Below, piece by piece: positions 1-35,957 of a stretch of 35,957 nt of DNA. Origin of the DNA: Candidatus Cloacimonadota bacterium (GTDB lineage: Bacteria; Cloacimonadota; Cloacimonadia; Cloacimonadales; TCS61); assembly GCA_021736135.1 (NCBI GenBank), contig JAIPGO010000036.1:1-35957 (forward strand), written 5' to 3'. A program made the position numbers and the translations under genes. The notes under the pieces were generated by a model. It searched no databases. It saw nothing but the letters and a program-made list of their open reading frames with translations, and was not told the DNA's origin. Each line of letters starts with the position of its first letter. The stretch's first letter is position 1.

Positions 1-76
1 TTATTAATTCATACAAGAACTCTCCCTCAAAACTTTTTAACTCTAATCTGCTTAAATGATTAGCGTGCTCTTTCAT
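1..76 (-). CDS. 5' end of an unidentified gene, cut by the window edge
   Basis: Reading leftward, two tandem ATG codons (79 and 76) follow a CAGGAGG ribosome binding site at 81-87. The second ATG gives a 4-nt spacing like that of the next gene, so 76 is preferred. The frame stays open for 25 codons to the window edge and starts MKEHANHLSRLELKSFEGEF. The peptide is hydrophilic with no signal sequence. I do not recognise a family, and too little is present to assign a function. The clean ribosome binding site is the main reason to believe it. It lies downstream of and co-directional with the M28 peptidase gene. Confidence 0.45.
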   Translation of the reverse strand, partial: MKEHANHLSRLELKSFEGEFLYELI

Positions 77-130
77 CATGCCTCCTGGTGCTTTATTAAT
101 AAGATAATCAACCCCAGGGGACATATGTCA

Positions 131-2959
131 CTATTTCAATAAGACCATTTTGCTGGAAACTGAAATTCCGTCAGCTTGTAATTTATAGAAATATATACCG
201 CTGGCAACGGGATTCCGGCTGTCATCATCACCCTGCCAGTTGAGCAGGTGTTTTCCGGATACATAATAACCTTTCGCCAGTGTTTTCACTTTCTGTCCTT
301 TCAGGTTATAAATATTAAGGCTGATCTCCGCAGCCTGCGGCAGTGCAAATGAGATGGCTGTCTGTGGATTAAAGGGATTAGGATAATTTCCATATAAGCT
401 CGGATAGATCAAGGCTAAGTTTTCATCATTGATCCCCGTTTCTTCACCCATAAATCCCTGCAGAAGCATGGAATAAAATTCCCGCACGTCATCTGACTGC
501 ATATAGTAAAGCGGGAAAGCCAGCAGAGCCGTTTTACTGATGCCATTATCCTGGCAAACTGCTACATTCCTGCCGTTCATCATCCCGAAATTGGTACCAT
601 CTTCGTAATTGCTTTCCCAGATATAAAGTGAATCAGCACCGGGAGTCGGCGAATAGGTTTCAATGAAGGGAAGATGGTTTTCAAAATAGGCAATAGTCTT
701 TACCGGATCGACTTCTATCAGCTGAAAAGCAGTAGCGAGAGGCTGTGCTCTTAGAAAACGGGCATTCTGGGAATAATCAACCTGTTGAATTCCAAACATC
801 CGGTTTGCCGGATGCTCTTCCTCAAAGGTGCAGGGGAATTCCGAACAGTCAAAGAAATCATTGATGACTCGGAAACCGCTCAATACTATATTACCACCCA
901 GTTCCTGATATTTTTCCAGAGCAGGCAGGAGTTCCGGCATACCCGGTAAGGTTGTGCTCCTGTCTTGAACCAGTATAATTGTGGAATAGGTGACCAGTTC
1001 ATAATCGGGTAAAATTCCTGCAATTTCCAGATCGTAAATATCCGGTGCAAATCCTGTGAGTGCCGACTGATAGAATTGCTGCCATTCGGCAGGATCAGGA
1101 TTTCCGAAACCCGCACCCAGATCTAAGGTCAGGTCAACCAGTAGAATCCCCTGGTCCAGGGTTGCCATACGCGAAATAACCTCAGAGCTGGCATCACCGG
1201 AATTGCCATCCAAATCTATTGCCTGCGTATAATAATGATAATAAACCAGGGGTAGAATATTATGATCCATATATACAGTATCAGAAACCAGGGAAATATT
1301 GATCATACTGAATTCAGTTTCAGTCTCAGCCCTGCGGAAGATATTATATCCTGCCAGGTCGAGTTCCTGATTTGGTGTCCAGGTAAGGATTATATCTTCA
1401 GTTGCCGGAGCTGCACAAAAGTTCTGAGGTGGTCGCGGTAGCGATTGCGGCATTATTACCGTTTCGGTTATAAAACTTTCAAAACCATCTGAAGTTATTA
1501 CTGATACTCCCAGATATGCCATAATGTTTTCAGTCAGTCCGGTAACCGTGAAGATCGTATCTATAGCAGTAAATTCCTGCTCATAAATTCCGCTTTCCGT
1601 GCCGGCATAGATCTTATATTCCTCAAATTGAGGTTCTGTTGACTGGTTCCAGCATAATTGTGCCGAAGTGCCGTCACCTGTATCATAAACAGTCATATTT
1701 TCCACCGAAACCGGGATCATATCCATGGTGAGTAACATAGCGCAATCCACTTTTGTGATCTCGGTGCAGTAGTCAATATCGCAATTATCGATGATATCAT
1801 CCATAGAATGATACCAGGGACTGAATTCTGTTTCCAGAAAATATACTACCGGAAATCCATTAACAAAAAAAGAATAACTGTCTGAGGAAGCACTGTTTTC
1901 ACCCAGATATCCCATGCTCAAGGATGAATATTGTGGAATCAGCTCCTGGCTCAGTTCTCTCAGATATTCATATCCCGTATATTGCACGATGTTCATCATC
2001 CAGTTTTCCGGAGATTGAGTATTATTCGCGATCATGTCATTATTAAGGACGAAATCGATGTTTGTTCCCATTTCGGCTAATCCGGAAGCCAGCACGAAAC
2101 TGCCCCATAAACCAACCTCCTCAGCAGCAAAAGCACAAAAAGCAATGGTATTCCGCGGCTGGTAACCGCTTTCGGATATAACTCGTGCCACTTCCAGCGC
2201 AGCAGCAACTGATGAGGCATTATCATCTGCACCCGGCGCTCCCAGCATCGGATCTCCGCTATTGACGATCGAATCGTAATGACCACCCATCAATAATACC
2301 CGTTCGGGGTGTACTGTGCCAATAACCTGTGCCAGAACGTCATAATGGTCAGTATCATCAATTATAAATTCCGCCAAACCTGAATCGTAGCCGTAAGATG
2401 CAAATTTGTCCATTATCCAGGTAGCCACTTCTAAATGATTAGGATGAAAACAATAACGCGTCCCGAAATCCTGCAGACTCTGAATTACGCTTTCTATGGA
2501 ATCGGGATTCATCAGGGCAATTATATCATCAATTTCGTCTCTCTGCCGTAAGCTTTCCAATGGTACATGCCGTATGTTTTCCGCCCTGTTTATCTCTTCC
2601 AGATGAATGCAGCTATATCCCTGCCGTGCTATGAGCAATTGCGGATTTTGGTCATTACGAATTATAAACTTGTTATCTATCCGGCAGATCAGCCGTCCCC
2701 AGGCAGGATCTGCAGTAGTAACGCCTTCTGCCCTTACCAGGTAATATACTCCAACCCGATAATTGTAATCGACTATTTCCATTTGCCGAGTGGCTGCCGA
2801 TTGCTGCTCAATAACGAGTAGTACCTCACCTGGTCCCTGATATAGGCATCTGTCTCCCGATAAGATATCTGCCGCTTTTCCCTTAACCAGAACCGGTTGT
2901 GCAATAAGTAAACTGCTCACTATCAACAGTACAAGCATAAATAATAAATTTTTCTCCAT
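131..2959 (-). CDS. Secreted M28-family zinc aminopeptidase with Fn3-like domains and type IX sorting domain
   Basis: Predicted extracellular metallopeptidase of 942 residues. Numbering from the chosen start, residues 1-27 form a signal peptide, and about 145-415 form the M28 peptidase domain. The family's metal-site motifs are present: GGHYDS (H227), GADDN (D245/D246), AAEE (E280/E281), NND (D308) and WYHS (H384). Two Fn3-like segments follow (about 418-505 and 508-600), then a 250-residue region beginning ILLVDLTLD that resembles a GATase-like fold (inference), and finally a FlgD-like type IX sorting domain with YPNPFNPQT ending in KMVLLK. An ATG four codons upstream (2971) is less likely because the GGGAGG Shine-Dalgarno (2964-2969) sits between the two. 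M28 enzymes remove N-terminal residues from peptides, so a role in peptide foraging fits an amino-acid fermenter, but the substrate is not evident. A terminator-like hairpin lies 55 bp upstream. Confidence 0.92.
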   Translation of the reverse strand: MEKNLLFMLVLLIVSSLLIAQPVLVKGKAADILSGDRCLYQGPGEVLLVIEQQSAATRQMEIVDYNYRVGVYYLVRAEGVTTADPAWGRLICRIDNKFIIRNDQNPQLLIARQGYSCIHLEEINRAENIRHVPLESLRQRDEIDDIIALMNPDSIESVIQSLQDFGTRYCFHPNHLEVATWIMDKFASYGYDSGLAEFIIDDTDHYDVLAQVIGTVHPERVLLMGGHYDSIVNSGDPMLGAPGADDNASSVAAALEVARVISESGYQPRNTIAFCAFAAEEVGLWGSFVLASGLAEMGTNIDFVLNNDMIANNTQSPENWMMNIVQYTGYEYLRELSQELIPQYSSLSMGYLGENSASSDSYSFFVNGFPVVYFLETEFSPWYHSMDDIIDNCDIDYCTEITKVDCAMLLTMDMIPVSVENMTVYDTGDGTSAQLCWNQSTEPQFEEYKIYAGTESGIYEQEFTAIDTIFTVTGLTENIMAYLGVSVITSDGFESFITETVIMPQSLPRPPQNFCAAPATEDIILTWTPNQELDLAGYNIFRRAETETEFSMINISLVSDTVYMDHNILPLVYYHYYTQAIDLDGNSGDASSEVISRMATLDQGILLVDLTLDLGAGFGNPDPAEWQQFYQSALTGFAPDIYDLEIAGILPDYELVTYSTIILVQDRSTTLPGMPELLPALEKYQELGGNIVLSGFRVINDFFDCSEFPCTFEEEHPANRMFGIQQVDYSQNARFLRAQPLATAFQLIEVDPVKTIAYFENHLPFIETYSPTPGADSLYIWESNYEDGTNFGMMNGRNVAVCQDNGISKTALLAFPLYYMQSDDVREFYSMLLQGFMGEETGINDENLALIYPSLYGNYPNPFNPQTAISFALPQAAEISLNIYNLKGQKVKTLAKGYYVSGKHLLNWQGDDDSRNPVASGIYFYKLQADGISVSSKMVLLK

Positions 2960-3014
2960 AATGCCTCCCATTAGTTTCTATTAATTTCCCCGCCAAACAT
3001 CATTACAATGAGTT

Positions 3015-3039
3015 AAAAAAATTGTCTCCCCAAGACAAT
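3015..3039 (-). terminator. Rho-independent terminator or attenuator upstream of the M28 gene
   Basis: On the minus strand a 7-bp stem ATTGTCT/AGACAAT with a 5-nt loop is followed directly by six T residues. It is the second of two terminators after the EF-G gene and lies about 55 bp before the M28 peptidase start. It may be a back-up terminator, or an attenuator in the leader of the peptidase gene. Confidence 0.65.
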
Positions 3040-3080
3040 ATCGAAACAAAACCAGCCATAACCAGCAAAATTAGTCAAAC

Positions 3081-3107
3081 AAAAAAAAGGTGAACCGCAG
3101 TTCACCT
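3081..3107 (-). terminator. fusA: Rho-independent terminator of the EF-G gene
   Basis: On the minus strand a perfect 8-bp stem AGGTGAAC/GTTCACCT with a 4-nt loop is followed by eight T residues. It sits about 30 bp beyond the EF-G stop codon, which is textbook intrinsic terminator geometry. Confidence 0.9.
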
Positions 3108-3138
3108 CTTATAATCATCCATCATCCATTGTCCATCG

Positions 3139-5196
3139 TCAATTATTCTTCAGTATTTCTTCCTGAATGCTCATTGGCACCCGGCGGTAAGTATGAAACT
3201 GCATATTGAAATCTGCTTTACCCTGAGTTAATGAGCGCAGAATGGTAACATAACCGAATATTTCCGCTAAAGGCACATCGGCGACTATGCGGGTAAACTG
3301 TTCATCAATATCTGTTTCCTGGATCAATCCCCGTCGCTGATTAACGCTACCCATCACGCTGCTGCGGAACTCGTTTGGGGTTTCGATCTCTACTTTCATC
3401 ATCGGTTCCAGCAGATATGGCTGTGCCTTTTTATATGCTTCTTTAAAAGCGGCGATGGTAGCAATTTCAAATGCCATTTGGGAAGAATCCACTTCGTGAT
3501 AAGCACCGTCGTTGATCTCAAGTTCCACCTGAACAACGGGGAATTCTGCCAGACTACCTTTTGCCAGAGCTTTATAAAAGCCTTTTTCGCAGGCAGGCAG
3601 ATAGGTGCTGGGAATTACTCCACCGGTTATTTTTTGCAGATAGCGACTGTCTTCTTCATCCAATGGTCGTAATACCCCGGCGATACGGGCAAATTGTCCC
3701 CTGCCGCCGGATTGTTTTTTATGAATATAATTAAAGGTAACTTCTTTGGAAACAGATTCGCGGTATGCTACTTGAGGCTGTCCCGTTTCCAGATCGCAGC
3801 CATATTCCCGCCGCATGCGCTCCACGTAAACATCCAGATGCAGTTCACCCATGCCGGAAATGATTGTCTCTTCTGCTTCATCATCATAATGGGTTTTAAA
3901 GGTGGGGTCCTCACGTGAAAAGCGGCTGAGCGCTTTTGACATGTTATCAGTTGATTTCTTATCTTTGGAGCGCAAGGAGAGAGAGAGTATCGGTTCAGGG
4001 ACATATATATGCTTCATGGAGTAATGCGCATCTCCTGTGACAAATGTGTCTCCCAGGGCACAGTCAACTCCAAATAAGGCGGCAATGTCACCTGCTGCCG
4101 CGGCATCAATATCTTCCATATTACTGGCATGCAGCTTCACGAGCCGGCCTACTTTCACTTTCTTTCCTGTACTTAAATTGATTATATTCATCCCTTTGCT
4201 GATTGTTCCCTGATATACCCGCAGGTAAGTTAATTGTCCATATTGCTGGTTTTCGATCTTAAAGGCCATTGCCACCACGTCTTTCTCACGGTCGCTGGTG
4301 ATTACGATCTCCCGGTCATGATGCTCAATGTCATAAGCAACATTGGTCACGTCAGCCGGAGCCGGCAGGTAATTGATAATTCCATCCAGTAAGGCACGGG
4401 TACCGATATTTTTATATGCGGAACCGGCATAAACGGGAGTCATCTGCCTGGCTATTGTGGCTTTCCTGATTGCCATTCTCAATAATTCCACATCCAGATG
4501 TCCTTCCAGGAATGATTCCATTAGAGTATCGCAGAACATGGAAACATTCTCAAAGAGCATTTCCTGGTATTTTTGAGCATCCGCCAGCATTTCCGCTGGA
4601 ATATCTCTGATCAATATTTCCTCATTATTAGCACCCTGGTAATAAAAAGCTTTCATTGTCACCAGGTCTATCACACCTTGAAAATCATCGCCTCTGCCAA
4701 TTGGCAATTGCACAAATACAGCATTTTTTCCCAGCTTCTCATGCAGTTGCGCCACAACTTTATAGGCGTCAGCACCAGTTCTGTCCATTTTATTGATAAA
4801 TGCCATATTCGGCACCTTATGCCGGCGCATCTGCCGCACTACCGCCATCGTCTGGCTCTGCACTCCGCCTACCGCGCATAATACAAGTATTGCGCCATCC
4901 AAAACGCGCAGCGCATTCTCCACTTCAATCGTAAAATCAACATGCCCGGGAGTATCTATGATATTTATCTCATGATCTTTCCAGCTGACATTGGTTGTCG
5001 CCGATGAGATGGTTATTCCCCGTTCTCTTTCCAGTTCCATGCTGTCCATCGTGGCGCCTACGCCATCTTTACCTCGGACTTCATGGATCTTATGAATACG
5101 CCCGCTGTAAAACAGAATTCGCTCAGTCAGTGTCGTTTTACCGGAATCTATATGCGCGCTGATCCCGATATTCCTGAGCCTTTTAATATCGCTCAT
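3139..5196 (-). CDS. fusA: Elongation factor G, EFG1/spdEFG1-like
   Basis: Ribosomal translocase GTPase of 685 residues, full length for the family. The GTPase motifs are all visible: AHIDSGKTT at 14-22 (G1), GITISS near 60-65 (G2), DTPGH at 81-85 (G3), NKMD at 135-138 (G4) and GSA near 255 (G5). Domains II-V follow, including the ISGMGELHLDV stretch of domain III. Two ATGs are adjacent. The second is chosen because it sits 5 nt after GGAG, whereas the first is only 2 nt away. The P-loop AHIDSGKTT and the LCAVGGVQSQT stretch resemble mitochondrial EFG1 and bacterial spdEFG1 more than canonical bacterial EF-G, which usually has GHIDAGKTT and GGVEPQ. This suggests a lineage with split translocation and recycling factors. 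The gene appears monocistronic, with its own promoter and terminator. Confidence 0.95.
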   Translation of the reverse strand: MSDIKRLRNIGISAHIDSGKTTLTERILFYSGRIHKIHEVRGKDGVGATMDSMELERERGITISSATTNVSWKDHEINIIDTPGHVDFTIEVENALRVLDGAILVLCAVGGVQSQTMAVVRQMRRHKVPNMAFINKMDRTGADAYKVVAQLHEKLGKNAVFVQLPIGRGDDFQGVIDLVTMKAFYYQGANNEEILIRDIPAEMLADAQKYQEMLFENVSMFCDTLMESFLEGHLDVELLRMAIRKATIARQMTPVYAGSAYKNIGTRALLDGIINYLPAPADVTNVAYDIEHHDREIVITSDREKDVVAMAFKIENQQYGQLTYLRVYQGTISKGMNIINLSTGKKVKVGRLVKLHASNMEDIDAAAAGDIAALFGVDCALGDTFVTGDAHYSMKHIYVPEPILSLSLRSKDKKSTDNMSKALSRFSREDPTFKTHYDDEAEETIISGMGELHLDVYVERMRREYGCDLETGQPQVAYRESVSKEVTFNYIHKKQSGGRGQFARIAGVLRPLDEEDSRYLQKITGGVIPSTYLPACEKGFYKALAKGSLAEFPVVQVELEINDGAYHEVDSSQMAFEIATIAAFKEAYKKAQPYLLEPMMKVEIETPNEFRSSVMGSVNQRRGLIQETDIDEQFTRIVADVPLAEIFGYVTILRSLTQGKADFNMQFHTYRRVPMSIQEEILKNN

Positions 5197-5261
5197 CATT
5201 TCTCCTTGAAAAATACCCGTATTGGCATTCCTCTTCTTAAATTCTCAATTTCTTTCTTATA

Positions 5262-5289
5262 AAGATAATTAATTTTATGTGAAGGTCAA
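5262..5289 (-). promoter_or_regulatory. Candidate sigma-70-type promoter for the EF-G gene
   Basis: On the minus strand TTGACC (5284-5289) and TATCTT (5262-5267) are separated by 16 nt. They lie about 65 nt upstream of the EF-G start. The assignment is by motif and position only. Confidence 0.45.
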
Positions 5290-5398
5290 CCCATAAAATT
5301 CAGGTTGGGTGTCAATAAAGTTTTGTCGGGAGACGGGAGACGGGAGGAGTAATATAAAATGTAAAAAGTAAAATGTAAAATGAAAAACGTGAGTCGTG

Positions 5399-5441
5399 AA
5401 AAAGGAAGAGTGAAAAGAACATAAATGTCTTTTCACTCTTC
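5399..5441 (-). terminator. Likely terminator of the beta-helix protein gene
   Basis: A 14-bp perfect stem, GAAGAGTGAAAAGA pairing with its complement (5405-5418 with 5428-5441), has a 9-nt loop. Read on the minus strand it is followed by CTTTTTC. It lies 58 bp beyond the stop codon of the minus-strand beta-helix gene. The stem is strong but the T tract is short. Confidence 0.6.
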
Positions 5442-5500
5442 ACCGTTCAACGTTCACCGTTCACTGTTCACTGTTCACTATTCACTGTTCACCATTCACT
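5440..5500. repeat. Degenerate tandem short repeat (GTTCACT/C units)
   Basis: The stretch is built from imperfect units of 7-9 nt such as GTTCACT, GTTCACC and ATTCACT, running into the stop codon of the beta-helix gene. A related stretch of GTGAATAGTGAAT type occurs near 23680. There are no spacers of uniform length, so it is a simple-sequence array, not a CRISPR. Confidence 0.6.
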
Positions 5501-7070
5501 ATTTTATCATCACCACCTTACATCCGGTTCTAACAGTTCCGGCTTGCAGGCTCATTAGATATATGCCTGAGCTTATTATGTTTCCTTTGCTGTTCCGTCC
5601 ATTCCAGTTCACTAAATGTTCACCTGCATCCATTACCTCTGACTTTAAAACTTTAATAAGCTCGCCCTTCAGATTATAAACCCGCAGGTCCACTTTTTCC
5701 GTTTTTTCCAGTTCAAACCTGATGCTTGTCTGTGGATTAAAGGGATTAGGATAACATTGCAGCTTAATTCTCGCAACATCAATTATATCATTTTCGGAAG
5801 CTGGTACGGCACCATATTCCAATGCTCCCATATCAGGCGCTTCACCAACAAATTCCATTATTTCCACGACAATATGCCAGGTTGCAAGAGTATAATAAAA
5901 ACCATCTGTCCCACTGTCAACACAAGGTGAATTTTCCAGAAGATGATAGTCGCTATCTGCTTCCGCGACAAAAAGAGGATCAGCATCTATCACAATATCG
6001 ATACTATCAACAAAACTGAAAGAAGCAAAATCTTCAATATCACAAAATGCAAAACCTGTCCATCCTGTTAGTGCATATATTGAAGTAATACCGGTATTAT
6101 GGTAAACTATCGAATTAACTAATAACAATCCGCCTGATTCGTTTCCAATTCCGGCTCCTCCATGCGGTGCCTCGTTATTTACTATTGTCAGATTATAAAG
6201 CACAATATGTGGTGACGCTACAGTATAAATCCCACCGCCCTGAGTTCCTGAGGTATTATGATGGATCAACATATTTCCTATATCAGAATTGCAGCCGTAA
6301 AGATATAATCCTCCCCCCTTTAAATCTGCCGAGTTTTCATAAACTTCCGTCGTTTCCGTGGCAATATTATAGGAAGAGTCAATTAGAATACCACCGCCGT
6401 TACTGGTGGTGTGGTTATTATAAACTTTTACGTGATCTAAAACTACATCACAAGCCCATAGTGAGAGTCCGCCACCGCCGGAACCCTCATTACAATGATT
6501 ATAACATATTTCGGTATGCTCAATATTAATGGTGCCATTACTAAAATACAATCCTCCGCCGTTGCCACCATTGGTTGTATTGTTATAGAATTTCGAATTA
6601 TAGATATTCAAAGTGGAGCCCCAGCAATATATTCCTCCGCCATCCGAATCACTCGTATTATCTCTTATGATCAGATTTTCCAGTGTTGGTGAAGCTGTAT
6701 TAATATATATTCCACCTCCACCAATATTTGCGGAATTATATCCGTTAGTTATCGTAAATCCGCAAAGTTTTGCCGCACTGGTTTCATAATTGGCAAATAT
6801 AACAACAGCGCCATCATGATTGCCATCAATGACTGTTGAATATATATAGTTCGTATCATGAGTAGTTACATAAAGCGAAGCCAGAACAATGTTTTTTCCA
6901 TTAAAACTGATATTTTCATAATAAATTCCCGGCTGAACTAAAACCGTATCGCCCATCACAGAAGCAGTAATTCCATCCTGAATTGTTCCATAATCCCCCG
7001 GAACATTGATCAAAGCCCCATTAACATAAACAATTGCCACCATCAATAAAATAATGAAATAATACTTCAT
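5499..7070 (-). CDS. Secreted right-handed parallel beta-helix protein with type IX sorting domain
   Basis: Predicted surface protein of 523 residues. Residues 1-19 form a signal peptide. About 20-95 form a conserved cap with TIQDGI, VLVQPGIYYENI and GKNIVLASL, followed by a beta-helix to about 420 with recurrent GGGIY/GGGLY turns typical of Pmp-like or choice-of-anchor-Q proteins. The last 85 residues are a FlgD-like sorting domain with YPNPFNPQT, ending in CKVVMIK. The start ATG follows AGGAGG with 5-nt spacing. No catalytic residues can be assigned. Such folds bind or cleave polysaccharide or act as adhesins, so function is open. The N-terminal cap closely matches the two caps of the large beta-helix protein at 23857-27402, so the two genes are paralogous in this module. 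Confidence 0.88.
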   Translation of the reverse strand: MKYYFIILLMVAIVYVNGALINVPGDYGTIQDGITASVMGDTVLVQPGIYYENISFNGKNIVLASLYVTTHDTNYIYSTVIDGNHDGAVVIFANYETSAAKLCGFTITNGYNSANIGGGGIYINTASPTLENLIIRDNTSDSDGGGIYCWGSTLNIYNSKFYNNTTNGGNGGGLYFSNGTINIEHTEICYNHCNEGSGGGGLSLWACDVVLDHVKVYNNHTTSNGGGILIDSSYNIATETTEVYENSADLKGGGLYLYGCNSDIGNMLIHHNTSGTQGGGIYTVASPHIVLYNLTIVNNEAPHGGAGIGNESGGLLLVNSIVYHNTGITSIYALTGWTGFAFCDIEDFASFSFVDSIDIVIDADPLFVAEADSDYHLLENSPCVDSGTDGFYYTLATWHIVVEIMEFVGEAPDMGALEYGAVPASENDIIDVARIKLQCYPNPFNPQTSIRFELEKTEKVDLRVYNLKGELIKVLKSEVMDAGEHLVNWNGRNSKGNIISSGIYLMSLQAGTVRTGCKVVMIK

Positions 7071-7151
7071 CCTAACCTCCTGTATTAACTAAAAAATCTT
7101 TCGATACCCCATTAAGCAAATTTCATTCCGAAGGAATAATTATTTTCATCA

Positions 7152-7712
7152 TTAATCATTAATTGACATTTTCTTAAGTTTTTCCGGATGCCTGCTATAA
7201 TCTTTCACCAATTCTCTATATTCTTCCTTACTCAGATTAAACATTTCATCGCGCATCTGCAATTCATTATCCAGCACCCACACCCAGTAATCGGAAAAAC
7301 CCCTGCTTTGCGTTTTGGCACCGATCCCCACTGCTCCGGTTTTAATGTGAATATTCAGGCATAGCTGCAACAGGTTATCTTCGCCCTCAATTTTCTCGAA
7401 CTGCAAACCAGTCCGGAACACTTTTCCCATTTTCTTATACCTGTGCATATAATACGTTGCATATTTAGCATTAAGTTCATTAAATATCTCATCAGCGGGA
7501 ACTTTTCCCTTTTGCTGGATCAGAAAATGGAATTGGTCTTCCACTAAACACCAGCAGCATAATTTCAGCCTGGAACCCTCGATGGCAGTATTCAATTTAC
7601 CCAGATAAAAATTATAATCTTCCTCGTCTAAGAATAATTTTACACCCTGTGCTGCATGGTTATAAAGGTGATAATACCCATCCCGCACCAGCTCTTCTTT
7701 ATACTCTTCCAT
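7152..7712 (-). CDS. Y1-transposase (RAYT/IS200-like) family protein, apparently catalytically degenerate
   Basis: A 186-residue protein with the Y1_Tnp layout: an N-terminal DGYYHLYNH strand, a core WCLVEDQFHFLI strand (54-65), then KYATYYMHRYKKMGKVFR (83-100) and a C-terminal helix. Family members normally carry an HUH pair in the core strand and a nucleophilic tyrosine in a YIHLNPVRAG-like helix. Here the HUH position reads Q60-F61-H62, so the first histidine is missing. The aligned helix LCLNIHIKTGAV (117-128) appears to have cysteine where tyrosine is expected. The start at 7712 is chosen because GGAGG lies 5 nt upstream; the ATG at 7724 lies before that site. A palindromic repeat element sits just upstream at 7791-7968. 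It may be a domesticated or decaying transposase. Confidence 0.8.
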   Translation of the reverse strand: MEEYKEELVRDGYYHLYNHAAQGVKLFLDEEDYNFYLGKLNTAIEGSRLKLCCWCLVEDQFHFLIQQKGKVPADEIFNELNAKYATYYMHRYKKMGKVFRTGLQFEKIEGEDNLLQLCLNIHIKTGAVGIGAKTQSRGFSDYWVWVLDNELQMRDEMFNLSKEEYRELVKDYSRHPEKLKKMSIND

Positions 7713-7790
7713 ACTTACCTCCATAATAAATCAAATTTATAAAATCCCACTCACACAGCAAGAGTATTCTTTCTCAGGATTGGGAAGTAA

Positions 7791-7968
7791 TAAACCCATT
7801 TTGTGCAGTAGGATTTGATGAAGAGTAGTCCCGATGCATATCGGGATGAGTACAGAAGAGTTAGAGAATTTTTATGAATATTATTTTTATATTTATGAAA
7901 ATTATCTAACTCTCTCTGTGCCAAAATCTTACTGCTATTCACAAATTTCTACTGCACAATATGGGTTA
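7791..7968. mobile_element. Palindromic MITE/REP-like element, copy 1
   Basis: The ends form an imperfect 24-nt inverted repeat: 7793-7816 matches the reverse complement of 7944-7967 at 21 of 24 positions. The interior holds a second long inverted repeat (about 7857-7880 with 7891-7915) and the small hairpin TCCCGAT-GCAT-ATCGGGA (7829-7846). The 20 bases at 7791-7810 recur exactly, in reverse complement, at 35633-35652, and the interior recurs in inverted orientation at about 35416-35487. No coding capacity is credible. It lies about 80 bp upstream of the RAYT-like gene. Confidence 0.75.
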
Positions 7969-8518
7969 AAATAGAACCGTTTCACTGCCTATCGAATTGA
8001 GACGTAAGGCAGGTGCCACTATTACGGAGGTCATCCAATTATAAGAGACTATTCAATCTAAATATATATCACATAAGCTTAATATAAAAATCAGGAAGAA
8101 AAAGTGCAACTTAATTGTCCTTAATCTCAGTTAAGGAGAGTTGACAAAAATAATTTTTCGGGGAAATTCTGGGAATATTATTTAGTCCGTAGGACTTATC
8201 TATTTGTAGAATAAATATCACATACAGGGAAAAGAAAAAAACCAGAGACACCTTTCTTGATGCTTTATAAATGGCATCAACTTGAGCAGTATTTGTCAAG
8301 AAAACACTAAAGGAGCAATGTTATTAATATAATTCACTAAAAGTTATTGAAAAGTGGTAATTGAAAGTGAACAGTCTCAATTATAAGCAAGATGGAATCA
8401 ATAGAGTAACGATTTACAGAAAGGCTTTTAGAGAAGCAGTTCAGGCTTAATTAATAAAATTTTACTTTACACTAAAGCTATCTCGTAAAGGGTGTAATTA
8501 TTAGATAATAATAATAAC
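7969..8518. other. Gene-free stretch upstream of the carboxyltransferase genes
   Basis: AT-rich DNA with no ORF supported by a ribosome binding site. It contains only short hairpins (AGTCC/GGACT near 8190 and TGATGC/GCATCA near 8260). No convincing promoter was found close to the start at 8529. It may hold a leader or more decayed repeat DNA. Confidence 0.5.
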
Positions 8519-8528
8519 AGGAGTGCTT

Positions 8529-10085
8529 ATGAAAGTATCCGACAGATTGGCTCAATTGCGACAGAAGGAAGCTAAGGTGCTGGAGATGGGCGGCGAAAAG
8601 CGTCTGCAAAAACAGCACGACAGTGGTAAACTTTCAGCTCGTGAACGCCTTGACCTTTTATTTGATAAAGGAACTTTTCGTGAGATCGATATGTTCGTAC
8701 ATCATCGTTCCACTAATTTTGATATGCCGGAAGCGGATATTGCTTCCGATGGAGTAGTTACCGGACATGGTCTTGTAGAGGGTCGACCGCTTTTTGCTTT
8801 TTCTCAGGATTTCACTTCTCGAGGTGGTTCGCTGGGTGAAATGCATGCTGCCAAGATATGTAAGATCATGGATATGGCAGCAAAAAGCGGAGTTCCCGTT
8901 GTTGGCTTTAATGATTCCGGTGGAGCACGTGTGGAAGAAGGAGTCGATGCGCTCAAAGGTTACGGGGAGATATTTTTTCGAAATTCCCGGTCTTCCGGCG
9001 TAATTCCCCAGATTTCTGCGATCATGGGTCCTACTGCCGGCGGTGCCGTATATTCACCCGCCATGACTGATTTCGTGTTTATGGTAAAAAATACCAGTTA
9101 TATGTTTATCACAGGACCGCAGGTTATCGAAACGGTTACAGGCGAAAAGACTACTTTCGAAGAATTAGGCGGTGCAATGACGCATAACAGCAAATCAGGC
9201 GTGGCACATTTTGCCTGCGAATCTGATGCTGATGCCATTGAACAGATCAAAATCCTTCTCAGCTACCTGCCCGGCAATAATCTGGAAGATCCTCCATTTT
9301 TAAATACAGGTGACGATCCGGAGCGCCTCTGCCCGGAACTGGATACAATAATTCCCGATAATGCCAAACAGGCTTATGATATGAAAGATGTGATCACCGC
9401 TATTGTGGATGGGGGGGAATTCTTTGAGCCGCATGCCTATTATGCGGAAAATGCTGTTATCGGTTTTGCACGCTTGAATGGACGCAGTGTGGGTATCATT
9501 GCTAATCAGCCAACGATTCTTGCCGGCTGTCTCGATATCGATGCTTCTGACAAGATTTCCAGATTTATTCGTTTCTGTGATGCCTTCAATATTCCGATGA
9601 TCACTTTTGTGGATGTTCCCGGCTATCTGCCTGGTACGCATCAGGAATGGGGCGGTATCATTCGGCATGGCGCTAAACTGCTCTGGAGTTATTCGGAAGC
9701 AACAGTTCCCAAGCTGACGCTGGTTACACGTAAAAACTATGGAGGCAGCTATATTGCCATGAACTCCCGTCATCTGGGAGCTGACATGGTATTCGCCTGG
9801 CCCTCGGCAGAAATTGCCGTGATGGGCGCGCAGGGGGCAGTGAATATTATTGGCAGTTATCGTCAGGCGATGAAGGTTTCTGCAGACCCGGAACAGACCC
9901 GTAAAGAGAAGATCGAAGAATATGAAGAAAAATTCAGTAATCCCTATATTGCTGCGCAGCATGGGTATGTGGATGCCGTAATTGCGCCCTCAGAAAGCAG
10001 GATGCGCCTGATTGATGCCTTGGAAGTGCTCAGCCGGAAAAGAGAATCTCTACCACCCAAAAAACACGGGAATATCCCCATGTAG
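8529..10085 (+). CDS. mmdA: Acyl-CoA carboxyltransferase beta-type subunit (methylmalonyl-CoA carboxyltransferase 12S / decarboxylase alpha)
   Basis: A 518-residue crotonase-fold carboxyltransferase that transfers CO2 between biotin and an acyl-CoA, most likely propionyl/methylmalonyl-CoA. Visible family motifs are KLSARERLDLL near 35, DSGGARVEEGVDAL near 130 and GPTAGGAVYSPA near 168 in the N-terminal half. The C-terminal half has VPGYLPGTHQEWGGIIRHGAK, YGGSYIAMNSRHLGAD and EIAVMGAQGAVNI. AGGAG (8519-8523) with 5-nt spacing fixes the ATG at 8529; a GTG two codons upstream overlaps that site and is unlikely. The next gene begins 8 nt after the stop, then an OadA-like gene follows, so the three form an operon. 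In this context it probably works as a transcarboxylase or decarboxylase component in the methylmalonyl-CoA pathway, not as an ATP-dependent carboxylase, since no biotin carboxylase gene is present here. Confidence 0.93.
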   Translation: MKVSDRLAQLRQKEAKVLEMGGEKRLQKQHDSGKLSARERLDLLFDKGTFREIDMFVHHRSTNFDMPEADIASDGVVTGHGLVEGRPLFAFSQDFTSRGGSLGEMHAAKICKIMDMAAKSGVPVVGFNDSGGARVEEGVDALKGYGEIFFRNSRSSGVIPQISAIMGPTAGGAVYSPAMTDFVFMVKNTSYMFITGPQVIETVTGEKTTFEELGGAMTHNSKSGVAHFACESDADAIEQIKILLSYLPGNNLEDPPFLNTGDDPERLCPELDTIIPDNAKQAYDMKDVITAIVDGGEFFEPHAYYAENAVIGFARLNGRSVGIIANQPTILAGCLDIDASDKISRFIRFCDAFNIPMITFVDVPGYLPGTHQEWGGIIRHGAKLLWSYSEATVPKLTLVTRKNYGGSYIAMNSRHLGADMVFAWPSAEIAVMGAQGAVNIIGSYRQAMKVSADPEQTRKEKIEEYEEKFSNPYIAAQHGYVDAVIAPSESRMRLIDALEVLSRKRESLPPKKHGNIPM

Positions 10086-10093
10086 GAGACGAA

Positions 10094-10258
10094 GTGGAAA
10101 ATAATAATAAGAAAAAAGCCGCAATCGCTGCCGTTTTAGCTTATCTGCAGGCGGAAGAAGCAGTTAAGGAAACCGGAACCGCTCTCTGGGCACGCAGCGG
10201 TCGTGAAATAACAATGAATAACAGCTATCTTGTGCAGATGCGCAATTTTAGACGTTAA
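10094..10258 (+). CDS. 54-residue carboxyltransferase-associated small subunit (MmdE/OadG-tail-like)
   Basis: A small GTG-start gene between the two carboxyltransferase genes. AGGAG (10084-10088) lies 5 nt before GTG and overlaps the upstream stop codon, so the genes are probably translationally linked. The peptide begins MENNNKKKAAIAAVLAYLQA, with an Ala-rich helix, and continues with TALWARSGREITMNN and VQMRNFRR. An AAIAAxLAYL helix followed by W...GR...M...R resembles the 55-residue epsilon subunit of Veillonella methylmalonyl-CoA decarboxylase and the cytosolic tail of OadG/MmdD (from family knowledge). It has no membrane segment, and no MmdB/OadB membrane subunit is present in the window. 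It may serve as an assembly factor bridging the two catalytic subunits. Confidence 0.75.
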   Translation: MENNNKKKAAIAAVLAYLQAEEAVKETGTALWARSGREITMNNSYLVQMRNFRR

Positions 10259-10276
10259 ATACGGAGGGTAATATTA

Positions 10277-12181
10277 ATGCAATACGATAAACATGGAATT
10301 CTGGAAATGACGGATATGCGCTATGAAGCTGACCGTCCTCAGGCAGTTAATCCAATCAAAATACAGGATCTGTCTTTTCGCGACGGACATCAGTCGCTAT
10401 TTGCCACCCGCGGTAGAACCGAAGATATGCTCCCGGTTGCCGAAATGATGGATGCCATTGGCTTCTATTCAATGGAAATGTGGGGTGGTGCAACTTTTGA
10501 CACAATGCACCGCTACCTGGCAGAGGATCCCTGGGAACGCATCCGTACATTAAAAAAACATATTCGGAAAACACCTTTCTCCATGCTGCTGCGTGGACAG
10601 AACCTGGTGGGTTATCGCAATTATGCTGATGACGTGGTGGAAGCATTCGTGCAGTGTGCCTGCGATAACGGCATAGACATTTTCCGCTGCTTTGATGCGC
10701 TTAACGATTTCCGCAATTTCGAAGCTGCCGCAAAAGTCATAAAGAAAAACGGCAAACACTTCCAGGGCACGATCTGCTATTCGCTTACGGAAATGCGGAT
10801 GGGCGGAGAAACATATAACATTGAATATTACTTGAATAAGGCAAAAGAGCTGGAAGATTTTGGCGTGGATTCTATCTGCATCAAAGATATGGCAGGTCTG
10901 GTGGCACCTTATGATGCCTATAACCTGGTGCGTGCTCTGAAACTGCAGACTGCCATACCAATTCATCTGCATACCCATTTCACTTCCGGCATGGGTGACC
11001 TGGCAATTTTCAAAGCAATCGAAGCAGGTGTAGACATTGTTGATACCTGTCTGGCTCCTTACGCTTACCGCACATCGCATCCCGCAGTGGAACCCATTGT
11101 GATCTCACTTCTCGGTACAAACCGTGATTCCGGTTTTGATGTGCAGAAACTGGCTGCTATTGGTAAAGAAATGGAGAAAGTTATCCCGAAATACCGCCAA
11201 TTCGCCAATACAACGAAATTCTCGATCATTGATACTAACGTAATTCTACATCAGACACCCGGTGGTATGCTGAGTAATCTGGTTAACCAGTTGCGCCAGA
11301 TGGATCAGCTTGATCGTCTGGATGACGTTTTTAAAGAACTGCCAAAAGTCCGCAAAGACCTGGGACAGGTGCCCCTGGTAACGCCAACCAGTCAGATCGT
11401 CGGGATCCAGACGGTTAATAACGTACTTTTTGATAAAGATGAAGAATATTCACAGATCACCGACCAGGTGAAAGACCTATGTTTCGGGCTGTATGGCCGC
11501 ACGACCCTGCCCATTGATCCGGAAGTCCGCAAGAAAGCTTTAAAAGGCTATTCTCGCGGTGAAACTCCCATTACTATCCGTCCTGGTGATGAACTGGCGC
11601 CTGAACTGGCAGAAGTGCATCAGCAAGTAAAAGACCTGGCAAAAGGCATTGATGATGAACTGATCGCGGCACTTTATCCCGTTACCGGTAAACGCTTTCT
11701 CAAATGGAAATACGGCCTTGCAGAACTACCTGAGGACGTGAAACCTAAAACAATGGAAGAAGTGCAAAAGGAAGATGAACTCATTCGTAAAGCGCTTTCC
11801 GGTGAACTTTCCGCAGCAGCCAAAGCTCCCGCTGCCAATGCACGTCCTTTTGATGTATACATCGATGGTGAGCATTTCCACGTGGAAGTTGCAGATCCTA
11901 ATGCCAAAGGTGGAGCCGCCTTTCGCAGACCAAATGCCCCCACCTCTAAATCGGATGCTGCCGCAGAGGCGAAAGTCTTAATGGCACCCATTCCCGGTAT
12001 GATCAACGAGATCAAGGTTAAAACCGGTGATGTTATAAAAAAAGGGGACCCGCTTCTGGTTCTGGAAGCAATGAAAATGTTCAATAGTCTTGATGCCAGA
12101 TTTGATGGCAATGTGAAAGAAATTAAGGTTGATGTCGGCGATCCAGTCGCGAAAGGAGATATACTTATCACTTTCGATTAA
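10277..12181 (+). CDS. oadA: OadA/transcarboxylase 5S-type carboxyltransferase fused to a biotinyl domain
   Basis: A 634-residue subunit that exchanges CO2 between carboxybiotin and pyruvate/oxaloacetate. The TIM-barrel domain (about 28-300) shows the metal and catalytic set: LSFRDGHQS (D36), IKDMAG (K203, the carbamylated lysine of the family) and HLHTH (H232, H234). A PYC/OadA conserved domain runs to about 480. A low-complexity Ala/Pro linker (about 510-565) leads to the biotinyl domain with EAMKM, biotin-lysine K600. The loop after the barrel reads APYAYRTSHPAVEP, whereas many homologues have a GTSQPATE form. GGAGG at 10263-10267 precedes the ATG. With the 12S-type gene it supplies the three activities of Propionibacterium transcarboxylase in two polypeptides. 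A strong hairpin follows the stop. Confidence 0.93.
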   Translation: MQYDKHGILEMTDMRYEADRPQAVNPIKIQDLSFRDGHQSLFATRGRTEDMLPVAEMMDAIGFYSMEMWGGATFDTMHRYLAEDPWERIRTLKKHIRKTPFSMLLRGQNLVGYRNYADDVVEAFVQCACDNGIDIFRCFDALNDFRNFEAAAKVIKKNGKHFQGTICYSLTEMRMGGETYNIEYYLNKAKELEDFGVDSICIKDMAGLVAPYDAYNLVRALKLQTAIPIHLHTHFTSGMGDLAIFKAIEAGVDIVDTCLAPYAYRTSHPAVEPIVISLLGTNRDSGFDVQKLAAIGKEMEKVIPKYRQFANTTKFSIIDTNVILHQTPGGMLSNLVNQLRQMDQLDRLDDVFKELPKVRKDLGQVPLVTPTSQIVGIQTVNNVLFDKDEEYSQITDQVKDLCFGLYGRTTLPIDPEVRKKALKGYSRGETPITIRPGDELAPELAEVHQQVKDLAKGIDDELIAALYPVTGKRFLKWKYGLAELPEDVKPKTMEEVQKEDELIRKALSGELSAAAKAPAANARPFDVYIDGEHFHVEVADPNAKGGAAFRRPNAPTSKSDAAAEAKVLMAPIPGMINEIKVKTGDVIKKGDPLLVLEAMKMFNSLDARFDGNVKEIKVDVGDPVAKGDILITFD

Positions 12182-12189
12182 ATAATACC

Positions 12190-12228
12190 GGGAAAGATGG
12201 ACTGGTTCCATCTTTCCCTCAATATTTT
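12190..12228 (+). terminator. Terminator hairpin after the carboxyltransferase operon
   Basis: An 11-bp perfect stem GGGAAAGATGG/CCATCTTTCCC (12190-12200 with 12208-12218) with a 7-nt loop starts 8 nt after the OadA stop. The following TCAATATTTTG is only a weak T tract, so termination may be partial, with some read-through into the next gene. Confidence 0.65.
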
Positions 12229-12254
12229 GTTGCGAACAGAAAAAGGAAGAACTT

Positions 12255-12554
12255 ATGTACACTGCCACCATGCGTTATTATTTCAAAGCGGAGTATTTTG
12301 AACAGGCTTGCGAAGTATGGAATAGCGTTGTTATGAGCTTAGCTCGTAAACAACCGGGGTTCATTCGTATGCAGTTTCTGGTTAATAAAGAAGAAGCCGT
12401 TGCCCTTGCTATTGGCACCTGGAAAACAAAGGAAGATGCCTGGAACTTTATGAAAACGGGTGTTTTTAAGGAACTGCTCACCGATCTGGGTACTCTTTCA
12501 GTGAAAACTCCCGAACCGGAAATCTGGAACCTGAAATATTTCGGGGAGAAATAA
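12255..12554 (+). CDS. Small ABM-like (dimeric alpha-beta barrel) protein
   Basis: A 99-residue protein with the antibiotic-biosynthesis-monooxygenase-type ferredoxin-like fold pattern: a first strand TATMRYYFK, a helix, QPGFIRMQFLVN with the usual PGF turn, then ALAIGTWKTKEDAWNFMKT. AGGAAG precedes the ATG by 5 nt. Proteins of this family range from monooxygenases and heme-degrading enzymes to small dimeric sensors. In a presumed anaerobe an oxygenase role is doubtful, and I cannot see a heme or substrate signature. It lies 73 bp after the OadA gene and beyond its hairpin. Confidence 0.7.
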   Translation: MYTATMRYYFKAEYFEQACEVWNSVVMSLARKQPGFIRMQFLVNKEEAVALAIGTWKTKEDAWNFMKTGVFKELLTDLGTLSVKTPEPEIWNLKYFGEK

Positions 12555-12726
12555 TCGGACTTTTTCATATTGCCACCATAAATCACCACCTTAAGCCTTG
12601 CTAAAGAGTGCAGAATTTTTCTATTGCCTGAATGAAATGTCTCAAGTCAGACAGCGTGTAAAGAGAAATTAATTGACGATTATCTGAGTTAGTAGCGTTA
12701 GTGTAAAAAAAGTAAGAAAGAGAAAT

Positions 12727-13962
12727 ATGGCTCATATACTGGAATTGTTAAGAGTAGGTTTTGCACATCACATCATATTTTCAGCAGGTTTGCTGCTGAT
12801 TATGGGATTCATTCTGGGACAGCTTTCGGAACGTATCAAGCTGCCGGCAATCACGGGTTACATTTTTGCCGGTATTCTTTTAGGTGAAGCGGGATTAAAT
12901 CTTATCCATCATGAAAACCTGCAGCAGCTCAATATTTTGAGTGAGATCACTCTTTCTTTCATTGCCGTGATCATAGGTTGCGAATTCTCTTTTGCCAAAC
13001 TTCGACTTTACGGTAAACGAGTCATCCTTCTAACGCTTGTGCAGATGTTCCTGACGTTTTTTATGATCTCAATTGGTTTGATTATCTTGGGTTTATCTAC
13101 TTATGTATCTTTTCTTTTGGGTACAATAGGTGCAGCAACGGCACCGGCAGCCACAGTGGTTATAGTAGAAAAACTTCGGGCAAAAGGGGAATTCGTTGAT
13201 TATTTATATGGTATAGTTGCTCTCGATGATGCTGGTACGGTCATTCTCTTTTCAATAGTTTTTGCTATTTCCGGTTCGGTAATTTCCGGTCTGGAAGTTA
13301 ACCTGCTGGAAGGCATCTTTAACGCTTTCAAGGAGATATTCTTCTCTTTATTAAGCGGAGCTGTCGGTGGACTGCTTATTCATTACAGCACCCGCAAAAG
13401 TCACAATCTGGGAGAAATGAAAATTATTACCCTGGGTATCATATTTCTGACCACCTCTATCTGTTTGAGTCTGCATTTATCTCCCTTGATTTCTAATATG
13501 ACCATAGGCATGCTGCTGGTAAACCTGAGCCGGAAGAACATCCGTATCCTGAATGCTTTACAGCCATTAACGCCGCCCTTATACGCCCTGTTTTTCACCA
13601 TTGCCGGTACGGAACTTGACCTGAAGATTTTCACATCCGGTTATGCCCTGCTGGCAGGGCTTGTATTCATCATTATGCGTGCTATCGGCAAGTATGGCGG
13701 CGTGTTTGCCACTGGTCATATGCTGCGCCTGCCAAACCGCATCAGCAACTGGCTGGGTCTGGCATTATTGCCCCAGGCGGGAGTTGCCATCGGACTGGTG
13801 TTATTCGTTCAGGGAAGCAGTATGGTGAAAGCGGCTTCGCCGGAAATACAGCTCCAGATCACCGAAATGATCAATATCGTGCTGATGAGCGTGTTTTTTA
13901 ATGAGCTTCTGGGTCCACCCCTGGCAAAGATTGCAATCAAGAAAAATCTGAGGAGAAGATAA
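12727..13962 (+). CDS. CPA2-family cation/proton antiporter
   Basis: An inner-membrane transporter of 411 residues with about 11-12 hydrophobic segments and no C-terminal nucleotide-binding (TrkA-N) domain. The family core is visible: LPAITGYIFAGILLG near 39-53, TAPAATVVIVEKL near 138-150, and IVALDDAG near 163-170 with adjacent aspartates D167/D168. In CPA transporters a paired Asp in this segment often goes with electrogenic Na+/H+ exchange, so Na+ is a reasonable but unproven substrate. The ribosome binding site is weak (AGAAAGAGAAAT before the ATG). The stop codon is 1 nt from the start of the EIIA-like gene, so the two are almost certainly co-transcribed and translationally coupled. Confidence 0.9.
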   Translation: MAHILELLRVGFAHHIIFSAGLLLIMGFILGQLSERIKLPAITGYIFAGILLGEAGLNLIHHENLQQLNILSEITLSFIAVIIGCEFSFAKLRLYGKRVILLTLVQMFLTFFMISIGLIILGLSTYVSFLLGTIGAATAPAATVVIVEKLRAKGEFVDYLYGIVALDDAGTVILFSIVFAISGSVISGLEVNLLEGIFNAFKEIFFSLLSGAVGGLLIHYSTRKSHNLGEMKIITLGIIFLTTSICLSLHLSPLISNMTIGMLLVNLSRKNIRILNALQPLTPPLYALFFTIAGTELDLKIFTSGYALLAGLVFIIMRAIGKYGGVFATGHMLRLPNRISNWLGLALLPQAGVAIGLVLFVQGSSMVKAASPEIQLQITEMINIVLMSVFFNELLGPPLAKIAIKKNLRRR

Positions 13963-13963
13963 T

Positions 13964-14773
13964 ATGCAATTGGAAGAAGTAGTTAGACTGGAATGCTGTA
14001 CCACAGATTTTCAGGCAAAAAACAAGGAAAGTGCTTTAAATGAACTGGTAAAGCTTGTTAAACATAACAGCATTTTAAAAGATATACCTGATGCGGATAT
14101 ACTGGCAGCTTTGAAAAAAAGGGAAAACCAGGGCAGTACCGGTTTTGGGAAAGGCATTGCTATTCCTCACTGCCAGATCAGTGGACTGGATGATTTCGTG
14201 GTCGGAATTGCCATCGCCAGGAAAGGTGTGGATTTTGACGCAATGGACCATAAAAAAGTGAGGATATTCGTTATCATCGTGGGTCCGGTGGAAAGCCGCA
14301 GCGGGCATCTGCAACTGCTGGCAATGGTTTCCAGGATCTTGAAAGAACCGGGAATTGAAGATAGCCTCTTTGCCCAGGATAGTAAGATTGGTCTGCTGGA
14401 TGCCTTCTTGAGGAATGGGCCTGATACTCTGGCAATAAGCAGTCACGGCAAAGATAAGCTGATGCTACTGCTGGTGCACGATCCTGAGATAATGGACGAA
14501 ATCGGAGAAATATTTATTGAGTACGGGATTGAAGAAGCCACGATTATCGAAACCAGCAATATGAAATCAGTCCTGTCACATGTACCCTTGTTCCTGGGAT
14601 TTTTCAACTTTACCGGAGACCGCGAAAGTAATGGCAAATTGCTGCTATTAAAACTGCAAAGGAACTATATTAATGCCCTGGTAGCCGGTCTGGAAGATGC
14701 TTTCGGTAATCTTGACGATTTCAGTGGATTAAGCCTGGTTGTACTGGATATCTTTTATGCCCGAGGTCTTTGA
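13964..14773 (+). CDS. PTS EIIA(Fru/Ntr)-like protein with C-terminal PII-like domain
   Basis: A soluble 269-residue protein. Residues 1-150 match the EIIA fructose/nitrogen family, with the phosphohistidine motif GKGIAIPHCQ (H69) and the GHLQLLAMVSRIL helix. Residues about 163-269 (KLMLLLVHDPEIMDEIGEIF, then IEEATIIE and a final strand GLSLVVLDIFYA) have the beta-alpha-beta spacing of a PII/ferredoxin-like sensor domain. That second assignment is inference from pattern only. It begins 1 nt after the antiporter stop, with its AGGAG inside the antiporter gene. EIIA-Ntr proteins regulate K+ transport in enterobacteria, and PII-like proteins are often encoded beside the transporter they control. 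Regulation of the antiporter by phosphorylation or a small ligand is therefore a natural reading. No EI or HPr gene is seen here. Confidence 0.82.
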   Translation: MQLEEVVRLECCTTDFQAKNKESALNELVKLVKHNSILKDIPDADILAALKKRENQGSTGFGKGIAIPHCQISGLDDFVVGIAIARKGVDFDAMDHKKVRIFVIIVGPVESRSGHLQLLAMVSRILKEPGIEDSLFAQDSKIGLLDAFLRNGPDTLAISSHGKDKLMLLLVHDPEIMDEIGEIFIEYGIEEATIIETSNMKSVLSHVPLFLGFFNFTGDRESNGKLLLLKLQRNYINALVAGLEDAFGNLDDFSGLSLVVLDIFYARGL

Positions 14774-14871
14774 GTTTTAAGGGTCAACCCACAGGTTTAT
14801 CCCAATAAAAATTATACCTGGGGCAGATCAATGTATCCACTCCGGACAGTTAAGGAAGTTTATTTTCTTTT

Positions 14872-15187
14872 CAGGCATTCCCCCGTTTTATTATTCAGGA
14901 TATGAGGTAACTTCATATTTAATAAAGTAATATTTAGGATTTATCTCTTATAATTCCCGGTACGGGATAAATTTGTATAGCGCAAGTTTGCACCGCAGGT
15001 GCTACCTTATGTAAAAAATGAAACGCCTCCCACCCCATCGGCGCTGCGCGCCGATGGGGTGGGGGGATGCTTCATTCGTATGGTAGTCTCGGAGTACCGA
15101 TCCAACCATACGCTATACAAATTTATCCCTTTCAGGGAAATGAAACTCTACAACAGGAGAGATATTTAAAAATTTCGGGGGGATGCC
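14872..15187. mobile_element. Non-coding inserted element with cloverleaf-like nested palindromes and flanking direct repeats
   Basis: A 15-nt direct repeat, AGTTTATTTTCTTTT, flanks the element at 14857-14871 and 15188-15202, as expected of a target duplication. Just inside, GGCATTCCCCCG (14874-14885) matches the reverse complement of the right end (GGCATCCCCCCG) at 11 of 12 positions. The core has a perfect 19-bp inverted repeat (14964-14982 with 15111-15129) enclosing three hairpins: 14990-15002, a very strong GC-rich one at 15018-15075 whose central 14-bp stem is 15031-15044 with 15048-15061, and 15077-15112. There is no coding capacity. A copy of the right end recurs at about 35671-35683. 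It is probably a MITE-like element mobilised in trans; a structured RNA is the alternative. Confidence 0.72.
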
Positions 15188-15205
15188 AGTTTATTTTCTT
15201 TTAAC

Positions 15206-15236
15206 TTGACTTTAATTAACCAGCTTTCAATATAAG
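15206..15236 (+). promoter_or_regulatory. Candidate promoter for the REC-PAS-PAS gene
   Basis: TTGACT (15206-15211) is followed by TATAAG (15231-15236) with a long 19-nt spacer; AATATA at 15229 gives 17 nt. It lies just outside the inserted element and about 35 nt before the start. A near-repeat ATAAGTATGCT occurs twice (about 15232 and 15246) between it and the ribosome binding site. Confidence 0.4.
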
Positions 15237-15270
15237 TATGCTCCAATAAGTATGCTTGCGAGGAAAAAAA

Positions 15271-16641
15271 ATGAAAATTTTAATTGTTGATGACAATAGC
15301 GAAAGTCTTTATCTGCTGCAATACATATTACAAGGGAAAGGCTTCGTTACAGTTACTGCTTCAAATGGAGCTGAAGCACTCATCAAACTCCGCCAGGAGG
15401 CAAGCGATTTGATCATTTCCGATATATTGATGCCGGAGATGGACGGCTATCAATTTTGCCGTGAGGTTAAAAAAGATAAGCAATTGAGGCATATTCCCTT
15501 CATTTTTTATACCGCTACTTATACTGACCGGGAAGACGAAGAATTTGCCTTAAAGCTGGGGGCTGATCTCTTTCTCCGTAAACCTCTGGATCCGGTTAAG
15601 ATAGTTCAGGAAATCCAGAATATACTCAGTACAGGAGAAATTAACAAGCTCCAGGAGACAGAATCGGTTGATGAATCTGAGATTTTCCAGCTTTACAGTC
15701 AGCGACTGGTTCATAAACTGGAAAAGAAAGCTCATGATCTGGAAATTATGGAATATAAATACCGGACTCTCTGTGAAAGCGTGAATGACCTGATTTTTTC
15801 TCTCGATGAAAAGGGATGTTTTGACTTGCTTAACTGCCGTATTGATCTTTTTGGTTATACTCATGAAGAGATACAGGGAAAGAGTGTGCTGGAAATTCTC
15901 ACTCCTCAAAGCCGAGAAGTAATTAATAAATATTTTCAGCAGGCAAAAGAAAGTCCTGCTCAGAACAGGATCCCGTTTGAACTCGAGTTCATCAATAAGG
16001 ATGGTTCTTTATCCATCGGGGAATTAAGTATTTCCACTAGTTTCCGGGAAAATAAATTCAAGGGCATTTTTGGCGTGGTTCGTGATATCACGAAATCCCG
16101 GCAGCAGGAAAGGGAATACAAACAGCTAATAGACAGTATGAACGATACGGCTTTCGTCATCAACTTCGACGGTAAATTTCTGGAAGTTAATAAAACCGCC
16201 CTGCAGGTCTTTGGCTATTCCAGAGAGGAATTCCTGAACCTGGGACCTGCGGATATCGATCGCCAGATATCCCCTGAAGCAATTAAGGGATTAATTGCAA
16301 ATATCACTTCTGACACCATACAGGTCTTTGAAACTCAGCATATGAAAAAAGACGGCACTGTTTTCCCAGTAGAGATCAGCTCCAGCCTCGTTACTTATAA
16401 AGGGGAACTCGCCATTCTCAGCATTGCTCGGGATATCACTATCCGTAAAGGGGTGGAAGAAGAATTGCAAAAACACCGTGACCATCTGGAAGAACTGGTT
16501 CAGGAACGCACTCGTGAACTGGAAGAAAAAAATAAACAACTGGAAGATTTCAACAGAGTATTTGTCGGCAGAGAATTCCGCTTAAAAGAACTTCGCGATA
16601 AAGTTAAAGTACTAGAAGCAAAACTGGGATTAAATGATTAA
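15271..16641 (+). CDS. Response-regulator receiver protein with two PAS domains and a C-terminal coiled coil
   Basis: A cytoplasmic signalling protein of 456 residues. Residues 1-118 form a receiver domain with VDD near 6-8, phospho-acceptor D51 (SDILMPEMDG) and conserved K104 (RKP). Two PAS domains follow (about 160-275 and 277-400). A charged coiled coil (about 403-455, ELQKHRDHLEELVQERTREL) then ends the protein. Such coiled coils normally lead into a histidine kinase, GGDEF or phosphatase domain, but here the protein simply stops. The start is the ATG at 15271, 6 nt after AGGA; an in-frame TTG five codons upstream is less likely. It may act as a single-protein sensory adaptor controlling a separately encoded kinase. 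No cognate kinase is in the window. Confidence 0.9.
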   Translation: MKILIVDDNSESLYLLQYILQGKGFVTVTASNGAEALIKLRQEASDLIISDILMPEMDGYQFCREVKKDKQLRHIPFIFYTATYTDREDEEFALKLGADLFLRKPLDPVKIVQEIQNILSTGEINKLQETESVDESEIFQLYSQRLVHKLEKKAHDLEIMEYKYRTLCESVNDLIFSLDEKGCFDLLNCRIDLFGYTHEEIQGKSVLEILTPQSREVINKYFQQAKESPAQNRIPFELEFINKDGSLSIGELSISTSFRENKFKGIFGVVRDITKSRQQEREYKQLIDSMNDTAFVINFDGKFLEVNKTALQVFGYSREEFLNLGPADIDRQISPEAIKGLIANITSDTIQVFETQHMKKDGTVFPVEISSSLVTYKGELAILSIARDITIRKGVEEELQKHRDHLEELVQERTRELEEKNKQLEDFNRVFVGREFRLKELRDKVKVLEAKLGLND

Positions 16642-16755
16642 TAAGTAATGAATAACCTTCTCACCATCATCCTTCGCAAGAGGCTAAAATACGGCAGCCA
16701 GAGACACAGAGTAAAATAACATCGCCCCTTCGCCCTTTCTCCCTTTCATCCCTTC

Positions 16756-16786
16756 CTTCCTTCACTCCTGAACACAGTGAAGGAAG
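16756..16786. terminator. Hairpin after the REC-PAS-PAS gene, possible terminator
   Basis: A perfect 11-bp stem CTTCCTTCACT/AGTGAAGGAAG (16756-16766 with 16776-16786) with a 9-nt loop lies 115 nt beyond the stop. No clear T tract follows on either strand, so a terminator role is uncertain. Confidence 0.4.
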
Positions 16787-16878
16787 AGTTTCACAGTTTC
16801 TTAATTTCTCCTTCTCACGACTCTCTTGACATAATTATAATCATTTCCAGTTCTTGAAAAAAAGCTGAGAGGTACAAA

Positions 16879-17463
16879 ATGCCAAAAAAAGAGACTTATT
16901 TACCGCAATTACTGGTTCTGCGCATCAAGATGGCGGACATTCGTCCCATGATCTCACGTAATATACTGGTTCGTAACACGCTCTCCTTTGATAAACTGCA
17001 TTTAATAATTCAAATTGCCATGGGCTGGGAAAATTATCATTTATATCAATTCATGAAAGGTGATATAATGATAGATAACGAAGCTGACGAGGCAATGATG
17101 TTCTCCAGATTTAAAAGAATGCCATCACGCACCACTCCGATTGCTGCGTTTTTAAATGCTCCCAAAGACAAAATCAAATACGAATATGATTTCGGAGATT
17201 CCTGGCTGCATGAAATCAGCGTCAGTAAAGTTCTGCCGGACGACCCGGAAATCAAAAATCCCGTTTGTCAGAAAGCTTCGCGTGCCTGTCCACCCGAAGA
17301 TTGCGGTGGAGTTGGCGGTTATTATGAAATAATGGAAATGTTAAATGGTGAAGATATTGTTGAAGAAGAAGACAATCTACGTGAATGGCTGGGTGAAGAT
17401 TATGACCCTGAATTTGTGGACATCGAGGATATTAATAAATTGCTGAAGAAAATAAAAATGTGA
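16879..17463 (+). CDS. pRiA4b ORF-3-like (IS1096 TnpR-like) domain protein
   Basis: A 194-residue soluble protein whose motifs match the PRiA4_ORF3 family. These are LRIKMADIRPMISRNILV at the N-terminus (the 'P.iwR' strand), LHLIIQIAMGWENYHLYQF near 40-59, YEYDFGDSWLHEISV near 100-114, and the cysteine-bearing ACPPEDCGGVGGYYEIM near 135-151. The family is common on plasmids, near insertion sequences and as stand-alone genes. Its biochemical role is not established, despite the 'TnpR-like' label. GAGAGG precedes the ATG by 6 nt. It stands alone between hairpins, with no transposase beside it. The acidic C-terminus (LGEDYDPEFVDIED) is usual for the family. Confidence 0.88.
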   Translation: MPKKETYLPQLLVLRIKMADIRPMISRNILVRNTLSFDKLHLIIQIAMGWENYHLYQFMKGDIMIDNEADEAMMFSRFKRMPSRTTPIAAFLNAPKDKIKYEYDFGDSWLHEISVSKVLPDDPEIKNPVCQKASRACPPEDCGGVGGYYEIMEMLNGEDIVEEEDNLREWLGEDYDPEFVDIEDINKLLKKIKM

Positions 17464-17702
17464 TATACAGACAGACCTGATAATCTTTTTGTTGAAAAAA
17501 AAGCCTCTGGAATTTTTAAGAATTTGCATCCGGACTGTCTATCAACACAAATAATTCCTGGATGGATACGTGTTTGATTGATATGTAATTGACTATGAGA
17601 GCAGAATTTGAACCGATTCAAAAAATCGAACCGGTCTTAATATTTCATTTTTCTTGACTTCTGGCAGAATGATTTAGGATGTAACAAATTACAGGAGAAG
17701 AT

Positions 17703-18734
17703 ATGGATAGTTTAAAATTATTAAAGGATTTAACCCTGGCAGCAGGAATTTCAGGGCATGAAAGCTCTGTTACTAAAATTATGCAAGATACATTAACTGG
17801 AATGGATTACACTACAGACCGGATGGGTAACATAACTTTTATAAAGCAGGGCAGCGCTGAAGGGAAAAAAATTCTCTTTATTGCGCATCAGGATGAGATC
17901 GGATTCATTGTATCGGATATTTTACCTCAAGGATTTTTGCAAATCCAGAGTATCGGCGGCTGGGATGCCAACACTCTCCTCTCGTCTCCTGTGGATATAA
18001 TTAATAAAAATGGAGAACGTATCCCCGGAATAATCGGCTCCGTACCAGTGCATTTTCAAACGGGCACCAATACCGGACCTAATATCGACGCCATGTTCAT
18101 TGATATTGGCGCCAGCAGTTCCGAAAAAGTTCTTTCAGCCTTCGGTATCGAACTGGGCGCTCCCGTTATTCCAGTTTGCCGGTTTCATCACGTACCCAGC
18201 AGCGACCGTCTTTTCAGTAAGGCATTTGACGATAGAGCTGGCGTGGCTGCACTCGTGGAAACAGGTTTACTTATCAAAGACATAAAACTGAAAAATACGA
18301 TATATCTTTGCGGCAGCGTACAGGAAGAAGTTGGCACCCGCGGCGCAACTGCCGTGGCAGGATATACCGATGCTGATGTATGCATAGTTCTGGAAGGCGC
18401 ACCGGCAGATGATATTCCCGGCATTCCCGGAAATGCTCAAACCTGCGTCGGCAAAGGTGTGCATCTGAGACTTTTCGATCCCACGATGATCGTACCTCAC
18501 AAGCTCAGCAGCCAGATCAGAAAAATCGCCCATACTCACGATATCCCGGTTCAGGTGACCGTTAGAAAGCGTGGTGGTACAGACGGACGGCAGATCCATA
18601 CGGCAAACCATGGCATTCCCACCATCGTACTCGGAGTACCGGTTCGTTTTGCGCACAGCCACAATTGCCATATTTCACTGGCAGATTACCGTAATCTAGT
18701 TAAATTGTGTATGGCAATAGCAGAAAATTTATAA
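17703..18734 (+). CDS. M42-family metallopeptidase (glutamyl aminopeptidase/deblocking aminopeptidase type)
   Basis: A cytoplasmic 343-residue peptidase. Dinuclear metal-site motifs are in order: AHQDEIGF (H62, D64), FDDRAG (D176/D177), QEEVGTRGA (E208/E209), VLEG (E231) and RFAHSH (H318). Family members form large tetrahedral dodecamers that trim peptides from the N-terminus, and this one is of usual length. AGGAG lies 5 nt before the ATG. The 5-formyl-THF cyclo-ligase gene starts 10 nt after the stop, so the two are co-transcribed. A TTGACT near 17655 could be a -35 element, but I find no good -10. The role is probably completion of peptide degradation to free amino acids. Confidence 0.92.
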   Translation: MDSLKLLKDLTLAAGISGHESSVTKIMQDTLTGMDYTTDRMGNITFIKQGSAEGKKILFIAHQDEIGFIVSDILPQGFLQIQSIGGWDANTLLSSPVDIINKNGERIPGIIGSVPVHFQTGTNTGPNIDAMFIDIGASSSEKVLSAFGIELGAPVIPVCRFHHVPSSDRLFSKAFDDRAGVAALVETGLLIKDIKLKNTIYLCGSVQEEVGTRGATAVAGYTDADVCIVLEGAPADDIPGIPGNAQTCVGKGVHLRLFDPTMIVPHKLSSQIRKIAHTHDIPVQVTVRKRGGTDGRQIHTANHGIPTIVLGVPVRFAHSHNCHISLADYRNLVKLCMAIAENL

Positions 18735-18744
18735 GGTTGTGAAT

Positions 18745-19293
18745 ATGAAAAAGAGTATCAGAAAAGAATTATTGGAAAAGCGCAAAGCGCTTTCTGAAAA
18801 AGAAGTCAACCTGAAAAGTAAGAAGATCATCGCCAGACTGCTGGAATTACCTCAAATCCTGAAAGCTGAACGCATTCACGTCTATTATCCCATTAATAAT
18901 GAAGTTGATATTCGCCCCTTTATCGAATGGCTCTGGGAAAAAGGTAAGAAAGTGATCATGCCCCGTGCTAACTTTGAAACCCATGAATTAGATAATTACT
19001 ACATCATAACCTTTGGACAATTAGAAGAAACGCATCTGGGACTGCATGAGCCATACACGACCAGTCCGCTGCATCTGGGTTCACCTGACGTTATCATCGT
19101 CCCCGGCGTTGCATTTGGCGAAGATCGCAACCGTTTAGGCTATGGAGGTGGTTTCTATGACCGGTTTCTCAATGAAAGCATTTCGCTGCGTATCGGAGTT
19201 GCTTTTGAAATGCAGATAGTGAAGCAGATCCCGGCAGAAAAACATGACCAGAGAATGGATCTGATCATTACCGAAGAGAGGATAATTTCGTAA
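18745..19293 (+). CDS. 5-formyltetrahydrofolate cyclo-ligase
   Basis: Converts 5-formyl-THF to 5,10-methenyl-THF with ATP, salvaging folate one-carbon units. The 182-residue protein has the N-terminal basic helix (KSIRKELLEKRKALSEKE), VYYPINNEVDIRPF near 45-58, KKVIMPRA near 75-82, and the family's nucleotide/substrate motif PGVAFGEDRNRLGYGGGFYDRF near 125-146. The ATG at 18745 is preferred, 8 nt after AAGG. A GTG two codons earlier (18739) is only 1 nt from that site. It is the second gene of the M42 peptidase operon. Confidence 0.93.
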   Translation: MKKSIRKELLEKRKALSEKEVNLKSKKIIARLLELPQILKAERIHVYYPINNEVDIRPFIEWLWEKGKKVIMPRANFETHELDNYYIITFGQLEETHLGLHEPYTTSPLHLGSPDVIIVPGVAFGEDRNRLGYGGGFYDRFLNESISLRIGVAFEMQIVKQIPAEKHDQRMDLIITEERIIS

Positions 19294-19375
19294 TTCGTGA
19301 CTCGAAATCCGAAAACCGAGACACGAAACCAGAAATCAGATACTCGAAATTTAAATTCTAATTTCTTTCCTTTCT

Positions 19376-19410
19376 TCTCTTATCCGTTTAATCCGCGTGA
19401 TCCGCGGTTG
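19376..19410. repeat. Degenerate CCGCGG/ATCCG dispersed repeat
   Basis: The stretch TATCCGTTTAATCCGCGTGA followed by TCCGCGG is of a kind often found as scattered intergenic relics in environmental genomes. A related sequence in the opposite orientation (GAACCGCGG...CGGAT) is at about 35557-35585. No function is evident. Confidence 0.4.
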
Positions 19411-19464
19411 AAAATCTTCTCTTCTTTTCGTTTTGCTTGTTGTTAAAAACCTCTTCTTCCGCGG

Positions 19465-20562
19465 TTAAAAAATCCTTACATTCAATTCTTCCGGCTTTAA
19501 TCCATAATGCCCCATTTTCGCTGTTAATAACAGCTCCCCAATAGTTTCCACGCCCGGCAACCAGTTTTCCACGCTCAATGTTTCCAGGTCAAAGCCCAGT
19601 TTTTTTGCCGCTCGAAAGACCAAATGCGACCAGAAATTATGGATTTGCGTCCGCTTCATAAATTTCCGGTAATTGCTGTCAAACCAGCGGATATGATATT
19701 TTTCCCATGCAGCATGAAATTCCCTGCCGGCAGCTTTCCAGCAACTCATGACTCGCGGTTGTACTTTACTGAAATACTCGCTCTGGCTGTTCCCTTGAAA
19801 ACTTCCGTATCTGCGGACATACATATAATCATAGCGCGCCACCCCTAAATCCAGATATGATTTCCGTGTACTATACAGCACCGCTCCTTCACATTTACCG
19901 GTCCAGGTCAGCATCCAGTTCGGTGGCATTACACAGCGGAAATATTTTTCCAGCGGTGCATACTGTGGCTCCGGCAGGGCAAGTATTTCCCATAAATGTT
20001 CAGCAAACCACTGGGCATAAACCGCTTCCAGGTCTTCTTCAGCATTGAGCACATTGATCTGGCGTTCGCAGTAAAGAAACTCATTTTTCCAGCATTTCAC
20101 GGTATGCTCTCCGGCAGTCTCAAAACTTATTTCCAGTTTAGTGCGCGGCGCTAGCCGCAGCTTCAGCTTCAATCCCTCATCGATCTGCAGATTATATTCG
20201 CCCTTTTTGCGCAGCTTCAGGAAAGTATTGCAACTGAATTTATAATCCCCGGGATATACAAAATACGGCGTGTAATAGAACATCTTACTTATGATCACCT
20301 TATAACCGGGTCGGGATGAATTGGTAAATTTATCCGCCTCCCGGAACAGACATTCACTTCTCCGGCTCAGGACAGTCGGCGCATATCTTGGTTTAAATAC
20401 ATAAGGATAGTAGTATAATTCCCCGTTCCGCTTATGCCGGTAAACAGTATCGCCAACGCGCCCATGAATATCCATATTACGTTTCATAAAATAGATCTTT
20501 GGCGCTTCCTGAAGAGGAAAGGTATCGTAAACATCTTCCCTCGTTCTGCTATAAGCTTTCAT
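19465..20562 (-). CDS. Unrecognised 365-residue protein
   Basis: I do not recognise this protein. It is soluble-looking, rich in aromatic residues, Arg and Lys, and lacks a signal peptide. The N-terminal third contains HGRVGDTVYRHKRNGELYYY followed by PYVFKPRYAPTVLSRRS, a segment recalling small phage- or prophage-associated proteins with a 'GKVGxTVxxxRxGxxxxRxY' opening (low-confidence resemblance). A beta-rich middle (LKLKLRLAPRTKLEISFETA) leads to a helical, Trp-rich C-terminal half (EKYHIRWFDSNYRKFMKRTQ, then NFWSHLVFRAAKKLGFDLE). The chosen ATG at 20562 follows AGGAGGAGCTTT; the longer reading from 20610 starts before this site. It is monocistronic, flanked by gene-free DNA on its upstream side. 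Codon use looks normal for the window. Confidence 0.8.
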   Translation of the reverse strand: MKAYSRTREDVYDTFPLQEAPKIYFMKRNMDIHGRVGDTVYRHKRNGELYYYPYVFKPRYAPTVLSRRSECLFREADKFTNSSRPGYKVIISKMFYYTPYFVYPGDYKFSCNTFLKLRKKGEYNLQIDEGLKLKLRLAPRTKLEISFETAGEHTVKCWKNEFLYCERQINVLNAEEDLEAVYAQWFAEHLWEILALPEPQYAPLEKYFRCVMPPNWMLTWTGKCEGAVLYSTRKSYLDLGVARYDYMYVRRYGSFQGNSQSEYFSKVQPRVMSCWKAAGREFHAAWEKYHIRWFDSNYRKFMKRTQIHNFWSHLVFRAAKKLGFDLETLSVENWLPGVETIGELLLTAKMGHYGLKPEELNVRIF

Positions 20563-20610
20563 AAAGCTCCTCCTGTTAAAACTTACATCCATAAAGTAAC
20601 CGGACCACAA

Positions 20611-21400
20611 AAATCCGGCAACAAAAAAAATCCTGTTCTATGTTGCAATACTACATAGCTATTTCTAAGTTAAAAAATAATAATCAATTCCAAAATGCCA
20701 GTGAGGAGAATAATTTTATCCCGATCTATCGGGATGAATTATGAATTATGAATGAAGGTAGCTTCGCTGCGCTCAGAACTAATCACAGTCACTTTTTCTC
20801 TCAATTTCGCACTTTCTCATCTTCCCATCTTCACTCCATCTCATTTCAAAGCCCCGGCAAAATGCTAATGCACCCATATAACGTTAACACCGATAACAAT
20901 GAAATGTCATCGGTGTCCACGTTATATGGGTACCTGAGTATTTCTTGTACCAATTTACTAATAAATTACTATTTGGAGTACATTATCAGTGATAATGTGC
21001 GAAAACGCAGTTTTCGGGTTGGTGGTGTCTTTAGGGGGGAAGTGGAATTTGGGATTAAATGTCAGGGGATAGATAACGTTATCATGGCATATAGATGAAT
21101 GAGATAAGAAGTTAAAGGGATATTGAAAGAAGCGGTGCACTCATATAGCTGCTTAAAACGAGTGGGGGCTGTGTCACAACACCGGTATTTCTTAAAAACA
21201 TTTGGTTGTTAAACAGCCTAGTAACCGGAAATTAGAAGATCGGGTTAAATTCATATTTAAAATCATAAATAAGTATTAAAAGAAGTTCCGATATATGGAG
21301 GATATCAGAGGTATAATTTCATTAACGCCAATATTGATAGGGATTAAATAATTCTGGAATTGCCTGTTTAAGGCAAATGGAATAATAGCAAATATATATA
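20611..21400. other. Gene-free region with a cluster of strong hairpins
   Basis: Nearly 0.8 kb without a credible gene. The main structures are a TCCCGAT/ATCGGGA palindrome (20719-20734), a 60-nt hairpin (20872-20931), a 9+1+9 inverted repeat ACATTATCA-G-TGATAATGT (20980-20998), CGAAAAC-GCA-GTTTTCG (21000-21016) and the perfect palindrome GATAACGTTATC (21072-21083). TGCACCCATATA (20869) and TGCACTCATATA (21135) may be related ends of one element. A 116-codon ORF across this region has no ribosome binding site and is explained by the palindromes. Confidence 0.6.
20872..20931. repeat. 60-nt imperfect palindrome
   Basis: The outer 13-bp stem ACCCATATAACGT/ACGTTATATGGGT (20872-20884 with 20919-20931) is followed by a 2x2 internal loop. 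An inner 8-bp stem ACACCGAT/ATCGGTGT (20887-20894 with 20909-20916) then encloses a 14-nt loop. It is not followed by a T tract on either strand, so it is not an ordinary terminator. Confidence 0.8.
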
Positions 21401-21409
21401 CTAAAGTGC

Positions 21410-21438
21410 TTGACATGGTTTTTCAATATCCGTAAATT
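21410..21438 (+). promoter_or_regulatory. Promoter for the double FGE-like protein gene
   Basis: A consensus TTGACA (21410-21415) and TAAATT (21433-21438) are separated by the ideal 17 nt, about 50 nt upstream of the start codon at 21489. This is the best sigma-70-type promoter match seen in the window. Confidence 0.65.
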
Positions 21439-21488
21439 ATTTTGTAGATATTGATTGGTGATAAAAATATAATTATAATGGGATTAGT

Positions 21489-23612
21489 ATGAAAAGAGCA
21501 GTAATTTATTTTTTGTTAATAACCGCAGGGATTATCTGGTGTAACAGTGTGCCAGTAATTGAGAATTTTATGGTTAACCAGCGTACAGACGGAAGTCAGT
21601 TTATTGATGTATTTTATGATCTTACTGATGCCGATGGTGATTTAATGACGGTAATTATGCAGGTATCAGATGATGGGGGCCTCAACTGGAGTGTAAATTG
21701 TGGAATGCTTTCCGGTGATGTCGGGGAGGAAATCTGCAGTGGAAACGGAAAGCAGATAACCTGGGATTTTGGAGCCGAACATCCGGGAACTTTTGGTGAT
21801 AATTATAAGATCAGGCTGCGGGTGGATGATAACTACATACCTAATCTAATACTTATAGCGGGTGGTTCATTTAATAATGGCACCTCTGAGGTGACGGTGT
21901 CATCTTTTTACATTTGTCCATACGAAGTAACGCAGTCAGATTATCAGACAATTATGGGGAATAATCCTTCAAATTTTACGGGAGTGTATAATGGTCCAGT
22001 GGAAAGAGTATCCTGGTTCAATGCCATAGAATATTGCAACTGGCTGAGCATAATTGCAGAATTAACCCCCTGTTACAGTTATAGTACTTATGGCACAAAT
22101 CCTGCTGACTGGCCTACTGGCTGGAATTCTAATAATATCAATCAAGACAATATCTCCTGCAATTGGGCAGCAAATGGTAACCGGTTACCAACAGAAGCAG
22201 AGTGGCAGTTTGCTGGGCTGGGTGGTAATCAGACAAATAATTATACCTACAGTGGAAGCAATGATATTGAGCAAGTCGCCTGGTATGGGGGAAACTCTGG
22301 TGACACAACTCACACGATTGGGACAAAAGATGCGAATGAGCTATTAATATTTGACATTAGTGGCAACGTTTGGGAATGGATATGGGATAAATTTGGCCTT
22401 TATCCGACTGGTGCACAAACTAATCCGCATGGACCTTTAAACGGAACCTACAGAGTAGTACGAGGCGGAAGCTGGAACTGTGATTCCTACGAATGTACAG
22501 TTTCAGTTCGGAGCAACAGGCTTGCCTCGGAAAACTTCGATTCTGTGGGCTTCCGCCTCTGCCGTACATTTGAAATTCCTAATTTTGCTCCGAATTTACC
22601 GGAGAATCCTTATCCTGTGAATGGTGCATTTGATCTGCCAGTTCCAGAGAATATTACTTTAACCTGGGAATGTAGTGATCCTGATGGAGATGAATTGGTT
22701 TACAGTGTATATTTCAGTGAAGTTCCCGAACTGGATGAGAGTCATTTATTAGCAGATGGAATTGAAACAGAAAGCTGGGAATTAACTATTCAGGAATATC
22801 ATACGATATATTATTGGCAGATAGTTGCCAGTGATGGTGATTTGCAGACGGAAGGAGAAGTCTGGAGCTTTGCTACAGATAATGAAGAATGGGCTTATGT
22901 GGAAGGCGGTTTATTTGAGATGGGTGACCATTTCAATGAGGGAAATGATAATGAATTACCGGTTCATGAAGTGATAATAAGCAGTTTTTATATTAGACAG
23001 TATGAGATAACGCAAGGTGAATATGAATCAGTGATGGGTTATTGTCCAGCTCATAATTATGGAGTTGGCAATGATTATCCGGTCTATTATGTTAGCTGGT
23101 ATGATGCTGTGATATATTGCAATACGCTAAGTGAGCAGGAGGGATTATATCCATGTTATAATCTGTCTGACTGGAGTTGTGATTTTAGTGCTAGTGGATA
23201 CAGATTACCCACGGAAGCGGAATGGGAATATGCTGCCCGTGGAGGAATAAATTGGACGGATAATAATCGATACAGTGGAACAATGGATAATTTAGGAGAT
23301 TATGCCTGGTATAATTTTAATTCAGGGGGACAGACACAAGAAGTGAGTACTAAACTTCCTAATCAGCTTGAAATTTATGGCATGAGTGGAAATGTGTTTG
23401 AATGGTGTAATGACTGGTATTCAAGTAGTTATTATGAATCAAGCCCCGTTAATAATCCAATGGGACCAGATAGTGGTACTATCCGTGTGCTGCGTAGTGG
23501 TGGGTGGAGCAGCAATGCTGACCGCTGCCGTGTTGCAGAACGTGGAGGCAGTGGTCCTAACAACAATGACAGCAGCGGCATAGGTTTCCGAATCCTCAGG
23601 GCAGTCGAGTAA
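21489..23612 (+). CDS. Exported protein with two formylglycine-generating-enzyme (SUMF1)-like domains
   Basis: A 707-residue exported protein: signal peptide about 1-19, Ig/Fn3-like segment about 22-115, FGE-like domain 1 about 118-362, Fn3-like linker about 368-468, FGE-like domain 2 about 472-707. Both FGE domains show the family marks EVTQ/EITQ, VSWxxAxxYCN, RLPTEAEW, SGNVxEW and GFRxxR. In domain 1 the active-site region reads RGGSWNCDSYEC (C331 and C336), the CxxxxC spacing of true formylglycine-generating enzymes. Domain 2 has SGGWSSNADRC with only the second cysteine. Most bacterial homologues lacking the pair are structural or ligand-binding. No type IX sorting domain is seen, unlike the neighbouring beta-helix gene. 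It has its own promoter and a weak ribosome binding site. Confidence 0.88.
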   Translation: MKRAVIYFLLITAGIIWCNSVPVIENFMVNQRTDGSQFIDVFYDLTDADGDLMTVIMQVSDDGGLNWSVNCGMLSGDVGEEICSGNGKQITWDFGAEHPGTFGDNYKIRLRVDDNYIPNLILIAGGSFNNGTSEVTVSSFYICPYEVTQSDYQTIMGNNPSNFTGVYNGPVERVSWFNAIEYCNWLSIIAELTPCYSYSTYGTNPADWPTGWNSNNINQDNISCNWAANGNRLPTEAEWQFAGLGGNQTNNYTYSGSNDIEQVAWYGGNSGDTTHTIGTKDANELLIFDISGNVWEWIWDKFGLYPTGAQTNPHGPLNGTYRVVRGGSWNCDSYECTVSVRSNRLASENFDSVGFRLCRTFEIPNFAPNLPENPYPVNGAFDLPVPENITLTWECSDPDGDELVYSVYFSEVPELDESHLLADGIETESWELTIQEYHTIYYWQIVASDGDLQTEGEVWSFATDNEEWAYVEGGLFEMGDHFNEGNDNELPVHEVIISSFYIRQYEITQGEYESVMGYCPAHNYGVGNDYPVYYVSWYDAVIYCNTLSEQEGLYPCYNLSDWSCDFSASGYRLPTEAEWEYAARGGINWTDNNRYSGTMDNLGDYAWYNFNSGGQTQEVSTKLPNQLEIYGMSGNVFEWCNDWYSSSYYESSPVNNPMGPDSGTIRVLRSGGWSSNADRCRVAERGGSGPNNNDSSGIGFRILRAVE

Positions 23613-23856
23613 TTTTGAATTATGTGTGTTGAATTTTGATGGTAACAATGAAGAAATGAAAATGCGATAAAACCGTGATTAGTGAATAGTGAATGATAGA
23701 AAATGAGAAATTGTCAAGGTGTGAAATATGGAAGGAAAAGAATGAGAGTCGATTGCACAGAAAATTTTGATTTAGAAATCATATTTTGTATTATTCCGCG
23801 CTTTCAGCGTTTTCCGGGTTAATGAATAATGAAAGTTAATTATAATGGAGAATATT

Positions 23857-26800
23857 ATGAAGATCAGGATAGTGTTTTATCTATTTATGATAATGTTTAT
23901 TGTAGTCAATGCCAATTTATTGATCGTTGATTCAGAAGTTTTAACTTTTGATAGCACTTTTCCGGTAGTGACGATAAGTAGTCCTGCTGGTGGCGAGATA
24001 TTTGCACCCGGAGATACATTAGAGATAGGATTTGTAATTACAGAGGATTATTTTGCGGAAAGTCCGGCTGAACCGGTACATCTGGAGTTTTATTTTGATG
24101 ATGTGCATGAAGTGGAGTATAACGTAAGTCTTCCAGCCGCAGAGGATATGTTCTATGGATACAACTGGATAGTACCGGGATTGCTTTCGGAGAATGTTTT
24201 GGTAAAAGTATCTGCCTCAGATTATTATGGCAATTTTGGTGAGGGATTGAGTGGAGCTTTCACAATTGATCCAATGGAATATGTACATAATGTAACTCAA
24301 GACAACTGGTATGATACTATTCAGGAAGGAATTGATGCGTCTGATAATGGGGATATAATTCTTGTAGAACCGGGAAATTATCTTGAGAATATAAATTTTA
24401 ATGGCAAAGTTATTACTTTGGGTTCATTGTTTTATACAACACAAGACACAAGCTATATCTCACAAACTATAATAGACGGAAATCAAAACGGCAGTGTTGT
24501 TACTTTTAATAGCGGTGAAAATATCGAATCCGAACTTACAGGATTTACTATTATCAATGGTAATGCGGATAATGGGGGTGGGATTTCATGTTTAAATTCT
24601 CATCCTACTATTAACAAAGTGATAATAACAGGTAATATGGCGGCAGTTCAAGGTGGCGGGATTTACTGCGAGCAAGCCAGTCCTCATCTTTTGGAAGTGA
24701 TGATTACAAATAATTCAGCAACACTTTTTGGAGGTGGAATTTATTGTTGTCAAGAATCTAATCTTAATTCTCAGGATTTGATATTAACTGGCAACACGTC
24801 TATATGGGGTGGTGGAATTAATTGTCAAAATTCGAATCCAAATTTTGAAAACACAACAATAACAAACAATGTTGCTTATAATAGTGGGGGAGGAATATTT
24901 TCGTATGGATCAAGTCCACAATTTAAGAAATTAACTATAGCAGGCAACACTGCGAGTTTTGGTGGTGGAATTTATTGTGATGATTCACACGCAGATTTTG
25001 TGAACGCGACAATTACAGATAACTCAGGTAGTTTGGGTGGAGGGGGATTGTATAGTGTATATTCGTCCACCACATTTTTTGTTAATTGTATTCTATGGAA
25101 TAATTTTCCCCAGGAAATTTATTTTGGTCGATGGGGAATTTGTTTTGTCTTTACTGCTTATTCTGATATTGAAGGTGGACCTGAAGAGATATGTCATGGA
25201 GATGATTATTATAATGGATACGCTCTTTTTTTGGAGGGTAGTATTGACTCAGATCCGTTGTTCGCTGATCCTGAAGCAGGAGATTATACTCTTTTACCAG
25301 GATCACCCTGCATAGATGCGGGTATTGCTTATTTTTATTATGCTGGAGAAATATTAGTTTATATTGGCGGAGATGAATTTTTGGGATCTTCACCGGATAT
25401 AGGAGCATTTGAATATAATTATACAGGTGAATTAATTTCATCATTTGTTAGTAGTGAAGTCTATGGATATGCACCTTTAGCGGTACAATTTACTGATCTT
25501 TCTTCAGGTAATCCTGTGAGTTGGCAGTGGGATTTCCAAAATGACGGAAGCATTGACAGTGAGGAGCAGAATCCAGCCTGGACATATACTGAACCAGGAA
25601 CTTACAGTGTGAGTTTGACCATCAATGATGATGAACAGCGGCAAAGTAGTACAGAATATAAATATAATTATATTACTGCTATTGAGACAAATGTACATAA
25701 TATCACTCAAGATATTTGGTATGAGACAATACAGACAAGTATTGATGAGGCAACAGCTGATGATGTACTGATAGTAGAGCCTGGTACTTATTATGAAAAT
25801 ATAATTATCTCCGGAAAGAGAATAACACTTGCATCGCTTTTCTATGTTACACAGGATTCAAGTTATATATCACAGACCATAATTGACGGAAATCAGAATG
25901 GTGATGTTGTAACATTTGAAGATGGAGGTTACCTCCTGGAACCTACTTTTACTGGATTTACTATTACTGGAGGTGGTAGCGGTATTAGATGTAATGATTC
26001 CGATCCTTTAATAAGTAATACTATAATAGTAGGAAACTCGAGTAGTGATTTAGGTGGTGGATTTTTCTGCGTTAACTCCGATCCTCAAATTGAAAGTTCA
26101 ATAATTTCTAATAATTCAGCTCCGTCTGGAGGCACAGCATTGTACTTTACTTCGTCATCAAATCCCATTATTAAAAACACTACCATTACTAGAAACTCAT
26201 CAGACAATGAAGACCAAGAAACAATTTTTTGTAGTTTTAACGCCAACTTAATTATGGTTAATTGTATTCTTTGGAATGATTCTCCACAAGAAATAGTTCT
26301 TTGGAATAGTCAAACAACCATAGCATTTACTGATATTGCTGGAGGTATTGAGGGAATAGAAATTTTTGTTGCTGGTCATGTTAACTGGCAGGCAGGTAAT
26401 ATTGATGAAGACCCACTTTTTGTTGATGCAGAAGCGAATGATTATCATCTCCAACTGGAATCACCTTGCATAGATGCTGGTACAGCTTATTTTGAGTATA
26501 ATGGAGATGTAATATTAAATATTGGTGAAAATGATTATTTTGGTACTGCGCCGGATATGGGGGTTTATGAAAGATATTATCAGCCAATTGTTTATGGTGA
26601 CATTGACGATAATGGTGAAGTGGAAAGTTATGATGCTTCGCTGATCCTGATGTATCTGGTGGATATGGATCCCATTCCTGAAGATCCTGTGCCCTGGGAA
26701 GAGTGGCGTATGGAACGGGCAGACGTGGATTTGGGAGGAGATATAGAAGCTTTGGATGCAGCTTATATTCTGCAATACGTGGTTCAAATTATCACGGAAT

Positions 26801-27402
26801 TACCAGTAATAAACGGAGTACGCAGCCTTGAAAATATCATTACTATAACGAATGATGATGAATATCTTTATTTTAAGGCAGAAGGCAGTTTGATCAGTCT
26901 GGAATATCAGGTGAAAGATTTCCGGAATGTGAAGACTGATGAAGCTGAGGTTTTGAGTAATTGTCTTTATTATGAGAATGTCGGGCATCTAGCGCTGGTT
27001 TCAGCAGAAGGTGTTTCGGGGAATATTTTGCGGATAGCTTATGAGCGGACGAGTAGTATGGTTGGGAGTATAGTTCTGGAAATGAACTGTAATGGTTATC
27101 AAGAAGAGATCCGTTATACATTCAGCGATCCCTTGCCTGAAGTTACGCAGTTGAATAGCATATATCCCAATCCCTTCAACCCTGTGACAACAATTGATTA
27201 TGAAATCGCTGCTGCCGGTAATGTGAAGATAGAAGTTTATAATATCAAAGGGCAGAAGGTTACAGTGCTAATGAATGAACGGAAAGAGGCGGGTAATTAC
27301 ACTATGAACTGGCATGCCGATGGCATGAACACCGGTATCTATTTCCTGCGTTTTACCAGTGGCGGTTATCAGAAAACGAGTAAAGTATTGCTGCTGAAAT
27401 AG
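23857..27402 (+). CDS. Large secreted beta-helix/PKD/dockerin-like surface protein with type IX sorting domain
   Basis: A 1181-residue predicted surface protein. The order is signal peptide (about 1-20), Ig-like domain (about 26-135), beta-helix module 1 (about 140-520), PKD domain (about 530-605), beta-helix module 2 (about 612-905), dockerin-like repeat pair (about 920-985: YGDIDDNGEVESYDASLILM and ADVDLGGDIEALDAAYILQY), a beta-sandwich that may be cohesin-like (about 995-1090), and a sorting domain with YPNPFNPVTT ending in KVLLLK. The two helix modules are duplicates: both start VHN-TQD-WY-TIQ, share SYISQTIIDGNQNG and end in a PDxGxxE segment. GGAG 6 nt before the ATG at 23857 supports that start over the ATG at 23845. 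The dockerin-like pair with calcium-type Asp/Asn positions suggests anchoring, but a partner is not visible. Confidence 0.9.
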   Translation: MKIRIVFYLFMIMFIVVNANLLIVDSEVLTFDSTFPVVTISSPAGGEIFAPGDTLEIGFVITEDYFAESPAEPVHLEFYFDDVHEVEYNVSLPAAEDMFYGYNWIVPGLLSENVLVKVSASDYYGNFGEGLSGAFTIDPMEYVHNVTQDNWYDTIQEGIDASDNGDIILVEPGNYLENINFNGKVITLGSLFYTTQDTSYISQTIIDGNQNGSVVTFNSGENIESELTGFTIINGNADNGGGISCLNSHPTINKVIITGNMAAVQGGGIYCEQASPHLLEVMITNNSATLFGGGIYCCQESNLNSQDLILTGNTSIWGGGINCQNSNPNFENTTITNNVAYNSGGGIFSYGSSPQFKKLTIAGNTASFGGGIYCDDSHADFVNATITDNSGSLGGGGLYSVYSSTTFFVNCILWNNFPQEIYFGRWGICFVFTAYSDIEGGPEEICHGDDYYNGYALFLEGSIDSDPLFADPEAGDYTLLPGSPCIDAGIAYFYYAGEILVYIGGDEFLGSSPDIGAFEYNYTGELISSFVSSEVYGYAPLAVQFTDLSSGNPVSWQWDFQNDGSIDSEEQNPAWTYTEPGTYSVSLTINDDEQRQSSTEYKYNYITAIETNVHNITQDIWYETIQTSIDEATADDVLIVEPGTYYENIIISGKRITLASLFYVTQDSSYISQTIIDGNQNGDVVTFEDGGYLLEPTFTGFTITGGGSGIRCNDSDPLISNTIIVGNSSSDLGGGFFCVNSDPQIESSIISNNSAPSGGTALYFTSSSNPIIKNTTITRNSSDNEDQETIFCSFNANLIMVNCILWNDSPQEIVLWNSQTTIAFTDIAGGIEGIEIFVAGHVNWQAGNIDEDPLFVDAEANDYHLQLESPCIDAGTAYFEYNGDVILNIGENDYFGTAPDMGVYERYYQPIVYGDIDDNGEVESYDASLILMYLVDMDPIPEDPVPWEEWRMERADVDLGGDIEALDAAYILQYVVQIITELPVINGVRSLENIITITNDDEYLYFKAEGSLISLEYQVKDFRNVKTDEAEVLSNCLYYENVGHLALVSAEGVSGNILRIAYERTSSMVGSIVLEMNCNGYQEEIRYTFSDPLPEVTQLNSIYPNPFNPVTTIDYEIAAAGNVKIEVYNIKGQKVTVLMNERKEAGNYTMNWHADGMNTGIYFLRFTSGGYQKTSKVLLLK

Positions 27403-27423
27403 CCCTTACTTTGAGGTTAATAC

Positions 27424-27468
27424 AACAAGCCCTGGTTTTTTAGAAAAAACCAGGGCTTGTTAATTTTT
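27424..27468. terminator. Strong, potentially bidirectional terminator
   Basis: A perfect 18-bp inverted repeat (27424-27441 with 27444-27461), whose GC core is AACAAGCCCTGG, is followed by AATTTTT. It starts 22 nt after the stop of the large beta-helix gene, so it is that gene's terminator. Read the other way the flanking sequence is less T-rich. Confidence 0.88.
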
Positions 27469-27603
27469 GGTTAGAGCGGAAAAAAGGAACAGTAACTGAA
27501 CAAAGCTTTGACCTGACGAACTGATTAAGCAGAAGCTGTCAGGAACATATTGATGCTTGAGAAGAGATCAGGTAGATTTCGTATTCGCAATTACTGTGCA
27601 AAG

Positions 27604-27638
27604 AAAAAGGTACCCGGGGGATCGGGTACCTTTTTTTT
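27604..27638 (+). terminator. Second Rho-independent terminator, plus strand
   Basis: The stem GGTACCC/GGGTACC (27609-27615 with 27624-27630), extended by A/T pairs, has an 8-nt loop and is followed by eight T residues. It lies about 140 nt after the preceding terminator with no gene between, so either it is a back-up or it ends a small untranslated RNA. Confidence 0.85.
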
Positions 27639-27661
27639 ACTCACTGTATGAGAAAAGAGCT

Positions 27662-27689
27662 CGGGACCAGTTTGGGGAAACTGATCCCG
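27662..27689 (-). terminator. Probable terminator of the short exported-protein gene
   Basis: A 12-bp stem with one mismatch (27662-27673 with 27678-27689) and a GGGG/CCCC loop sits 13 nt beyond the stop codon of the minus-strand gene. Read on the minus strand it is followed by AGCTCTTTTC, a modest T tract. Confidence 0.6.
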
Positions 27690-27702
27690 TTGTTTCGGGG
27701 GA

Positions 27703-28206
27703 TTATCTTGAAGAGAAGCGAACGGGATCAATATTTTTGATATTCAATTCGCCTCTATGATTATTTATGGCTCCGAGTTCGATACTGCGCGGAACTTTGA
27801 GGGTAATATTCACCAGCACATCCGAAAGAGGATCACTGAAAGTTGTCCCCAGAGTTATATTCTTGGCATTATCCAACCATACTTCGCAATTATCCAGCTC
27901 CTCCCGGGAAGTGCCGGAAATTTTCATGATCTCAATTTCAGCATAATCTTTATCCCAGGGGATGACCTTCACATCAGCAGAAAGATTATCCAGATTTATG
28001 AGTGCCTGCGGTGCAGCCTGAAAACGGTGTCTGGAATTACTACGAAAATACTGTTTACCGTAACTGGCTTCCGCTGACGGAACATTTGACTTCTCCCGGA
28101 TAGAGGGTGTAAGATTTCCGGTATTTTCTGGAACAGGCAGATTGCGGGCAGACAGGACTGTCAGTAACGCCGTTAATGCAACCAGGCAGATAATTAACTT
28201 TTTCAT
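27703..28206 (-). CDS. Short exported protein, possibly a shortened DUF4097-like adhesin
   Basis: A 167-residue protein. Residues 1-21 form a signal peptide (MKKLIICLVALTALLTVLSA). A polar linker runs to about 70, followed by short beta-strands: INLDNLSADVKVIPWDKDYA, then VLVNITLKVPRSIELGAINN and HRGELNIKNI at the end. The alternation of 'V.V..W....E' and 'G.L.I.N' strands resembles the start of DUF4097-type beta-helix adhesins. Those normally continue with many more G.I.I.N repeats, whereas this protein stops with the first. The ATG at 28206 follows GGGAGG by 5 nt; an upstream reading to 28281 has no support. A terminator begins 13 nt after the stop, so the short form may be a real end, not a recent break. 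Confidence 0.72.
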   Translation of the reverse strand: MKKLIICLVALTALLTVLSARNLPVPENTGNLTPSIREKSNVPSAEASYGKQYFRSNSRHRFQAAPQALINLDNLSADVKVIPWDKDYAEIEIMKISGTSREELDNCEVWLDNAKNITLGTTFSDPLSDVLVNITLKVPRSIELGAINNHRGELNIKNIDPVRFSSR

Positions 28207-28407
28207 TTTATGCCTCCCAGCAATTATTTTTTTAATTAATCTGCCTTTTGTGATTGCAATTAGAGTACCATAATTTCTCAAATATCCATATCACTACTAA
28301 TGGCAGAGAGTTAGCTAAGAATGGAGTAAGGATTCCAGGTTGAGATAATTTATCGAAATGATAAAAGAGCTAAGTTTATCTTATATTTTTGATAAAACAT
28401 TCAACTG

Positions 28408-28437
28408 TTGACTTAATACAGGGTTTTTGAGAATTAT
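28408..28437 (+). promoter_or_regulatory. Candidate promoter for the ABC exporter gene
   Basis: TTGACT (28408-28413) and AATTAT (28432-28437) have an 18-nt spacer and lie about 32 nt before the start codon at 28469, within a divergent intergenic region. Confidence 0.45.
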
Positions 28438-28468
28438 CCTGAGAATTATAAAGTAAGGGAGCAAGAGT

Positions 28469-30184
28469 ATGCTGAAGCGTTTTGCAGGTTATTACAAGCC
28501 ACATATCGGGCTTTTTCTGCTTGATATGGGAGTGGCGATACTATCGGCGGTATTATCAATATTTTTTCCGATACTCACGCGGACCTTATTGAAAACTTAT
28601 GTTCCTGACCATAACGTGCGGATGATCATCATCTCGCTGATAGTAATGCTGCTGGTCTTTCTTTTCAGAGCAATTTTTAATTACATCCGCATCCGCTGGG
28701 GTCATATACTGGGTGTGCGTATGGAATATGACATGCGGGCAGATATTTTCAGTCATATCCAGAAACTTTCCTTCACTTATTTTGATAATACGAAGACTGG
28801 TCACATCATGTCCCGAATATCAAATGATCTAAATATGATCGCAGAAGTAGCTCATCATGCTCCGGAAGATCTGCTGATCTCAATATTAATAATTGCAGGC
28901 TCATTTATTGCCATGTTCCAGTTCAATTCCACGCTGGCGCTGTTTACCCTGATACCGGTACCTTTACTGCTGCTGTGGGGCTTGACCTTTGGTCGTAAAA
29001 TGAAGAGCGGATTTCGGACCGTGCGCAAGCGCATAGCAGACATCAATTCCAGTGTAGAAAATTCGGTACAGGGCATCCGGGAAGTGAAATCATATGCTAA
29101 TGAAGAAATAGAAATAGACAAGTTTTCGCTGGTCAATGACAATTTTCGGATAGCCAAAGAGATAATGTATAAGCTGATGGCGATATTTCATGGAGGGATG
29201 TCTTTTCTGACCGATTTTTATTATCTATTTGTGATAGGCGCCGGCTGCTGGCTGATGTTCCGGGGTAAAATAGATGTGGCAGACCTGATGGCATTCACGC
29301 TTTATATCAATTTCATCCTGAATCCCATCAACCGGCTGGTCAATTTCGTGGAGCAGTTCCAGCAGGGAGCAGCGGCATTTGAGCGATTCCTTGAAATAAT
29401 GGACATCGAGCCTGATATTGAAGATAAGCCGGGAGCAGTGGCGCTGGCAAAGGTCAAAGGCAGAGTTGAACTGAAGAACGTCTTTTTCCGCTACACAGAA
29501 ACTACAGACTGGATACTGCAGGACATAAGTATAGATGTGGAAGCGGGTAAAACAATTGCCCTAGTGGGAGAATCCGGGGCTGGAAAATCAACTATCGTGT
29601 CTCTTATTCCCAGGTTTTATGAAGTGCAGCAGGGACAGATATTGCTGGATGGCAGAGATATCATGGATATCAGGCAAAGCTCTTTGCGGGAAAACATCGG
29701 CATCGTGCAGCAGAATATCTTTCTTTTTGACACCACGATCCGGGAAAATATACTTTATGGGAATCCGGCTGCGAGTGAGGAGGAACTGATTGATGCAGCG
29801 AAAAAAGCTAATATCTATGATTTTATCGATACTTTATCTGAGAAATTCGATACTCTGGTAGGAGAAAGAGGTGTAAAACTTTCCGGTGGTCAAAAGCAGC
29901 GTATCTCCATTGCCCGGGCATTTCTGAAAAATCCGCCGGTACTCATCTTTGATGAAGCCACTTCCTCGCTGGATTCCGAATCGGAAGCGCACATCCAGGC
30001 AGCTATGGAAGAACTGGCGAAGAATAGAACAACCATAATCATTGCCCATCGCCTCAGCACCGTACGCAAGGCAGACCTGCTCTACGTTATCCGGCAGGGC
30101 AGGCTGATTGAAGCAGGTTCACATCAGCAATTGATGGAGAAAAAGGATTATTATTATAGTCTTTATACGAGGAATCTATTGTAA
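28469..30184 (+). CDS. ABC exporter half-transporter (MsbA/multidrug type)
   Basis: A 571-residue inner-membrane exporter subunit. Residues 1-310 carry six transmembrane segments of the type I exporter fold, with LSFTYFDNTKTGHIMSRISN near 95-114 as the usual first coupling region. Residues about 325-571 form the ATPase: Walker A GESGAGKST near 366-374, Q-loop QQN near 416, ABC signature LSGGQKQR near 471-478, Walker B PVLIFDEATSSLD near 489-501, and H-loop IIIAHRLS near 525-532. All catalytic elements are intact, so it should work as a homodimer. GGGAG precedes the ATG by 7 nt. The substrate (lipid, peptide or drug) cannot be told from sequence. Its stop is only 4 bp from the stop of the convergent RNase D-M20 gene. 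Confidence 0.94.
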   Translation: MLKRFAGYYKPHIGLFLLDMGVAILSAVLSIFFPILTRTLLKTYVPDHNVRMIIISLIVMLLVFLFRAIFNYIRIRWGHILGVRMEYDMRADIFSHIQKLSFTYFDNTKTGHIMSRISNDLNMIAEVAHHAPEDLLISILIIAGSFIAMFQFNSTLALFTLIPVPLLLLWGLTFGRKMKSGFRTVRKRIADINSSVENSVQGIREVKSYANEEIEIDKFSLVNDNFRIAKEIMYKLMAIFHGGMSFLTDFYYLFVIGAGCWLMFRGKIDVADLMAFTLYINFILNPINRLVNFVEQFQQGAAAFERFLEIMDIEPDIEDKPGAVALAKVKGRVELKNVFFRYTETTDWILQDISIDVEAGKTIALVGESGAGKSTIVSLIPRFYEVQQGQILLDGRDIMDIRQSSLRENIGIVQQNIFLFDTTIRENILYGNPAASEEELIDAAKKANIYDFIDTLSEKFDTLVGERGVKLSGGQKQRISIARAFLKNPPVLIFDEATSSLDSESEAHIQAAMEELAKNRTTIIIAHRLSTVRKADLLYVIRQGRLIEAGSHQQLMEKKDYYYSLYTRNLL

Positions 30185-30188
30185 GTAT

Positions 30189-32168
30189 TTAGATCATATC
30201 AAGCTGACGCAGGATGGAAATGAGAATTTCCACACCCTCATAAATCAATTCATCGGGAAAATCATAATCGCTGCTACCCAGTTCCACCTCGCTTTTACCT
30301 GTTCCGAACCCGAACTGGATCGCCTTGGAAATGCGTGAATAATGCCCGAAATCATCTTTCCAGGAAAAAGGTTTTTCGAGGAGAGTAAAGTCATAATTCT
30401 CAAGGGCAGAACGTAATATTTCTTCTGCTTCCGGGGCATTAACGGCAGCCGGAAGAGAAGCAGTTATCTGGATTTCACTTTTAATCCGATACTCATAACA
30501 TATTGATTCGACCTTTTCAGTGATCTGCTGCTGCAATCCATCCATAATTTCATCATTAAGAGCTACCAGGTTCAGGCGTATCTCAGCTTTTAAGGGGCGC
30601 TCGCTGGCAGTTAATTTACCCATTTGCAGATAGGTGAATTCAACATCTGGGGCCAGCAGCGGGATCTGCAGCAGGATATTTGAAAAAGCTGCAGTTATAG
30701 CCTTGCGGTATTCCTCATCAGCAAGATGCTCCATGAGTTCGGTGAGATTAATCACCAGGCTTGTTTCAGCAGGAGTGAAACTGTCTTTTACCAGGATGAT
30801 ATTTCCTCTCTCATATTGGGGCACATTGTGCATCGCAAAGGTAAATTCCGCCTGAAACTGTTGAAAGCGCTTATCCTTAAGGACTTTCTGAGCACCTTTT
30901 CCATTACCGGAAGCAGACTGAAAAAGCAGCATTACTTTTCCCCGGCGTAGCGGCTGCTCATATAAGCGGGAGGCAAGTGCCGTTAAAATAGCCATGTGAC
31001 CGTCATGTCCGAACAAATGTGCCACTCTTTTTTCCCGGGAAGTCCATTCGGTTTTGCAGTTATCTTTCCCCGTTCCAGCGTCAATTTCTGCCCGGAAAAT
31101 TACCGCAGGACCTTCTTCTTCGCTCATATAAAGATAGGAACTACTGAATCGTCCCAGATTCCGGATGGTATGGTGGGGAGCAAAATTCCTGATAAAACGG
31201 TGAATACGTTTTTCGGTACCGCTTTCTTTTCCTGGGAGTTCCGGATGCTTATGAAGCAGACGGCGCAGTTCAATCACCTGGTTTTTGATCTGTGAATTCT
31301 GTTCCAGAATGGAAATTCTGGCATTATCGGCAGCCAGGAGGAATTCATCTATATAATCTTTCAGTTTATCCTGAAAAAGCTCCTTTTCTTCGAAGTCAGC
31401 TCTGGTGAGAGGCGGATTCTGAGCTAATCCGATCAGATGGTAACTACGGAGAATTTTATAAGAAGGGAGGTCCAGGGCTTCGGCAATTCGTTCACGCACA
31501 GTAAAAAGTTCTTTAAGCATGATCTTTTGGTAGGGTGTTAAACGGGCGGCATTTCTTACTCTCAGATAAGGATCATTTACTTCCTGAAATCTGCTTTGTT
31601 CCACTTTTTGAAAGGCATCTAAGGCCGCTTCCATTAGATCGGCAGTTTCCAGTTGTGCCAATTGCAATTCACGTGCTTCCAGCAGGAAACGTACATCCGT
31701 GGCTGCATAAGCTAATTGCTCTTCAGTAAGCGGTCGGCGATACCAGTCAGAAGTCTGCAAATCCTTTTCCAGTTCCAGATCAAACATTTCCTTCATGAAA
31801 TGCTTGAGTGAACGTCTGCCGTTACCCAACAGACTGCTGCAGGTTTGAATATCGAAAAGACCTTTTAACTGGATATTCAGCAGGTCAGCCAGCAGACTGA
31901 TATCGAAGCTGGCAGCATACATTACTTTAACCACAGCAGGATCTTCCAGAATTTCCCTGAGACACGAAATATCCAGAACGCGCAGATCCAGAAGCCAGCA
32001 TTGCTCTCCATTCCAGAATTGTGCCAGGCATAATTTTCTGCCGTAACGATGCAGATTGACGTCTGCTTCCAGATCGAGAGCAAATTCCATACTATTTTCC
32101 AGAACCTGCTTCAGCTGCTGCAGTTCTTCCTGATTATCAATATACTTAACGGGATAATCAATGATCAT
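30189..32168 (-). CDS. Fusion of RNase D-type 3'-5' exonuclease, HRDC and a degenerate M20 amidohydrolase domain
   Basis: A 659-residue two-part protein. Residues 1-200 form a DEDDy exonuclease: D32/E34 in FALDLEAD, D89 in YAASFDISLL, and Y154/D158 in YAATDVRF. About 207-280 form an HRDC nucleic-acid-binding domain. Residues about 295-659 follow the M20D amidohydrolase pattern (LRRLLHKHPELPGKES, VIFRAEIDAG, FGHDGHMA, FAMHN). Several M20 active-site residues are altered: F386 replaces the usual cysteine of HxCGHDxH, SASG (418-421) replaces PAEE with its catalytic glutamate, and the C-terminal histidine position reads GSSDYDF. H388, H391 and H447 remain. The exonuclease half should be active, while the M20 half looks like a binding or structural domain. 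The ATG overlaps the TsaD stop by 4 nt (ATGA), so translation is coupled. Confidence 0.88.
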   Translation of the reverse strand: MIIDYPVKYIDNQEELQQLKQVLENSMEFALDLEADVNLHRYGRKLCLAQFWNGEQCWLLDLRVLDISCLREILEDPAVVKVMYAASFDISLLADLLNIQLKGLFDIQTCSSLLGNGRRSLKHFMKEMFDLELEKDLQTSDWYRRPLTEEQLAYAATDVRFLLEARELQLAQLETADLMEAALDAFQKVEQSRFQEVNDPYLRVRNAARLTPYQKIMLKELFTVRERIAEALDLPSYKILRSYHLIGLAQNPPLTRADFEEKELFQDKLKDYIDEFLLAADNARISILEQNSQIKNQVIELRRLLHKHPELPGKESGTEKRIHRFIRNFAPHHTIRNLGRFSSSYLYMSEEEGPAVIFRAEIDAGTGKDNCKTEWTSREKRVAHLFGHDGHMAILTALASRLYEQPLRRGKVMLLFQSASGNGKGAQKVLKDKRFQQFQAEFTFAMHNVPQYERGNIILVKDSFTPAETSLVINLTELMEHLADEEYRKAITAAFSNILLQIPLLAPDVEFTYLQMGKLTASERPLKAEIRLNLVALNDEIMDGLQQQITEKVESICYEYRIKSEIQITASLPAAVNAPEAEEILRSALENYDFTLLEKPFSWKDDFGHYSRISKAIQFGFGTGKSEVELGSSDYDFPDELIYEGVEILISILRQLDMI

Positions 32169-33181
32169 AATAATCTTAATCCTTTTGTGGAAAACGCATT
32201 CAGATCGAGTCCCGCAAAATCGCCAAGACGATATTTCTCAATGGCTGCGGCACCTATCATGGCTGCGTTATCCATACAGTACTGCAAAGCGGGCAGGAAA
32301 AGTTCTATACCAGTCCGTTCTGCATCTTTTTGCATACGCTCACGCAGATAGCTGTTTGCCGAAACACCACCAGCGACTACTATACGCTCTATCCTCTGCT
32401 GCCGGGCATAGCGAAGTGTTTTTTTTATTAATATATCCACAATTGCTGCCTGCAGAGAAGCAGCAATATCCTGCAAATGTTCACTGATAAAGGATCCATC
32501 TTTATCACTAAGATAATTCCTGATGGAAGTCTTCAAGCCACTGAAACTGAAATCATTGCTTTCCCGGCGGTCAAGTCCTCTGGGAAATGCCACAAATGCC
32601 GGATCTCCTGTGCGAGCCAGACGGTCTATTACCGGACCTCCGGGATAGCCCAGATTCAGCAGTTTGGCACCTTTGTCAAATGCTTCTCCGGCCGCATCAT
32701 CCCGCGTTCTGCCTATTATTTCAAATTCAGTACGGGAACTGAAATAGACCAGTTCCGTATGTCCACCTGAGACGATCAGCGCCAGATAGGGTGGTTCCAG
32801 ATGTGGATAATCGAGTTTGATGGCATAAAGGTGACCCAAAATATGATTTACGGCAATAACCGGTTTATTAATGGCATAAGCCAGCCCCTTGGCAAAGGAT
32901 ACGCCCACCAGTAGAGAGCCGATCAATCCGGGATTTATGGAGACTGCTACGGCATCAATTCCGACCAGGTCAGTACCCGCTTTTTCCAGAGCAAGCTGAG
33001 TGAGCCAGGTGATATTCTGCAGATGCAGGCGACTGGCTAATTCCGGTACAACCCCGCCAAATTCTTCATGTTTTGTCTGGCTGGAGATGCAGTTGCTGAA
33101 AACGCGGTAATTACTGTCTATCACACTAACGGAGGTATCATCGCAGGAAGTTTCAAAAGCTAATATCTTAAAATAGTTCAA
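32165..33181 (-). CDS. tsaD: tRNA N6-adenosine threonylcarbamoyltransferase TsaD
   Basis: Transfers the threonylcarbamoyl group to A37 of ANN-decoding tRNAs, together with TsaB and TsaE. The 338-residue protein has the ASKHA-fold motifs: ILAFETSCDDTSVSV (6-20), EFGGVVPELASRLH (40-53), the metal-binding HILGH (H113, H117), IVSGGHTEL near 137-145 and VVAGGVSANSYLRERM near 270. Length is normal. The start codon is TTG at 33181, preceded by GAGAG at 6 nt; the nearby ATG is out of frame. It lies 9 bp after the YbbR-like gene, whose stop codon overlaps this ribosome binding site, and it is coupled to the downstream exonuclease fusion. No tsaB or tsaE is in the window. Confidence 0.96.
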   Translation of the reverse strand: MNYFKILAFETSCDDTSVSVIDSNYRVFSNCISSQTKHEEFGGVVPELASRLHLQNITWLTQLALEKAGTDLVGIDAVAVSINPGLIGSLLVGVSFAKGLAYAINKPVIAVNHILGHLYAIKLDYPHLEPPYLALIVSGGHTELVYFSSRTEFEIIGRTRDDAAGEAFDKGAKLLNLGYPGGPVIDRLARTGDPAFVAFPRGLDRRESNDFSFSGLKTSIRNYLSDKDGSFISEHLQDIAASLQAAIVDILIKKTLRYARQQRIERIVVAGGVSANSYLRERMQKDAERTGIELFLPALQYCMDNAAMIGAAAIEKYRLGDFAGLDLNAFSTKGLRLL

Positions 33182-33190
33182 TTCATACTC

Positions 33191-34069
33191 TCAATGAATA
33201 ATGCGCACTCTTTCGGGAGTATATTCCTGAATTTTAATGCCGGGAGGAAGAGTGAATTTTAAAGATGCAAAATCAGGATTATCCCCTACCACCAGTTCGA
33301 TTCTGATATCGTCACGTGTAACTCCGGCAAGAACTGCTGACTCTCCGGCAACTTTAACAGTAACTTTCTGGGGACTGATCGAGTAGCCTGCACTTTGAGA
33401 ATAGATTATCGGGACCAGTGAGATGGTTTTAATAATATCCGATTCTCCGCTTAAGGTGAGTATGATTTTATCTTCGAGAAGCTCAATATCGGGTGAAGGC
33501 CTTAACAGGCGTACACTCATTTCACCATTCTGCAGTAATTTCCTGTTCACTTTCTCAGTTTGGATTCCTGACAAGTTATTCAGGATTTTAGATGCACCTT
33601 TAACTTCCACCATGGTTGAATTTTTAGAGAAGGGATTTTTTTGAAAATATTCCTCATCTTCTCTGCTTAAGTAATTCACCACCACTGGTTTCATATCGCT
33701 GACAATTCTATCCATCTGGATCAATTTTACTTTCTGCTCAAAACCGGTAATGTATTCACGCATTCGCGAGGAGCATTCCAGTTTCTTCAGGGAAAGATGC
33801 AGAGAATTGGCACCATATTCCAGTTGATTACCCTGCACCACATACTCGGCTTTCAGGTTCTGGAATACCAGGATATTAATCCCTTTTGTTTTAAAGGTAA
33901 CACCGATGCGAGGATTGGGATTTCCGCTTAAAACCAGATCAGCAGGCTGAGAATCTATGCGCAAGGGAAAGTATATGACTGCTTCGTGTTCTGATAATAA
34001 AACATTCTGTAACCAGAGCAGGACAGCAAAAAAAACCGCTGCCAGCCATATCCATAAATTTTTTTTCAT
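33191..34069 (-). CDS. YbbR/CdaR-like membrane-anchored protein
   Basis: A 292-residue protein with a single N-terminal membrane anchor (KNLWIWLAAVFFAVLLWLQN) and an extracytoplasmic part of repeated beta-rich YbbR-type units. Examples are VIYFPLRIDSQPADLVLSGN, an ILVFQNLKAEYVVQG strand, and a last unit VTRDDIRIELVVGDNPDFAS ending in GIKIQEYTPERVRIIH. YbbR domains often occur in CdaR, which modulates the c-di-AMP cyclase CdaA, but no cyclase gene is adjacent here. The ribosome binding site is poor: TATAAT stands directly before the ATG on the coding strand. Translation may depend on the upstream HEAT gene, whose stop is 38 bp away. It belongs to the four-gene minus-strand operon. Confidence 0.82.
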   Translation of the reverse strand: MKKNLWIWLAAVFFAVLLWLQNVLLSEHEAVIYFPLRIDSQPADLVLSGNPNPRIGVTFKTKGINILVFQNLKAEYVVQGNQLEYGANSLHLSLKKLECSSRMREYITGFEQKVKLIQMDRIVSDMKPVVVNYLSREDEEYFQKNPFSKNSTMVEVKGASKILNNLSGIQTEKVNRKLLQNGEMSVRLLRPSPDIELLEDKIILTLSGESDIIKTISLVPIIYSQSAGYSISPQKVTVKVAGESAVLAGVTRDDIRIELVVGDNPDFASLKFTLPPGIKIQEYTPERVRIIH

Positions 34070-34107
34070 ATTATACCAATGGCTTATAACGAATTACGGT
34101 TTGCAGC

Positions 34108-34929
34108 TTATCGCCGGATTATTCGGAAAAGCTTTTCTCCCATATATGAAACTTTCTCGTTCTCGTCATTCTTCCAGTCTTCTATAGTCTGCTGCGTCAG
34201 GAGCACAAATTCCTGAGATTGTTCATTCCGGTTTCGTTGAATTATAATATTTGCCAGTTTCTTCATAGATACCCAGATCGTTTTCACGCGCTTCTCATCT
34301 GACTCCACCAGCCATTCACGTATATATGGAAACACGATTATCGGGTTGCTGCGCGCAACCTGGGTTAAAATGTGCGTGATCTTTTTCTGTACTTCAATTG
34401 TATCATCATCGATGGCATTACTGATAAATTCCATAATAAAATTCGGATCACTGTTCGCAATATTTTCCATTCCATGGAAAGATAAAGCGCGCTTGTTCTC
34501 GTTTTCAGATGTAATCCACTCACTCATCCGCTCTTTCATCAGGTCAGGATAGTGCCGCCACATCTCGTTAACTATGCTTTCCGCTTCCCAGGGAGTTGAC
34601 TCAAAACATTGTTCCAGAATATCAAGTGTCTTTTCCGGTCTGTCCTGATAACGGTTAAAATAAAAAAATAACGCTGTGGCACGGATTCCATAAAATTTAT
34701 TAGAAATCATTTTCTCGATCAAGGCTTCAACCAGCTCTGACTTTTCGTGGCGAGCAAGGGATATTCCAAGTTGTTCGCGGATAAAATAATTTGGCGTATT
34801 GGCAACTTTGAATATTTCCTTTTCAGCCTTATCCTTTTTTCCATTCTCAATCAGAGAAAATATCATCTCTACAAATTCTTTCAGTTTTTTAGCTTCTTCA
34901 CTGTCTAATCGCCCAATCTTATTGAACAT
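34108..34929 (-). CDS. HEAT-repeat protein of the DNA-alkylation-repair (AlkD-like) superfamily
   Basis: A 273-residue all-helical protein with six or seven HEAT-like helix pairs. Examples are YFIREQLGISLARHEKSELV near 48-67, YGIRATALFFYFNRYQ near 80-95, and ENKRALSFHGMENIANSDPN followed by IEVQKKITHILTQVARSNP. The W..sEN.NKRAL and VQKKIxHILxQVAR stretches resemble AlkD-type glycosylase homologues. The Trp/Asp residues expected of an active glycosylase are not evident, so repair activity is doubtful and it may be a protein-interaction scaffold. GAGAG lies about 8 nt before the ATG at 34929; two ATGs just upstream are out of frame. It is the first gene of the operon with the YbbR-like, tsaD and exonuclease genes. 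Confidence 0.75.
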   Translation of the reverse strand: MFNKIGRLDSEEAKKLKEFVEMIFSLIENGKKDKAEKEIFKVANTPNYFIREQLGISLARHEKSELVEALIEKMISNKFYGIRATALFFYFNRYQDRPEKTLDILEQCFESTPWEAESIVNEMWRHYPDLMKERMSEWITSENENKRALSFHGMENIANSDPNFIMEFISNAIDDDTIEVQKKITHILTQVARSNPIIVFPYIREWLVESDEKRVKTIWVSMKKLANIIIQRNRNEQSQEFVLLTQQTIEDWKNDENEKVSYMGEKLFRIIRR

Positions 34930-35094
34930 ACATCATACTCTCTTTTATTTCTTTTTTGAATCCCTATACGGGAAAAATTAATAAGGAATTAATTCCGGCT
35001 TTCCTTGTCTTTTGACCGTAACTTAATTTTACCAATTACTTCTCGGGAGCTTATCCGTCAAACTATTTATGTCTTGCCGTTCATTTTTTCATAA

Positions 35095-35337
35095 AACAGG
35101 CAATTTTACTGCCCGGAAAAATTAGATCTATACTATTCTGTGAACGCCAATTACTATTATTCTACCAGCTCTCAAAACCTGATTCCCGCCAGTGCCGGTT
35201 CAAGTATTATAACAAACCAGGAATATTTTCGCCAGCCTTATCAGGATAGATATAATATAAATGGTTTTGTAAATTATGCCAGTCCGTTATATAATTTAAT
35301 AACCTCCCCCCGTTTTTCGTTCAAATTTACGGTTTAA
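35095..35337 (+). pseudogene. Possible remnant of an outer-membrane beta-barrel gene (3' end)
   Basis: The frame is open from 35095 to a TAA at 35335-35337 and reads as Tyr/Asn/Ser-rich alternating strands (LDLYYSVNANYYYSTSSQNL and NINGFVNYASPLYNLITSPR), ending FSFKFTV. This looks like the last strands of an outer-membrane barrel protein. An in-frame stop (35092-35094) closes the frame upstream, and no start codon with a ribosome binding site exists. It is therefore best read as a decayed fragment, though chance is possible. The palindromic repeat element begins right after it. Confidence 0.4.
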
Positions 35338-35348
35338 CCTCTATTTGC

Positions 35349-35652
35349 AAATATCTACTGCACAATATGGATTTAACCCACTTTGTGCAACAGGATTTCA
35401 CAAATAGCCGTATATTTTTGGCACAGAGAAAGTTACAAAATGATCATAAATATCAAAAATATTCAGTGATCATTTTCTAACTTCTCTGCACTCAGAACCA
35501 TACGACTCTTTGCAAAAGCCTAACCTGGACAAGCCAGAACCGAAAAAGAAGAATTTGAACCGCGGATTTTACAGATAGCACGGATAAAAGATAAGAGGAT
35601 TAGAAAAAAGTGACGGAATATTATTGGTAAGGTACTGCACAAAATGGGTTTA
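35349..35652. mobile_element. Palindromic MITE/REP-like element, copy 2 (rearranged)
   Basis: Three arm sequences related to the 7791-7968 element occur here: 35349-35373 (right-arm type), 35374-35398 (left-arm type, back to back with the first) and 35633-35652, a 20-nt exact reverse-complement match of 7791-7810. The interior palindrome (about 35416-35487, with GGCACAGAGAAAGTTA and TGATCAT...ATGATCA-like arms) matches the inverted interior of copy 1. A diverged filler (35490-35630) that includes a CCGCGG-type relic separates the last arm. No coding capacity. Confidence 0.68.
35557..35588. repeat. GAACCGCGG...CGGAT dispersed repeat relic
   Basis: The sequence GAACCGCGGATTTTACAGAT followed by AGCACGGAT is the counterpart, in opposite orientation, of the relic near 19376-19410. 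It lies inside the rearranged palindromic element. Confidence 0.4.
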
Positions 35653-35756
35653 TACAATTTTATTGAGAAAGCGGGGGGATGCCAGGTAATGTAATTTATA
35701 CCAGATCTGAGTTTAATTATATCATGCTAAAAAAGACTCTTTCCCAAAGAAGTAAA

Positions 35757-35776
35757 GCTCCGGCAATATCCGGAGC
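35757..35776 (-). terminator. Hairpin terminator of an end-clipped minus-strand gene
   Basis: The stem GCTCCGG/CCGGAGC (35757-35763 with 35770-35776) has a 6-nt loop. On the minus strand it is followed by TTTACTTCTTT, a broken T tract. It begins 1 nt after the TAA of the frame that enters from the right edge. Confidence 0.55.
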
Positions 35777-35777
35777 C

Positions 35778-35957
35778 TTACATATCAGTTATAAATCTGT
35801 GATTATCTAAAGAACAGCCACTATTTACATTAGTGCCAAATGTCCCCATAAGATTGCTAAAATCATCAAGAAAGAAGAGAGAAAGGAAATATTTCCCTCT
35901 TCCTTCTTTTTTCTTGTGCATTCTTATTTTCGATTCCACACTTTTTCCTGTCAACTT
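35778..35957 (-). CDS. 3' end of a possible gene entering from the window edge
   Basis: On the minus strand 59 codons are open from the right edge to a TAA at 35778-35780, with a hairpin terminator immediately after the stop. The peptide ends MGTFGTNVNSGCSLDNHRF then ITDM and contains a basic stretch MHKKKEGRGKYFLSLFFLDD. I recognise no family. Instead of coding, the TTGACA at 35949-35954 (minus strand) could be a -35 element of a short transcript that ends at the same hairpin. Which reading is right cannot be told from the window. Confidence 0.35.
   Translation of the reverse strand, partial: KLTGKSVESKIRMHKKKEGRGKYFLSLFFLDDFSNLMGTFGTNVNSGCSLDNHRFITDM

Follow-up and report, generated by a model that had tools for sequence, protein, structure and literature searches.

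An IS4-like insertion sequence lineage of Cloacimonadota, together with its MITEs, appears to target promoters by their −35 element, inserting at a constant distance from it and with a single polarity and sparing the core promoter; we put the probability of this reading at almost nine in ten. The window, i.e. the whole stretch of 35,957 nucleotides analysed here (contig JAIPGO010000036.1 of a Candidatus Cloacimonadota bacterium), carries one such element: judged from its sequence, the stretch 14872-15189 is a small mobile DNA element, a non-autonomous MITE (Table 1), whose right end faces the promoter of the downstream gene. The key feature, AAC-TTGACT (15203-15211), lies right after the right repeat and just outside the interval 14857-15202 described in an earlier sequence-only reading of this DNA, which missed the fixed placement upstream of promoter −35 boxes.

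Table 1. Features of the MITE and its surroundings in the window.
Feature	Position	Strand	Basis or remark
Upstream gene with PTS EIIA-2 domain, uninterrupted by the element	13964..14773	+	
Target duplication, left copy, 13 bp, TTTATTTTCTTTT	14859..14871	+	
MITE, 318 bp	14872..15189	+	Boundaries from the alignment of 33 copies and direct repeats varying between copies
Left terminal inverted repeat (TIR), CAGGCATTCCCCCG; family consensus CTGGCATCCCCCCG	14872..14885	+	
Perfect 19-bp inner stem, 5' half	14964..14982	+	97.8% of cells paired in 33 copies
First inner hairpin, GCACC-GCA-GGTGC	14990..15002	+	Fold of the window copy
GC-rich inner hairpin	15026..15066	+	15026-15044 with 15048-15066, 95% complementary
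Third inner hairpin, TATGGT...ACCATA	15079..15110	+	TAAGGT...ACCTTA in most other copies
Perfect 19-bp inner stem, 3' half	15111..15129	+	Pairs with 14964-14982
Right TIR, CGGGGGGATGCCAG	15176..15189	+	
Target duplication, right copy, 13 bp, TTTATTTTCTTTT	15190..15202	+	
Spacer AAC, 3 nt, from duplication to −35 box	15203..15205	+	Spacing constant across copies
TTGACT, inferred −35 box of the downstream gene, target landmark	15206..15211	+	Position and enrichment
Downstream gene whose promoter is targeted: response regulator receiver and PAS domains	15271..16641	+	

The exact 15-mer direct repeat AGTTTATTTTCTTTT that the earlier reading had placed around the element is present at 14857-14871 and 15188-15202. 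The duplication itself is 13 bp and not 15 bp, since the additional AG of the 15-mer coincides by chance with the last two bases of the element. The 12-nt inverted ends GGCATTCCCCCG / CGGGGGGATGCC, matching at 11 of 12 positions as had been claimed, were extended to TIRs of 14 bp (12/14 matching) once the element was aligned with other copies. No ORF of at least 60 aa was found inside it, again as noted before, and the ATG of the downstream gene (15271) is 65 nt past the start of TTGACT (15206). Being short and without a transposase ORF, and having TIRs and a target duplication, the element has the make-up of a MITE, and it is likewise repeated at many dispersed places with duplications that differ. 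The right-end sequence CGGGGGGATGCCAG recurs near the contig end, at 35673-35685, followed by GTAATGTAATTT without TTGACA; this is probably an end of that class which has decayed or stands alone.

The search for a second copy, which the sequence-only reading had suggested as a check, returned approximately 42 copies in the home genome (4.14 Mb in 148 contigs), most of them full-length and 83-93% identical. The body of the element was not found in 59 relatives, where matches were limited to about 23-34 bp of the ends. The direct repeat differs from copy to copy and spans about 13-15 bp, usually 12-18 nt by longest match. The copies were gathered by homology of their bodies, the target motif playing no part in the selection, so the motif described below is not a selection artefact.

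When the flanks were aligned, a recurrent layout emerged: repeat-C-element-repeat-NNN-TTGACA. TTGAC or TTGCCA was present within 45 nt to the right of the element in 33 of the 38 copies with flanks (TTGACA 25, TTGACT 6, TTGCCA 2, absent 5), compared with TTGAC in 16 of 325 background windows, and the mirror motif to the left was found in none of the 38. Two of the five motif-less copies (L045, L053) adjoin another element inserted at that site. Among copies whose repeat has a clear end, the distance to the box is 3 nt in 18-19 and 2 or 4 nt in about three, the latter spacings being consistent with a one-base ambiguity of the repeat. The pattern GGGGGATG-N12-36-TTGACA was found 46 times in the home genome (reversed control, 0) and is present in 26 of 40 relatives, most often in G019 (38), G004 (20) and G006 (13). 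Beyond the hexamer, the target logo contains little but AT-richness at −9 to −5 and a C at −1. Random insertion, with only those copies surviving that lie just upstream of promoters, would be a rival explanation, and intergenic elements are generally enriched among surviving insertions. Nevertheless, we consider it very improbable: spacing of 3 nt at base resolution and the complete lack of reversed orientations are impossible from survival alone, and the probability that 31 of 36 copies would carry TTGAC at a single set position by chance is < 1e-80.

Tandem or nested insertions at one promoter were seen at L045, L053 and L060. Another repeated end, (GCCTGAAAGT)GAACAGTCTC, occurs at position 8369 of the window and in L051, L053, L094, L099, L130, L147 and others, with 17 distinct contexts in 355 kb of the genome; it often adjoins G-tract ends and probably belongs to a different mobile element family in common insertion neighbourhoods.

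The box next to the elements is a promoter signal. Across 149 sites pooled over genomes, in which a gene was sought within 250 nt by a simple rule, an ORF with a ribosome-binding site followed TTGACA, mostly 40-80 nt on, at 109/144 sites versus 5/134 in the reversed orientation; about a quarter of the pooled sites had no gene within that distance by this rule. Three further sites lead to tRNA genes for Thr, Leu and Gly (L054 and L045 in G000, L115 in G005). Among hexamers in front of genes without an element, TTGACA likewise ranks first in enrichment (15 vs 1), and it is the −35 box of the home genome. No peak of TATAAT, the −10 element, was detected downstream of the pooled sites. The flanks of all pooled sites contain a weak excess of TAnnTTTG 15-23 nt past TTGACA, which we take to be the Bacteroidetes-type −7 element; this suggests that Cloacimonadota promoters combine a TTGACA −35 box with an FCB-type −7 element.

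Two ways of finding this site have to be weighed. We see an even chance that the transposase simply reads TTGACA as DNA, promoters being hit because the hexamer is their hallmark and other insertions having been lost. The hexamer is almost invariant at the targets and the logo adds little to it, and sequence-specific target arms are known in elements of IS4 subgroups (PMC2266710). Against direct readout as the only factor, intergenic TTGAC[AT] of the home genome is promoter-like in 34 of 51 element-adjacent cases versus 35 of 131 others (Fisher p ~1e-6), an excess that could also come from purifying selection. Alternatively, the transposase might dock at the −35 element, either on the sigma factor or RNA polymerase or on promoter DNA that these have deformed, much as Ty3 uses TFIIIB and as has been suggested for IS1202-family elements with XerC; we regard this as a serious possibility at somewhat worse than even odds. 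Such tethering is favoured by the precise distance and uniform polarity with respect to a site of protein binding, by real promoters being in excess over the remaining intergenic TTGAC and by the use of tRNA promoters, as well as by the precedent of the IS1202 family, inserted at a fixed 5 bp and in one orientation from the XerC site (PMC10132070). However, the target hexamers look at least as tightly conserved as general promoter −35 boxes, no dedicated sigma-binding domain was identified in the transposase, and the downstream −10 signal is weak. A fuller version, in which docking on promoter-bound RNA polymerase or sigma at −35 would have spread mobile modules in one orientation to sites upstream of active promoters across the phylum, with the core rebuilt each time, can be put forward only tentatively.

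Many of the pattern matches turned out to belong to further MITE families, about 160-350 bp long, whose ends and geometry are the same and whose interiors differ and are often palindromic. Because the survey of these sister MITEs anchored the duplication 3 nt before the box, the unanchored evidence for the spacing is that of the home-copy flanks, the direct-repeat ends and the insertion sequence (IS) loci. A DDE transposase is encoded in a 1.5-kb copy of G004 that has the ends CACTCATCCCCCCG / CGGGGGGATGCCAG, ATA-TTGACA and a duplication of 12 bp. Homologues of this protein were found in 23 of 59 relatives and at 58 loci of named genomes, the closest being nearly all from Cloacimonadota. At least 15 distinct Cloacimonadota IS loci, gathered by transposase protein homology alone, have a TIR, a duplication of 9-17 bp, NNN and TTGACA past the 3' end of the transposase gene; one copy, L199, has no recognisable right end in the stretch examined. 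Outside the phylum, a Calditrichaceae copy has TTC-TTGATA, a Bacilli copy has TTC-TTGATT if its ends are shifted to a perfect 12-bp TIR, and a Verrucomicrobia copy and one unclassified copy lack such a box; with the box loose or absent there, a strict preference for TTGACA seems confined to the lineage in Cloacimonadota. In the home genome, a transposase C-terminus followed by the right end ...GGGGGGATGCGTG-ATCTTATTTTT-CAC-TTGACA lies at a contig edge. This transposase is an 81-aa C-terminal match cut by the contig end; the home assembly yielded no intact autonomous copy, and intact ones are present in related genomes. Ends of the G017 type (CATACCCCGAAAA) were not found in the home genome.

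The autonomous elements are about 1.5-1.8 kb long and encode an IS4-like DDE transposase and nothing else, in a single ORF of about 435-465 aa without a frameshift. The transposase carries PF01609, candidate catalytic D/D/E residues and the Y(2)R(3)E(6)K motif (YRLRWKIEEFHRHVK in P0001), of which Y330, R333, E337 and K344, together with the candidate catalytic aspartates D105 and D195, are invariant in seven aligned relatives. A PDB profile search with the transposase returned only the Tn5 transposase (E 1.7e-4), and the top six Foldseek matches were all Tn5 transposase or its inhibitor (E 5e-11 to 1e-8), with a query model whose pLDDT was only 64. The motif, the single ORF in an element of about 1.2-1.8 kb and the Tn5-like fold are those of the IS4 family. 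All named NCBIfam IS4/IS701 models scored below their cut-offs (best, 73 bits against 152); consequently, we speak of an IS4-like lineage and not of a member of a named subgroup. The duplications of the IS are mostly 9-12 bp, about one helix turn as in the IS4 family (8-13 bp); those of the MITEs and a few IS reach 13-17 bp, somewhat above that published range.

Duplications of about 15 bp beside a fixed, leader-like motif recall Cas1 insertion and could point to a casposon-like element, or else to a REP/RAYT (HUH) or IS1202-family element. We attach next to no weight to another class of this kind, as the relatives encode only an IS4-like DDE transposase with a Tn5-like fold, and IS1202 elements have 5-bp duplications and TGT ends (PMC10132070). 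Taken singly, the casposon reading was ruled out by the transposase, an IS200/IS605 reading of the TTGAC target by the target duplications and the DDE enzyme, and IS1202 membership by the ends (CTGGCATC or CACGCATC) and duplications of 9-17 bp. The kinship with REP/RAYT elements raised in the sequence-only reading found no support, the partner being an IS4-like DDE transposase; membership was ruled out by the target duplications and by a DDE partner with matching ends. Its suggestion of a non-autonomous element mobilised in trans is supported by the copies with their own repeats, the related autonomous IS and the empty sites of sister elements.

Such empty sites, another check that had been proposed, were obtained for two sister elements but not for the window copy, the compared genomes including no second one of its genus. 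For the MITE L168 of G004, a paralogous stretch of the same genome without the element carries a single repeat copy and, after it, CTA-TTGACA; in the case of the element at the umuC promoter of G004 (L172), the G026 orthologue without it carries one copy of the repeat and then AGC-TTGACA. The single repeat and NNN-TTGACA at these sites imply that the box predates the insertion. An apparent empty site of L152 was set aside, as it concerns a different element without C/G-tract ends. That element (L152:461-661 in G019) is a palindromic stretch of about 200 bp (ACTTGCCCCGCTGATGGTACTCC...), missing from the orthologous G004 and G026 sites, and it resembles the interior of the L093 MITE.

The 19-bp inner stem and the three hairpins, one of them GC-rich, are all located where the sequence-only reading had put them. 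It had also proposed that this cloverleaf could be a structured RNA or a protein-recognition structure, and we consider a conserved structure with its own function, such as a riboregulator or a cruciform, improbable. The single-strand fold of the element is strong (−144 kcal/mol vs −81 ± 5 in shuffles; z = −11.5), 97.2% of cells are paired across the 33 aligned copies, and 21 cells carry two-sided changes versus 4.3 in shuffles, which gives the idea a weak positive signal. Nevertheless, these changes fall in only 7 of 64 pairs, clustered in a few pairs and subfamilies and mostly common by descent; the RNAalifold covariation term is −0.08, i.e. nil, and an Rfam search of the window at gathering thresholds gave no match. 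Self-correction of a palindrome and loop inversion would yield an equal signal, and the sister MITE families at the same targets have different, likewise palindromic interiors. Some copies have the apical loop of the GC-rich hairpin as GCGCTGCGCGC and others, in the opposite orientation, as GCGCGCAGCGC (alignment columns 183-193), which is a loop inversion within the palindrome. With covariation this weak, a functional RNA role for the cloverleaf seems unnecessary to explain the data; the interior may be fold-back filler or have a putative role in transposition or host interaction.

Returning to promoter targeting by the IS4-like lineage, the following mechanism may be proposed. The DDE transposase, supplied in trans, would cut the MITE out by its short C/G-tract TIRs (of the CTGGCATCCCCC...GGGGGATGCCAG type) and insert it into the 10-15 bp directly upstream of a −35 box, exactly 3 bp from TTGACA/T and with the promoter always on the side of the right (GGGGATG) end. 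The insertion region would correspond to about −40 to −54 of the promoter, where the duplication would restore the native upstream element. Since a duplication of 10-15 bp rebuilds the sequence upstream of −35, the core promoter would keep its context and the gene should stay expressible, which would amount to a safe-site strategy. The cut-and-paste chemistry, the mobilisation of the window MITE by the transposase and the harmlessness to expression are what we infer from this arrangement.

Bacterial insertion sequences are usually seen as random, weakly selective, or confined to one site per genome. Here, one transposase lineage seems to use the commonest regulatory signal, the −35 box, as a landmark with base-pair precision throughout a phylum, many MITE families following it, and tens of promoters of the home genome carry inserted palindromic modules directly upstream. 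The system may offer a natural means of placing DNA in front of promoters with the target sequence restored. It may also serve to test whether transposases are tethered to polymerase in bacteria, and to map the promoters of an uncultured phylum from sequence. A literature search of limited coverage for promoter- or −35-targeting insertion sequences returned no precedent, which leaves absence unproven.

The Ty3 and Tf1 elements integrate just upstream of host promoters, sparing genes; both are LTR retroelements that factors of Pol III or Pol II tether to their sites, TFIIIB in the case of Ty3. If tethering is true, the lineage would be a bacterial counterpart of their targeting: integration upstream of promoters is shared, whereas the type of element, the enzyme and the domain of life differ. 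Tn7, directed to attTn7 by TnsD, follows a comparable safe-site strategy with fixed distance and orientation, but uses one site per genome and a multi-protein machinery (PMC2918618), in contrast to the many promoter sites and single transposase here. Bacterial MITEs such as MITEAba12 are likewise short, ORF-less, trans-mobilised elements with TIRs, a target duplication and many copies (PMC6382973); those of Cloacimonadota differ in targeting promoters to the base pair and in having, within one genome, several unrelated interiors with common ends and target.

The IS4 family (subgroups IS4, IS231, ISH8 and IS4Sa) shares with the lineage a single-ORF DDE transposase with the Y(2)R(3)E(6)K motif, TIRs, duplications of about one helix turn, a Tn5-like fold and, in some members, target-arm specificity (PMC2266710). 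The review of the family describes such specificity in some subgroups and does not mention promoters (PMC2266710). The Cloacimonadota elements differ in their C/G-tract ends, duplications often of 11-15 bp, scores below the cut-offs of the named NCBIfam IS4 models, and strict 3-bp spacing from the −35 box in one polarity. In precision and polarity, their targeting resembles that of IS1202-family elements (ISAjo2, ISAba32, ISAba71), whose insertions lie beside the binding site of a host protein, the XerC site of pdif/dif, always 5 bp away and in one orientation (PMC10132070). That family has a TnsB-like transposase, TGT ends, 5-bp duplications and dif sites as targets (PMC10132070), whereas the Cloacimonadota lineage is IS4-like and lies 3 bp from promoter −35 boxes genome-wide.
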